Shown: one piece after another, positions 1 through 53,927 of the stretch
How positions within the stretch are numbered: the first letter of the stretch is position 1
How the letters are laid out: every line of letters begins with the position of its first letter
Source of the DNA: Rhodococcus sp. (in: high G+C Gram-positive bacteria)
Lineage (GTDB): Bacteria > Actinomycetota > Actinomycetes > Mycobacteriales > Mycobacteriaceae
DNA length: 53,927 nucleotides
NCBI GenBank assembly: GCA_012514505.1
Contig: JAAZAD010000023.1
Location: 1 to 53,927 of the forward strand
Direction of reading: 5' to 3'
Made by a program: the position numbers and the translations under genes
The notes under the pieces: generated by a model
What the model saw: only the letters and a program-made list of their open reading frames with translations
The model's database searches: none
Told to the model about the DNA's origin: nothing

Positions 1-822
<822 letters not shown>

Positions 823-1250
823 GAAGCATCCCTCTCAAGCTCAGACCAACGGATACGCAAGTTTTCGATCAGTTAGAAACTAGTCGCACTCCGGGCGACT
901 CGCCCACATCGGGTCTGCTTCGAGCTCGTTGTCAGGGCGTGCAGAGCCACCGAAAACTGTGACGTTCCACATCGATCGGACCGTTCCGAAAATGTCCGAT
1001 TCTTCACCTTACCGCCGCCCACCGATCGCTCGCGCGAGCACCTGGGTGGGCACTGTCGATTCTATAACCTGCGCGGATGACGAGTCGGACACCAACCTCT
1101 CCGTCGACCTGCAGAATGCGTGAGGTAGAGGGCGTGTCACTCGACCGGCTGCGGCGAGGTCGCCGACCGGAGTGACAGAAGTAACTGCACGTAACGATCG
1201 CGTCACGGCCGAACCGCGTTACATCATCCCATCAAGTGGACATCTCGCGT
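823..1250. other. Intergenic region upstream of gltA, no gene seen
   Basis: About 430 bases separate the gltA start from the stop of the aldose epimerase gene. Small open frames exist on both strands but show neither family resemblance nor good ribosome binding sites. The region should hold the gltA promoter near its left end. I could not identify a convincing operator or RNA motif. Confidence 0.5.
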
Positions 1251-2168
1251 CTATCCGGAAGCCGTCACACCCCACTCGCCCGACCACACACCACCGGGCT
1301 TCAACACGATCTGGTCGATTCCGGAGTTGAACGCATCGGGCGGACACGTCATCGGCTCCATCGCCACAGCGCGTCCTCGTCCCGGGTACCCCTTACCGAT
1401 TGCAGGGTCGGCGGTGAACACCTGCAACCACCCGAAAGCCCGCGACGTCCAAAGGGTGGTCGTAGTGCCGTCCGGAGCCTGCAACTCGTGTCTGCATCTT
1501 CCGTCCGGGTCGGTGTCGAGCGCGCTGAACGGTGTGTCCATGACGACTCCGCGCAGCGAGCGGTGTTCGGTGAAGTCGTAGTCGGTGCCCTGCACCGCCA
1601 CGGAGGAGCCGTTCGGCAGCATCCTGTCCGGGTCGAGCGGCAGACGAGTTCCGGCGCTCAGCCGAAGTGTGCATTCGTCGAGCGGCACATCACCGACCCG
1701 CAGGTACGGGTGGGCTCCCAGGCCGAACGGCGCATCGATCGACCCGGTGTTGGTCGCGCGGTACTGCACTCTCAGTCCATCAGCGCCGAGGCTGTAGGCC
1801 ACGGTCAGCTGCAGCGGATACGGCCAACCCTTGTGCAGCCCCACTGCCACGGACAACTCGACGCGATCTTCCGACTCCGAAACGAGATCCCATTTCATGC
1901 GCCGCACGAACCCGTGAATGGCGTTCTTCGCCGTCTTCTCCGTGAGTTCGAGCTGATGGTCGATTCCGTCGAAACGAAAGTGTCCGTCCCGGATGCGGTT
2001 GGGCCACGGCGCCAAGATCGCGCCCGACGCCAGCGGCGGTTTGGTTCCCAGTTCCCAAGACTCGGTCAGCGCCCTGCCGTCGAACTCGAGCCACCTCAGA
2101 CTCGCACCCATCGCCGCGATCTCCGCGCGGTAACCGCCTCCGTGAATTTCGAAGCCCGCTGCAGCCAT
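1251..2168 (-). CDS. Aldose 1-epimerase family protein
   Basis: Galactose-mutarotase-like beta-sandwich protein of 305 residues, the usual length for actinobacterial aldose 1-epimerases. These enzymes interconvert the alpha and beta anomers of aldoses or sugar phosphates in the cytoplasm. Visible landmarks are the substrate-binding APWPNRIRDG near residue 53, the catalytic-histidine motif GLGAHPYL in the middle, and the general-base glutamate in AMEPMTCPPDAFNSG near the C-terminus. The ATG start at 2168 follows a GAGGTG-like ribosome binding site. The gene stands alone on the minus strand between the gltA promoter region and a toxin-antitoxin pair, so the sugar acted on cannot be inferred from context. 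Confidence 0.88.
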   Translation of the reverse strand: MAAAGFEIHGGGYRAEIAAMGASLRWLEFDGRALTESWELGTKPPLASGAILAPWPNRIRDGHFRFDGIDHQLELTEKTAKNAIHGFVRRMKWDLVSESEDRVELSVAVGLHKGWPYPLQLTVAYSLGADGLRVQYRATNTGSIDAPFGLGAHPYLRVGDVPLDECTLRLSAGTRLPLDPDRMLPNGSSVAVQGTDYDFTEHRSLRGVVMDTPFSALDTDPDGRCRHELQAPDGTTTTLWTSRAFGWLQVFTADPAIGKGYPGRGRAVAMEPMTCPPDAFNSGIDQIVLKPGGVWSGEWGVTASG

Positions 2169-2216
2169 GCACCTCAGTGTGCCCGAAATATGCGGCCGCG
2201 CAAGGACTTGCCCGAT

Positions 2217-2618
2217 TCACACCACTTCGACGTCGCAGGCAAGGCCCGGGGTTCTGCTCAATCTCGCATCAGCGGTGATCAGTGGCGCACCGAGACGGAC
2301 TGCAAGAGCCACGTACAGCGCGTCGTAAAAGCTGACGTTGTCGCGCCACTCCCAGGCAAGCTCCGTCAGTGACGCAGTGTGGGGATATCGATGCGCGACG
2401 AGCGACTGACCAGCCCGCAGCGCAACACGGGCCTCCAAGGCACTGATGTGCCCACTCTGCTCATGTCGGCGAAGGACGTTGCCGACCTCGGCATCGATCA
2501 GGTGCGGGGCGTGCACACGCATCATCGGTAACCGCAGGCGAAGAACGTCCGCCGCTTCCGTCTTCCCGATCAGAGCCAATACCAATGCCGACGCGTCCAG
2601 CACGCAGTATTCACTCAC
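2217..2618 (-). CDS. vapC: PIN-domain toxin, VapC family
   Basis: A 133-residue PIN-domain protein, the normal VapC size. VapC toxins are magnesium-dependent endoribonucleases that cut tRNA or rRNA when not bound by their antitoxin. The acidic metal-binding residues are visible: D in VLDASALVLAL at the N-terminus, E in LIDAEVGNVLRR, D in SFYDALYVALA and D in ITADARLS. Its ATG overlaps the stop of the upstream antitoxin gene by four bases, so the two are translationally coupled. The RNA target cannot be read from the sequence. Confidence 0.88.
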   Translation of the reverse strand: MSEYCVLDASALVLALIGKTEAADVLRLRLPMMRVHAPHLIDAEVGNVLRRHEQSGHISALEARVALRAGQSLVAHRYPHTASLTELAWEWRDNVSFYDALYVALAVRLGAPLITADARLSRTPGLACDVEVV

Positions 2619-2851
2619 CGGCGATCGGCAGCCAGATCGGCCAATATGGAGGCCGGGGTCGCGCCCGGCGTGTCACTCTCCGCCCGCACCGATTCCATCG
2701 TCGCCAGCACTTCCTCCGTCGTGGGGCGAGCAGCAAAGTCCACAAGGACTTCTCGCATATAGGACTGAATCGAGCGTCCGGCAGCATGAGCCCGCTCCCG
2801 GATCACCTCGTAGGCGTCCTCGGGGATCTCACGGATTTGAATCGTCGCCAT
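2615..2851 (-). CDS. vapB: Antitoxin, FitA/VapB ribbon-helix-helix type
   Basis: A 78-residue protein whose N-terminus (MATIQIREIPEDAYEVIRER) is typical of FitA/Phd-like ribbon-helix-helix antitoxins. A basic strand-helix DNA-binding half is followed by an acidic tail that would wrap around the PIN toxin. It is the first gene of the pair and overlaps the toxin gene by four bases. By analogy with the family it should repress its own promoter together with VapC. Just upstream the plus strand reads tagcgctagtttagcgcta, in which TAGCGCTA occurs twice, a plausible operator (inference). Confidence 0.85.
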   Translation of the reverse strand: MATIQIREIPEDAYEVIRERAHAAGRSIQSYMREVLVDFAARPTTEEVLATMESVRAESDTPGATPASILADLAADRR

Positions 2852-2880
2852 AGCGCTAGTTTAGCGCTACCCGTCGAGAA

Positions 2881-3282
2881 TTACGGTACGAGCTGGGCCA
2901 ACTTCCGTGGCGCCAAGCAGCGGTAGCTTTCGGTGACCAGTTCGGCAATCTCGTCCCAGTCGGTTTCCTCGCCCAGAACCATGCCGACCACATCGCGACC
3001 CCAACCGCCGTGGAAGTACGGCGGCCCGGAGTGCTTGATCGCATGAAGTTCCGCACCCGTGGACCGGAACGTCACGATCGTGAGCGGGCCGTCGTGGCCG
3101 ACGGCGCGTGCGTACGCCGGCGGCCGTCCATCCGTGATGCGCAGAAGGTGCGCGAAGGTCTTCGTCCGGACCCGCCAGCGCCGCCCCACCCACGCCTGTT
3201 CCTCGTATGTTTCGGGAAGTCCGAGACACACCGCCCGCAATTCGGCGAGAGCCTCGACCGGCACCTCGGCGCGTTCACTCAC
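2881..3282 (-). CDS. MmcQ/YjbR family protein
   Basis: A small cytoplasmic protein of 133 residues resembling the MmcQ/YjbR fold (CyaY-like, double-wing DNA-binding-like). Landmarks are an N-terminal LRAVCLGLPETYEEQAW, the central RVRTKTFAHLL strand, PYFHGGWGRDVVGM and a C-terminal ELVTESYRCLAPRKLAQL helix. Its biochemical role is not established. I chose the GTG at 3282 because it overlaps the pdxH stop by four bases (GTGA), suggesting translational coupling. The longer open frame upstream lies entirely inside pdxH and looks non-coding. Confidence 0.75.
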   Translation of the reverse strand: MSERAEVPVEALAELRAVCLGLPETYEEQAWVGRRWRVRTKTFAHLLRITDGRPPAYARAVGHDGPLTIVTFRSTGAELHAIKHSGPPYFHGGWGRDVVGMVLGEETDWDEIAELVTESYRCLAPRKLAQLVP

Positions 3283-3950
3283 GGTTGCAGACGCTCCACG
3301 ATCCGAACACCGTCGACCAGTGACGTGCGGATGCGGTTGTGCATCCGGTTCGCACGGCCCTGCCAGAACTCGACGACGTCGGGGGCGATGACGATGCCAC
3401 CCCAATTGGGCGGTACCGGAATGTCCTGGTCGGGTGCATACTTCTCGGCCTCACGCACCAGTGCCGCATCCAGTTCGGCGCGGGACCCCGCAGGGCGGGA
3501 CTGATCGGACGCCCAGGCCCCGAGTCGCGAACCACGCGGACGGGTCCGCCAGTACTCTTCCGTCACCGAGGTCTCGGCACGCCTGACGCGCCCGCGCACG
3601 GTCACCTGGCGGGCGATGGGAGTCCAGGCAAAGGTCGCCGACGCGTACGGGACGGCGTCGAGCTGCCGGCCTTTGTCGGACTCGTAATTGGTGAAGAACA
3701 GGACGCCGGCCTCGCTCAGGCCCTTGCACAACACCGTGCGCGTTCGGGGAAGGCCGTCCGAATCCACCGTTCCGAGTGTCATCGCGTTCGGTTCGGGCAC
3801 GGCGGCCTCGATGGCATCTTCGAGCCAATGCCGCATCAACGGCAACCATCCCGATTCCACCTGGTCGACGTCGAGGTCGAGTTCGTCGCCCGGTCTCGCG
3901 GTTGCCGATTCGCCGTATCCCACACGCATCTTCGCGATGTCTGCGCGCAC
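3279..3950 (-). CDS. pdxH: Pyridoxamine 5'-phosphate oxidase
   Basis: FMN-dependent oxidase that converts pyridoxamine or pyridoxine 5'-phosphate to pyridoxal 5'-phosphate, the last step of vitamin B6 salvage. Family blocks are clear: NAMTLGTVDSDGLPRTRTVLCKG, FFTNYESDKGRQLDAVPYAS, the RPRGSRLGAWASDQSRP signature, and the C-terminal EFWQGRANRMHNR followed by ERLQP. The frame stays open to an ATG at 4073, giving 264 residues. The GTG at 3950 gives 223 residues and aligns with the start of known PdxH proteins (about 220), so I prefer it, though no strong ribosome binding site decides. It is divergent from citA. SerC, two genes away, needs PLP, so local B6 supply is a reasonable context. Confidence 0.9.
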   Translation of the reverse strand: MRADIAKMRVGYGESATARPGDELDLDVDQVESGWLPLMRHWLEDAIEAAVPEPNAMTLGTVDSDGLPRTRTVLCKGLSEAGVLFFTNYESDKGRQLDAVPYASATFAWTPIARQVTVRGRVRRAETSVTEEYWRTRPRGSRLGAWASDQSRPAGSRAELDAALVREAEKYAPDQDIPVPPNWGGIVIAPDVVEFWQGRANRMHNRIRTSLVDGVRIVERLQP

Positions 3951-4180
3951 CGGGTCGTGAGCCCGACTCGACCGTTTCGACCCTTGGGCATCTCCTGGCA
4001 CAGTCCAGAACGCTACTCCCGGGTACGCACTACTTGTCCCTCTGGTGGCACCGGCTAAAGTTTGGGTAGCCATACGCGTCGATCGTGCACATCCCGCACG
4101 CGGCGCGTGGTGCCACTATCGAACGCCGAGACAGTGCGGCTCGGACCAGGCGCACTCGAAACAGGAGAGTCCACGAGATC

Positions 4181-6461
<2,281 letters not shown>

Positions 6462-6476
6462 CACGCGCACCGAGTG

Positions 6477-6508
6477 AAAGGCGCCCCGGCAATCGCCGGG
6501 GCGCCTTT
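6477..6508 (+). terminator. Rho-independent terminator after serC
   Basis: A perfect inverted repeat with arms AAAGGCGCCCCGGC and GCCGGGGCGCCTTT and the four-base loop AATC gives a 14-bp stem. It starts 15 bases after the serC stop. The A/T ends of the stem provide the U tract. Confidence 0.88.
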
Positions 6509-6665
6509 CGCATGCACTCTGCCCACTCCGAAACGCAAAATAGTAGCGTGACTGCTCGCGCATTCCGGGGTACACGCCCGCGCGTGTCCTGCGCAACAGA
6601 CCATCACGAATGAATTACAGTGGCGGCAGCGCAAAGTCGCGAGCCGGCGCGATAAGGAGGTCAAC

Positions 6666-7604
6666 GTGCGAGAGCTTCGAGTGATCGGTCTCGAATCGGA
6701 CAGTTCGCACGTGGTGTGCGCTGATGCGAGTACCGGCGAAAAGTTCCGGCTTCCAGCCGATGACAAACTCCGCGCTGCGTCCCGCGGGGACATTGCTCGA
6801 CTCGGTCAGATTGAGATCGAAATGGACAGTCAGCTCCGCCCCCGAGAAATCCAGGCCCGCATCCGTGCCGGCGCATCCGTGCAGGAAGTTGCCGACGATG
6901 CCGGCATTCCCGTAGCCAAGGTCGAAAGCTTCGCCTACCCGGTCCTTCTCGAACGCTCACGTGCTGCCGAGATGGCGCAGGGCGGGCACCCCGTCCGCGA
7001 CAACGGTCCCGCAGTTCCCACGCTCTCCGAGATCGTGACCCTCGCCTTCCGTGCCCGCGGCCACAACATCGACGACGCGACGTGGGATGCATGGCGCGAC
7101 GAAGACAACCACTGGGTTGCGCAATTGCAGTGGCAGGCAGGACGAACCACCAACGCGGCCCACTGGCGCTACCAACCGGATGCCCACGGCGGCACCATCG
7201 TCGCACTGGACGACACCGCATTCGATCTCATCGACCCCGATTTCGGTCGCCCGTTGCGCGGACTCGCGGCTGTTGCCCTGCATTCGGCCGAGCAACTCGA
7301 GCTGTCCGACGAAATCGAAGACGAGCACACCGAACCATCCAGTCTCGAAGTTCCTGCTTCGGAGACCTCGGAGACCGTCCCGTCGGACGCCACGGAAGCT
7401 GCGAGCACCGACATCATCGATGCCGAAACCACCGAGGTGGTTGCTGATTCCGTGGAATCGGCAACCGGCACCGACAGATCCGCTCCTCCGGTCTCACCGC
7501 GTACAGCTCCCCAGAGCGGCGCCCACAACAAGGACAAGCGTGGCAAGCCCGCTCTCCCGTCGTGGGATGACGTTCTCCTGGGTGTGCGCAGCAGCGGTCG
7601 CTGA
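6666..7604 (+). CDS. sepH: Septation protein SepH
   Basis: A 312-residue protein with the conserved N-terminal DUF3071 domain of SepH (about residues 1-165): MRELRVIGLESDSSHVV at the start, then FRLPADDKLRAA, a helix-turn-helix-like segment IQARIRAGASVQEVADDAG, and ARGHNIDDATWDAWRDEDN. SepH stimulates FtsZ assembly and supports septation in Streptomyces and mycobacteria. The C-terminal third is a low-complexity acidic, Thr/Ser/Ala-rich tail with a short basic end (NKDKRGKPALPSWDDVLLG), which fits a disordered linker plus a conserved terminal motif. The GTG start follows a perfect aaggagg. It lies immediately after the serC terminator, the same neighbourhood as Rv0883c. Confidence 0.9.
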   Translation: MRELRVIGLESDSSHVVCADASTGEKFRLPADDKLRAASRGDIARLGQIEIEMDSQLRPREIQARIRAGASVQEVADDAGIPVAKVESFAYPVLLERSRAAEMAQGGHPVRDNGPAVPTLSEIVTLAFRARGHNIDDATWDAWRDEDNHWVAQLQWQAGRTTNAAHWRYQPDAHGGTIVALDDTAFDLIDPDFGRPLRGLAAVALHSAEQLELSDEIEDEHTEPSSLEVPASETSETVPSDATEAASTDIIDAETTEVVADSVESATGTDRSAPPVSPRTAPQSGAHNKDKRGKPALPSWDDVLLGVRSSGR

Positions 7605-7669
7605 TAACACCACGAACCGGCGGTAGTCGTCGTACCCTTCATGCATTCGGCGGAAGAGAGGTACGAGTA

Positions 7670-8425
7670 GTGGCGGCTCGAGTGTCCACCCTCTGGTTCG
7701 TCGACACTCCGGATCCTGCTGCCGTCCTCGGCAACGCGGAATCCCCTGATGGGGATGCGGCACTTGCAGTGGCACAACGTCTTCACCCGAACATGGATCT
7801 GGCACCTACCGGTGTCGTGCCGCTGTCCCAAGCGGCCGGTGTGACCGATGACGTTCTGTACGTCGGCGCCTTCCCAGGTCTCGTCGTGGTGTGCCACAAG
7901 GATCTGACACCGACCACACCCACCACGACTCCGTGGCGTTCCGCAATCGATTCCGCGACTACGTACCTCGTGGCGTCTCGCCCGGAGGACGCCTGGGGCG
8001 CTTTCGCAGTATGGGAAGGCGACACACTGCGGCGATCATTCAGTGCCGCGCCCGCCACCATCCTCGAGGACTCCGGCATCCCGTTGGTCTGGGAACGACC
8101 GTACTGGGCAGGTGAGTTTCCCCTTCAGCATCCGCCCGGGGCTCTCCCCGACCCACAATCGCTCCCCTTCCACCCCCAGCAATTCGCAGAGGCAGCCAAC
8201 CGTGAGTGGCTCGGATTTCGCTACACGGGCGCACGGTCAGAGGGAGAGTTGAACCCCACATCGATCGGCCTGCTCGGATTCACCGTGCATCCGCCCGGGC
8301 AGGCGCCGCGTCCGAACCCACCCACAACGGACGCCTCGGCTGCGCGGGATTCTGCCGCCGCTGCCCCTGCCACGGGGGCAGTGAAGCGCACGTTCCTCGA
8401 CCGTATCCGGAGGAAGACCCGCTGA
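7670..8425 (+). CDS. Hypothetical protein, DUF6928-like
   Basis: A 251-residue soluble protein. The N-terminus (ARVSTLWFVDTPDPAAVLG) and the segments VAQRLHPNMDLAP, DVLYVGAFPGLVVVCH and LVASRPEDAWGAFAVWEGDTLRR resemble the actinobacterial DUF6928 family as I remember it. A WERPYWAGEFP segment and an EAANREWLGFRY segment follow. The C-terminus is a Pro/Ala-rich linker ending in a basic RTFLDRIRRKTR tail. No catalytic motif, signal peptide or membrane segment is evident. GTG start at 7670. No function can be assigned. It sits between sepH and a converging run of minus-strand genes. Confidence 0.7.
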   Translation: MAARVSTLWFVDTPDPAAVLGNAESPDGDAALAVAQRLHPNMDLAPTGVVPLSQAAGVTDDVLYVGAFPGLVVVCHKDLTPTTPTTTPWRSAIDSATTYLVASRPEDAWGAFAVWEGDTLRRSFSAAPATILEDSGIPLVWERPYWAGEFPLQHPPGALPDPQSLPFHPQQFAEAANREWLGFRYTGARSEGELNPTSIGLLGFTVHPPGQAPRPNPPTTDASAARDSAAAAPATGAVKRTFLDRIRRKTR

Positions 8426-8450
8426 GGGCTCGGTGCGAACAATACGAGAA

Positions 8451-8714
8451 TCAGCCGAGCAGTACGCCGATCCACCCGGCGGGAATACCGACCATTGCTC
8501 CGTACACGATCCATCGCCAGATCGGTCGCCGGCGCATCCGCCACAGAGTGGGCGCCAACCCTGCCGCCACGGTCACACTGAGCAACACCGCGAGCGCTAC
8601 GTTGATCCGCGCGAGTTCCGATGCGAATGCGATCGTCGCCACGGTCACGAAAGCCGCACTGAACACCGCCAGCGCCACCCCTGTGAACCACGGGGTGTTG
8701 GGAGAGGCCTGCAC
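8451..8714 (-). CDS. Small integral membrane protein, DUF2537-like
   Basis: An 87-residue protein with three predicted transmembrane segments: GVALAVFSAAFVTVATIAF, INVALAVLLSVTVAAGLAP and IVYGAMVGIPAGWIGVLLG. A basic loop (TLWRMRRRPIWRW) sits between the second and third. It resembles the membrane protein next to the SpoU-type methyltransferase in mycobacteria (Rv0879c position). I chose the GTG at 8714 because it overlaps the stop codon of the upstream methyltransferase by one base (TAGTG). Longer frames upstream run through the methyltransferase and are not credible. Function unknown. Confidence 0.7.
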   Translation of the reverse strand: MQASPNTPWFTGVALAVFSAAFVTVATIAFASELARINVALAVLLSVTVAAGLAPTLWRMRRRPIWRWIVYGAMVGIPAGWIGVLLG

Positions 8715-9517
8715 TAGTTCGTCCTGACCCGCTCGTAGAACGCCATCGCTGCCGCCGTGGCCACGTTCAGCGAATCGGTTCCGGGAGCCATGGGGATTCG
8801 CGCACGAACATCGGTGGCACGCATCGCATGTTCGGTCAGACCGGGGCCTTCGGCTCCGAGCAACAACGCGACCTTCTCCCCCGTCATCGCGGTGGCCAGG
8901 GTTTGTTCCGCTGGATTGGGCGTCAACGAGATGAGCTGGAACCCCTTGCTGCGCACCGCTGAGAGCCCGCGCGGCCATTCCGGCACCTGCGCGAACGGAA
9001 CGCGCAGGACGTGCCCCATCGACACCCTCACCGCACGGCGGTACAGCGGGTCGGCGCAGCCCTTCCCGAACAGCACCGCGTCCACGCCGAGGCCCGCAGC
9101 GTTCCGGAACATCGACCCGAGGTTCTCGTGGTCGTTCACGCCTTCGAGGATCGCGATGGTGTTCGCACCGTCGAGCACCTCGTCGAGCGCGAGCGGGGGT
9201 GGTCGGTGAGCGGCGGCGAGGACACCACGATTGAGGTGAAAGCCCACCACCTCGGCCATCACGTCGGCAGTGGTCCGGTAGAACGGCATATCCACGTCGG
9301 CGAGATCGTCCGTGAGCTCACCGAGGCGCCGATCCACGCCCAACATCGCGATCGGGTCGAATCGGGACGTCAGCAGCCTTTGAGCAACCAGTACGCCTTC
9401 GGCGATGACGAGCCCCTTGCCCTCTGGCAGATCAGGGCGCCGATCCGAGGAGTTCAGGTCGCGGAAATTGTCCAAACGCGGGTCTGCGGGGTCTGCGATA
9501 TCGATGACGTGAACCAC
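8714..9517 (-). CDS. TrmH/SpoU family RNA 2'-O-ribose methyltransferase
   Basis: SAM-dependent RNA ribose methyltransferase of the SPOUT (trefoil-knot) superfamily, 267 residues, probably acting on rRNA or tRNA. The three SPOUT motifs are visible: EGVNDHENLGSMFRNAAGLG (motif 1), KVALLLGAEGPGLTEHAM (motif 2) and IPMAPGTDSLNVATAAAMAF (motif 3). An N-terminal substrate-binding part has LVIAEGVLVAQRLL. The GTG at 9517 starts VVHVIDIADPADPRLD; the upstream part of the open frame is basic low-complexity shadow. It matches the Rv0881 position in mycobacteria. It is followed with a one-base overlap by a membrane protein gene and preceded by a MarR gene on the same strand. Confidence 0.87.
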   Translation of the reverse strand: MVHVIDIADPADPRLDNFRDLNSSDRRPDLPEGKGLVIAEGVLVAQRLLTSRFDPIAMLGVDRRLGELTDDLADVDMPFYRTTADVMAEVVGFHLNRGVLAAAHRPPPLALDEVLDGANTIAILEGVNDHENLGSMFRNAAGLGVDAVLFGKGCADPLYRRAVRVSMGHVLRVPFAQVPEWPRGLSAVRSKGFQLISLTPNPAEQTLATAMTGEKVALLLGAEGPGLTEHAMRATDVRARIPMAPGTDSLNVATAAAMAFYERVRTN

Positions 9518-9569
9518 CGGAACAGTCTGCCGCACATGCGTGCGTAGCCCCAATCGGGCCGCCGGTCGA

Positions 9570-10007
9570 TCAGTCTGATTCGTTGACCAGGGTCGTGATG
9601 ATGGCGACCGCATCTTCGAGACTCTTCAGTTGTGTCTCGTCGAGGTCGGCGAGTTTCGAGTTCATCCACACTTCGCGTGCGTGTGTTTCGTCGGCGATGA
9701 GAGCGAGACCGGTCTCCGAGAGAGTGACGATGACCTGCCGACCGTCCGTGGGATGTGGGGCGCGTTCCACGAATCCCGCCGCGAGCAGCGAGGCGATGAC
9801 GCGCGTCATCGACGGCGGTTGGACCCTTTCGCGCGCCGCGAGGGCGCCTGGGGTCATCGCACCCTCACGCGCCAATGTCGCCATCGCCGAGAGCTGCGTC
9901 AGCGACACTTTTGCGTCGGCCCGGCGGCTGCGCAGGTGCCGAGCCAGACGCACGACGGCGAGGGACAGGTCGCTTGCGAGAACCCGTGAATCAACTGTCA
10001 CGAACAC
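9570..10007 (-). CDS. MarR family transcriptional regulator
   Basis: A winged-helix MarR-type dimeric DNA-binding protein of 145 residues. It has an N-terminal dimerisation helix, the recognition region TPGALAARERVQPPSMTRVIASL and the wing ERAPHPTDGRQVIVTLSETG, then C-terminal dimerisation helices. The ligand is unknown. It lies upstream of the RNA methyltransferase on the same strand, the arrangement of Rv0880/Rv0881 in mycobacteria, and could control the downstream genes. The start is uncertain: GTG at 10007 and GTG at 10001 are both possible, with no clear ribosome binding site. Confidence 0.88.
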   Translation of the reverse strand: MFVTVDSRVLASDLSLAVVRLARHLRSRRADAKVSLTQLSAMATLAREGAMTPGALAARERVQPPSMTRVIASLLAAGFVERAPHPTDGRQVIVTLSETGLALIADETHAREVWMNSKLADLDETQLKSLEDAVAIITTLVNESD

Positions 10008-10059
10008 GACAATACGGGAGAGCGACTCGTATCTTCGATCTGGTCAGAGCTTCGTTCGA

Positions 10060-11514
10060 TCAGGTGAGGGCATCCGTTATCGGGTCGACGGCGAAGTATG
10101 CGACGAACAGAAGTGCAACAACCCACATCAGCGGGTGAATCTTCTTCGCGCCGCCACCGGACGCATTCAGGACCACCCAGGAGATGAAGCCGACCCCGAT
10201 ACCGTTCGCGATCGAGTAGGTGAACGGCATGACGACGATCGTGAGGAACGCCGGCAAGGCTACGGAAAAGCTGCTGAAATCGATGTCTCGGACCTGGCCG
10301 ATCATCATGGCTCCCACCACCACGAGCGCCGGCGCTGCCGCCTCGATCGGGACGACCGCGTACAGCGGCGTCAGGAACATGGCGGCCAGGAACAGCAATC
10401 CCGTTACGACGTTCGCAAGGCCAGTGCGGGCGCCTTCCGCGATACCGGAGGCAGACTCGACGAACACCGTGTTGGACGAGGCCGAGGCGCCGCCACCGAC
10501 CACGGCGCCGGTTCCCTCGACCACCAGGGCACGGCCGATACCGGGAAGGTTGGAGTTCTTGTCGGTCAGTCCTGCTTCCTTACCCAGCCCGGTCATCGTG
10601 CCCATGGCGTCGAAGAAGTTCGCGAGCACCAGGGTGAAGACGAGGAGGCTGGCCGCGAGGACGCCGATACGTGTGAACGCACCGAACAGGCTCACATCAC
10701 CGACGAGGCTGAGGTCGGGCAGGTCGAACACCACACTGGGAGCCTCGGGAACACTCAGGTTCCAGCCCTTGGGGTTGGTGCCGAGTGATGGTCCGATTCC
10801 GGCCACTGCCTCGATGATCGCGGCAAGAACGGTGGTGACGACGATGCCGATCAACAGTCCCCCGCGCACCTTCCGGACTACGAGAACACTCATCAGGAGA
10901 ACGCCGAACACGAATATCAACGTGGGCCACGACCCGATCGATCCACCGATCCCGAGGCCCACCGGCACCGTCGTACCGGCCTCGTCGGGAATACGCCGCA
11001 CGAATCCTGCGTCGACCAGACCGATGAACGCGATGAACATGCCGATACCCGCCGCGATCGCGGACTTCAGCGCGGGCGGAATGGCGTTGAACACCGCAGT
11101 TCGGAAGCCGGTCAACGCAAGCACCACGATGATGATGCCGTCGATGACCACCAGCCCCATGGCTTCCGGCCACGTCACCTGCGGTGCGATGGTGACGGCG
11201 AGGAGGCTGTTGATTCCGAGACCGGCAGCGATCGCGAACGGATAGTTGGCGACGATGCCGAAGAGGATGCTCATCAGTCCCGCCACGAGGGCAGTCACGG
11301 CGGCAACTTGGTGAACCGGGAGAATGTTCCCGAGGACGTCGGTTTTTGCGACGGCGTCGTCGGCGGAGAAGCTTCCGAGAATCAGCGGGTTGAGAACCAC
11401 GATGTACGCCATGGCGACGAACGTGACCACCCCGCCACGAACCTCGGCAGCCACGGTGGAGCCTCGCTCGGTGATCTTGAAATAGTTGTCGAGCAGCGTC
11501 GCCGGTACACCCAT
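10060..11514 (-). CDS. NCS2 family purine permease, AzgA-like
   Basis: A polytopic membrane transporter of 484 residues in the AzgA branch of the nucleobase-cation symporter 2 family, which imports adenine, guanine or hypoxanthine with protons. The N-terminus LLDNYFKITERGSTVAAEVRGG leads into about 12 hydrophobic segments. Family features include VAMAYIVVLNPLIL in helix 1, the QVTWPEAMGLVVIDG region and the FFDAMGTMTGLGKEAGL motif, where the AzgA branch has FDTTGT. I prefer the ATG at 11514, which gives the family N-terminus; the frame stays open to 11619. It is divergent from the small membrane protein gene at 11559. Confidence 0.9.
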   Translation of the reverse strand: MGVPATLLDNYFKITERGSTVAAEVRGGVVTFVAMAYIVVLNPLILGSFSADDAVAKTDVLGNILPVHQVAAVTALVAGLMSILFGIVANYPFAIAAGLGINSLLAVTIAPQVTWPEAMGLVVIDGIIIVVLALTGFRTAVFNAIPPALKSAIAAGIGMFIAFIGLVDAGFVRRIPDEAGTTVPVGLGIGGSIGSWPTLIFVFGVLLMSVLVVRKVRGGLLIGIVVTTVLAAIIEAVAGIGPSLGTNPKGWNLSVPEAPSVVFDLPDLSLVGDVSLFGAFTRIGVLAASLLVFTLVLANFFDAMGTMTGLGKEAGLTDKNSNLPGIGRALVVEGTGAVVGGGASASSNTVFVESASGIAEGARTGLANVVTGLLFLAAMFLTPLYAVVPIEAAAPALVVVGAMMIGQVRDIDFSSFSVALPAFLTIVVMPFTYSIANGIGVGFISWVVLNASGGGAKKIHPLMWVVALLFVAYFAVDPITDALT

Positions 11515-11558
11515 GGACAAGCAGATTAACGGCACCAGAGACAGGTAGCGTTGCTTTC

Positions 11559-11807
11559 GTGAACGACCGACCGGACCCGAATTCCACCATCGACCGCCTC
11601 GCGGACCCACGAACTGCACTGATCCTGGGAACGTTTGCGTGGGCGGTGGCCACGATGGTGGTAATCATCACGGGTGGCGACGCGTCCGACACCTTGTGGA
11701 CATGCATCGCCGGCGTTGCTGTCGGAGCTGCCGGCTATGGGTTGTTCCTCTGGCAACGATGGTCGGCACGCCGTGGCGCCCGGGGTGCACAGCAGGGTCT
11801 GCTCTAG
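11559..11807 (+). CDS. Small membrane protein, DUF2530-like
   Basis: An 82-residue protein with two transmembrane helices (ALILGTFAWAVATMVVIITG and TCIAGVAVGAAGYGLFLWQR) and a basic C-terminus (RWSARRGARGAQQGLL). Length and layout fit the actinobacterial DUF2530 family. GTG start at 11559. Its stop codon lies inside the first copy of a 20-base direct repeat. The convergent GHKL ATPase gene ends in the second copy. Function unknown. Confidence 0.75.
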   Translation: MNDRPDPNSTIDRLADPRTALILGTFAWAVATMVVIITGGDASDTLWTCIAGVAVGAAGYGLFLWQRWSARRGARGAQQGLL

Positions 11808-11830
11808 ACACACAGCAGGGTCTGCTCTAG
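11788..11830. repeat. Two direct copies of a 20-base hairpin-forming repeat
   Basis: CACAGCAGGGTCTGCTCTAG occurs at 11788-11807 and again at 11811-11830, three bases apart. Each copy can fold into a short hairpin (AGCAG-ggt-CTGCT). The first copy carries the TAG stop of the plus-strand DUF2530-like gene and the second carries the TAG stop of the minus-strand ATPase gene. The pair therefore joins two convergent genes and may act as a weak bidirectional terminator. Confidence 0.8.
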
Positions 11831-14604
11831 GCGGGGTTCCCGGAGGCGGCTCGCCGGTGGGTGCGGCCGTCGGCATCGACCCACCAGTCGACCGTGAACT
11901 CGCCGGTCACGGCTCCCGAGCACTTCACGACAAGTTCGTCGTGCACGGTCACCGGGCCCGTCGGCACGTCACGGCCGAAGGCCACTGCTTCGGCCACCAG
12001 CGCCGGCTCCTGTTCCCATGTGCTCGTTCTTCCGGTTCCGATCACCTGTGCGGCCACGACCTCCGACATCACCGGTACGTCGAGGATCGTTGCCAGCACC
12101 TCGGCCGTCGCCAGGTCGCCCATCACTACGCGGTCGCGCGGGGCTACCGCGAACATCCACGGCTGGTCGAGCACGAAAGCATCCGCCGGATCGACGACGA
12201 GGGAACCCGACAGCGAACGGACCACCGAGGGCACGTCGAGATCCTCCACGTCGATACGGTCTTCGGCCACGGCCTCGGCCAGGAGCCGGTGCGATGAGAC
12301 GATCACGGCTGCGGTGGGGGTTCGCCGGGCATCGGCGAGGCGGTCCAGCAGCAGCCTCGCGAGTTCGACGGAGTCGACCCGGTCCGGGGCCAGGACGGCG
12401 GCCAACGACTCGGCGTCACCGTGGTCGATAACATCGAGAAGTCCCGCGAACGTGGCGTCGTCCGGCGAACGGTAGGTGCCGAGCGGAAATCCGTCGACGA
12501 CTGCGTGGTGACGCAACCACCACGCTGTGTACCCACCTCGATCTACCAGCAGACGCCGCGTTGCCGGTTCTCGTACCAACAGTTCGAGCGCCTCGCCCCA
12601 ACGCTGCTCGTCCACGAGGTCGAGGTCGCGCACGGCCTCGAGGATCTCGGGGTCGTCGGCCAAGGTGTCCCACCACAGGTCCTCGTCGGCGAGGTCGTGT
12701 TCCGGCCCGGACGGCAGGTCGGAACGGAGGACGGTGAATCCCCACCCGACGCCGACCGCACGCAATGCGTCCGCCCCGAACGCGTCCACCGATGCCGCGT
12801 CGACCGTCGCAAACGGCGAGTCGCCCACCAGCACACGACCGAGCGGCGAATCCGGGAGAAGCAACTCGTCCGCGGGGAGCAGTTCGCTGTCCTCGTCCGG
12901 GAGCAACAACTGGCCGATCCACGACGGCAACGTTCCGTCGGGCACATTCGACGCGAGCGCCATCACCGTGGCCGCGAGTTCTTCGGCTTCGTCGCTCGAC
13001 CCGGTGTCGTCATACTCGTCCGAGGTGTCTTCGATGCTGGCGCGTAGAGCGGGGTCGCTCAGCAGGTCCGCGGAAGTGGCGGTAGCGGCGCCCAGCCTGG
13101 TGAGCAGTGGGTGTGCGGCTTCGGGGTGAACCAACCTCGCCCACCGGACGTCCAGCACAGCGTCGCTGCGCCGACCCTGGTCGGGCGCCACATCGACGCC
13201 CACCACCACGGTGCGGGGACCGGTGACGGTCCGGCCGTCGGACAGCGGGACCGGTATCGCAGCCAACTCTTCCGCTGCGGGAGCATCGGTGACGAGGGGT
13301 TCGAGCGCCTCGTACAACCGGCGCCACCACTGCGGTTCACGTTCGGATCCGCTGAGCACCTCGGCTATACGTGCCAGACCGATCCGGTGAACGTCGACAG
13401 CGGCCAGTGCAGCGGCCTGCCGGTGACCGGACAGATCAGCGACGACGAGTCCGCCGATCACGTCGTCGAGCAGGTCCACGAGGTCTGCCTGCGCTCCGGG
13501 CACCACCGCGGCGCGATCGGGTGCGACATCCCTCCCTGCCACGGTAGGCAACCAGGGCCGCCCACGGAGCTCACGGACAAGGCTGTCCCGCAGGTCCGAG
13601 TCCACCTCACTGCGCGCAAACCCCGGAAGCGGAACCAATTTCGTTCGTTGTGTCGGTGGCACCGCGGCGACGAAGTCCGCGTATCCCCGCGCCAGTTTCT
13701 CCACCGGCGCCCCCGGCAGAATTCGTCGGCGGTCGGGTTGCATCGCGATATCGGCAATCACGATCGTTGGGATCGACAGCTCTTCGTCGGAGCGGGTGGG
13801 GGCACGCAGGACCCCTTCCGACACCGGCGAAATCACGCCGTCCCGCACGGGGGCGAGCCAGCGCGCATATTCGGTGGCGAACTGCCACCACGTGTCGTCA
13901 CCGATCGTCACCTCGGTAATTCCTGATTCGAGCGGGCGTTCGACGCGATGCAGATGCACGTCCCCCACCGCGATGGACTCGAGGGCGGGCAGTTCCAGAA
14001 GCAGGTCCACTGCTTCTCGCTCCATGCCACGCAGCAGTCGCTCGGCATCGATGTCGTCTCGGAGCCGGAGCACCACCTCGGTGGAGGCGTCACCGGCGGG
14101 TGGATCGGCAATCGGCCAGGCAAGCCGTAGCGCCGGAACACCCGAATCCGGTTCGGGCAAGCCGAGGTCCGCGATCTCCGTGCGCGTACGTTCGGCAGAG
14201 AATGCGATCGATCCGGTGCGTGATCGCAGTTCGACCTGGTCACTCACCGACAGAACGGCGGTGAAACCCACGCCGAAGCGGCCTACCGAACCGGCAGACT
14301 TGCCCGACGCCCGCAGCGCGGTCAATGCCTCGACACCCGCCGCGTCGAGCGGCGCACCGGTGTTCGACACCGACAGCACCCGCCCCGCGAGTTCCACCCG
14401 CAGCGCACCCGCGGCACCCGACCGTGCGGCAGCATCCGCCGCATTCTGGGCGAGTTCGGTGAGCAGTCTGTCGCGATAGCCGGCGCGAATCAGATCCGAT
14501 TCGCTCGCGGCATCCTCGCGGAGACGAGTGGGCGACGATTTCCAGGCAAGCAGCGTCGATTCACGCAGCGCACCGGTGCCGAACGGATCGGCTATGTCGT
14601 CGAT
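11827..14604 (-). CDS. GHKL ATPase, sacsin N-terminal-like
   Basis: A very large protein (about 925 residues) with a Bergerat-fold ATP-binding domain like that of Hsp90, MutL and sacsin. The N box is ELAQNAADAAARSG near residue 50, and the G1 region is RVLSVSNTGAPLDAAGVEAL followed by SVGRFGVGFTAVLSVSD. The rest is acidic, Leu/Val/Asp-rich and without recognised motifs. The N box lies upstream of the first ordinary start codon (GTG at 14397), yet no ATG, GTG or TTG occurs in frame between that GTG and the upstream in-frame stop near 14634. I place the start at ATC 14604, six bases after GGGGA and overlapping the DUF3027 stop region. An ATA at 14595, a CTG or a sequence error are alternatives. 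Substrate unknown. Confidence 0.7.
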   Translation of the reverse strand: MDDIADPFGTGALRESTLLAWKSSPTRLREDAASESDLIRAGYRDRLLTELAQNAADAAARSGAAGALRVELAGRVLSVSNTGAPLDAAGVEALTALRASGKSAGSVGRFGVGFTAVLSVSDQVELRSRTGSIAFSAERTRTEIADLGLPEPDSGVPALRLAWPIADPPAGDASTEVVLRLRDDIDAERLLRGMEREAVDLLLELPALESIAVGDVHLHRVERPLESGITEVTIGDDTWWQFATEYARWLAPVRDGVISPVSEGVLRAPTRSDEELSIPTIVIADIAMQPDRRRILPGAPVEKLARGYADFVAAVPPTQRTKLVPLPGFARSEVDSDLRDSLVRELRGRPWLPTVAGRDVAPDRAAVVPGAQADLVDLLDDVIGGLVVADLSGHRQAAALAAVDVHRIGLARIAEVLSGSEREPQWWRRLYEALEPLVTDAPAAEELAAIPVPLSDGRTVTGPRTVVVGVDVAPDQGRRSDAVLDVRWARLVHPEAAHPLLTRLGAATATSADLLSDPALRASIEDTSDEYDDTGSSDEAEELAATVMALASNVPDGTLPSWIGQLLLPDEDSELLPADELLLPDSPLGRVLVGDSPFATVDAASVDAFGADALRAVGVGWGFTVLRSDLPSGPEHDLADEDLWWDTLADDPEILEAVRDLDLVDEQRWGEALELLVREPATRRLLVDRGGYTAWWLRHHAVVDGFPLGTYRSPDDATFAGLLDVIDHGDAESLAAVLAPDRVDSVELARLLLDRLADARRTPTAAVIVSSHRLLAEAVAEDRIDVEDLDVPSVVRSLSGSLVVDPADAFVLDQPWMFAVAPRDRVVMGDLATAEVLATILDVPVMSEVVAAQVIGTGRTSTWEQEPALVAEAVAFGRDVPTGPVTVHDELVVKCSGAVTGEFTVDWWVDADGRTHRRAASGNPA

Positions 14605-15473
14605 GTGGTGTCCCCAGCCGCGGCAGTGTCTTCAGGAGCGGCAGTGTCTTCCTGCGCAGCAGTGTCCCCAGGAGCAGCAGCGTCTTCAGGAGCAGCAATG
14701 TCCTCAGGGGCGGCAGGAGTTACCTGAACCTCCTCGACGGCACCGTCGTCGTACGCGTCGTAACGGGGCGACCCGGTGCCGGTGGGCAGGGTTGTGTCCG
14801 AATGTGCACCACAGCCGTGCGCCGCGTGCACGACATGACCGTCAGCCGCCATCTCGTTACCGCACACCCCGAATGCCGACCGCAACGAACCGGCAAGTGG
14901 GAGGAAGAATCCACACAGGTTGCACGTGGAGGGAGCAGCTTTCGCCATCTCCGAATCGGGTCCGTACTCCCCACCGAACCAACGCTCGGCAGCATCCTCG
15001 CGACCTTCGAGGCTCATCACCTGCTTGCGGCCGAGGCCGAGATCACGGGCGGTGTCGTCGACAACCGGGTCACCGGTGGCGACGTAACCGGGGACCAGTC
15101 GCGGATCCTGCGCGGGTGGCGCCAACAGGTCGCCTGCAGACAGGTCACCGGGACGAACCCGCTGATCCCACGGCACCCACTCCGGCGAGAGCAAAGCCTC
15201 GGGTCCGGGAAGCAGAGCGATTTCGCTGACCGTCGCATGATCCGATTCGGGATCGGCTGCCACGACGACGGCCCACTGCCAGCCCCGGTAGCCGGGAAGT
15301 TCTGCGGTGAAACGGTGAGTCGCGGCGCAGTCGTCCTCGGACGTGACACCGAGGTACTCACCGACCGGTCCTTCGTGCAGTTCCACCAGCGCCGTACGGG
15401 CCAGTTCCACTGCATCGGCCAAGACTGGGCGTGTCATTGTCGTTGCACGCTCGGGGGAAGAAGCAACACTCAC
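14592..15473 (-). CDS. DUF3027 family protein
   Basis: A 293-residue protein matching the DUF3027 family (Rv0877-like). Landmarks are RTALVELHEGPVGEYLGVTSE near the N-terminus, LPGYRGWQWAVVVAADP, WVPWDQRVRPGDLSAGDLL, and a cysteine pair region STCNLCGFFLPLAG with AFGVCGNEM, HGCGAHSDT downstream, suggesting a metal-binding site (inference). The C-terminal about 40 residues are six-residue repeats of the type A-P-E-D-x-A, encoded by near-identical tandem 18-base units at about 14605-14715. I chose the GTG at 15473; the frame is open to 15491. The downstream GHKL ATPase gene overlaps its end. Function unknown. Confidence 0.82.
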   Translation of the reverse strand: MSVASSPERATTMTRPVLADAVELARTALVELHEGPVGEYLGVTSEDDCAATHRFTAELPGYRGWQWAVVVAADPESDHATVSEIALLPGPEALLSPEWVPWDQRVRPGDLSAGDLLAPPAQDPRLVPGYVATGDPVVDDTARDLGLGRKQVMSLEGREDAAERWFGGEYGPDSEMAKAAPSTCNLCGFFLPLAGSLRSAFGVCGNEMAADGHVVHAAHGCGAHSDTTLPTGTGSPRYDAYDDGAVEEVQVTPAAPEDIAAPEDAAAPGDTAAQEDTAAPEDTAAAGDTTSTT

Positions 15474-15531
15474 GCCACCAGTCTGCCGCACCAGCGCAAG
15501 TAGGTACCACGTGGGCTGCCATGCTGTGACG

Positions 15532-16362
15532 ATGACCGATCTGCGGCCGCTCCGATCGAACCGTCGTATCGCCCCCGTGATTGCGCTGGCGGTGTCGCTA
15601 CTCGGCGCAAGCGTGACTGCGTGCGATTCGCAGGCCGCCCAACCGGAAGATCAGACGTCGAACCAGTTGCAGACCGAGATCGTCGACACTCTCCCCCACG
15701 ACCCCGAGGCATTCACCCAGGGACTCGAAATCGCCGACGGAGCCCTGTACGAGGGCACGGGCATCGCGGGCGAGTCGTGGCTGCGCGTATCCGACTTCCC
15801 CGAAGGCACGATCCGCACCACCGTCGACCTGCCTGGTCAACTGTTCGGCGAGGGAATCACCGTCACGGACGAGAGTGTGTGGCAGTTGACCTGGCGGGAC
15901 GGGGTGGCCATCGAGCGCGACCGCCACTCGCTGACCGAACTGCGCCGTGTCGAGTACGCCGGAGAAGGTTGGGGCATCTGCGCTCTCCCCGACCGCCTCG
16001 TCACCAGTGACGGTTCCGCGACCCTCACATTCCGTGATCGCGGCACGTTCGACGAGATCGGTTCCGTTCAGGTGACGGACGGCTCCGCATCCGTCGACCG
16101 ACTCAACGAACTCGAGTGCGCAGAGGACGGCAGCGTCTACGCAAACGTGTGGACCACCGACACCATCGTTCGGATCGACCCGAACACCGGTCGGGTGAGC
16201 GCCGCAATCGATGCGACCCCCGTGCGCAACGCGCTCCCCGAGGAGACGCCGAACATCGACGTTCTCAACGGAATTGCCCAGATTCCCGGCACCGACCGAT
16301 TCCTCGTCACCGGAAAGTACTGGCCGTCGATGTTCGTGGTGCGCTTCGTTACGAAGCCTTGA
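15532..16362 (+). CDS. Glutaminyl-peptide cyclotransferase, lipoprotein
   Basis: A 276-residue exported glutamine cyclotransferase of the plant/bacterial type (five-bladed beta-propeller), which converts N-terminal glutamine of peptides to pyroglutamate. The N-terminus has basic residues, a hydrophobic core (VIALAVSLLGASVTAC) and a lipobox ending in cysteine, so it should be membrane-anchored outside the cell. Family motifs are PHDPEAFTQGLEIADGALYEGTG, LTWRDGVAI, GEGWGICALPDRLVTSDGSATL, LNELECAEDGSVYANVWTTDTI and the C-terminal LNGIAQIPGTDRFLVTGKYWP. The ATG at 15532 starts just before the signal sequence; the open frame upstream is antisense to DUF3027. Confidence 0.87.
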   Translation: MTDLRPLRSNRRIAPVIALAVSLLGASVTACDSQAAQPEDQTSNQLQTEIVDTLPHDPEAFTQGLEIADGALYEGTGIAGESWLRVSDFPEGTIRTTVDLPGQLFGEGITVTDESVWQLTWRDGVAIERDRHSLTELRRVEYAGEGWGICALPDRLVTSDGSATLTFRDRGTFDEIGSVQVTDGSASVDRLNELECAEDGSVYANVWTTDTIVRIDPNTGRVSAAIDATPVRNALPEETPNIDVLNGIAQIPGTDRFLVTGKYWPSMFVVRFVTKP

Positions 16363-16451
16363 CGGGTGCGTCCCGGAGCGACAGGCGGAAGTGACCAGCG
16401 TTGCAGGGGATGTAGGTGGTCATTCGCCGCGAGACTAGACAGAATTGGTGT

Positions 16452-18041
16452 GTGACCGGACCGCGCGACCCCTACGACACCGATGGTGATGCCGAGAACT
16501 CGGTTCATCCCGGGTACGACAAATATCCGCCGGCAGCACGCGCCTCGGCCCGGCGAACGCCACTGCCACCGCTGCACCCGCCGAAGGGCTCGGCAGGAGG
16601 GCGTGGCGGCGACGCCCCGAAGACCGCGCGTATACCCCGCAAGCTGACGGTCACCCGAGTTGCCGCGATGCGCAGCCGCGAACTCACCAACAAGGGCATC
16701 GCCACGTTTCACCGGGCGGCCAAGGCGAACGGCGCGGACAAATCGGGTCTCACCGCTCTGACGTATGCGGTGATGACGAACAACGCCACCGATGCCGCAC
16801 TGGCAGTCGCTCTCGCGAACACCCTGTTCTTCTCCGCCGCCACCGGCGAGGACAAGACGAAGGTCGCGCTGTACCTGCTGATCACCATCGCACCGTTCGC
16901 AATCATCGCCCCGCTCATCGGGCCGCTCCTGGACCGCCTTCAGCACGGTCGGCGAATCGCCCTCGCCACCTCGTTCGGAATGCGCACCGCGCTCCTCCTG
17001 ATTCTGGTGTTCAACTTCGACAGCTGGGTGTTGTATCCGGCTGCGCTGGGCATGATGGTGCTGAGCAAGTCGTTCTCCGTGCTCAAGAGTGCGGTGACGC
17101 CTCGCGTGCTACCACCGGAAATAGATCTCGTACGGGTCAATTCCCGACTCACCGTGTTCGGTCTGATCGGCGGCACGATGGGTGCGGGCGCGGTGGCCGC
17201 TGGTCTGGCCTTCGTGTTCGGCACGTCGGCGGCTGCGTTGTGGCTCGCCGTCGTCATCACCCTTGCGGGCGCATACCTCAGCATGCGAATCCCGTCCTGG
17301 GTCGAGGTCACCGAAGGCGAGGTTCCGGCCACCCTCAGTTACCACGGCGACGACGCCCACACCACCGTCGTCACACGAGGCAGGCCTGCGCCGGCGAAGA
17401 AGCGTCGCCAACCGCTGGGCCGCGCCGTCATCACCGGTCTCTGGGGAAACAGCACGATCCGTGTGCTCACGGGATTCCTGACGCTGTTCATCGCCTTCGT
17501 CGCCAAGTCGGAAACCGAACACGAACCCCTCGTGCAGGCCGCCATGCTCGGCCTCGTCGGCGCCGCGGCCGCGATCGGAAACTTCGCCGGGAACGCGTCA
17601 GGTGCCCGACTTTCCCTCGGCAAGCCTGCGCTGATCGTGGTGCGCTGCACGGTATCGGTGTGGATCATCGCGATCATCGCCGCCTTCACCGACAACCTGC
17701 TCACCGCCGCGCTGGCAACACTGATCGCATCCGGGGCCAGCGCACTCGCCAAGGTGTCCCTCGACGCCTCCTTGCAGCACGACCTGCCCGAGGAGTCGAT
17801 CGCGTCGGGATTCGGCCGTTCGGAAACCGCACTACAACTGAGCTGGGTCATCGGAGGCGCGCTCGGCGTGCTGCTACCCACCGAGTACTGGATCGGATTC
17901 ACCGTCGTCGCCGTGATCTTGACCATCGGTCTCACCCAAACGGTCCTCAGCTACCGTGGCAGTTCGTTGCTCCCAGGACTCGGCGGCAAGCGCCCGAACC
18001 TGGCAAAGCAGGAATTGGCCGAGCCCGTCTCGACGAGCTGA
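16452..18041 (+). CDS. MFS-type membrane transporter
   Basis: A 529-residue polytopic membrane protein corresponding to the mycobacterial Rv0876c position. About 75 N-terminal residues are hydrophilic and proline-rich (PPAARASARRTPLPPLHPPKG), followed by about 12 transmembrane segments such as LFFSAATGEDKTKVALYLLITIAPF, GLIGGTMGAGAVAAGLAFVFG and WVIGGALGVLLPTEYW. MFS landmarks include the loop LDRLQHGRRIALATSFGMR after helix 2. Substrate unknown. GTG at 16452 is preferred over an earlier GTG-like start in the same frame. The DUF2771 gene follows closely on the same strand. Confidence 0.82.
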   Translation: MTGPRDPYDTDGDAENSVHPGYDKYPPAARASARRTPLPPLHPPKGSAGGRGGDAPKTARIPRKLTVTRVAAMRSRELTNKGIATFHRAAKANGADKSGLTALTYAVMTNNATDAALAVALANTLFFSAATGEDKTKVALYLLITIAPFAIIAPLIGPLLDRLQHGRRIALATSFGMRTALLLILVFNFDSWVLYPAALGMMVLSKSFSVLKSAVTPRVLPPEIDLVRVNSRLTVFGLIGGTMGAGAVAAGLAFVFGTSAAALWLAVVITLAGAYLSMRIPSWVEVTEGEVPATLSYHGDDAHTTVVTRGRPAPAKKRRQPLGRAVITGLWGNSTIRVLTGFLTLFIAFVAKSETEHEPLVQAAMLGLVGAAAAIGNFAGNASGARLSLGKPALIVVRCTVSVWIIAIIAAFTDNLLTAALATLIASGASALAKVSLDASLQHDLPEESIASGFGRSETALQLSWVIGGALGVLLPTEYWIGFTVVAVILTIGLTQTVLSYRGSSLLPGLGGKRPNLAKQELAEPVSTS

Positions 18042-18113
18042 GCCGCCCAGCACCACTCACACAGCAGTACCGAACGAAGCGTGCCGAACCGAACGACCGG
18101 GGATTACCACATC

Positions 18114-18605
18114 ATGACCATGCAGACGCGAACCAAGAAGATCGTGGCCCTGGCCGCAGTCGGACTGTTGGTGGTGGTGATCGCTTTCGCCGCGGTCATC
18201 ACGATGCTCGTTCGAGGCGCGGAATCCCACCCCCCGACGTTGACTGCGTACTCGCACGGCGAAACCGTGGACGTCCCGCCGCTCCAGTACTGCAACCTGA
18301 GCCTCGACGAATGTGACCAGGGCTCGGTCACCGAACTCGAAGTGCCGGTGGGTTCCCCGCTGCAGTTGTCGCTCCCGAAGGACATTTCCGCAGCACCCTG
18401 GCGGATGATCATCCAGTACCAGGATGCGAACGGAAACGAAGTCCTCGAGCAGCGTTCGTACGAGTCGGGCCCGAATTCCGCGATCACGATCGAGTCGACG
18501 GACGATCGGCAATTGCTCGTTGTCGAACTGCAACTCCCGTCGTCCGTGATCGACGAAGAGGGCCGCTCGATCGCTCACGCAATCTGGTCGATACAGACTG
18601 CGTGA
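18114..18605 (+). CDS. DUF2771 exported/membrane-anchored protein
   Basis: A 163-residue protein with one N-terminal transmembrane or signal-anchor segment (KIVALAAVGLLVVVIAFAAV) followed by an extracytoplasmic domain. That domain has two cysteines (LQYCNLSLDEC) that could form a disulphide. Length and position match Rv0875c and the DUF2771 family. The ATG at 18114 follows a ggggatt ribosome binding site; an earlier GTG at 18081 is possible. It lies 72 bases after the MFS gene and is probably co-transcribed with it, so a joint envelope role is plausible. Confidence 0.8.
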   Translation: MTMQTRTKKIVALAAVGLLVVVIAFAAVITMLVRGAESHPPTLTAYSHGETVDVPPLQYCNLSLDECDQGSVTELEVPVGSPLQLSLPKDISAAPWRMIIQYQDANGNEVLEQRSYESGPNSAITIESTDDRQLLVVELQLPSSVIDEEGRSIAHAIWSIQTA

Positions 18606-18615
18606 GCGCGGTAGA

Positions 18616-19023
18616 TCAGCTGTCGAGCTCGCGGGCGACCGCTCGCACGACCTCGGAGATGCGCTGAGCCGTCTTACGGTCCGGGTAGCGGCCCTTGCGC
18701 AGGTCCGGCTGCACCTTCGCCTCGAGGAGCGTGATCATGTCCTCGACCATGCCGTGCAGTTCGTCCGGGGTGTGCTTCTTCGGGGCCGTTTCCTTACGGG
18801 CGCCCTGACGCACCGACCGGGCCGAGTCGAGCACCTGCACGCTCAGAGCCTGCGGTCCACGGCGTCCGGCAGCCATCCCGAACTCGACTCGCTGACCGGC
18901 CTTCAGGCCCTCGACGCCCGCCGGCAGCGCGGAGGCGCGGACATAGACGTCCTCGCCCTCCTCCTGCGCCAGAAAGCCGAAGCCTTTTTCGACGTCGTAC
19001 CACTTCACCTTGCCGGTCGGCAC
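18616..19023 (-). CDS. cspB: Cold-shock domain protein with actinobacterial C-terminal extension
   Basis: A 135-residue protein. The N-terminal cold-shock domain (about residues 1-65) has the RNP1-like KGFGFLAQE and RNP2-like DVYVRASAL motifs that bind single-stranded nucleic acid. A C-terminal helical domain ([40 protein letters not shown]) is typical of mycobacterial CspB (Rv0871), also 135 residues as I recall. I chose the GTG at 19023, which gives [10 protein letters not shown] at the family start; GTG 19032 is also possible. It probably acts as an RNA chaperone in the cytoplasm. It converges on the DUF2771 gene. Confidence 0.9.
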
Positions 19024-19166
19024 CGCGTTCACCCGCTCATCACTCGAATTGCGTTCGATATGCAAGAACGCGCCCCGCAACCGGTGCGGGACGCGCAGTT
19101 CCAGTTCATGGTACCCCGAACACACCGACTCGGGCATCTGGGATTCGAAGCACTATCGTTGCTGGT

Positions 19167-19409
19167 GTGGCATCAGAAACGACACCTTCGCAACCGTCCG
19201 ACGAAACCGGCACCAGCAACAACACCCTGTTGCGCGTTGCCGCCGGATTCTTCGTCGTCGGAGTCCTCGCGATCGTCGCGATCTTCCTGACGCCGATCCT
19301 GTCCGAGGGCAAGCCCGGCCTGGTGCTGTACCTGCTGACGCTGGCGTGCCCTATCGGGTTCGTGCTGGCAATCACGTTCGCGCTGCGGTCGGGGCGGCGC
19401 GCCCGCTGA
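19167..19409 (+). CDS. Small two-helix membrane protein
   Basis: An 80-residue protein with a hydrophilic Ser/Thr-rich N-terminus and two transmembrane helices (VAAGFFVVGVLAIVAIFLTP and YLLTLACPIGFVLAITFALR) ending in RSGRRAR. GTG start at 19167; a GTG two bases earlier is out of frame. It lies 26 bases upstream of the YccF gene on the same strand, suggesting an operon. No family function is known to me. Confidence 0.7.
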   Translation: MASETTPSQPSDETGTSNNTLLRVAAGFFVVGVLAIVAIFLTPILSEGKPGLVLYLLTLACPIGFVLAITFALRSGRRAR

Positions 19410-19435
19410 CCCACTCCCAACATGAAGGACGTCCG

Positions 19436-19810
19436 ATGCGCATCCTGCTCAACATCATCTGGCTCGTCTTCGGTGGCCTCTGGCTGGCGCTGTGCTACTT
19501 CCTGGTGGGCCTCGTCTTCTGCGTCCTGATCATCACCATTCCATTCGGGATCGCGTCCTTCCGAGTCGGGCTGTACGCGCTGTGGCCGTTCGGCAAAACG
19601 GTGGTGGAAAAGCCGAATGCAGGCATGGGTTCGCTCATCGGCAACATCATCTGGCTGATCCTCGCCGGAATCTGGCTCGCCCTCGGGCACGTGCTCACGG
19701 CAATCGCGATGGCCATCACCATCATCGGCATCCCGTTGGCCGTGGCGAACCTCAAACTGATCCCGGTTTCACTCATGCCGCTGGGCAAGGACATCGTCGA
19801 CATTCGCTGA
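19436..19810 (+). CDS. YccF domain inner membrane protein
   Basis: A 124-residue integral membrane protein with two tandem YccF domains. The halves repeat each other: LLNIIWLVFGGLWLALCYF and LIGNIIWLILAGIWLALGH, then IITIPFGIASFRVG with ALWPFGKTVV and ITIIGIPLAVANLKL with SLMPLGKDIV. It corresponds to Rv0870c. YccF proteins have no firmly established function. The ATG at 19436 follows gaaggac. It is the last gene before the rpfA regulatory region. Confidence 0.9.
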   Translation: MRILLNIIWLVFGGLWLALCYFLVGLVFCVLIITIPFGIASFRVGLYALWPFGKTVVEKPNAGMGSLIGNIIWLILAGIWLALGHVLTAIAMAITIIGIPLAVANLKLIPVSLMPLGKDIVDIR

Positions 19811-19823
19811 CGCGAACGCCACA

Positions 19824-19839
19824 TGTGACCTTAATCACA
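19824..19839. promoter_or_regulatory. CRP/GlxR-type binding site upstream of rpfA
   Basis: TGTGACCTTAATCACA is a perfect match to the cAMP-receptor-protein consensus TGTGA-N6-TCACA and is symmetric. It lies 14 bases after the YccF stop and about 190 bases before the c-di-AMP riboswitch core, where an rpfA promoter operator would be expected. Crp in mycobacteria and GlxR in corynebacteria are known to control rpf genes. Confidence 0.8.
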
Positions 19840-20029
19840 TAACAGCGGGATAACGGGCCAGTGACGAACCGACCCTCACTGCCTTTCGGTGCGACTAGCT
19901 GGGAAGAGTCGAGATTCAACCGATTCGCCACCGCCACAGTCCCCGACACTCCGCGTTATCAAATGGTGACACTCGAGCTTCGGACCGTTACGGTCGTCCA
20001 CGGCCGAGGAAATCTCGGCCACACCCGGC

Positions 20030-20262
20030 CCGCCGCGCCAAGCCCTGTCCCGCGGGTCCCGGGGTCCCGACGAAGCATTCCAGGGACAGGGACGGGGGAC
20101 CCAACAGTCCCTCAGAGGACACCAGTTCTCAGATGGACACCGATTCGGTCTCGCACCGAATCTTGGGGTGAAGCCAGACCCTCTTCCAGCCAGGAGAGGC
20201 GAGGCCGGGCTACCTCTCAGCCCGAACCCGACAGCTGACCTCGCAGGCGCGTGTGGAGAGGA
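20030..20262 (+). ncRNA. c-di-AMP (ydaO/yuaA) riboswitch, rpfA leader
   Basis: The hallmark blocks of the ydaO-yuaA class are present in order: GACGGGGGACCCAA at about 20091, TTGGGGTGAAGCC at 20163, and the highly conserved 3' block GCCCGAACCCGACAGCTGAC at 20220-20239, followed by CTCGCAGGCG and GTGTGGAGAG. Paired segments include CCTGTCCC/GGGACAGG. This class binds c-di-AMP and is commonly found before resuscitation-promoting-factor genes in actinobacteria. The 5' edge is approximate. Confidence 0.9.
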
Positions 20263-20273
20263 TCTCGACAACC

Positions 20274-20879
20274 ATGACCGGACGCCATCGCAAACCCACC
20301 AATACCGGCCGCACCGTCGCCAAGGTCGCCGTCACCGGCGCCATCATGGGCGTCGCCGGAGCAGCGTTCTCCGGCACCGCAGCCGCAGCCCCCAACTCCG
20401 ACTGGGACCGCCTCGCACAGTGCGAATCCGGCGGCAACTGGGGTATCAACACAGGCAACGGCTACCAGGGTGGACTGCAGTTCTCGCCCAGCACCTGGAA
20501 CGCACACGGTGGAGGCGAGTTCGCCGCCACCGCCAACAACGCTTCGCGCGAACAGCAGATCGTCGTCGCTGAGCGTGTCCTCGAGTCCCAGGGATGGGGC
20601 GCATGGCCGTCCTGCTCCTCGAGCCTCGGACTGACCAGCGCACCCACGCAGCGTGAAGCACCGGCCACCACGCCGGATGTCCCCGAGGTCGTCCAGGAAG
20701 CCGCACCGGCCGTCCCCGAGATCGCCGAGCTCCCCGAGCTGCCGGCCAATGTCGACACCGCTCCGGTTCTCGACGCCATCGACCTGGCAATCGAGACCGT
20801 CAAGCAGCAGGGCATCGAGCTCGACCCGCAGATCCTCGACTTCATCGAAGCCAACAAGGGCCTCCTCGCGCCCCAGTAG
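20274..20879 (+). CDS. rpfA: Resuscitation-promoting factor, RpfA-like
   Basis: Secreted peptidoglycan-cleaving resuscitation-promoting factor, 201 residues. A signal peptide ([20 protein letters not shown] to about residue 40) is followed at once by the Rpf lysozyme/transglycosylase-like domain (about residues 41-117). The catalytic glutamate is near residue 51 in [17 protein letters not shown], with [11 protein letters not shown] and the paired cysteine in WPSCSS. The C-terminal about 80 residues are Pro/Glu/Val-rich, typical of wall-associated linkers. The ATG follows ggagagga. The gene lies behind a CRP-type site and a c-di-AMP riboswitch and is closed by a very strong palindromic terminator. 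Confidence 0.93.
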
Positions 20880-20902
20880 TTCGGCACGAACTGTCGTCAG
20901 AC

Positions 20903-20950
20903 ATACGCAGAAGGGCCCCACACCAGCTGGTGTGGGGCCCTTCTGCGTAT
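20903..20950. terminator. 48-base perfect palindrome, bidirectional terminator
   Basis: From ATACGCAGAAGGGCCCCACA through the centre AGCT to TGTGGGGCCCTTCTGCGTAT the sequence is a perfect palindrome of 48 bases. It would form a stem of about 22 bp with a minimal loop in RNA from either strand. It lies between the convergent rpfA and a small minus-strand gene. Confidence 0.88.
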
Positions 20951-20957
20951 CGACCGC

Positions 20958-21146
20958 CTAGCGGTTGATGACGGTGCGCGGGTGCGCGTACGGCAACGAG
21001 CCCGCGGGCAGCGGGAACTCGGTGTCCTCCCCGTAGGGGGAAAGACCGCCTGCTCGACTCGACGACAGCTCGGTCACTGCGTGATCTCCGTCTGCAGTTT
21101 CCGGCCACCCTGGATCGACGTACTGCTTCTTCGAATTGTTAGCCAC
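20958..21146 (-). CDS. Small conserved-looking hypothetical protein
   Basis: A 62-residue acidic soluble protein. Distinctive segments are [38 protein letters not shown] and [15 protein letters not shown] have an impression of similar short proteins next to XPB-region genes in related actinobacteria, but cannot check. The GTG at 21146 is the best start; the same frame stays open far upstream, antisense to the next gene, which I regard as chance. It ends just beside the rpfA palindrome, which would also terminate this transcript. Confidence 0.55.
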
Positions 21147-21207
21147 GTTGGATATTTTGACAGGAGCGAGAAGCGGCGTACAGCCCAGGTCTCTAATCTG
21201 ATAGTCG

Positions 21208-23502
21208 ATGACCGATATCGAAGACACCTCTGCGACCGCAACGACCGCCGCCACGTTCGCGGATTGGTTGGGTCGACGCTCCGACGAGGAGCTCACCGAA
21301 CTGCTGCGGCTACGCCCAGACCTGGCGGTCCCGCCACCGTCCACGGTCACCGTGCTGGCCGGCCGAGCCGAGCAGCGGGCCTCGGTAGCGCGGGAGGCCG
21401 ACAACCTCACCACCCTGGACTTCGGGATCCTCGAGATTCTGGCGCTGGAACGGGCCGCCGAGGTGGGAGTGTCACGGGCGCTGCTGGGCGAAGGTCTCGG
21501 ATCCCGGGCACCGAAGAAGGCGGTCGACCAGGCTCTGGCCGTGCTCCGGGCGTCAGCCCTGGTGTGGGGTGATTCCTCCCTGCATATCCCGCAGGCTGCG
21601 ATTGCGACGATCCCGTGGCGTGTCGGCCGCTCTGCCGAGCCTGTCGAGGTCATGAGCGAAGCGGAGATCGAGGCGGCGTTATCGGCCCTCGGTTCGGGTG
21701 AGCGAGAACTTCTCGACACGCTCGCCCGCACCAGTTCCATCGGACGCACCCGTGACGCGGCGCCCGGGACCTCGCCCGACCGCCCGGTGCAGCGCCTACT
21801 GTCGAGCGGACTCCTGACGTGGATCGACGACGAGACGGTCGAGTTGCCGCCCCAGGTGCGTCAGGTTCTGCGCGGCGAGGCCGTGTTCGATCCGGCCGCG
21901 CTCACGCCGCCTGCGGTCCGTACGAAGAAGAATCCGCCAACGAACATCAATGCCGCCGCCGCAGGCGAGGCGCTCGAAATGATTCGGCACTGCGAGAGCG
22001 TCCTCGCGATTCTGGGCGAATCCCCCGCCCCCGTTCTCCGCGCCGGCGGACTCGGTGTCCGCGAGTTGCGCCGGATCACCAAGATCGCCGGAATCGACGA
22101 GACGCGCGTGAGCCTGATCGTCGAGATTCTTGCGGGGGCGGGCCTGATCGCTGCCGGCATCCCGGATCCCGCCCCGACGGCAGATACGGCCGACAGCTAC
22201 TGGGCTCCCAGCGCCGGCGTCGACGGTTGGCTGACCGCGTCCACGGCCAAGCGCTGGCACACCCTCGCCGCGGCGTGGCTCGATCTTGCTCGGGCACCCT
22301 GGCTGGTGGGCATGCGCGACTCCAACGACAAACCGGTCGCCGCGCTGTCCGAGGAAGCCCGAGCGCCCTCTGCGCCACAGGATCGCCGCACGATTCTGGG
22401 GGCCTACGCGGACCTCGGAAGCGGAAACAGTGCCGACGAGTCAGATATCAGTCGGTTCCTGTCGTGGCAGCGTCCGCGGTGGGGTGGACGGCTGAGACCG
22501 TATTCCGTGGAGCGGACGGTAGCGGAGGCTACCGCGTTGGGCCTGGTCGCTCACGGTGCCCTGGGTTCGCCGGGCCGTGCGCTCTTGCACGGCGGCGACG
22601 CCGAAGCCGAGATGCAGTCTGCTCTACCGGAGCCCGTCGACTACTTTCTGGTCCAGGCCGACCTGACCGTCGTGGTGCCTGGCCCCTTGACACCGGAACT
22701 GCTCGAACAGTTGACGCTGGTCGCCGATCTCGAATCGGCCGGTGCTGCCTCGATGTACCGCATCAGCGAGACCAGCGTTCGCCGCGCGCTCGATGTGGGA
22801 ACGAGCGCCGCCGAACTGCACAGCCTCTTCTCCACCCGATCCCGTACGCCGGTACCGCAATCGCTGACCTACCTCATCGACGACGTGGCCCGCAGGCACG
22901 GCCGATTGCGCGCGGGCGTCGCCACCTCGTTCGTGCGGTGTGAGGACCCAGCGTTGTTGTCCGAGGTGCTCGCCTCCACGGTGGCGGAACCGTTGGCGTT
23001 GCGGGCGCTCGCACCCACCGTCGCGGTCTCACAGGCACCGCTGCGTGAGGTACTCGCCGAGCTGCGGGCCGCGGGCTTCTCGCCTGCGGGCGAGGATTCG
23101 ACCGGTGCGCTGGTGGATCTGCGTCCGCGAGGCTCTCGGGTTCAGGTCCGACGACCCAAGGCAGCGAACCGCACGCCCGCGGTCGCGACGGATACTCAGC
23201 TCGCGGCCCTGGTCCGAACGCTGCGGGCCGGGGATCTCGCGGCGTCGGCGGGCAGCCGCGGCGGTGTTCGGTCCGACGGCTCGCGAGCCGGGATGGCCGC
23301 AACCCTCGCGATGCTGACCAAGGCAGCCCAGCAACGCACCAGCGTCACCATCGGATACGTGGACGCGCAGGGCGTTGCGACGCATCGCATCGTCGACCCG
23401 GTCAGCGTGGGCGGAGGTCAGTTGGACGCCTTCGACCCGACGGTGGGTAGTGTTCGGCGCTTCACACTGCACCGGATCACCTCGGTATCTCCCGTCAGCT
23501 GA
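21208..23502 (+). CDS. Helicase-associated (XPB/Ssl2 N-terminal-like) protein with C-terminal WYL-like domain
   Basis: A 764-residue protein equivalent to Rv0862c, next to the XPB helicase as in mycobacteria. The N-terminal half is alpha-helical ([20 protein letters not shown]), the middle resembles the XPB/Ssl2 N-terminal helicase-associated region ([17 protein letters not shown], then [19 protein letters not shown]), and the last about 60 residues resemble a WYL domain ([20 protein letters not shown] to [14 protein letters not shown]). WYL domains sense ligands or DNA ends in bacterial regulators. No helicase motifs are present, so it is not an ATPase itself. A DNA-damage-linked role with XPB is plausible but unproven. 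The ATG at 21208 starts [10 protein letters not shown]. Its 3' end is overlapped antisense by the MerR gene. Confidence 0.8.
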
Positions 23503-24198
23503 GGCGCGGGCTCGACGATCTCCGATGACGGCGCTCAGTTCTGCTGCCGCATGGAGGAGAGCACGCGACCGAGCGTCGAGACTGGAATCCCGGGCGGCCA
23601 GGGCCGCTTTCACATCGTCGGCCCGGCGGTGTCGTGGGAGCTCCCGCATCACGACCCGCAGTGCCGGAACCCGATAGCCGGCACGCCGCAATTGGTGAAC
23701 GATGCGAGCGTCTCGCACCTGAGCGGGCGAGTACCGGCGATTTCTGCGCGGGGATTCGCGCCCTGGCACCACAAGCCCCTCTGCGTCCCAATACCGCAGC
23801 GTCGATGCCCGGACTCCGATCGCCTCGGCCAGTTCGGAGACGGTCATTGCGTCGTCGGGGTGTGAGTCGTCAACAGGTTCGGCCGAAATGGCGGCCGCAG
23901 CCTCCCGCGCGAGTGCGAGGTCATCGCGTTCTCGGTGCAGCCGGGCATGCGCCGCATCGAGGAGCGCCAACGCCGCACGCGTCGATTCGTGCACTGTGCG
24001 GACGATCCGTTTCGCTTCGACAGGACCGACACCTGCCGTCAGGTGCGTGTACGCGAGAGCGCACCGCACGTGGATCGACCGGTAGACGCGGTATCCCGAT
24101 TCTGTGCGCGTCGCCGGGGGTAGCACCCCGTCACGCTCGAGGTTGCGTACCTGTTGAACGGAGCAGCCGGCGATCCTGGCCACATCGAGGGTTTTCAT
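23029..24198 (-). CDS. MerR-family regulator with two HTH domains (TioE-like), 3' extended
   Basis: Two MerR-type DNA-binding domains occur in one chain. The first is at residues 1-70 (TLDVARIAGCSVQQVRNLER, ATRTESGYRVY). The second is at about 115-185 (TVSELAEAIGVRASTLRYWD, SPRRNRRYSPAQVRDARIVH). This layout fits the TioE-like regulators, normally about 240 residues. Here no stop occurs where the family usually ends (after ALLHAAAELSAVIGD, about residue 230). The frame continues for about 155 Arg-rich residues antisense to the WYL-like gene until 23029. The extension looks like non-coding shadow, so either the natural stop was lost or the protein really is extended. The ATG at 24198 follows GGAGGGAG. 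It is divergent from the DUF6194 gene. Confidence 0.8.
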   Translation of the reverse strand: MKTLDVARIAGCSVQQVRNLERDGVLPPATRTESGYRVYRSIHVRCALAYTHLTAGVGPVEAKRIVRTVHESTRAALALLDAAHARLHRERDDLALAREAAAAISAEPVDDSHPDDAMTVSELAEAIGVRASTLRYWDAEGLVVPGRESPRRNRRYSPAQVRDARIVHQLRRAGYRVPALRVVMRELPRHRRADDVKAALAARDSSLDARSRALLHAAAELSAVIGDRRARASADGRYRGDPVQCEAPNTTHRRVEGVQLTSAHADRVDDAMRRNALRVHVSDGDAGALLGCLGQHREGCGHPGSRAVGPNTAAAARRRREIPGPQRSDQGRELSIRRDRGRAVRCLGSSDLNPRASRTQIHQRTGRILARRREARGPQLGEYLTQRCL

Positions 24199-24220
24199 CG
24201 ATCTCCCTCCGCTTTCTGTG

Positions 24221-24237
24221 CACAAGCCTCCACAAGC
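24221..24237. promoter_or_regulatory. Candidate MerR operator in the divergent spacer
   Basis: CACAAGC occurs at 24221-24227 and 24231-24237, ten bases (one helical turn) apart, and the pair is framed by GTGC and GCAC. It lies in the 62-base spacer between the divergent MerR and DUF6194 genes, the expected place for autoregulation. No binding data can be read from the sequence. Confidence 0.35.
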
Positions 24238-24260
24238 ACTTTAATGACAGGCTGGAACAC

Positions 24261-24719
24261 ATGACCATGGACGAGATCATCGACTTCGTGAACGAACTCG
24301 AGAGCGTGCTGACGCTGCAACCACAGCCAGGTGACGGAACCCCGGAGATCAGCTGGGGCGACACCTTCTTCTACTACTCCCCAGACGGCGTGGTTCCCAC
24401 GACAGGGCAACCGTTCGCCACGATTGTCACCAAGGAGTATCCGGGAGAAGAGAGATCGGGCCTCGATCGCGCAGGAGCATTTCGCGTCAACGTCGCCTCC
24501 GGCAAGGAAGCCTTCGTTCGGTGGACGGCTCGACAACCCCGAGACTGCGCCGGGATCGCAGCTCCCGGTGTTCCGGATACAGTCCTCCCACATCCGGTCT
24601 ACGGCTCGGCCGGATGGCTCGCGGTGCTGAGCCCGGGCACGAATACGGATGACGTCGTCCAAGAGCTGCTTTTCAGCGCCTACCGTCTGGCCCGCACGCG
24701 CCTTGAACGGAAGCGTTAA
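24261..24719 (+). CDS. DUF6194 family protein
   Basis: A 152-residue cytoplasmic protein. The start MTMDEIIDFVNELESVLTLQ, the ISWGDTFFYYSPDG segment, QPFATIVTKEYPG, FRVNVASGKEAFVRW and the C-terminal GWLAVLSPGTNTDDVVQELL with an AYRLARTRLERKR helix resemble the DUF6194 family as I recall it (related to DUF1801/MmcQ-like small folds). No catalytic motif is visible. ATG 24261 and ATG 24267 are both possible starts. The divergent double-MerR regulator is a likely controller. Confidence 0.75.
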   Translation: MTMDEIIDFVNELESVLTLQPQPGDGTPEISWGDTFFYYSPDGVVPTTGQPFATIVTKEYPGEERSGLDRAGAFRVNVASGKEAFVRWTARQPRDCAGIAAPGVPDTVLPHPVYGSAGWLAVLSPGTNTDDVVQELLFSAYRLARTRLERKR

Positions 24720-24802
24720 CCGGAAAAACTCCGAACTGGCTATTTTCTGAAAATGAAGTATGGTCGGCCTTGTTGTGATTGCCACTTCGAAAGGGAGCGA
24801 CA

Positions 24803-24922
24803 ATGGCAGACAAGGGCAAGGGCCTGAAGAAGCCCGCACAGTCACTGAAGGAACGTCGCGCAGAAAAGCGCGCAAAGGTTGCAGAATCTTCGGAATTCAT
24901 CCGTAAGCGGAAGACGCACTGA
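24803..24922 (+). CDS. 39-residue highly basic small protein
   Basis: A short open frame starting MADKGKGLKKPAQSLKERRA and ending in EFIRKRKTH. It follows a good ribosome binding site (aaagggagcg, about eight bases before the ATG). About a third of the residues are lysine or arginine, and a single amphipathic helix is likely. The composition suggests binding to nucleic acid or the ribosome, but this is inference. Upstream, cttcgaaaggg and an A/T-rich stretch (aactggctattttctgaaaatgaagtatggtc, 24733-24765) could hold its own promoter. Confidence 0.65.
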   Translation: MADKGKGLKKPAQSLKERRAEKRAKVAESSEFIRKRKTH

Positions 24923-25131
24923 GGTTCGATCACCGCAATGTTCACAGCATCCAGCGAGTTGGAATCCCTGTACAGGACACTGAAATGTAGGCCGAAGGCA
25001 GATGTGTCCGCAGATCCACACACTGCCGGCTACATTTCCGGAATTTCCGTTGCACGACTTTTCGTGTTGGACGAGCGCGCGCATCTTTCCGGCGCCTTCA
25101 AAGATTCCACCTAGAAGGGAACAATCGAAAA

Positions 25132-25296
25132 GTGAAGAGAACTCTATCGGCACTCGACAGAATTCAGTCGCGCCTGGAATCGGAGCTCGACTCCGTCCAC
25201 GCCGTCAGTGACAAAGAATTGGGATACCGAGCAGGGATCGCAGAAGCGATCGCTCATGTGATGGAAGCTCGCGCGGCCGTCACGGCTCGGAACTGA
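25132..25296 (+). CDS. 54-residue helical small protein
   Basis: A GTG-started frame (VKRTLSALDRIQSRLESELD, ending in IAHVMEARAAVTARN) preceded by agaaggga. It should form two alpha helices with regular heptad-like spacing, so a small helical hairpin or dimer is likely. It stands alone between the basic small gene and the XPB gene. I do not recognise a family. Codon use (mixed third positions) is less GC-biased than in the neighbouring long genes. Confidence 0.6.
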   Translation: MKRTLSALDRIQSRLESELDSVHAVSDKELGYRAGIAEAIAHVMEARAAVTARN

Positions 25297-25407
25297 CCGC
25301 CCGCCGAGCACGGCAACCTCCTCACACCAGGCGACGTGGCGTAAGAAGCGGATAACCAGGACAATGGCAAGGCTGGTTACATCCGGCACCGCTATGAGGA
25401 GGTTTCC

Positions 25408-27066
25408 GTGACCGACGGACCGTTGATCGTTCAATCCGACAAGACGCTGCTGTTGGAGGTCGATCATGAACGTGCCGGCGACGCCCGGCAGGCGATCGCG
25501 CCGTTCGCCGAGCTCGAGCGCGCCCCCGAGCACGTTCACACTTACCGGATCACACCGTTGGCGTTGTGGAATGCACGCGCTGCGGGACACGACGCCGAGC
25601 AGGTCGTCGATGCCCTGGTCAACTACTCGAGGTTCGCGGTCCCCCAGCCGTTGCTGGTCGACATCGTCGACACCATGGCCCGCTACGGGCGCTTGCAGCT
25701 GGTGAAGAATCCCGCCCACGGACTCACCCTGGTCAGCCTCGACCGTGCCGTCCTCACCGAGGTGACGCGGCACAAGAAGATCGCACCGATGTTGGGTGCA
25801 GCGGTCGACGACGACACCGTCATCGTTCATCCCAGCGAACGCGGCCGCCTCAAACAAATGCTGCTGAAGGTCGGCTGGCCGGCCGAGGATCTCGCCGGGT
25901 ACGTGGACGGCGAGGCACACCCGATCGACCTGGCCTTCGAGGAAGGCCACTGGCACCTGCGCGATTACCAGGAAATGGCGGCCGACTCCTTCTGGGCCGG
26001 CGGGTCCGGTGTGGTGGTGCTGCCCTGTGGTGCCGGCAAGACCATGGTCGGCGCCGCCGCGATGGCGAAGGCGAAGGCAACCACCCTGATCCTGGTCACG
26101 AACACGGTTGCGGGACGTCAGTGGAAGCGTGAGCTGATTGCGCGCACGTCCCTCACAGAGGAAGAGATCGGTGAGTACTCAGGCGAACGTAAGGAGATCC
26201 GGCCGATCACCATCGCGACGTATCAGGTGGTCACGCGCCGCACGAAGGGCGAATACAAGCACCTCGAGTTGTTCGACTCCCGTGACTGGGGACTCGTGAT
26301 CTACGACGAGGTGCACCTGCTCCCCGCGCCCGTGTTCCGGATGACGGCCGATTTGCAGTCCCGCCGTCGCCTCGGACTGACTGCCACCCTCGTCCGTGAG
26401 GACGGGCGCGAAGGTGACGTGTTCTCCCTGATCGGCCCCAAGCTGTACGACGCTCCGTGGAAGGACATCGAGGCGCAGGGGTGGATCGCCCCGGCCGACT
26501 GCATCGAGGTCCGGGTGACCATGACCGAGGCGGAACGCATGGCCTACGCCGTCGCCGAACCGGACGAGCGGTACAAGCTGTGCTCCACCGCGCACACCAA
26601 GATCGCCGTGGTGAAGTCCATCCTGGACCGTCACCCGGATGCGCCGACCCTGGTGATCGGCGCCTACCTCGATCAACTGGACGAGCTCGGCGAGGCTCTG
26701 GATGCGCCTGTCATCAAGGGCTCCACCAAGAACAAGGAACGCGAGGAACTGTTCGACAAGTTCCGGTCGGGCGAGATCCAAACTCTCGTGGTCAGCAAGG
26801 TCGCGAACTTCTCGATCGACCTCCCCGAGGCATCGGTAGCCGTCCAGGTCTCGGGCACGTTCGGATCGCGACAGGAAGAAGCGCAGCGTTTGGGCCGTTT
26901 GCTGCGGCCGAAGCACGACGGCGGTCAGGCGCACTTCTATTCGGTGGTTTCACGCGACACGTTGGAAGCCGAGTACGCGGCGCACCGGCAGCGTTTCCTC
27001 GCCGAGCAGGGCTATGCGTACCGGATCACGGACGCCGACGACCTGCTGGGACCGGCAATCGGATAG
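25408..27066 (+). CDS. DNA repair helicase XPB (ERCC3-like)
   Basis: A superfamily 2 3'-5' DNA helicase of 552 residues, equivalent to Rv0861c. The N-terminal damage-recognition-like part (DGPLIVQSDKTLLLEVDH to about 180) precedes RecA domain 1, with Walker A GAGKT (K near residue 211), the DEVH box at about 300-303 and motif III LGLTATLVREDG. RecA domain 2 has motif VI QEEAQRLGRLLRPK. Bacterial XPB pairs with nucleases such as Bax1 in some archaea; no nuclease gene adjoins here. GTG start after gaggaggt. A DUF3239 gene follows nine bases later. Confidence 0.92.
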   Translation: MTDGPLIVQSDKTLLLEVDHERAGDARQAIAPFAELERAPEHVHTYRITPLALWNARAAGHDAEQVVDALVNYSRFAVPQPLLVDIVDTMARYGRLQLVKNPAHGLTLVSLDRAVLTEVTRHKKIAPMLGAAVDDDTVIVHPSERGRLKQMLLKVGWPAEDLAGYVDGEAHPIDLAFEEGHWHLRDYQEMAADSFWAGGSGVVVLPCGAGKTMVGAAAMAKAKATTLILVTNTVAGRQWKRELIARTSLTEEEIGEYSGERKEIRPITIATYQVVTRRTKGEYKHLELFDSRDWGLVIYDEVHLLPAPVFRMTADLQSRRRLGLTATLVREDGREGDVFSLIGPKLYDAPWKDIEAQGWIAPADCIEVRVTMTEAERMAYAVAEPDERYKLCSTAHTKIAVVKSILDRHPDAPTLVIGAYLDQLDELGEALDAPVIKGSTKNKEREELFDKFRSGEIQTLVVSKVANFSIDLPEASVAVQVSGTFGSRQEEAQRLGRLLRPKHDGGQAHFYSVVSRDTLEAEYAAHRQRFLAEQGYAYRITDADDLLGPAIG

Positions 27067-27075
27067 CGTCGTCAC

Positions 27076-27744
27076 GTGCGACATTTCGAGTTCACGGTCG
27101 ACCGTGCCCATGCCAAAGCGGTGAACCAGACCCTCACCGAGCTCCGTCGAATGCAGGTGTCGGCAGTGGTGTTCGCCGTGATCCTCGCCGTCGGCGCCGG
27201 ATTCCTGATCCTCCTCGGTCACACCTGGTCGGTGATTCTGGGTGTGGTTCTGATCGCCGGTGCCGTCTCGTCCCTGTGGCTGGCCTTCTGGTTGCCACGC
27301 AAGATGGGCAGCGTCGAAGACATGTATCGGAAGAGCCCGCTGGTGCCTGCGGTGGTCTCCGAACTGCACCCCCGCGCCATGACCTTGCTTGCGCTGGTCG
27401 ATGTCGCGAAACCGGACACCGACGGCTCGGCCTACGCCCTGGTGACCCGCAATATCCCTCTACTCCCCGGCCAGAAGCAGCGCGTCGGCGACAAGGTGCC
27501 GTCCGTTGCCCTGCTCGGTGACCGTGGCACCCGAAGCACCGCGACGACGTGGCAGATGGTCAGCCCGATGCCGATCGCGTGGGGCACCAAGGACGTCGCC
27601 GTCCGCGCTCGCGCAGTGGAGGCGATCGACAAAGTCGAATGGAACTTTCTCGCGTCCAAGATCAAGGAGTCGGTGACCGTGCAGAACACCCCGGATCAGC
27701 GCGTTCTCCTCGAGATCGGTGAGTTGCCCAAGGAAATGCGCTGA
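27076..27744 (+). CDS. DUF3239 membrane protein
   Basis: A 222-residue protein. It has a short cytoplasmic N-terminus (RHFEFTVDRAHAKAVNQTL), two adjacent transmembrane helices (VVFAVILAVGAGFLILLG and VILGVVLIAGAVSSLWLAFW) and a soluble C-terminal domain from about residue 75 (MGSVEDMYRKSPLVPAVVSE). The pattern fits DUF3239, found in corynebacteria and rhodococci. Function unknown. The GTG start is nine bases after the XPB stop, so it is probably co-transcribed. Confidence 0.8.
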   Translation: MRHFEFTVDRAHAKAVNQTLTELRRMQVSAVVFAVILAVGAGFLILLGHTWSVILGVVLIAGAVSSLWLAFWLPRKMGSVEDMYRKSPLVPAVVSELHPRAMTLLALVDVAKPDTDGSAYALVTRNIPLLPGQKQRVGDKVPSVALLGDRGTRSTATTWQMVSPMPIAWGTKDVAVRARAVEAIDKVEWNFLASKIKESVTVQNTPDQRVLLEIGELPKEMR

Positions 27745-27828
27745 CGGAAGTACTGCATCGTGACGACGCGCGCCGAGTAGCGCCGGACCATGGTGCTGGT
27801 GGGCGGCGCAACTCGCGGTGAGGCACGG

Positions 27829-29178
27829 TCAGGCTGCTCGAGGTCCCGCCCGTTCACTGACGGTGGCGCGGTGGTTCGACGGCAACGGTTCGGGTCGCAT
27901 CCCGAACGGTGAGGGCGGGAAGAACCACGGGTGCCGGTCAGCACCCATCCGGACTTCCCACGCCGAGTGATGCAACAACCGGTGGTGAAAACCGCACAGC
28001 AACACCAGATTGTCCATATTCGTGGGTCCGTGGTCGGCCCAATGCTTGATGTGGTGCCCTTCGCACCAGGAGGCGGGGGCTCCGCAGTTCGGGAACGCAC
28101 ACCCACGGTCGCGGGTGACCAGGGCGCGGCGCTGTTTGCCGGTGACGGTGCGGACCGTGTCCCCCAAATCCAACGGCGCACCATCGGGGTCGACCACCAC
28201 GGTGGACAGCAGGCAATCGCACGACAGTAGCCGGGCCGTGTTCACCGTGATCGGGCCCATCCACGACGCCCACCCCACATGATCATGATCCGGATCGTCG
28301 AACAGATCCTCGTATGCCTGCCGTTCGGACTGTGAATGCGGGGCTGAGTGTTCAGCCAGATCGGCGGCTTTCACCGTCACACTGATGTGCGGTTTCTGCC
28401 CGCCCTCGACCGGCCCAGCACCGGAGGCCAGATAGCGGCGCAGTAGTTCGGTGAACCCATCCGCCCGGCGCTTTGCCGGGGTCCGTGCGTCCGGTGTGCC
28501 GTCCGTGGCCGGTCGCGGTTTCGATAACCCAGACAGGGCCGCCAGCAGCATCTCCCCGGTCACCGCATCCAGATCACCCTTCACCGACATGCGCCCGTTC
28601 AAGGTTCTCGAGGCATGAAACTCGTTGCGCTCGACATCTTCCGCCGGTGGCGTGGTGTCGGATTCGAAGATGTGCTCGAGCTTCGAGATGACGGCCCGCA
28701 CCCCGTCCGTGGTCGCCGCAGGACCGGATGCCGCCGCCAACAACGCGTCCCGGCACGCCCCCAACGCCTCCGCCGGCATTCCAGCCGGTGGCTTTTCGCA
28801 GAACCGCACGATCAACCCCGCATGGGCAATCGAAACCTCACCGGCATCCAAGGCGCCGCCGACCTCCGGGTGATCCCGCAACGCAGCCCCAAGGGTGATC
28901 AACCGCCCTGCCGCACCCACTTCCAACAGGGTGTTGCACGCCAACCACATTTTGGTGCTGCGATACCCGAGCACATCCATCTTGCAGCGGGCATCGACCT
29001 CCGCAACCAGGCGCACCCGGCGAGCCTCCAAACCGGCAATCTCAGCCGACAGCTCCAACACGGAGTCGCACAGCTGTTGATCGGCCAGCTGCCACGACTC
29101 CGGCACATTCGCCGACAACCGCAGCGCATCAGCTTTCAGCTGCTCGTCTACCCCGTGGTGTGAATCCCCCGACCCCAT
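27829..29178 (-). CDS. DUF222/HNH endonuclease protein (13E12-repeat type), LexA-controlled
   Basis: A 449-residue protein with an N-terminal DUF222 helical domain (about residues 25-330, including LLEVGAAGRLITLGAALRDH and GEVSIAHAGLIVRFCE) and a C-terminal HNH nuclease domain. The HNH motif has cysteines and histidines in CAFPNCGAPASWCEGHHIKH, then HGPTNMDNLVLLC and FHHRLLHH. These proteins are abundant and variable in actinobacteria (the 13E12 repeat family of mycobacteria). Their DNA target is unknown. A perfect LexA box lies 15-30 bases before the ATG, so induction during DNA damage is expected. It opens the accessory region and converges on the DUF3239 gene. Confidence 0.9.
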   Translation of the reverse strand: MGSGDSHHGVDEQLKADALRLSANVPESWQLADQQLCDSVLELSAEIAGLEARRVRLVAEVDARCKMDVLGYRSTKMWLACNTLLEVGAAGRLITLGAALRDHPEVGGALDAGEVSIAHAGLIVRFCEKPPAGMPAEALGACRDALLAAASGPAATTDGVRAVISKLEHIFESDTTPPAEDVERNEFHASRTLNGRMSVKGDLDAVTGEMLLAALSGLSKPRPATDGTPDARTPAKRRADGFTELLRRYLASGAGPVEGGQKPHISVTVKAADLAEHSAPHSQSERQAYEDLFDDPDHDHVGWASWMGPITVNTARLLSCDCLLSTVVVDPDGAPLDLGDTVRTVTGKQRRALVTRDRGCAFPNCGAPASWCEGHHIKHWADHGPTNMDNLVLLCGFHHRLLHHSAWEVRMGADRHPWFFPPSPFGMRPEPLPSNHRATVSERAGPRAA

Positions 29179-29192
29179 GAACCAACCCTAGT

Positions 29193-29208
29193 TCGAACAT
29201 CCGTTCGA
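29193..29208. promoter_or_regulatory. LexA (SOS) box upstream of the HNH gene
   Basis: TCGAACATCCGTTCGA is a perfect match to the actinobacterial/Gram-positive LexA consensus TCGAAC-N4-GTTCGA. It lies 15 bases upstream of the minus-strand ATG at 29178, where it would block the promoter. Confidence 0.88.
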
Positions 29209-29218
29209 GTCAAGCGTT

Positions 29219-29495
29219 CTGGCTGAACATAACTTCCGACTTGTATGGGTTCGCGGTCTCGTGTTCGAACCGACGGGTTCGTAACGTGCCGTAGGAGACC
29301 ACGGGGATGGCCCGAAACACTTCCTGCCACCCGACCGGCCGGAGGGTTGGCTCTCTAAGGGTTCTGCCTCCCTGCTGGTCTCCGTCCGAGGCCTGGCTCA
29401 ACACAGGAACTCCGCCACCTGCCGGTGGTAACCGCAAGTCGGAATGCCGGCCCCGGAACACACCGCCCACCAGCGAGGAAAGGTTGTTCGTACCG
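29219..29495 (+). ncRNA. Non-coding left end of the IS110 element, candidate bridge-RNA region
   Basis: About 275 bases before the transposase lack a credible gene and contain several GC-rich complementary segments (for example ccgaccggccggagggttgg). In the IS110 group the non-coding end upstream of the recombinase encodes a structured bridge RNA that specifies target and donor sites. I infer this role from position only; no loop pairing was verified and the element's edge is not defined. Confidence 0.35.
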
Positions 29496-30544
29496 GTGTT
29501 CGTGATCGGAATCGACCCCCACAAATCCACCCACACCGCCACCGCCGTCGACCCCGACACCAATCGGGATCTCGGCTCCATCCGCATCCGCTCCTCATTT
29601 GACGACTACGCCCAGCTGTGGACATGGGCGACACAATGGCCGGATCGGATCTGGGCGGTCGAAAACGCCTCCGGATTGGGCCATCACCTGACCCAATGGT
29701 TGATCGGCCGAGGCGAAGCCGTCGTCGACATCCCCTCCACCGCCACTGCACGGGTGCGTGAACTCAGCCGGGGCGGCCGCCGGAAGAACGACCGCATCGA
29801 CGCAGCCGCTGCGGCATGCGTCGCGTTCAGTCACGGCGACTTTCCGGCCCGTCGCCCCGGAAGACCACACCGACGTCCTCCGCATCCTCGACGAGCGACG
29901 CATCGACCTGGTCAAACAGAACGGAAGACTGATCAACCAACTCCACGCCATCATGCGCGAACTCCTACCGGGTGGTATCGAATGCAACCTCGACACCGAA
30001 CACGCAGCCACCCGAACTCAAACGCTTCCGCCCCGACACCGCATCCGATGCCATACGCAGGAGGATCGGGCTCGAGATCGTCGGCGACCTACGGCGACTG
30101 CGGTTCCAGATCGACGACATCACCGACCGCATCAAAACCGAACTCACAGCCTGTGGGACCCGGCTGCAGAAGATCCCCGGTGTCGGAGTCGTGACTGCTG
30201 CCCGGATCCTGGCTCGCACCGGCAACCCCAACCGGTTCGCCAACGAGGCCGCCTACGCGAACTACACCGGCACCGCCCCCGTCGAAATCGCCAGCGCGGA
30301 CAAACAACGGCACCGGCTCTCCCGCGCCGGCGACCGCACCCTCAACTCCGCCATCCACATCGTCGCCGTCACCCAAGCCCGCACCACCACCAGCGCCGGC
30401 CACACCTACCACCGCCGCAAAGTCGCCGAAGGCAAAACCCACCGCGAAGCCACGAGGTGCCTCAAACGGCAAGTCGCCAAACACCTCTGGCGCACCATGC
30501 AGCACGACTTCGCACGGCGAGTCGCGGTCCCGAATACCGCATGA
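29496..30544 (+). pseudogene. IS110-family transposase, two frameshifts
   Basis: DEDD-type IS110 transposase broken into three frames. The first part (from GTG 29496) has the RuvC-like start FVIGIDPHKSTHTATAVDPD and the KNDRIDAAAAACVA motif. It shifts at about 29840, after HGDF, where one extra base sits in the TTT run, into RPVAPEDHTDVLRILDERRI with LINQLHAIMRELLPGG. A second shift near 30012 leads into ELKRFRPDTASDAIRRRIG, the Transposase_20 motif KIPGVGVVTAARILARTGNP, AYTGTAPVEIASADKQRHRLSR-type residues and the end LWRTMQHDFARRV. No complete protein can be made without two frameshifts, so the element is probably dead. Confidence 0.88.
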
Positions 30545-30830
30545 ACGACGCCACTGTTCCGAAAGCAAGGGCAGGAAGATTATTGGCTCTTCCCGATCTG
30601 GAGTGCATGACGAAAGTACGCGGGTGAGGCCAACGATACGGCGTTGGTGGGCTGAAGGTTCCTTCTCGCAGTGGTCCTCATTGGTTCCGATAAGTCGGTG
30701 AATCGGGCAGTATGAGGAATCGTGAATGCTCAACTGCGATGCCTGGACCATCTCGATCGAATTGCTTCCGCGTCGCTCTACACACCAATTGCAACCATCG
30801 CGGTCGGGACCGATCTATACGGGCAGCGTC

Positions 30831-31355
30831 ATGCACGACAGTGACGGCGATCGGCTGGTCTGGCACATGTCGCTGAACGGAGCTGCGCCAGAGCCACGAA
30901 ACAGCGGCGTGGCGCTGCCCGCAGCGTGGGGCGATGCCCTTCGTGCGGTCAGCCATGACCTGCGGTGCTACCGACAGGGCCGCGCGGTGGACATATCTCG
31001 TGCCGTATGGGAAATCACAGTCGACGAGGAGTACGTAGTTACTGTCGGTTGGGCAGCAAGTGGTAGCGAGGTCGGTGCATGGAGCCGGCGCGACATGGTG
31101 ACGATCTCGGCGCCGGCCGATGAAGTCACCGTGTGGGTAGCCAGATCAGTACAAGACGAACTCGTAGAGCACGAATTCGTCCAGTGGCCCATCGCCCAGG
31201 GCGCACGTATGTTGGCACCCAAGGTGCTCGAAGGTCGGGCGATCTGGTTCGACACACGTACGCACGCTGTGATCGCGGAGATCGGCCGACTTTGTCGCCC
31301 CACCGATCCGCAATCGGAACAGTTGGCACCTGAGCGCCATTGGTCGGTGCCGTAG
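30831..31355 (+). CDS. Hypothetical protein
   Basis: A soluble protein of 174 residues from the ATG at 30831. The frame is open to 30726, but those extra residues (ELLPRRSTHQLQPSRSG) look non-coding. Clear coding-like stretches are GVALPAAWGDALRAVSHDL, AVWEITVDEEYVVTVGWAA, DMVTISAPADEVTVWVARSV and LEGRAIWFDTRTHAVIAEIG. No motif or family is recognised. It lies just right of the IS110 remnant. The missing ribosome binding site and odd N-terminus suggest its 5' end may have been disturbed by the insertion. Confidence 0.5.
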   Translation: MHDSDGDRLVWHMSLNGAAPEPRNSGVALPAAWGDALRAVSHDLRCYRQGRAVDISRAVWEITVDEEYVVTVGWAASGSEVGAWSRRDMVTISAPADEVTVWVARSVQDELVEHEFVQWPIAQGARMLAPKVLEGRAIWFDTRTHAVIAEIGRLCRPTDPQSEQLAPERHWSVP

Positions 31356-31362
31356 TTCAGAG

Positions 31363-31653
31363 CTAGTTTCGCCTGGTCAGGCTGGTTCCTGTCTTCTCGC
31401 AAATCCACCCTGACGTCGCCCCTACGAGGCCGCCGAACGCAATGGACAAGAGGAACAAGACCCAACCGCTAGGTACCCCTTTGATCTGCCCAACTGAGGG
31501 TGTGTCGGGGACCGACATGACCGCTGGGACGGAACTGTCGCCTGAGAACACTTCGATTTCGACTGCGACGTCTGTGAGCCACCACAGCACCGCTCCGAAT
31601 ACGAGGCCCAGAAGGACGCCGAGTGCGGTGAAAATCAAATAGTGCCGTTTCAT
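31363..31653 (-). CDS. Small two-helix membrane protein
   Basis: A 96-residue protein with two transmembrane helices (YLIFTALGVLLGLVFGAVLWW and GWVLFLLSIAFGGLVGATSG) joined by about 35 polar extracytoplasmic residues (EVFSGDSSVPAVMSVPDTPS). It ends in a short basic tail (TGTSLTRRN). It is downstream of the LGFP-repeat gene on the same strand and could share its transcript. No family recognised. Confidence 0.65.
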   Translation of the reverse strand: MKRHYLIFTALGVLLGLVFGAVLWWLTDVAVEIEVFSGDSSVPAVMSVPDTPSVGQIKGVPSGWVLFLLSIAFGGLVGATSGWICEKTGTSLTRRN

Positions 31654-31723
31654 ACGCGAGGACCTTGCCGAGGTGAGGTTGAATACCGGAAGACTTGCTC
31701 TGCGTTAATCCGCTACGGGGACG

Positions 31724-33385
31724 TCAGCTGGTGAGAAACTCGTACGCCATCTGATACTTACTGATAGTGACCCCGTATGCGAGGACGCCCTTACCGTTCT
31801 TACGGACGGTCTTGTTCGTGAACGCGCACGCGACGTTCAAGGTGTAAAGAGTGTCATCGTCGTGACCGCCTAGACTTCCGTGGTAGTGATACGTGATCGG
31901 AATTCCGTCCTTGCTGCTTTGGTTGACAAGCGCTCCTTCCCTGCGCGTGTAGTTCAAGCAACTCATACCAGTGTTTACCCCATTGACAGCCTTACGTTGG
32001 ATGAACGACTCGTCAATTTTGAAGCCCCAAGCAAGATATCGGCTGTCGTAGTCTGCAGAGGCGCGACGGGCATTCAGTGTGCCGCTGTAGCTGTCGAGGA
32101 CGACTTCTTCGCCGTGGTTGAAATAGACGATCCCCCCTCCTGATACGGGTTCCAAGAACGTCTCCGTGTTCACATCGATCACGTGATTTTCGAAGATCTG
32201 CGCGGGCGTTCCAGCGTTGTCGTACTGGTCCTGAACCGGGTACCCCCACGCGCCTGTCTCGTATCCGCTCAGTTCCCATCCGAGCAGGATTGCACCGGTC
32301 ACGGGGTGCGCGCCGGTCACCGGGTGCCAGTAGATGACCCCTCGTTCGAAGCGGTTCATACGACCCTGTCCGTCGGGCAGAACAACTTCGTCGCTGGTGG
32401 GGTAGCCCAGCGTGCCGCCTTCCCAACCTGTCTGGCCCCACTTATCTCGGATCGCGCCACCGACGGTGTGTGCGCCAGTCAGGGGGCTCCAATACACACT
32501 CGCGCCCTGGAAGATCTGCATCCGTCCGCCATTGAGCACGATCTCGTCGGTTGTGGGATACCGCAGCCAACCAGCCTCGTAGCCGTACTGTCCCCACTTC
32601 TGGTGGAAGTGGTTGACCACCGGGTGTGCACCGGTAGCGGCGGACCAGTAGATCGGCCCGTTCTGAAAGAGCGATCTGCGTCCGAAACCATCGGGATTGA
32701 CCAGCTCGTTCGTGGTGGGCCATAGGAGAAAGCTATTCGGACCGCCGAGGGAGTTGTACTTGTCCTTGATCGCGCCGCACACCTGATACGGGGACGGCCA
32801 GTACACCTGGCATCCCGGCGAAGCCATACGCGACATCTGCTGGCGCGCCTCCATGGTCTCGGCCTTGTCTGCATCTTCCTTGGTGAACCCTTCCGGGATC
32901 TCCTGCCGATCCGACCGCATCTTCCCCGGCACCACCGTGGCGTTCGGATTCTCGGTCGGCTTCCATTCACCGGCCGGCGCCTTCGCCGGCGAGACAGCAC
33001 TGGTCGACGCATCAGTCGTGGATGCCACCGGCGCCTCTGACGTACTCGCAGGCAGTTCCGTCGACGACGTGGGCTGCGTTGCTGTGGTCGTGGCGTCACT
33101 GAGCTGATCGGTCGTCGATGGAACGGGGACTCGAGTGGTGTCCGAAGGTAGATCTTCTGTCGTTGTTGTGGCCGATGGCGTCTCGGACTCCGGACGTTCC
33201 GCTGACTCGGTAGTCACCGGAACGGCGGTTGTCGTTGTGGTGGTAATTTCCGATTCCGGTTGTGCAGCAACCAAGCCGCCACCGGTAAACACCATCGCAG
33301 ATGCAAGCGACAGCACGGCTGCGCCCCGGGCCCACCGTCTCGATCGAGATCGCGTCGTACTGCGTGATCGCATATGCCCTGCCAT
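31724..33385 (-). CDS. Secreted LGFP-repeat protein with unknown C-terminal domain
   Basis: A 553-residue exported protein. After a twin-arginine-like/basic start (RSRSRRWARG) and signal peptide (AAVLSLASAMVFTGGGLVAA) comes a Thr/Ser/Pro-rich linker of about 120 residues. Four LGFP-type repeats follow at about 190-410, for example AIKDKYNSLGGPNSFLLWPT, HFHQKWGQYGYEAGWLRYPT, AIRDKWGQTGWEGGTLGYPT and AILLGWELSGYETGAWGYPV. LGFP repeats anchor proteins to the mycolic-acid cell wall. The last about 140 residues (GGGIVYFNHGEEVVLDSYSG, MSCLNYTRREGALVNQSS, HDDDTLYTLNVACAFTNKTV) match no family I know. The ATG at 33385 follows GGGAGGGG. GC content is lower than in the core genes. Confidence 0.85.
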   Translation of the reverse strand: MAGHMRSRSTTRSRSRRWARGAAVLSLASAMVFTGGGLVAAQPESEITTTTTTAVPVTTESAERPESETPSATTTTEDLPSDTTRVPVPSTTDQLSDATTTATQPTSSTELPASTSEAPVASTTDASTSAVSPAKAPAGEWKPTENPNATVVPGKMRSDRQEIPEGFTKEDADKAETMEARQQMSRMASPGCQVYWPSPYQVCGAIKDKYNSLGGPNSFLLWPTTNELVNPDGFGRRSLFQNGPIYWSAATGAHPVVNHFHQKWGQYGYEAGWLRYPTTDEIVLNGGRMQIFQGASVYWSPLTGAHTVGGAIRDKWGQTGWEGGTLGYPTSDEVVLPDGQGRMNRFERGVIYWHPVTGAHPVTGAILLGWELSGYETGAWGYPVQDQYDNAGTPAQIFENHVIDVNTETFLEPVSGGGIVYFNHGEEVVLDSYSGTLNARRASADYDSRYLAWGFKIDESFIQRKAVNGVNTGMSCLNYTRREGALVNQSSKDGIPITYHYHGSLGGHDDDTLYTLNVACAFTNKTVRKNGKGVLAYGVTISKYQMAYEFLTS

Positions 33386-33800
33386 TCGGGCCCCTCCCAT
33401 AGCAATCGAAGATCAGCAGCATCCGCCGCTGGGAAGAAACCTACGGCGAGTACTCAGCAACCACAAAGGAATCAAATATCACTTACGTAACAAACTCGAC
33501 CAATCGGCCAATTTCGTCAGAAGCATGGCGGCATGTACTACGAAACATCCCCAGAGGCATGGAATAGAGACCGTCGATCGGGCAGTCGCACCACGAACTT
33601 CGTCGCTTGCACATCCTCGTCAACTCCTCCGCGCCTCTGATCAGGTGAAGTAAGGAGTGTTCGAACGGTTCTGCGATTGACAAACACACAGGAACCCTTT
33701 CGCTTCGACACTCGAAAAGACGTTGTCACACCTCACCGAGTGCAACATGCTGTCGACAGACGCTTTAGCCGTCTCCCTGAGAAATGGAGAGCAGATCACC
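33386..33800. other. Intergenic region in the accessory segment
   Basis: About 415 bases separate the LGFP gene from the methyltransferase. The region is comparatively AT-rich (for example gaatcaaatatcacttacgtaacaaactcg, 33470-33499) and should contain two divergent promoters. Short open frames here look accidental. It may hold decayed insertion remnants, but nothing recognisable. Confidence 0.45.
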
Positions 33801-34646
33801 ATGCACGAAGAAGCCGTTGCCGCTAACCAATCGAATTGGGACGACCGCGCCGACATCCATGTCCGTTCCGAGATGTACGACATCGACGGCTTTCTGTCGG
33901 ATCCCACGACGATCTCCAGCGTGGTGGAAAACGACCTTTCGGTGCTCTCCCCCTACCTGCCTGAGTCGGGGATCCGAAACCTCTCACTCCTACATCTGCA
34001 GTGCCACATCGGAACAGACACCATCTCGTGGGCACGACTCGGCGCAGTCGACGTTCACGGACTCGACTTCTCACCCAACTCCCTGCGCCATGCACAGCAG
34101 ATCGCGAAGGCCGACGGTCACGTCATCACGTGGGTGCAAGGCGATGCACGGACAGCGTCGACGCTCATCGACAAGCGCTTCGATGTCGTCGTCACCAGTG
34201 CGGGAACCATTGTCTGGCTACCGGATCTCACCAACTGGGCACAGTCCATCCACGATCTACTCGAACCGGGTGGGCTGTTCATGATCCGCGACGATCATCC
34301 GATCCTCGGAGCAATGGCGTTCGAGCCCTGGGAGATCAGCGACGACTATCTGTCCGGCGGCGGGACCCGCACCTACGAAGATTCCGGCAGCTATACGGAC
34401 AACACCGGACCCGAGATCACGCACGTCACCAACCACGAGTGGCGGCACGACCTGAGTGAGGTGTTCGGTGCACTCTCGGCTGCCGGTCTGAAAATCGAGT
34501 CGCTGCTAGAACTGCCGTGCATGGACTGGCCTGCATTTCCGGACCTCGAGCCCTGTTCTCGCGGATGGACCCTGCCGGAGTCCGCACCGCGGATCCCGTT
34601 GAATTTCGCCATCGTCGCGCGACGCCCAAAACTGGGCAGCAATTGA
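33801..34646 (+). CDS. Class I SAM-dependent methyltransferase
   Basis: A 281-residue methyltransferase with a Rossmann-type fold. Motif I is LLHLQCHIGTDTISWARLGA, where a glutamine-cysteine-histidine variant replaces the usual acidic-x-G-x-G. Motif II is VDVHGLDFSPNSLRHAQQIA, then VQGDARTA, FDVVVTSAGTIVWLPDL and LLEPGGLFMIRDDHPILGAM. The substrate is unknown; small-molecule methyltransferases share this layout. The ATG at 33801 (MHEEAVAANQSNWDDRADIH) follows gagag. The next gene, a MerR-clamp fusion, has its own promoter overlapping this stop codon. Confidence 0.82.
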   Translation: MHEEAVAANQSNWDDRADIHVRSEMYDIDGFLSDPTTISSVVENDLSVLSPYLPESGIRNLSLLHLQCHIGTDTISWARLGAVDVHGLDFSPNSLRHAQQIAKADGHVITWVQGDARTASTLIDKRFDVVVTSAGTIVWLPDLTNWAQSIHDLLEPGGLFMIRDDHPILGAMAFEPWEISDDYLSGGGTRTYEDSGSYTDNTGPEITHVTNHEWRHDLSEVFGALSAAGLKIESLLELPCMDWPAFPDLEPCSRGWTLPESAPRIPLNFAIVARRPKLGSN

Positions 34647-34673
34647 CCTTCACGTAGGTCGAAGGCCAATGAT
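34643..34673 (+). promoter_or_regulatory. MerR-type promoter/operator with 19-bp spacer
   Basis: A -35-like TTGACC (34643-34648) and a -10-like AATGAT (34668-34673) are separated by 19 bases, the overlong spacer typical of MerR-activated promoters. The spacer holds nested dyads: GACCT/AGGTC (34645-34649 and 34656-34660) and GACCTTC/GAAGGCC (34645-34651 and 34661-34667, one mismatch). The GTG start at 34680 is six bases after the -10, so the transcript would be leaderless. Confidence 0.7.
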
Positions 34674-34679
34674 GGCGGG

Positions 34680-35777
34680 GTGTCCAATTCCGAGTTGATG
34701 CCCATCGGCACCTTCGCCCGAAGCACCGGCCTGACGGCAAGCGCACTGCGCTTCTACGCCGATTCCGGTTTGCTGTGTCCCGCCGAGGTCGATGTGGTCT
34801 CGGGGTACCGCTTCTACGCGGTACAGCAGCTCGAACGCGCCGTGCTGCTACGGCAGTTGCGCGAAATCGCGATGCCACTCGCATCGGCGAAGTCCGTCCT
34901 CGATTCAGTCCCAGACGAGGCAGTGCGCATCCTCGACGACCACGTGGCCACTGTGCTGGGCGAAGCCGAGGCCATGCGTCAGAACGCCGCTGTCATCAAG
35001 GCGTCGTTGATCGGAGAGCACGGCCAGACGGTCGCAGTCCTGAGCGGGCCGGTATTCGCGGCGGCCATCGACCAAGTGCTGACGGCAACCACACGTGAAC
35101 CGGAGATGGCGGCCCTGGGCGGCATGCACTTCGAGGTCGATGCGGATGCGGTCACCTTGACCGCCACCGATCGTTACCGGATATCCACTCGCACACTGGT
35201 TCCCGCCGATCCGATCACGATGACGTGGACTGCGACGGTGAACGCCGACGATCTACGCAACTGCCTGTCCGAGCTTCGTCGCAGCCCTCGAGTGACGGTG
35301 GAAGCACAGGAACACGGGATCTGGATGCGAATGCCGACTCGGCCCGACCACTATTGCCACCTCGTCAACGAGACCTTTCCCGACTATCGGTCGATGCTCG
35401 CGAACCTTCCCGAGGCGACCACCCGCGTCACGGTCCCGAAATCTCCTTTCCTGCATGCGCTCGAACAGATCGTGACCGTTCGGGTGTCCTTGTGCGTCAC
35501 CGACACCGCACTGTCGATTGGTGACGAGCAGGAGACAGGGACGCCGGTTCCGGCGACCGTCACCGGACCGGCGATAGACGTCTGGTTCGAGATGACCACG
35601 CTCTATCCCGCCATCAGCACAGCGCTCGGTCCGGACGTACTGCTCGATCTCAGGGCTCCCGACCAGCCGGCGACGATCCGATCCGCCGATCACGGCGACC
35701 TCACCACACTCGCCATGCCCACCCGCCCCCGAACTCGACGCCAGGAGAACGACGATGACCACACCGACAACCGCTGA
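34680..35777 (+). CDS. MerR-type regulator fused to DnaN-like sliding-clamp domains
   Basis: A 365-residue two-part protein. Residues about 6-75 are a MerR winged helix (MPIGTFARSTGLTASALRFY, DVVSGYRFYAVQQLERAVLL), and about 85-110 form the MerR dimerisation helix. From about 120 the sequence resembles the second and third domains of the DNA polymerase III beta clamp: AAIDQVLTATTREPEMAALG, TLTATDRYRISTRTL, and the clamp signature ETFPDYRSML near 233. A clamp domain 3-like end reads LYPAISTALGPDVLLDLRAP, TIRSADHGDLTTLAMP. The first clamp domain is absent. Similar MerR/beta-clamp fusions are annotated in other actinobacteria, but I know of no functional description. The TPR-like gene overlaps its end by 23 bases. 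Confidence 0.88.
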   Translation: MSNSELMPIGTFARSTGLTASALRFYADSGLLCPAEVDVVSGYRFYAVQQLERAVLLRQLREIAMPLASAKSVLDSVPDEAVRILDDHVATVLGEAEAMRQNAAVIKASLIGEHGQTVAVLSGPVFAAAIDQVLTATTREPEMAALGGMHFEVDADAVTLTATDRYRISTRTLVPADPITMTWTATVNADDLRNCLSELRRSPRVTVEAQEHGIWMRMPTRPDHYCHLVNETFPDYRSMLANLPEATTRVTVPKSPFLHALEQIVTVRVSLCVTDTALSIGDEQETGTPVPATVTGPAIDVWFEMTTLYPAISTALGPDVLLDLRAPDQPATIRSADHGDLTTLAMPTRPRTRRQENDDDHTDNR

Positions 35778-36291
35778 CCCTGTCATGACGGCAATCATCG
35801 AAGCCGTCACGAAGGGCCGCGCCGGAGACTCCGACTCGGCTCGGGAGGCCCTTCTCGCACTGTGGGCCACCATCGGTAGCAACGGAGATCCGCTGCACCG
35901 CTGCACGTTGGCGCACTATCTTGCTGACCTCTACGACGATCCGGCGCAGGCCTTGACCTGGGACGTGCGCGCACTGGACGCGGCCGACGCGATCACCGAG
36001 CAGCGGGTCCAAGAACACCACGCCGGTCTGCACGTCTCCGGATTCTACCCTTCACTTCACCTCAACCTCGCCGACAACTACCGCCGACTCGAATCATTCG
36101 ACGCCGCAAGCGCCCACATCGATGTCGCACGTGAACATTCGTCTGCCCTGCCGGAAAACGCATACGGCGCGCTCGTGCGTGACGGGATCGACGGCGTGGC
36201 AGAAGCAATCGCCCGACGCGACACCACGCCGCGTCAACGCACTGCAGGCACCACTTCCCGCTCGAACAATTCGATGCCCGACGTGTCGTAG
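35755..36291 (+). CDS. TPR-like protein coupled to the MerR-clamp gene
   Basis: A 178-residue all-helical protein. Helix pairs resembling tetratricopeptide repeats are visible: DSAREALLALWATIGSNGDP with LHRCTLAHYLADLYDDPAQA, ALTWDVRALDAADAITEQRV, and YPSLHLNLADNYRRLESFDA with ASAHIDVAREHSSALP. The last about 20 residues (TPRQRTAGTTSRSNNSMPDV) are disordered and antisense to the end of the oxidoreductase gene. The ATG follows aggagaac and overlaps the regulator's end by 23 bases, so translation is probably coupled. A protein-binding adaptor role is likely from the fold; the partner is probably the MerR-clamp protein (inference). Confidence 0.75.
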   Translation: MTTPTTADPVMTAIIEAVTKGRAGDSDSAREALLALWATIGSNGDPLHRCTLAHYLADLYDDPAQALTWDVRALDAADAITEQRVQEHHAGLHVSGFYPSLHLNLADNYRRLESFDAASAHIDVAREHSSALPENAYGALVRDGIDGVAEAIARRDTTPRQRTAGTTSRSNNSMPDVS

Positions 36292-37220
36292 GCGGCCTCG
36301 GGGAAGTAGCAGATCCCGTATTCGAGACCCATGTCCTTCAGCTTCCCCAGCTTCTCGACGATCTGCTCGGGCGTGCCGACACCCGGCAGCCCACGAAACG
36401 CCCCGAGTGCGCCTTCCGCTGCCGCTTCACCGACATGCGGAATCAAGCGGGACTTCAGGGCTTGCAGCCGGTCTTCGACCTCGGCCTCGGTGGTGCCGAT
36501 GGCAACGTTGTAATTGGACGTCCGCACAATGGCGTCGAAATCGGTTCCGACTGCCTGGCAATGTGCCTTCAACACATTGGATTTGTGAGCGAACACCTCC
36601 GGTGTTCCGTCGAAATTCGCATAGTTCGCATACTTGGCAACGATCCTCAACGTCACCTTCTCGCCACCACCGGCAATCCACAGCGGAAGACCGCCGTCCT
36701 GTAACGGCAGCGGCCGCACGATCGCCCCGTCGACCTGATAGTGCTTGCCGTCGAAGGTGGCCGAACCGGTGGACCACGCCTGGCGCATGATCTGGACGCC
36801 TTCGTCGAGTCGGGCCAGTCGCTGCCCGGGCGGCGGGAACCCGTACCCGTACGCCCGCCATTCCTGCTCGTACCACCCGGCCCCGATACCCATTTCGACC
36901 CGGCCACCCGAGATGAGGTCGGTGGTGGCCGCGACCTTCGCGAGGTAGGCAGGGTTGCGGTAGCTCATCGCCGTACACATCTGACCGAGACGTATCCGCG
37001 ATGTGCTGGCAGCGAGTGCGGACATCAACGTCCACGCCTCGTGGGTGGCTTCCTGCGTGGGCTCCGGGACGGTGTGAAAGTGGTCGTAGACCCAAGCCGA
37101 TTCCCACGGTCCGCCTTCCGCACGCAGCACGAAATCGCGAATCAGCGGCCAGTGCTCGGCCGGTTCGATTCCCACCAGATCCAAACGCCAGCCTTGAGGC
37201 ACGAACAGTCCGAATCGCAT
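36234..37220 (-). CDS. LLM-class F420-dependent oxidoreductase
   Basis: A luciferase-like monooxygenase-fold protein of 328 residues, probably using coenzyme F420 (or FMN). It begins MRFGLFVPQGWRLDL. Family blocks are PWESAWVYDHFHTVPEPTQE, TSRIRLGQMCTAMSYRNPAY, LISGGRVEMGIGAGWYEQEW and LPLQDGGLPLWIAGGGEKVT, with a GTPEQIVEKLGKLKDMGLEY end. The substrate is not predictable. It is convergent with the TPR-like gene (58-base overlap) and divergent from the ECF41 sigma gene. Confidence 0.9.
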   Translation of the reverse strand: MRFGLFVPQGWRLDLVGIEPAEHWPLIRDFVLRAEGGPWESAWVYDHFHTVPEPTQEATHEAWTLMSALAASTSRIRLGQMCTAMSYRNPAYLAKVAATTDLISGGRVEMGIGAGWYEQEWRAYGYGFPPPGQRLARLDEGVQIMRQAWSTGSATFDGKHYQVDGAIVRPLPLQDGGLPLWIAGGGEKVTLRIVAKYANYANFDGTPEVFAHKSNVLKAHCQAVGTDFDAIVRTSNYNVAIGTTEAEVEDRLQALKSRLIPHVGEAAAEGALGAFRGLPGVGTPEQIVEKLGKLKDMGLEYGICYFPEAAYDTSGIELFEREVVPAVR

Positions 37221-37278
37221 GGTCCGAGGCTACCCGCGACGGCGCCGGAATCTGCCTTTCCGACGTAGACTCGGCAGC

Positions 37279-38190
37279 ATGACAACGGCGTCTCTCACGG
37301 ACGAGTTCGAAACACATCGACGTCACCTGTTGTCGGTCGCGTACCGGCTCACGGGAAGCGTCGGCGATGCCGAGGACGCGGTACAGGAGTCGTGGATTCG
37401 GTTGCACTCCAACAACTCGGAGCAGATTCGCGACCTCGGGGCCTGGCTCACCACGGTCGTGGGGCGAGTATGCCTCGACAGGCTGCGCTCGGCGGCCGTG
37501 CGGCGAGAAACCTATGTGGGGCAATGGCTCCCGGAGCCGATCGTCACCGACATCGCACCGTCGGCCGAGCCCGATCCGTTGGATTACGTCGTGGACCAGG
37601 AAGACAACCGCCTGGCCGCACTCGTCGTGCTCGATGCACTGCCGCCGCAACAGAGGGTTGCCCTCGTTCTACACGACGGCTTCTCCGTACCGTTCGCCGA
37701 AATCGCGAACATCCTCGACGTGGAGGTGGCGACCGCACGCCAGTTGGCCTCACGTGGCCGTAAAGCAGCGTCCACGGCCACTCCCCCCGTCCCGGACGAC
37801 GAGCACACGGCGGCGGTTACACGGTTGATCGAAGCCATGGCCAGTGGAGATCTCGACGCCGTCGTCGCAGCACTGCACCCGGACGCCAGGGTGATCGGCG
37901 ACGCCAACGGCACCACCAACACCGCCGTCAACGTCATCGTGGGCGCAAACAAGTTCGCGCGCTTCTTCCTCGGACTCAGCAAGCGGTATGGCAATACTGC
38001 GTTCGAGAAGTTGCAGCCGGTGCTGGTCAACGGTCAGCTCGGCTTCTACAACCCGGGGTTGCCCGAGAACGAACGCAACCGGGGGTTTGCGCCCCGTGTC
38101 AACGGCTTCACGGTGCGCGACGGGCTCGTCTACGCCGCGTACGACGTAGCGAACCCGGAGAAGTTCTCGGGGATCCGAATCAGCCGCTGA
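37279..38190 (+). CDS. ECF41-type sigma factor with SnoaL-like C-terminal domain
   Basis: A 303-residue extracytoplasmic-function sigma factor of the SigJ/ECF41 group. Sigma region 2 (HRRHLLSVAYRLTGSVGDAE to ESWIRLHS) and region 4 (VLDALPPQQRVALVLHDGFS, FAEIANILDVEVATARQLAS) are followed by a SnoaL-like domain. ECF41 hallmarks are present: the linker motif WLPEP after YVGQ, and NPEKF near the C-terminus in place of NPDKL. In this group the C-terminal domain tunes sigma activity and no anti-sigma factor is needed. The ATG at 37279 gives the family start. The usual ECF41 target type, a carboxymuconolactone decarboxylase gene, lies tail-to-tail with an 11-base overlap. Confidence 0.9.
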   Translation: MTTASLTDEFETHRRHLLSVAYRLTGSVGDAEDAVQESWIRLHSNNSEQIRDLGAWLTTVVGRVCLDRLRSAAVRRETYVGQWLPEPIVTDIAPSAEPDPLDYVVDQEDNRLAALVVLDALPPQQRVALVLHDGFSVPFAEIANILDVEVATARQLASRGRKAASTATPPVPDDEHTAAVTRLIEAMASGDLDAVVAALHPDARVIGDANGTTNTAVNVIVGANKFARFFLGLSKRYGNTAFEKLQPVLVNGQLGFYNPGLPENERNRGFAPRVNGFTVRDGLVYAAYDVANPEKFSGIRISR

Positions 38191-38770
38191 CGTTCTCGTC
38201 CGCCCACGGCACGCGGCACGCATCGGTACTGAACCCCTGATCGGTGATACCGAGCGCCGAGTTCATGCGCGCTCGCATGTTCTCGAGTCCGATCTGATAG
38301 GTCAGCTCCACGACGCCGTCGTTGCCGAAGCGGCGCGCCAGGTCCGCGACCTGCTCGTCCGTGACTCCGTTGTCCCCATGAACATCGCCGGTCATGGCGT
38401 CGGCGTACGCGATGGCAGCCTTCTCGTCGTCCGTATACAAGGTCGATTCGGCGTAGTTTCCGATCTCCTTCAGCCGGGCGACGTCCAGTCCGTCCAGGCG
38501 CTGCAACATCGTGCCGAAGTCGACGCACCAGGAGCAGCCGATGGTCCACGCCACCCGGTACACGGCAATCTCACGCACGTTCGCAGGCAAGACGGTGCAT
38601 GCCTTCTCCGCCGCGAGTTCGGCCACACCAGAGGCGGCCAGCAATTTGGGGTGATGGGCTGTGATCGCGAAGGGCTCGGGCACCTCACCGAACTGTCGAG
38701 CCGCGAACTTGTACGCAACCTTCACGACCGGACCGGCTTCCGCAGGTGTCACAGCGGGAATGCGTGTCAT
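38180..38770 (-). CDS. Carboxymuconolactone decarboxylase/AhpD-like protein
   Basis: A 196-residue AhpD-fold protein. The redox pair is in IGCSWCVDFGTMLQRLDGLD, with the proton-relay region VREIAVYRVAWT before it and LYTDDEKAAIAYADAMTGD after. Such proteins are peroxidase-like or decarboxylase-like; in ECF41 loci they are the standard sigma target. The ATG at 38770 has a GGAGG ribosome binding site. A sequence matching the ECF41 promoter pattern lies 49 bases upstream. The enzyme's substrate is unknown. Confidence 0.9.
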   Translation of the reverse strand: MTRIPAVTPAEAGPVVKVAYKFAARQFGEVPEPFAITAHHPKLLAASGVAELAAEKACTVLPANVREIAVYRVAWTIGCSWCVDFGTMLQRLDGLDVARLKEIGNYAESTLYTDDEKAAIAYADAMTGDVHGDNGVTDEQVADLARRFGNDGVVELTYQIGLENMRARMNSALGITDQGFSTDACRVPWADENVSG

Positions 38771-38818
38771 GATGTCCTCCGTCTTCGCGGGGCGCCATCT
38801 GCGCCCTCCACCCCCTCA

Positions 38819-38845
38819 GACGATGCAGCACGCTCGAACGTGACA
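38819..38845 (-). promoter_or_regulatory. Candidate ECF41-type promoter of the CMD gene
   Basis: On the minus strand TGTCACG (38845-38839), a 16-base spacer and CGTC (38822-38819) match the ECF41 pattern TGTCACA-N16-CGTC that I recall for this sigma group, with one difference. It lies 49 bases before the ATG at 38770. Confidence 0.6.
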
Positions 38846-38889
38846 CCACCGAATCGAGAACGTCGCAGCACACCAACTACGCTGCAGTT

Positions 38890-40077
38890 ATGCCCGAGCG
38901 AGCCCGCAACAGGACCGTCGCACGTCTGCGGCCGTTCACCTCCACGATCTTCGCGGAAATGACCGAACTTGCGGCTCGCCACGACGCCATCAACCTCGGG
39001 CAGGGATACCCCGACACCGACGGACCCGAATCGATGCTCGCCGCGGCACGCCAGGCCATCGCCGACGGGATGAACCAATACCCACCCGGGGCCGGCATGG
39101 CCGTGCTGCGCGAAGCGGTCGCCGCAGACAGAAATCGGCGTTACGGGACACACCTCGATCCCACTGCCGAGGTTCTGATCACCGTCGGCGCGACCGAAGC
39201 GATCAGCGCGACACTGCTGGGTTTGGTCGAACCCGGCGACGAAGTGGTGTTGATCGAGCCCTTCTATGACTCCTACGCGGCCACGGTCGCCTTGGCCGGC
39301 GCCGTCCGCAGAACGGCGCCCCTCGTACCGTCGGGTTCGGGCTTCCGGTTGGACGTGGATGCCCTTCGCACAGCGATCACAGAACGCACCACGATGCTCG
39401 TCGTCAACACCCCTCACAACCCGACAGGAACCGTCTTCACCGACGACGAGATTCGCGCCATCGCAGAACTGGCCTGCGAACACGACCTCCTCGTACTCAG
39501 CGACGAGGTGTACGAACACCTGGTCTTCGACGGGCGTGTACACACTCCACTCTCATCACTCCCCGGGATGTGGGAACGCACCGTCACCGTGTCGAGTGCT
39601 GCGAAGATGTTCAACGTCACTGGATGGAAGATCGGGTGGGCCTGCGGTCCGGCCGATCTGATCGCCGGTGTGCGTGCGGCCAAACAGTACCTGTCCTTCG
39701 TCGGTGGTGCACCGTTCCAACCGGCCGTCGCGCACGCCCTCACACACGAACAGAACTGGGTTCGTGAGATGGCGTCGGATTTGCAGTCCAAACGCGATGT
39801 GCTGCATCGGGCGCTCACCGATGCCGGTTTCGATGTGTTCTCGGGTGGGGGAACCTACTTCCTGTGCGCCGATATTCGCGCAATCGGCGAGCAGGACGGA
39901 ATGACGTTTTGCCGCGCTCTTCCGGAACGAATCGGGGTGGCCGCCGTTCCGATCAGCGTGTTCACCGACCATCCGGATCAATGGAATCACCTGGTGCGCT
40001 TCGCGTTCTGCAAGAAGGATGACGTCCTCGACGAAGCTGCCCGGCGACTGCACACGCTCGGGGAATCTGCACGATGA
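38890..40077 (+). CDS. dapC: N-succinyldiaminopimelate aminotransferase (DapC-like)
   Basis: PLP-dependent class I aminotransferase of 395 residues that closely follows mycobacterial DapC (Rv0858c) as remembered. It should make N-succinyl-diaminopimelate in lysine and cell-wall DAP synthesis. Landmarks are INLGQGYPDTDGPESMLAAA, NQYPPGAGMAVLREAV, VGATEAISATLLGLVEPGDE, NTPHNPTGTVFTDDE, VLSDEVYEHLVFDG and the Schiff-base lysine in SSAAKMFNVTGWKIGW. Its end overlaps the AraC gene by four bases. Related enzymes act on other amino acids, so the exact substrate is an inference from similarity and synteny. Confidence 0.85.
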   Translation: MPERARNRTVARLRPFTSTIFAEMTELAARHDAINLGQGYPDTDGPESMLAAARQAIADGMNQYPPGAGMAVLREAVAADRNRRYGTHLDPTAEVLITVGATEAISATLLGLVEPGDEVVLIEPFYDSYAATVALAGAVRRTAPLVPSGSGFRLDVDALRTAITERTTMLVVNTPHNPTGTVFTDDEIRAIAELACEHDLLVLSDEVYEHLVFDGRVHTPLSSLPGMWERTVTVSSAAKMFNVTGWKIGWACGPADLIAGVRAAKQYLSFVGGAPFQPAVAHALTHEQNWVREMASDLQSKRDVLHRALTDAGFDVFSGGGTYFLCADIRAIGEQDGMTFCRALPERIGVAAVPISVFTDHPDQWNHLVRFAFCKKDDVLDEAARRLHTLGESAR

Positions 40078-41099
40078 AAGCAGATACGGCAAACGCGCGA
40101 ACCATTCCTGCAGACTTCGTCCGACGGGCCCTGGAGTTGTCCGATCAGGCCGGTGCAGATCTCAACTCCGCATTGACCGCAGCTGGTATCACGCCCGCAG
40201 CGCTGGCAGACCCCCTCGCCAGGCTCACACCGGCACAGGTCACCGCGTTCACACAGGAGGTGTGGCGTCTGACCGGCGATGAGTTGTTCGGCCTGGGGCG
40301 GGCGCCTGTCCCCCGCGGAACATTTCGTCTCCTGTGCCTGGCTCTGATTCACTGCCCGGATCTGAAGTCGGTGATCTACCGTCTCGCCGATCTGGTGCGC
40401 GCACTCCCCGCACTGCCGCCGCTACAAGTGGATGCGGGCGAACGCAGCACCCGTGTCACCATCATGACGGGGCACACCAATGACTCGGATCCGTCCGATG
40501 AAGCGGCACGCATCACCACCGACTTCTCTCTCCTTCTTCTGCACCGATTTGCCGCGTGGTTGGTAGGCAAGAGAGTGCCGTTGTTGTCGGTCAAAGTCCC
40601 CTATCCAGCGCCTGTTGCCGGGCTGGCCCAGAACTACGACCACATATTCGGCGTTCCCGTCGCCTTCGGTTGCCCCGAACCTTCTCTGGAGTTCGACAAT
40701 GCGGCGCTGCGCTTTCCAGTGATTCAGACGGAGGACACTCTGGAGGATTACCTTCGCGGTTCGCCGAACCTCCTTCTCTCCGAGCGGGATTACGACTCCG
40801 CCGCATCGGCACAAGTACGCCGCGCCCTCGAACTTGGTGTGGCAGGGCGGACTGCAACCGCCGACGACATCGCCGAAATGCTGTCCATCAGCGTCCCGCA
40901 CCTGCGCCGATTACTTCGCCAGGACGGCACGTCACTCAACCAATTGCGCGAGGAAGTTCTCCGCGACACCGCCGTCGCAGGTCTCCAACGCGGAGAATCA
41001 GTGGAGACACTCTCCACTCTGCTCGGCTTCTCGGAGCCCAGCGCATTTCGCAGAGCTTTCAAGCGCTGGACGGGCAGCACCCCGAGCAACTACCGGTGA
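40074..41099 (+). CDS. AraC family transcriptional regulator
   Basis: A 341-residue regulator. The N-terminal about 220 residues match the arabinose-binding-like domain of OruR/ArgR-type AraC proteins (FVRRALELSDQAGADLNSAL, WRLTGDELFGLGRAPVPRGT, VSFG-like DHIFGVPVAFGCPEPSLEFD). The C-terminus has two helix-turn-helix motifs: TADDIAEMLSISVPHLRRLL and VETLSTLLGFSEPSAFRRAF, with RWTGSTPSNYR at the end. The inducer is unknown. The ATG overlaps the dapC stop (ATGA), so the two are translated together. It converges on the VOC gene with a four-base gap. Confidence 0.9.
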   Translation: MKADTANARTIPADFVRRALELSDQAGADLNSALTAAGITPAALADPLARLTPAQVTAFTQEVWRLTGDELFGLGRAPVPRGTFRLLCLALIHCPDLKSVIYRLADLVRALPALPPLQVDAGERSTRVTIMTGHTNDSDPSDEAARITTDFSLLLLHRFAAWLVGKRVPLLSVKVPYPAPVAGLAQNYDHIFGVPVAFGCPEPSLEFDNAALRFPVIQTEDTLEDYLRGSPNLLLSERDYDSAASAQVRRALELGVAGRTATADDIAEMLSISVPHLRRLLRQDGTSLNQLREEVLRDTAVAGLQRGESVETLSTLLGFSEPSAFRRAFKRWTGSTPSNYR

Positions 41100-41103
41100 G
41101 CCA

Positions 41104-41529
41104 CTAACACAAGCAGAACTCGTTGCTCTCCGGGTCTGTCATTGTGATCCATTCATAGGGACCCTGACTGCCGCGGTGCGAAATGGTGGCCCCAGCAGCA
41201 ACGAGCTTCTCGGCCAACGCTTCACGCCCGTCTCCGGCACGAAGATCCAGGTGAAGGCGGTTCTTCACCTGCTTCGACTCCGGCACGAGTTGGAACAAGA
41301 CACGTGGGCGCTGCGGATGTTCGGGATCGCGGATCGCCGCTCCCCCGCGCCACACGAGCACGACATCGAAAGAGGTCGTGTCCGATTCCTGGGCGTGACC
41401 TGCCTCGATCAACCCACGGATGAAGTCCTCATCACTCGGTTCCACTTCCCAATCGAGCGCGCTCGCCCACCATTTCGCCTGCTGGTGCGGATCTTCCGAA
41501 TCAATTGTGACCTGAAATTCCATCGACAT
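41104..41529 (-). CDS. VOC-fold protein (glyoxalase/bleomycin-resistance type)
   Basis: A 141-residue vicinal-oxygen-chelate protein with two beta-alpha-beta-beta-beta modules: EFQVTIDSEDPHQQAKWWAS at the start, VLFQLVPESKQVKNRLHLDL in the middle, and ALAEKLVAAGATISHRGSQG with WITMTDPESNEFCLC at the end. Candidate metal ligands are the histidine of NRLHLDL and the glutamate of ESNEFCL. Substrate unknown. It begins at ATG 41529. Confidence 0.85.
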   Translation of the reverse strand: MSMEFQVTIDSEDPHQQAKWWASALDWEVEPSDEDFIRGLIEAGHAQESDTTSFDVVLVWRGGAAIRDPEHPQRPRVLFQLVPESKQVKNRLHLDLRAGDGREALAEKLVAAGATISHRGSQGPYEWITMTDPESNEFCLC

Positions 41530-41656
41530 GCGTTCACGTTAAACCTGCCCTCCGACACTTTCTGGTCGAGAGAGGAGACGGGTTGCATCAGGCGACGACC
41601 AGTGGGAACGTCGGTGAAGTACCGATTTCCTGACCTGAGAGGGTGAGCCTGACAGT

Positions 41657-42568
41657 ATGCGTACGGTTGTCGCCGACCACTACCCCACACGTGACCGCAG
41701 CGAGTGCACAGTGAGCGTCCGACAGGATCCCGTCACCTGGGTCGAACCGAATCGCAGCGCTCCCCCGGGCGGACCTCTGTCCGCACGGGAATTCTCAGAC
41801 TACGACGCACGCGGCTTCCATTCGGCGCCGGCGCTGGTCTCCACACGAGATGTCTTCGAACTGGGCGACGAAATGCACCGTCTCGCAGCCGATACCGGGT
41901 TACGCGGTGACGGCCGTGTGATTCGCGAAAACGGAAGCGGTGACGTACGTTCCGTTTTCGACGTTCATCTCCTCAGTTCGGTTGTCGACGAGATCATCCG
42001 TCGACCCGAAGTTGTCGGCATCGTTCGGCAAATCCTGGGCTCCGATGTGTACGTTCACCAGTCACGACTCAACCTCAAACCAGGCTTCGGCGGTGGCGCC
42101 TTCTACTGGCATTCCGACTTCGAGACATGGCACGCCGAAGACGGTATGCCGACGCCACGCGCGGCGAGTATTTCCATCGCGTTGACCGACAATCACGGCT
42201 ACAACGGCGGACTGATGATCATGCCCGGCTCGCACCGGAAGTTCGTCTCATGCGGGGGCAGCACCCCCGACGACTATTTCAAGGAATCGCTGGTCAGCAC
42301 CGCACCACCGACCGGTTCGCCCGACGAGAAGACGCTGACAGGGATGGCCAACGAGCACGGCATCGAGGTCATGACAGGGCCCGCCGGCTCCGCCACCGTC
42401 TTCGATTCGAACTGCATGCACGGGTCGAACGGCAACATCACCCCGTTCGCTCGGTCGAACCTGTTCATCGTGTTCAACAGCGTCGAGAACACGCCAGCGG
42501 AGCCCTACGCGGCACCCGCCCCACGGCCGACGTACCTGGGCAGTCGGGACTTCACCCCGATCAGATAA
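41657..42568 (+). CDS. ectD: Ectoine hydroxylase
   Basis: Non-haem iron, 2-oxoglutarate-dependent dioxygenase that converts ectoine to 5-hydroxyectoine, an osmoprotectant. The 303 residues match the EctD family length. The family signature is plain: VHQSRLNLKPGFGGGAFYWH with the iron-binding HSD of YWHSDFETWHAEDGMP, then SIALTDNHGYNGGLMIMPGS, and the distal histidine in SNCMHGSNGNITPFARSN. No ectA, ectB or ectC lies nearby, so ectoine must be made elsewhere or imported. The ATG at 41657 gives the typical ADHYPTR start. The next gene is an unrelated SOS-controlled AlkB-like gene. Confidence 0.88.
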   Translation: MRTVVADHYPTRDRSECTVSVRQDPVTWVEPNRSAPPGGPLSAREFSDYDARGFHSAPALVSTRDVFELGDEMHRLAADTGLRGDGRVIRENGSGDVRSVFDVHLLSSVVDEIIRRPEVVGIVRQILGSDVYVHQSRLNLKPGFGGGAFYWHSDFETWHAEDGMPTPRAASISIALTDNHGYNGGLMIMPGSHRKFVSCGGSTPDDYFKESLVSTAPPTGSPDEKTLTGMANEHGIEVMTGPAGSATVFDSNCMHGSNGNITPFARSNLFIVFNSVENTPAEPYAAPAPRPTYLGSRDFTPIR

Positions 42569-42570
42569 AA

Positions 42571-42586
42571 TCGAACACCCGTTCGA
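42571..42586. promoter_or_regulatory. LexA (SOS) box upstream of the AlkB-like gene
   Basis: TCGAACACCCGTTCGA matches the LexA consensus TCGAAC-N4-GTTCGA perfectly. It lies 22 bases before the ATG at 42609, just after the ectD stop. A -10-like TAGACT (42597-42602) lies between, six bases before the ATG, so the transcript may be leaderless. Confidence 0.88.
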
Positions 42587-42608
42587 TAACGTGCGGTAGA
42601 CTCGCTGC

Positions 42609-43226
42609 ATGCTTCAGCCATCACTGTTCGACGACTCGGCCCTCGGTGCCGAACTCGGCGAGCTGAATGCGCTGACTCGCACTCCACTCACGCAGGGAGC
42701 GTGGGTCGACACCGCCCCTGGCTGGTTATCGGGTTCCGATGCGTTGTTCGAACGCCTAGTCGATACCGTCCCCTGGCGGTCCGAGCGCAGGCAGATGTAC
42801 GACCGAGTTGTCGATGTTCCCCGGCTCGTCAGCTTCTACGACGAACGGGCACCCTTGCCCGATTCCATGCTGGTCACTAGCCGCGACAGCTTGTCGGCTC
42901 ATTACGCCCGCGAGCTGGGCGAAGCATTCGTGACGTCCGGACTCTGCTACTACCGCGACGGCCACGACAGCGTCGCCTGGCACGGCGACGACACCGGACG
43001 CAGCCGCACAGAAGACACGATGGTCGCCATCCTGTCGCTCGGCGCCGCGCGGTCGCTTCTCCTACGACCGCGCGGCGGTGGCTCGTCGCTGCGATTCACT
43101 CTCGGGCACGGCGACCTGCTCGTGATGGGCGGGTCGTGTCGAACCTGGGAACATTGCGTACCCAAGAGCAAGCGTCCGACAGGACCGCGAATCAGCGTGC
43201 AGTTCCGCACCCGCGGCGTCCGCTGA
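42609..43226 (+). CDS. AlkB-like 2-oxoglutarate-dependent DNA/RNA dealkylase
   Basis: A 205-residue dioxygenase of the AlkB superfamily, which removes alkyl lesions from DNA or RNA oxidatively. The iron ligands are the HxD in SVAWHGDDTG and the distal histidine in RTWEHCVPKSKRP. The 2-oxoglutarate-binding arginines lie in GPRISVQFRTR. LCYYRDGHDSVAWH and AILSLGAARSLLLRPRGGGS are family blocks, while RRQMYDRVVDVPRLVSFYDE is the nucleotide-recognition region. The perfect LexA box upstream supports a DNA-damage role. It converges on the DAHP synthase gene with a three-base gap. Confidence 0.88.
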   Translation: MLQPSLFDDSALGAELGELNALTRTPLTQGAWVDTAPGWLSGSDALFERLVDTVPWRSERRQMYDRVVDVPRLVSFYDERAPLPDSMLVTSRDSLSAHYARELGEAFVTSGLCYYRDGHDSVAWHGDDTGRSRTEDTMVAILSLGAARSLLLRPRGGGSSLRFTLGHGDLLVMGGSCRTWEHCVPKSKRPTGPRISVQFRTRGVR

Positions 43227-43229
43227 CAT

Positions 43230-44324
43230 TCACTTCCGTCGTGTGGCAACAGCACTCGCCAGGCGATCCAACTGCGCTGCCGTGGTGTCCCAATCCAGGC
43301 AGGCATCGGTGATCGACTTGCCGTACGTCAGCTGGTCGGCGTGGCCGAGGGTCAGGTCCTGACGACCGGCCTCCAAGAAGCTTTCGAGCATCACACCGAC
43401 AACGCCCTTTTCCCCGTTCTCGATTCGTGCCGCGAGATCCGAGACGACGTCGATCTGCTTCTCGTGATTCTTGGAGCTGTTGCCGTGGCTCGCATCCACC
43501 ACCATGCGTTCCGGCAGGCCGGCCTTGCTCAGCCGCGCATTCGTGTCGGCGACCGTCTCGGCGTCGTAGTTGGGGCCGTCCGTGCCACCACGCAGAATTA
43601 CGTGGCAGTCGGGATTGCCCGCGGTCCGGACCAATGCTGCACGACCGTCGAGATCGGTTCCCGGGAACACGTGACTTGCTGCGGCAGCACGTGTTCCGTC
43701 GACCGCGACCTGAACGTCTCCCTCGGTGGAGTTCTTGATTCCCACGGGCATGGAGAGGGCGCTGCACAGCTGACGATGCACCTGGCTCGCAGCCGTGCGC
43801 GCGCCGATCGCACCGTAGGACACCAGGTCGGAGATGTACTGAGGCATTATCGGGTCGAGGAACTCGCAGCCGACCGGAAGTCCGAGCTCGGAGATGTCGA
43901 GCAGCAGCTTGCGGCCGATCCGCAGACCGCTGTCGATGTCGAACGTTCCGTCGAGGTGCGGGTCGTTGAGCAGTCCTTTCCAGCCCAACGAGGTGCGCGG
44001 CTTCTCGAAGTACACGCGCATGACGATGTGCAGGTCGTCACGCAACTCTTCGGCCTTCGACGCCAGGCGCCGTGCGTAGTCGATGGCCGCTGCCGGGTCG
44101 TGGACCGAGCAGGGTCCGACGACGACGAGCAGACGGTCGTCGTCGCCGCGCAGGATGTCGACCGTTCCCGCACGCCCGGTCCGGACGGTTGCGGAGGCAA
44201 CATCGCCAGGGGTCAGCTCACCGCGGACCACGGACGGCGGCACCAGTGGGCTCAGCGAGACAGTTCGCTGATTGTCGAGAGTGGATTCCTCGACCGCGAC
44301 GGAATTGTCGATAGTGATAGTCAT
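43230..44324 (-). CDS. aroF: 3-deoxy-7-phosphoheptulonate synthase, class I
   Basis: DAHP synthase of the class I (AroF/G/H) type, 364 residues. It condenses phosphoenolpyruvate with erythrose 4-phosphate as the first step of aromatic amino acid synthesis. Motifs are LVVVGPCSVHDPAAAIDYAR, MRVYFEKPRTSLGWKGLLND, GARTAASQVHRQLCSALSMP, VGIKNSTEGD, VILRGGTDGPNYD and the metal-site VVDASHGNSSKNHEKQ. Actinobacteria usually carry a class II enzyme as the main one, so this is likely the regulated second isozyme. ATG 44324 starts MTITIDN after GGAAACC. A leader peptide gene rich in aromatic codons precedes it. Confidence 0.92.
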   Translation of the reverse strand: MTITIDNSVAVEESTLDNQRTVSLSPLVPPSVVRGELTPGDVASATVRTGRAGTVDILRGDDDRLLVVVGPCSVHDPAAAIDYARRLASKAEELRDDLHIVMRVYFEKPRTSLGWKGLLNDPHLDGTFDIDSGLRIGRKLLLDISELGLPVGCEFLDPIMPQYISDLVSYGAIGARTAASQVHRQLCSALSMPVGIKNSTEGDVQVAVDGTRAAAASHVFPGTDLDGRAALVRTAGNPDCHVILRGGTDGPNYDAETVADTNARLSKAGLPERMVVDASHGNSSKNHEKQIDVVSDLAARIENGEKGVVGVMLESFLEAGRQDLTLGHADQLTYGKSITDACLDWDTTAAQLDRLASAVATRRK

Positions 44325-44373
44325 AATGTCGGTTTCCTGTTCCAACCGACTCGAAGACTGTGAAGAACTCCAG

Positions 44374-44396
44374 CGAGCCGGTCTGTATCCGGCTCG
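44374..44396 (-). promoter_or_regulatory. Stem-loop in the aroF leader
   Basis: CGAGCCGG and CCGGCTCG pair perfectly (8 bp) around a seven-base loop, 11 bases after the leader-peptide stop and about 50 bases before the aroF ATG. Its position fits one arm of a ribosome-mediated attenuator. The alternative pairing was not resolved. Confidence 0.5.
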
Positions 44397-44407
44397 TAGG
44401 GTGGAGG

Positions 44408-44476
44408 TCAGCGCGTGGTTACACCGACCGACCCACCCAGGGCCGGTCTGCTAAACCAGAAATATGCGCGCTGCAT
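44408..44476 (-). CDS. Aromatic leader peptide of aroF (AroR-like)
   Basis: A 22-codon frame starts MQRAYFWFSRPALGG and ends TTR-stop about 83 bases before aroF. Four consecutive aromatic codons (Tyr-Phe-Trp-Phe) lie at positions 5-8. Low charging of tRNA for tyrosine, phenylalanine or tryptophan would stall a ribosome here. This matches the aroR attenuator reported for Corynebacterium glutamicum aroF, as I recall it. A -10-like TACTGT ends seven bases before the ATG, so it may be leaderless. Confidence 0.72.
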   Translation of the reverse strand: MQRAYFWFSRPALGGSVGVTTR

Positions 44477-44499
44477 GCCGACCACAGTAGCGAGTCAAA

Positions 44500-44560
44500 G
44501 GCGGCTTCGCCACTTGTGAGTGGTTGACGAGTCCAGAGACTCGTCAACCACGCACAGGGG
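44500..44560. repeat. Composite palindromic repeat, copy 1
   Basis: A left mini-hairpin GGCGGCTTCGCC (44500-44511) is followed by the main palindrome. Its arms are GTGAGTGGTTGACGAGTC (44516-44533) and GACTCGTCAACCACGCAC (44538-44555), with the loop CAGA and one mismatch in 18 bp. It lies between the divergent aroF leader and the metE riboswitch, an unusual place for a terminator. Confidence 0.85.
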
Positions 44561-44674
44561 GAGTTTCGAAACCCACGGCTGCCGGTGGCGGATTCGCGTT
44601 GTCTGCCTATGCTGGACGGTGCAGCTGGTTCGCCCTGTGCGGTCGTGAGGAGCCCCGAAGACCGCACCCGGCGT

Positions 44675-44861
44675 CGAAGCACGCCCACCCTCAGGGGTGC
44701 GCGTGTGAGAGGGAATCCGGTGAGAATCCGGAACTGTCCCGCAGCGGTGAGCAGGAACGACCGCCGTCACCACGCACTGGGCTTTGATGCCTGGGAAGCG
44801 ACGGCCATTAGGTCCGATGTCGCGAACATCGGCTGCCTGCGAGTCCGAAGACCTGCCGACT
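44675..44861 (+). ncRNA. Cobalamin (B12) riboswitch, metE leader
   Basis: The cobalamin aptamer core is visible: GAGAGGGAATCCGGTGAGAA at 44706-44725, then TCCGGAACTGTCCCGCAGCG, and the 3' block GAGTCCGAAGACCTGCCGAC at 44841-44860. About 140 bases separate it from the metE start and would hold the expression platform. Bound adenosylcobalamin should shut off metE when the B12-dependent enzyme MetH can work. The edges are approximate. Confidence 0.93.
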
Positions 44862-45001
44862 GTGTCGGGCACGCCGTGCCCGACGGTCACCGCCTCGTGG
44901 AATGGGCGAGTGGACCCCGTGCGCCCTGTAGCAACATGCCGGGCTCGCGAGGTGTACCCGCTTGCAGGTGGTGTCCGTCCCGCTATGCATTGGAGAATCT
45001 C

Positions 45002-47263
45002 GTGACACATTCATTCACCTCGACCGTGCTGGGCTCCCCGCGCATCGGTCCGAATCGCGAACTCAAAAAGGCAGTCGAGGCCTACTGGGCAGGAAAGCGC
45101 GATGCCGCCGCCCTCGAGTCCGTGGCCGCCGACCTGCGCACCCGGAACTGGACCGAGCTGCGCGATGCCGGCCTCGACTCGATCCCGGTCAACACGTTCT
45201 CGTACTACGACCACGTCCTCGATACCGCGGCCATGCTCGGAGCACTTCCCGAACGCGTCGCCGATATCGACAATCCGTTGGACCGCTACTTTGCGGCGGC
45301 ACGCGGCAACGACATTGTCGCTCCACTGGAGATGACGAAGTGGTTCGACACGAATTATCACTACCTCGTGCCGGAGATTTCACCGTCCACCACATTCTCC
45401 CTGGACGCATCGAAGGTGCTGGCCGAACTCGACGAGGCTCGGGCGCTGGGCATTCAGGCCCGTCCCGTGATCGTGGGTCCCGTGACCTTCCTCCTCCTGT
45501 CGAAGGCTGTTGGTTCCGACGCGCCCCTACTCGACCGGGTGGACGAACTGCTGCCGCTGTACGCAGAGCTTCTCGGCGCGGTCGCCACCAAGGGCGTCGA
45601 ATGGGTTCAGCTCGACGAACCCGCATTGGTCGCCGACCGCACCGCCGACGAGATCACCGTTGCGAAACGGGTATACGACTCGTTGTCCGAACTCGAGAAT
45701 CGGCCGGCAATCCTGGTGGCGTCCTACTTCGGCAGCCTCGGTGACGCACTGCCCGCACTCGCCGCAACGGGCGTCGAAGGCCTCTCCGTCGACCTCGTCG
45801 CCGGAACAGACTCTCTCGCATCGACTCCCGAGCTGGCGCGCAAACACATCGTGGCTGGTGTGGTGGACGGACGCAACATCTGGCGTACCGATCTGGAGTC
45901 GGCGCTCGCGACCCTCGGCACCCTCCTCGGCAGCGCGGGTTCGCTCGCTGTCTCCACCTCCTGCTCGCTGCTGCACGTTCCGTACACGCTCGACGCGGAG
46001 ACCGGAATCGACAAGGCCCTGCGCTCGTGGCTGGCATTCGGAAGCGAGAAGGTGCGAGAGGTCGTCGTCCTCGGTACCGCTCTCACGCATGGCCGCGAGA
46101 GCGTCGAGGACGAGTTCGCACTGGCCCGCGCGGCAGCGAGCACCCGCGGCAGTGACCCGCGTCTGCACGACGAAAACCTGCGAGCCCGGCTTGCCTCGAT
46201 CATGTCGTCCGACTCCGTGCGTAGCTCGGCAGCGGTTCGTCGGGAAGCGCAAACCGCACTGAACCTTCCACTTCTTCCTACCACGACCATCGGGTCCTAC
46301 CCGCAGACGACGCAGATTCGCGTGGCTCGTGCAGCTCTACGCAAGGGCGAGATCGACCAGGAAGAGTATGTGTCGCGTATGCGCGCGGAAATCGCCGACG
46401 TGGTGGCGCTGCAGGAGAAGCTGGACATCGACGTCCTCGTGCACGGTGAACCCGAGCGTAACGACATGGTCCAGTACTTCGCCGAACAGTTGGACGGATT
46501 CTTCGCGACCGCGAACGGCTGGGTGCAGTCGTACGGAAGCCGGTGCGTTCGTCCCCCGATCCTGTACGGAGACGTTCGCCGACCGACCCCGATGACCCTC
46601 GAATGGATCACGTACGCACAGACTCTCACCGAGCGCCCCGTCAAGGGCATGCTCACCGGACCGGTGACGATTCTGGCATGGTCCTTCGTGCGCGACGACC
46701 AGCCGCTGGCCGATTCGGCCAACCAGGTTGCCCTCGCGATCCGTGAGGAAACGGTCGACCTCGAGGCTGCGGGAGTCAAGATCATTCAGGTCGACGAACC
46801 CGCGCTGCGGGAGCTGCTGCCTTTGCGCGCCGCCGACCAGCGCGGATACCTGGATTGGTCCGTCGGTGCATTCCGTCTGGCTACCTCCGGCGTTGCCGAC
46901 GACGTCCAGATCCACACCCACCTCTGCTACTCGGAGTTCGGTGAGGTGATCGAAGCGATCGCGAAGCTGGACGCAGACGTGACGTCGATCGAGGCGGCTC
47001 GTTCGCACATGGAGGTTCTCGACGATCTCAATGCGGTGGGCTTCGATCTCGGTGTCGGGCCTGGCGTGTACGACATCCACTCACCGCGCGTTCCTGGAGT
47101 GGACGAGATCGCCGCCTCGCTGCGGGAAGCACTGAAAGCCGTCCCGGTGGAACGGCTCTGGGTCAATCCCGACTGCGGCTTGAAGACCCGTGGGCCTGCG
47201 GAGGTCGAAGCGTCACTTCGCAACCTCGTCGACGCCGCGAAGCTGGTTCGTAGCGAACTCTAG
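45002..47263 (+). CDS. metE: B12-independent methionine synthase
   Basis: 5-methyltetrahydropteroyltriglutamate-homocysteine methyltransferase, 753 residues, the standard MetE length. It transfers a methyl group directly to homocysteine, using zinc. The N-terminal folate-binding barrel starts [20 protein letters not shown], and the C-terminal barrel contains [12 protein letters not shown] and the [16 protein letters not shown] block. Zinc ligands are in [18 protein letters not shown] and the final [13 protein letters not shown] chose the GTG at 45002, just after ggagaatct; the frame upstream runs through the riboswitch. A B12 riboswitch controls it. The stop codon abuts a palindromic repeat, and the frameshifted prpC frame overlaps its 3' end. 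Confidence 0.95.
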
Positions 47264-48443
47264 GCGGCTCCGCCGCCGGTGAGTGGTTTGCGAGTCCCTG
47301 GACTCGCAAACCACTCACGGGGGCGCGAAGCGCCCTATCGTGCGACGGCCCGCTGATCCACCCCCGAGTACTCCTGAGAGGCCTGATCAGCGCATTCGCC
47401 GCTCCCTGCTCGATGATGTGAGCGGTCCATCCGGTGATTCGCGCCATGACGAAGATGGGTGTGAACACTTCGATGTCGAAACCCATCAGGTAGTAGGCGG
47501 GCCCGGCTGGGAAGTCCAGATTCGGCTTGATTCCCGTGTCGTCGAACATGGTTCGCTCGAGTTCGTCGTAGATGTCGAGCCACTTCCCACCGTCGGTGAC
47601 CGCTGCCACGTCCTTCAATGCGTCGCGCATGGTGGGAACGCGCGAATCGCCTTCCTTGTAGACGCGGTGCCCGAAACCCATCACCTTCTGCTTGTCTGCG
47701 AGCTTGCCGCGCAGCCATTCGGAGGCCTTCGACGGGTCGTCGATCTCGAGCATCATGTGCATGACGGCCTCGTTCGCGCCGCCGTGCAGCGGGCCCTTCA
47801 GCGCGCCGATCGCTGCGGTCACTGCACTGTAGATGTCCGACAACGTCGAGGTCACCACGCGAGCGGCGAACGTCGAGGCGTTGAAACTGTGCTCCGCGTA
47901 CAGCACGAGCGAGGCTTCGAACGCCTTCACGATCCGCGGATCCGGCACAGACCCGAAGGACATGTACAGAAAGTTCTCGGCCAATCCGAGTTGTGCGTCC
48001 GGGCTGATCGGATCGAGGCCCCGACGACGGCGAAGATCGGCGGCGACGACGGTCGGCAGCACAGCCATCATCCGGAGCGACTTCTCGAGATTGGCGGAGA
48101 CGCCGTTGTCGTCCTCCTCCGGATCCTCCGCACCCAGGTAGCTGATGGCGGTGCGTACGACGTCCATCGGATGGCATGTGTCCGGGAGTTTGGACAGCAA
48201 CGACAACAACGAGCGATCAGCTCGGCGCAGAGCCCGCTCACGCTGGGTGAACAGCTGCAATTCGCCCTGATCTGGCAGTTCGCCGTGCCACAGCAGATAC
48301 GCCACTTCCTCGAACGAACAGTGGGTGGCGAGGTCCTGCACGGGGTACCCGCGATAGGTCAGAGTGTTCGTCTCGGAGACCACCTTGGAGATGGCGGTCG
48401 TGTCGACGACGACCCCGGACAGACCCTTTCGGATGTCGGTCAT
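47163..48443 (-). CDS. prpC: 2-methylcitrate synthase, C-terminus frameshifted
   Basis: Citrate-synthase-family enzyme that condenses propionyl-CoA with oxaloacetate in the methylcitrate cycle. It starts [20 protein letters not shown] and has catalytic motifs [38 protein letters not shown] and the aspartate in [16 protein letters not shown]. After NALIRPL the frame becomes Arg-rich non-family sequence and runs to 47163, through repeat copy 2 and 101 bases into metE. The neighbouring frame reads [12 protein letters not shown]-stop, ending at 47335, the expected family C-terminus. A one-base loss near 47375 therefore explains the extension. The catalytic core is intact, so the extended enzyme may work. 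It overlaps prpB by four bases. Confidence 0.85.
47263..47337. repeat. Composite palindromic repeat, copy 2
   Basis: A left mini-hairpin GGCGGCTCCGCC starts at the last base of the metE stop (47263). The main palindrome has perfect 18-base arms GTGAGTGGTTTGCGAGTC (47279-47296) and GACTCGCAAACCACTCAC (47301-47318), with loop CCTG. A right mini-hairpin GGGCGC-gaa-GCGCCC follows at about 47321-47335. It separates convergent metE and prpC and should terminate both. Confidence 0.88.
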
Positions 48444-49366
48444 GATTCTCCCTGGAGTTCGAAGTTGAAGATCCCGGAATCGAATTCGTTGTAGTTCTCG
48501 TACTGCAGCAGCTCGTACAGCCGGCTGCGGTGCTGCATCCGATCGACGATGCCTGCCTGAGTGCCGGTCTCCGCGATCTCTCGCAACCCTTGTTCCGCAG
48601 CGAACATCGCGAGGCGCAGGGTGGACACCGGATAGATCACGACGTTGTAGCCGAGATCCTCGAGCTGATTCGCGGAGAGCAGCTCCGACTTTCCGAACTC
48701 GGTCATGTTGGCCAGCAGCGGAACCTGCACCCCGGCGCGGAACTTCTCGAACTCCGACGGATCGGCCAGGGCCTCGACGAAGATCATGTCGGCTCCGGCG
48801 TCGACGTAAGCGTTCGCACGGGCGATGGCCGAGTCCAACCCGTCGATGGCGCGGGCGTCGGTGCGAGCGCAGATCACAAAGTCGGGATCCCGTCGAGCGG
48901 ACACGGCGGCCCTGATGCGCTGGATCATGTCACCGGCAGGAACCACTGCCTTGCCGTCGAGGTGCCCGCAACGCTTGGGATTGACTTGATCTTCGAGATG
49001 ACAACCGGCCAGCCCTGCACCTTCGAGGACGGTGACGGTGCGGGCTGCACTCATGGGCTCACCGAAACCGGTGTCCGCGTCGATCAGTGTCGGCAGGTCC
49101 GTCACGCGCGCGATCTGCTGTCCCCGCTCCGACACCTCACTCAGCGTGGTGAGACCGATATCCGGCAGACCGAGATCAGCGGACACCACCGCACCGGAGA
49201 CATACACCCCCTCGAATCCGATCTCCTGAGCGAGCATCGCGACGAGCGGAGAGAATGCTCCCGGCATACGTTGAATCTTTCCGGACGCGAGTCCTGCCCG
49301 GAACGCTTTCCGTTTGTCGGACGCAGACGCCGGTGCTGCAATGACTCGTGATGTGTTGCCGCTCAT
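48440..49366 (-). CDS. prpB: 2-methylisocitrate lyase
   Basis: Isocitrate-lyase/PEP-mutase superfamily enzyme of 308 residues that splits 2-methylisocitrate into pyruvate and succinate, the last step of the methylcitrate cycle. Landmarks are MPGAFSPLVAMLAQEIGFEG, VYVSGAVVSADLGLPDIGL, the metal-binding TLIDADTGFGEP, the catalytic-cysteine loop LEDQVNPKRCGHLDGKAVVP, and ICARTDARAIDGLDSAIARA. The ATG at 49366 overlaps the prpD stop by one base and its own stop overlaps prpC by four, so prpD-prpB-prpC are tightly coupled. Confidence 0.93.
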   Translation of the reverse strand: MSGNTSRVIAAPASASDKRKAFRAGLASGKIQRMPGAFSPLVAMLAQEIGFEGVYVSGAVVSADLGLPDIGLTTLSEVSERGQQIARVTDLPTLIDADTGFGEPMSAARTVTVLEGAGLAGCHLEDQVNPKRCGHLDGKAVVPAGDMIQRIRAAVSARRDPDFVICARTDARAIDGLDSAIARANAYVDAGADMIFVEALADPSEFEKFRAGVQVPLLANMTEFGKSELLSANQLEDLGYNVVIYPVSTLRLAMFAAEQGLREIAETGTQAGIVDRMQHRSRLYELLQYENYNEFDSGIFNFELQGES

Positions 49367-50868
49367 CAGAAGATTCCTTTCGCCACGGCGGGCGCCTTCG
49401 CCAGCACGTCGTCGGTGACCGTGAACGTGAGCTGATCGAGCTCGCCGGCCTTCAGTTCGGAAACCCGCTGAGCCACGTCGAGGAAACGGTCCTGCTCGTG
49501 CGGAGCGATGACGCCCTCGGCGAGCGTGCGGAACTTCGCGATGTACTGCTCGCGGGCGAACGGCCTGGCACCGAGCGGGTGGGCATCGGCGACAGCAAGC
49601 TCCTCGGTGATGACTTCGCCGTTCATCAAGGTGATCTCGGCGCGCGCACCGAATGCCTTCTCGTCCGGGTCGGTCGAGTGGTAGCGGCGCGTCCACTCCG
49701 CGTCCTCGCGCGTGGAGATCTTCTTCCACAGTTCGATCGTCTCGGGCCGGTTCGCCCGCTCGGAAGCATACGAGCGTTCGTGATGCCATTCGCCGTCTTC
49801 GAGCGCCACGGCGAAGATGTACATGACCGAGTGGTCGAGCGTCTCGCGGCTGGCCGATGGATCGAACTTCTGGGGATCGTTCGAGCCGGTCCCGATCACG
49901 TAGTGCGTGTGGTGGCTGGTGTGCAGGACGATCGATGCGATCTGCGACAAGTCGCCGACGCGCTCGCGCATGCGTCGCGCGAGGTCGATCGGAGCCTGGC
50001 TCTGGTACTCGGCCGAGTGTTCCTTGGTGTAGCTGTCGAGGATGGCGCGCTTGGCCTCACCCGGTCCGGGCAGAGGCACCGAGTACTCGACCTTCGGTCC
50101 ACCGAGGAGCCAAGCGATTACGCCGTCCTCACCTTCCCAGATGGGCGACGGTGCACCCTCGCCTCGCATGGCACGGTCGACCGCTTCGACGGCCATCTTG
50201 CCGGCGAACGCGGGAGCGTGTGCCTTCCAGCTGGAGATTTCGCCCTTGCGCGACTGACGGGTAGCCGTCGTCGTGTGCAGCGCCTGGCCGACGGCCTGGT
50301 AGATGGTCTCGGTGTCGAGGCCGAGCAGGGTTCCGATACCCGCAGCGGCCGAGGGGCCGAGGTGGGCCACGTGGTCGATCTTGTGTTCGTGCAGGGAGAT
50401 TGCACGGACGAGGTCGATCTGAATCTCGTACCCCGTCGCCAGACCACGGATCAGGTCGGCGCCGCTGCGACCAGCGTGCTGTGCGACGGCCAGGATCGGC
50501 GGAATGTTGTCACCCGGGTGCGAGTACTCCGCCGCCAGGAAGGTGTCGTGGAAGTCCAGTTCGCGGACCGCGACTCCGTTCGCCCATGCCGCCCATTCCG
50601 GCGACACCCGATCGCTCACGCCGAACACCGTCGACCCCGGGGTGTAGGGGTGCGCAAGCGCCTGGGCGCGCGCACTCGACACCGGTCCACGGGTGATCGA
50701 TGCGGCCGCGACCGACGCGTTGTCGATGATGCGGTTGACGATCATGTCGCTGGTATCGGCGGGCACCTCCGCCGCGTCTGTTGCAACTTCCGCAACCTTC
50801 CACGCGAGGTGCTCGTCGCGGGGGAACTCTTCGGCAGAGGGGCGGGTACGTACTACGTGCTTCTTCAT
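49366..50868 (-). CDS. prpD: 2-methylcitrate dehydratase
   Basis: MmgE/PrpD family dehydratase, about 500 residues, which converts 2-methylcitrate to 2-methylaconitate in propionate breakdown. Family blocks are [80 protein letters not shown] and [21 protein letters not shown] 50868 is preferred; GTG 50877 is an alternative. It is first in the prpDBC operon. The 117-base gap to prpR holds TTTGC-type motifs that PrpR is expected to bind. Confidence 0.92.
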
Positions 50869-50909
50869 AGTTCGCACGCTACACAGCGGCCCTCAACTGC
50901 ATAATGCCT

Positions 50910-50962
50910 CGCAAATGCCTATTTTTGCGGATCACAGATTCCGTTTTTGCAATAGTTGCGAA
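50910..50962. promoter_or_regulatory. Candidate PrpR operators between prpD and prpR
   Basis: CGCAAA (50910-50915) and TTTGCG (50924-50929) form a dyad. TTTTTGCAA (50944-50952) and GTTGCGAA (50955-50962) are a near direct repeat of TTGCRAA 11 bases apart. RamB/PrpR-type regulators bind TTTGCAAA-like sequences, so these are the likely control sites of the divergent prp genes. Confidence 0.55.
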
Positions 50963-50985
50963 TACGCGAGGTTAGGCTTGCGGAC

Positions 50986-52413
50986 GTGCGAAAGATGTAT
51001 GCGGGAGCCCGGCTACGGCGACTGAGGGAAGAACGTCACCTCACTCAAGTGGCACTTGCGAAGGCACTCGGGCTCTCGTCCAGCTACTTGAATCAGCTCG
51101 AGAACGACCAGCGTCCGCTCACCGTTCCGGTGCTGCTCAAACTGAACGCCACGTTCGATCTCGACGTGCAGTTCTTCGCGGCGGACAGCGATGCACGACT
51201 GGTGTCCGATCTCCACGACGTCCTCTCCGAGGCCAACGGAGAAGCGCACCTGTCCGAAGTCGAAGAGTTGGTCGCCCGCATGCCGTCCATCGGACGCACT
51301 CTCGTCACGCTGCACAGGCGCCTACACGCCGCGTCCGATCAACTCGACCAATTCTCGACCCAGCTGTCCGGCACGCCGACCGATGCGAAGACACCGATGC
51401 CCTACGAAGAGGTTCGCGACTTCTTCTACGACCGACGCAATCACATTCCGTCGCTCGACCGGGCGGCCGAGGATCTGTTTCGCGCCGAAAGCATGCACAT
51501 CGGATCGATGGACCTCCAGCTGACACGGCTGCTGGAAGAGAAGTTCGGGGTCACCGTCCAGATCCTCGACGAGGACATCGGGGCGCTCGGCCCACATCGC
51601 CAGTACGACCCCGATCGCCGCACGGTGAAGCTGGCGCGCCGACTTCAACCAGGACAGCGCGCGTTCCAACTCGGCACCCAACTGGCGTTTCTGCAACACG
51701 AGGAAGAACTCGAACGCCTCGTCGACGAAGACCCGTCACTGACCGCCGAGTCCAGGATCCTTGCCCGAATCGGCCTCGCCAACTATTTCGCAGGCGCGCT
51801 GATCCTGCCGTACGGAGTGTTCCTGGACTCTGCGGAGAAGTTGCGCTACGACATCGACCTGCTGGCCCAGCGCTTCGAGGTCGGCTTCGAGACGATCTGC
51901 CACCGGCTGAGCACGCTGCAACGCAAAGGCCAGCGCGGAGTCCCGTTCTTCTTCGTCCGCACCGATCGTGCGGGAAACATCTCGAAGCGGCAGTCCGCCA
52001 CGGCATTCCACTTCTCCAGGGCCGGCGGAAGCTGCCCGCTGTGGGTCGTGCACGAAGCATTCGAACGCCCGGGGCGCATCCTCCGACAGGTATCCCAGAT
52101 GCCCGACGGACGCAGCTACCTGTGGATCGCCCGGACCACGCAGAGCGGCGGCCACGGATACCGCGGGCCCGAGAAGAACTTCGCGATCGGCCTGGGCTGC
52201 GACCTCGAATACGCCGAGCGGCTGGTCTATTCGAAGGGCCTCCAGCTCGACGACCCCGACGCAGCCATCCCCATCGGGGCCGGCTGCAAGGTGTGCGATC
52301 GCCCTGCCTGCCCGCCGCGCGCGTTCCCGCAGTTGGGCCGGCCGATCCTGGTCAACGAGCGCAGCAGTCGGCATCTCCCGTACCCGCAGGCCTCCGGCAC
52401 TGTGCGTGGTTGA
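50986..52413 (+). CDS. prpR: PrpR/ScfR-type regulator of methylcitrate genes
   Basis: A 475-residue regulator with an N-terminal XRE-type helix-turn-helix (ARLRRLREERHLTQVALAKA, LGLSSSYLNQLENDQRPLTV) and a long C-terminal acyl-CoA-sensing part including an IrrE-like stretch (FGVTVQILDEDIGALGPHRQ, ILARIGLANYFAGALILPYG). Cysteines in GAGCKVCDRPACPPRAFP (about residues 434-442) fit the iron-sulphur site described for mycobacterial PrpR. It is divergent from prpDBC and should activate it on propionyl-CoA. GTG 50986 is preferred; ATG 50995 is possible. Its last codons and TGA stop lie inside palindromic repeat copy 3. Confidence 0.9.
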   Translation: MRKMYAGARLRRLREERHLTQVALAKALGLSSSYLNQLENDQRPLTVPVLLKLNATFDLDVQFFAADSDARLVSDLHDVLSEANGEAHLSEVEELVARMPSIGRTLVTLHRRLHAASDQLDQFSTQLSGTPTDAKTPMPYEEVRDFFYDRRNHIPSLDRAAEDLFRAESMHIGSMDLQLTRLLEEKFGVTVQILDEDIGALGPHRQYDPDRRTVKLARRLQPGQRAFQLGTQLAFLQHEEELERLVDEDPSLTAESRILARIGLANYFAGALILPYGVFLDSAEKLRYDIDLLAQRFEVGFETICHRLSTLQRKGQRGVPFFFVRTDRAGNISKRQSATAFHFSRAGGSCPLWVVHEAFERPGRILRQVSQMPDGRSYLWIARTTQSGGHGYRGPEKNFAIGLGCDLEYAERLVYSKGLQLDDPDAAIPIGAGCKVCDRPACPPRAFPQLGRPILVNERSSRHLPYPQASGTVRG

Positions 52414-52457
52414 CGAGTCCAGAGACTCGCCAACCACGCACGGGGCCGTAGGCCCTA
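52402..52457. repeat. Composite palindromic repeat, copy 3
   Basis: The arms GTGCGTGGTTGACGAGTC (52402-52419) and GACTCGCCAACCACGCAC (52424-52441) pair with one mismatch around the loop CAGA. The right mini-hairpin is GGGCC-gta-GGCCC at about 52443-52456. It joins the convergent prpR and Clp genes and contains the stop codons of both. Confidence 0.87.
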
Positions 52458-53927
52458 CGTCACCACCAGGTCGAGCTCGTCGTCGGCGACGCCGACCTGG
52501 ACCCGCGAGCCCTCGGCCAGCACATCGTCGAGGATCAGATCTGCGATCCGGTCGTCGACTGCCCGCTGAATCGAGCGACGCAACGGACGCGCACCGAACT
52601 CGGGCTGATGCCCGTTCTCGGCGATCCAGTCGACGGCATCGTCACTGAACACGATCTCGATGCCCTTGGATTCGAGCCGCTTGCGGCTGTCCTCGAGCAG
52701 GAGGTCGGTGATCCGGTGCAATTGCCCGTCGTCGAGCTTGCGGAAGATCACGATCTCGTCGATCCGGTTCAGGAACTCCGGCCGCATCGACTCACGCAGC
52801 CGCGCCATCACCCGATCCCGCAACGGCTTCTCCGCCGCCTCCGCGTTGCCGGTGACGAATCCGAGCGCACCCGACTTGCTCGAGATGATGTCGGACCCGA
52901 GGTTGCTCGTCATGATCAGCACGGTGTTCTTGAAGTCCACCGTCCGACCCTGGCCATCTGTCAGACGACCGTCGTCGAGAACCTGCAGCAAGGTGTTGAA
53001 CACGTCCGGGTGCGCCTTCTCGATCTCGTCGAGCAGGATCACCGAGTACGGGTTGCGCCGCACCTGTTCGGTGAGCTGACCTGCCTCGCCGTACCCCACG
53101 TAGCCGGGAGGTGCGCCGACGAGACGGCTTACGGTGTGCCGTTCCCCGAACTCGCTCATGTCGAGCCGCAACATCTTGCTCTCGTCACCGAACAGGCTGG
53201 CGGCCAGCGCCTTTGCCAGCTCGGTCTTGCCGACACCGGTCGGTCCGAGGAACAGGAAGCTGCCCACGGGCCGGTCTGGGTCACTCATACCGGTACGGCT
53301 TCGACGCACCGAACGAGCAATGGCGCGTACTGCATCGTCCTGTCCGACGACACGGCGATGCAACTCGTCTTCGAGCCCACGCAGGCGTTCCTTCTCCGCC
53401 TGCGTCATCTGGCTGGCCGGGATTCCCGTGGCACGCGAGACGACCTCGGCGATGTGCTCGGCCGTGACCTTCTGAATCTCGGCCCCGCCATCAGGAGCAT
53501 CGGCGTTGCCGTCGAGTCGAGACTGCACGGTGTTGATCTCGTCTCGCAGGCCGGACGCACGTTCGTATTCTTCGTCGGCGACAGCCTTCTCCTTTGCCTC
53601 CTCGAGTTCGACGATCCGCTGCCGCAGTGCATCCTCGTCGACGTTCGGTGTGCGCAGCGACAACCGCGCACCCGCCTGGTCGATGAGGTCGATCGCCTTG
53701 TCCGGCAGGAACCGGTCACCGATGTACCGCGCCGACAACTCGACGGCGGCGGTGATCGCCTCGTCCGTGTAGTCGACCTTGTGGTGCTCGGCGTACCGGT
53801 CGCGTAGTCCGGTGAGAATGGTGATCGCATCGTCGATGCTCGGCTCGTCCACCGTGACCGGCTGGAACCGACGCTCGAGCGCTGCGTCCTTCTCGATGTG
53901 CTTGCGGTACTCGTCGAGGGTGGTCGC
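52455..53927 (-). CDS. Clp protease ATPase subunit, ClpC-type (5' end outside window)
   Basis: AAA+ unfoldase, 490 C-terminal residues visible; the gene starts beyond the right edge. It covers the end of the first AAA+ module (TLDEYRKHIEKDAALERRFQ, FLPDKAIDLIDQAGARLSLR), a UVR-like linker (EEAKEKAVADEEYERASGLR) and the whole second module. That module has Walker A GPTGVGKTELAKAL, Walker B SVILLDEIEKAHPDVF, sensor VLIMTSNLGSDI and sensor-2 GARPLRRSIQRAVDD. The short UVR linker, instead of the long ClpB coiled-coil, identifies it as ClpC-like, feeding substrates to ClpP. It converges on prpR through repeat copy 3. Confidence 0.88.
   Translation of the reverse strand, partial: ATTLDEYRKHIEKDAALERRFQPVTVDEPSIDDAITILTGLRDRYAEHHKVDYTDEAITAAVELSARYIGDRFLPDKAIDLIDQAGARLSLRTPNVDEDALRQRIVELEEAKEKAVADEEYERASGLRDEINTVQSRLDGNADAPDGGAEIQKVTAEHIAEVVSRATGIPASQMTQAEKERLRGLEDELHRRVVGQDDAVRAIARSVRRSRTGMSDPDRPVGSFLFLGPTGVGKTELAKALAASLFGDESKMLRLDMSEFGERHTVSRLVGAPPGYVGYGEAGQLTEQVRRNPYSVILLDEIEKAHPDVFNTLLQVLDDGRLTDGQGRTVDFKNTVLIMTSNLGSDIISSKSGALGFVTGNAEAAEKPLRDRVMARLRESMRPEFLNRIDEIVIFRKLDDGQLHRITDLLLEDSRKRLESKGIEIVFSDDAVDWIAENGHQPEFGARPLRRSIQRAVDDRIADLILDDVLAEGSRVQVGVADDELDLVVT

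Follow-up and report, generated by a model that had tools for sequence, protein, structure and literature searches.

What could a transcription regulator do with a piece of the replicative sliding clamp? The question is raised by a short module in the window, that is, the whole stretch of 53,927 nucleotides of Rhodococcus sp. analysed here (contig JAAZAD010000023.1). In this module, a MerR-type regulator continues into domains 2 and 3 of the clamp protein DnaN, and its gene overlaps a gene for a TPR-like protein by 23 bp (Table 1). No paper on such a MerR-clamp protein was found in the open-licence PMC literature. Domain databases presumably list the architecture. The reading preferred here, with a probability of roughly 0.48, is that the module is a self-inducing sensor of, and decoy for, ligands of the clamp pocket.

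Architecture of the Module

The preliminary description had proposed a MerR head joined to clamp domains 2 and 3 without domain 1 and linked to a TPR gene, and this architecture is confirmed. The N-terminal part of the regulator matches PF13411 (E 4e-12). A match to DnaN had been expected beyond residue 120, and the DnaN profile indeed aligns over model positions 129 to 366 of 367, with 38 bits against a cut-off of 137.65; among the structure matches, most DnaN entries align from DnaN residues 118–135 onward. Domain 1 of the three-domain DnaN chain is therefore absent. As in the MerR family, the winged-helix domain is followed by a long helix, which is present in the predicted structure and which, by analogy with that family, would serve in dimerization. 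The product of the partner gene has the tandem helix-turn-helix hairpins of the TPR type. Domain profile scans recognized no toxin or nuclease domain in the module, and the TipAS effector domain (PF07739) gave no match in the regulator at E up to 1.

Table 1. Features of the module in the window.
Feature	Position	Strand	Basis or remark
MerR-type promoter/operator	34643..34673	+	-35, spacer and -10 read from sequence
-35 element TTGACC	34643..34648	+	MerR-type promoter
-10 element AATGAT	34668..34673	+	MerR-type promoter
Spacer of 19 bp with imperfect dyad, between -35 and -10		+	MerR-type promoter
MerR-clamp regulator, 365 aa	34680..35777	+	GTG start at predicted transcription start
MerR winged helix-turn-helix, residues 7–76	34698..34907	+	PF13411
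Long helix, residues 78–111, taken as MerR antiparallel coiled-coil dimerization helix	34911..35012	+	model
Clamp domain 2, about residues 115–235	35022..35384	+	border set by alignment
Clamp domain 3, about residues 236–351	35385..35732	+	alignment
Pocket residues, clamp domain 2: M143, L146, T163, R165, Y166, R167, I168, P234
Pocket residues, clamp domain 3: S238, M239, E304, T307, D328, L344, M346, P347, T348, R349
TPR partner, 178 aa	35755..36291	+	three TPR hairpins and capping helix

The comparisons below are based on the 95 of 97 loci that gave a single MerR-plus-clamp gene (L083 and L129 were dropped); of loci that duplicate a region, the longer was used, and near-identical modules were kept. 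The alignment of 92 MerR-clamps leaves out L005, L081 and L100, which are frameshifted or cut short, and uses L070 and L082 trimmed to their MerR-clamp part. The DnaN set comprises 29 of 30 loci (L200 gave no protein by the rule applied), with rows cut to the last 400 residues. Gene calls came from a simple script based on codon usage, and the promoter was therefore used to judge their starts. The sister clade of the window’s clade, which has no TPR gene beside the regulator, was further sampled by 30 mutually related loci of one genus, presumably Streptomyces, which were the best scorers among the 51 matching genomes of 199 searched. Three of them (L227, L233 and L247) share their genomes with three of the ten TPR-less loci in the first set. 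The genus, that of G377, was tentatively assigned to Streptomyces partly on the basis of Streptomyces plasmid copies.

A Promoter Apparently Directed at the Module Itself

MerR-controlled promoters, according to PMC9909328, have long spacers of 19–20 bp with the operator inside the spacer, and this is the geometry found here. A TTGACC-type operator stands at the start of 93 of the 95 modules, compared with 3 among the 789 remaining genes of these loci. In the remaining two, the start of L070 (G325) had been wrongly called and its promoter was recovered by a pattern search, and L023 has a variant operator, TTGCGCTTC. Among the 89 distinct promoters in the set of 93, 88 have the A and T of the -10 element at exactly the 19-bp spacing, and 88 have an ATG or GTG 37–38 bases from the start of the -35 element. 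The transcript is therefore probably leaderless, and in the window it would begin with the GTG at 34680.

The window’s own genome has a single operator site, at its own module, in a pattern search allowing at most two mismatches. In 24 further genomes, there was exactly one site in 16, each time at the own module, and none in 8, because the promoters of these 8 differ from the search pattern. With a looser pattern applied to 18 genomes (the window’s own again included), the site at the own module was found in 16 and no match in 2, and only G441 had an extra site. The operator is thus almost private to its module, which therefore appears to control mainly itself, within the limits of patterns with few mismatches that weaker sites at unlinked targets could escape.

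The Clamp Pocket as a Putative Ligand Site

Clamp-binding motifs dock in a pocket between clamp domains 2 and 3, where subsite II holds their Gln. The two subsites are defined here according to PMC11139829, in which subsite I takes the LF end of the motifs. In the 92 MerR-clamps, subsite I is strongly conserved (median entropy 0.68 against 2.25 in the rest of the clamp part, p 7e-5, in a rank test that treats positions as independent, and with some positions outside the pocket definition, such as 346, 350 and 173, equally conserved). Subsite II is not more conserved than the rest (2.63 against 2.25, p 0.73). For 29 DnaN proteins from a subset of the genomes, the same test gave 0.22 for subsite I (p 0.002) and 0.80 for subsite II (p 0.07) against 1.14. 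The equivalents of M362 and P363 are invariant in all 92 MerR-clamps, and those of L155 (91/92), T172 (90/92), R176 (91/92) and P242 (91/92) are nearly so; in subsite I, positions 152, 246 and 247 vary, the first two widely.

Subsite II divides the family. In the window’s clade (n = 67), position 320 is E in 22 and D in 21 members (43/67 together), position 323 is T in 48, position 344 is D in 42, and R is kept at position 365 in only 18, one of which is the window’s regulator (R349); the P363 equivalent persists despite this remodelling. The TPR-less clade, by contrast, keeps the whole pocket, with the N320 equivalent in 29 of its 30 best-scoring loci, F or Y at 323 in 30 and R365 in 28.

Griselimycins and mycoplanecin bind this very pocket of DnaN and occupy both subsites, with few hydrogen bonds to the protein and with R365 among the partners, as reported in PMC10817943. 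Since subsite II is remodelled in the window’s clade, its members may be unable to accommodate griselimycin or canonical QLxLF peptides; since the residues that contact griselimycin are kept only in part, their ligand may be a different one or may be held mainly through subsite I. The earlier suggestion that the clamp fold senses clamp ligands consequently receives indirect support from subsite I, although subsite II is remodelled in the window’s clade.

Loss of the Ring Interface

Positions 148 and 198, which we take to be DNA-facing in the clamp, are basic in 29 of 29 DnaN proteins, and these residues are mostly lost in the MerR-clamps; the residue at 205 has disappeared from most members of the family but is retained by all 30 loci of the Streptomyces-type clade. 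The head-to-tail interface between domain 1 and domain 3 is affected on both sides, with domain 1 absent and positions 272–273 changed or deleted (position 273 is filled in only 6 of the 92 MerR-clamps). In the Streptomyces-type clade, these two positions are V and R in 29 of 30, compared with L and V or L in 29 of 29 DnaN proteins. The mutation of positions 272–273 makes the E. coli clamp monomeric, according to PMC11139829.

The TPR Partner Gene

The TPR gene follows the regulator in 50 of the 95 modules, precedes it in 8, is fused to it in one (L082, a natural fusion in a single reading frame of 540 residues) and is not adjacent in 36, of which L005 and L033 have pieces of the gene in two frames. 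All 58 adjacent same-strand pairs lie within 130 bases of each other and 33 of them overlap; where the TPR gene comes first, the promoter stands before it. The co-occurrence of the two genes in other genomes, which had been predicted, thus extends to 59 of 95 modules, but the idea that the TPR gene always follows does not hold, since it precedes in one clade and has no adjacent copy in the 36. An obligate adjacent partner was rejected on the same count.

In the tree of the clamp part, the TPR-first group (4 rows after thinning) has a support of 99/84 and joins L079 and the ten TPR-less rows in a single branch (99/89), and the TPR-second group stands apart from this branch. The coupling is therefore either ancestral and often lost, or was gained twice. 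In the TPR-less clade, 7 of the 10 genomes of the class set have a copy of the TPR gene elsewhere, so an action in trans is possible.

A Predicted Short Isoform in the Sister Clade

An internal Shine–Dalgarno sequence followed by ATG or GTG occurs in the linker between the MerR and clamp parts in 10 of 10 members of the TPR-less clade in the first set, and with ATG in all 30 of the best-scoring loci of the presumed Streptomyces; the copy on a Streptomyces atratus plasmid has the same internal signal and start. At other places in these genes, a Shine–Dalgarno sequence precedes 64 of 1701 in-frame ATG or GTG codons (first set) and 36 of 529 (30-locus set); by a cruder pattern, bases resembling a Shine–Dalgarno sequence at position 145 accompany 11 of 36 start-type codons. 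The Arg codon that forms the internal Shine–Dalgarno sequence is AGG in 25 of the 30 loci, whereas AGG encodes 28 of the 1189 arginines at the other sites of the genes (p 2.5e-36, by a binomial test that takes no account of relatedness; over their first 115 residues, the proteins of the set are at least 72% identical in pairs, with a median of 85%). These signals predict that, in this clade, a clamp-only protein is made from the internal start.

A short isoform in all clades was considered and rejected: in the 92 MerR-clamps, the linker has a Shine–Dalgarno sequence with ATG or GTG in 14, of which 10 belong to one clade, and the pattern search of the linker revealed no conserved internal start in the window’s clade.

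Distribution of the Module

A genome scan found nine loci in Nocardia, Rhodococcus, Prescottella, Williamsia, Brevibacterium and Gordonia. At E 1e-25, profile matches were obtained in 69 of 201 genomes of the window’s family and, for its class, in 43 of 394; some of these matches span just one half of the protein, either MerR or clamp. The phylum was sampled with 296 genomes (at E 1e-35, with at most 6 candidates scored in each), and the nine matches that reached the MerR part were all from the window’s class; outside this class, matches start no earlier than model position 112 and were therefore taken to be DnaN, so a spread beyond the class, within the phylum, was rejected.

The regulator is matched by 8 of 72,556 plasmid records, and in 7 of these 8, wherever a gene was listed under the match, it is annotated as a MerR family transcriptional regulator. 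The three records opened are linear Streptomyces replicons; in two of them, the regulator is followed by a member of the TPR family annotated as a hypothetical protein, one module with a TPR gene sits between transposase genes, and one module lies near the plasmid dnaE. A phage origin of the module was rejected, as the regulator had no match in 50,697 phage records. Nor does a conserved neighbourhood give a clue to function: flanking genes vary by locus and, besides TPR, few local pairings recur.

A Proposed Self-Inducing Sensor and Decoy, and Its Alternatives

The preferred reading starts from features that are supported by computation, namely the architecture and fold, the promoter geometry, the mostly self-directed operator, the conservation of the pocket, the loss of the ring interface, the operon coupling and the internal start predicted in the sister clade; from these, we infer a ligand class, induction, decoy action and a role for the TPR protein. 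A ligand that plugs sliding clamps would dock in the former clamp-binding-motif pocket and activate the regulator, which would raise the level of the module itself, and the induced clamp module would then serve as a decoy, keeping the ligand from DnaN by titration, following the logic of TipA. The most likely ligand would be a natural product directed at the clamp, of the griselimycin/mycoplanecin type, or, failing that, a clamp-binding peptide or protein. The accessory output would differ by lineage: the TPR protein in the window’s clade, the clamp-only short isoform mostly in the presumed Streptomyces and an MFS transporter in three modules. That the main target is the module itself, that a drug-target pocket is conserved and that one lineage has a predicted clamp-only isoform all fit such a self-contained sensor and decoy. 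In a more specific form, which we put forward tentatively and would not call probable, actinobacteria would have turned clamp domains 2 and 3 into a MerR ligand domain that detects clamp-directed antibiotics and answers with decoy pockets, these being the regulator itself, the clamp-only isoform of Streptomyces and relatives, or the regulator together with the TPR protein or an exporter.

Another explanation is that the pocket reads the free level of those host proteins that carry clamp-binding motifs, such as translesion factors once DNA has been damaged, and that the module adjusts clamp traffic. The strong conservation of the subsite that takes the LF end of such motifs (PMC11139829) would fit this, as would the location of L088 behind a gene reading by eye as dnaB and that of the plasmid module near dnaE; however, there is hardly any operator outside the own module, and so no DNA-repair regulon is seen, the neighbours vary between loci, and so patchy a distribution (for the TPR-less clade, 51 of the 199 genomes in one genus) would be odd for a housekeeping role. 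A replication or repair sensor is rather unlikely. It is distinctly less likely still that the TPR protein is itself the cognate ligand, co-regulator or anti-activator, perhaps seated in the pocket, so that the pair would form one sensing complex. The same-strand neighbours, over half of them overlapping, the natural fusion, the clade with the swapped gene order and the plasmid modules with both genes are what such a pair would leave behind, but the promoter and pocket persist in the 36 modules without an adjacent TPR gene (for which a copy in trans is possible), and the TPR family also occurs without the MerR-clamp.

Even less probable is a role in defence, in which the module would sense proteins by which a phage or plasmid takes over the sliding clamp. 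Gp168, presumably a phage protein, would be an example, and its complex with the clamp (7evp) is among the fold matches of the regulator, because its clamp chain shares the regulator’s fold; the plasmid copies, the one between transposase genes and the patchy distribution could also be read in this way. Against this stand the lack of a recognized toxin or nuclease domain in the module and of any match to the regulator in the phage records. Finally, the resemblance to PCNA, whose two-domain clamp units form trimers, raises the idea that the fragment closes a ring or slides on DNA. This is extremely improbable: domain 1 is absent, the domain-3 interface at 272–273 is altered or deleted, the basic residues at 148 and 198 are mostly lost (that at 205 in most of the family, with the Streptomyces-type clade keeping it), and the operator is kept along with the predicted long MerR helix.

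Comparison with Known Systems

PMC7762955 presents TipA as a minimal, autoregulated system that comprises a full-length protein and a short isoform that sequesters the drug. The MerR-clamp resembles this TipA/SkgA class (TipAL, TipAS) in joining a MerR DNA-binding domain to a C-terminal ligand-binding domain, in having what is, to judge from its sequence, an autoregulated promoter, with the operator before its own module and hardly elsewhere, and, in the sister clade, in the internal start that would give a ligand-domain-only isoform. It differs in that its effector domain is a sliding-clamp fragment instead of TipAS, no short isoform is predicted in the window’s clade and a TPR gene often follows. 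BmrR and the MerR drug sensors with GyrI-like domains likewise combine a MerR head with a separate ligand-binding fold (PMC7762955), but that of the MerR-clamp is a different one, derived from a drug target.

Compared with DnaN, the MerR-clamp has no domain 1, has ring-interface positions changed or deleted, is fused to a MerR head and has lost some basic residues that presumably face DNA, and in the window’s clade its subsite II is altered. GriR and MypR, from the producers of griselimycin and mycoplanecin, are similarly extra clamp-derived proteins and a possible answer to clamp-directed antibiotics. They are described in PMC10817943 as DnaN genes in or by biosynthetic clusters, whereas the MerR-clamp is a two-domain clamp fragment on a transcription regulator. 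Should the antibiotic-detecting reading be true, it would amount to a resistance principle with sensor, decoy and regulator in one gene, in organisms beyond the producers.

A sliding-clamp fragment as a putative sensor of a transcription factor links the replication machinery to gene control. If its ligand is a clamp-directed antibiotic, the family may bear on how organisms in the environment come to resist the griselimycin class, which is a lead against tuberculosis, and it would serve as a ready-made biosensor in the search for new clamp inhibitors; if it is a cellular clamp-binding protein, the module would report clamp traffic. Either way, with a single gene, a single main operator and a single pocket involved, the question is directly testable.

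Flanking Transporters and Stand-Alone TPR Genes

An MFS transporter gene, which could have been a hallmark of a drug sensor, lies next downstream on the same strand in 3 of the 95 modules, overlapping in L074 and after a gap of 95 in L079 and 232 in L081; this hallmark is weakened because the related L208, of the same genus as L079 and L081, has no MFS gene beside its module. The TPR partner family is present in 87 of 394 genomes of the class (E 1e-12). Among 22 of its loci examined, from a set of 30, 21 have no MerR-clamp within flanks of 1.5 kb; 11 of the stand-alone TPR loci adjoin a gene reading by eye as uracil-DNA glycosylase.

Gene Neighbours of the Module

In the window, the end of the TPR gene overlaps by 58 bases a convergent gene for an F420-dependent LLM oxidoreductase. 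A carboxymuconolactone-decarboxylase-like gene also lies beside a gene, on the opposite strand, for an ECF-type sigma factor that bears a C-terminal SnoaL-like domain, and LGFP repeats are present in another encoded protein (see the table). On a linear Streptomyces plasmid, two transposase genes flank the MerR-clamp/TPR pair, which there forms a compact two-gene cassette.

Coordinates of features in the window and in the loci and genomes compared
Location	Positions	Feature
Window	31724-33400	LGFP-repeat protein
Window	36234-37220	LLM oxidoreductase gene
Window	37219-38770	Decarboxylase-like and sigma factor genes
L258 (plasmid locus)	4041-8166	Two-gene cassette
L009	8114-8536	Second TPR gene copy
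L003	8744-9283	Second TPR gene copy
G367 (L205)		Second dnaN-like gene
G314 (L206)		Second dnaN-like gene
G462:C27	61004-62143	Second dnaN-like gene

Predicted Internal Starts at the MerR/Clamp Junction

A Shine-Dalgarno sequence followed by a start is found at the junction in two loci of the window's larger clade that have no adjacent TPR gene (L049 and L087), and likewise in two loci that have one (L003 and L104).

Further Copies of TPR and dnaN Genes

Members of the TPR family also occur away from MerR-clamp genes. Of 22 further TPR loci that were opened, 11 (L157, L160-L162, L166-L170, L173, and L175) have a lone copy adjoining a same-strand gene judged by eye to encode uracil-DNA glycosylase. 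In two loci, a second TPR gene copy, partial or diverged, lies a few kb downstream of the module. The A3 alignment reveals that many TPR partners carry, after the last helix, a short C-terminal tail with a recurring R-x-S/T-A-P pattern, a tail that the TPR protein of the window lacks. A second full-length dnaN-like gene scoring above the TIGR00663 cut-off is present in 3 of the 28 genomes searched, all belonging to one family.
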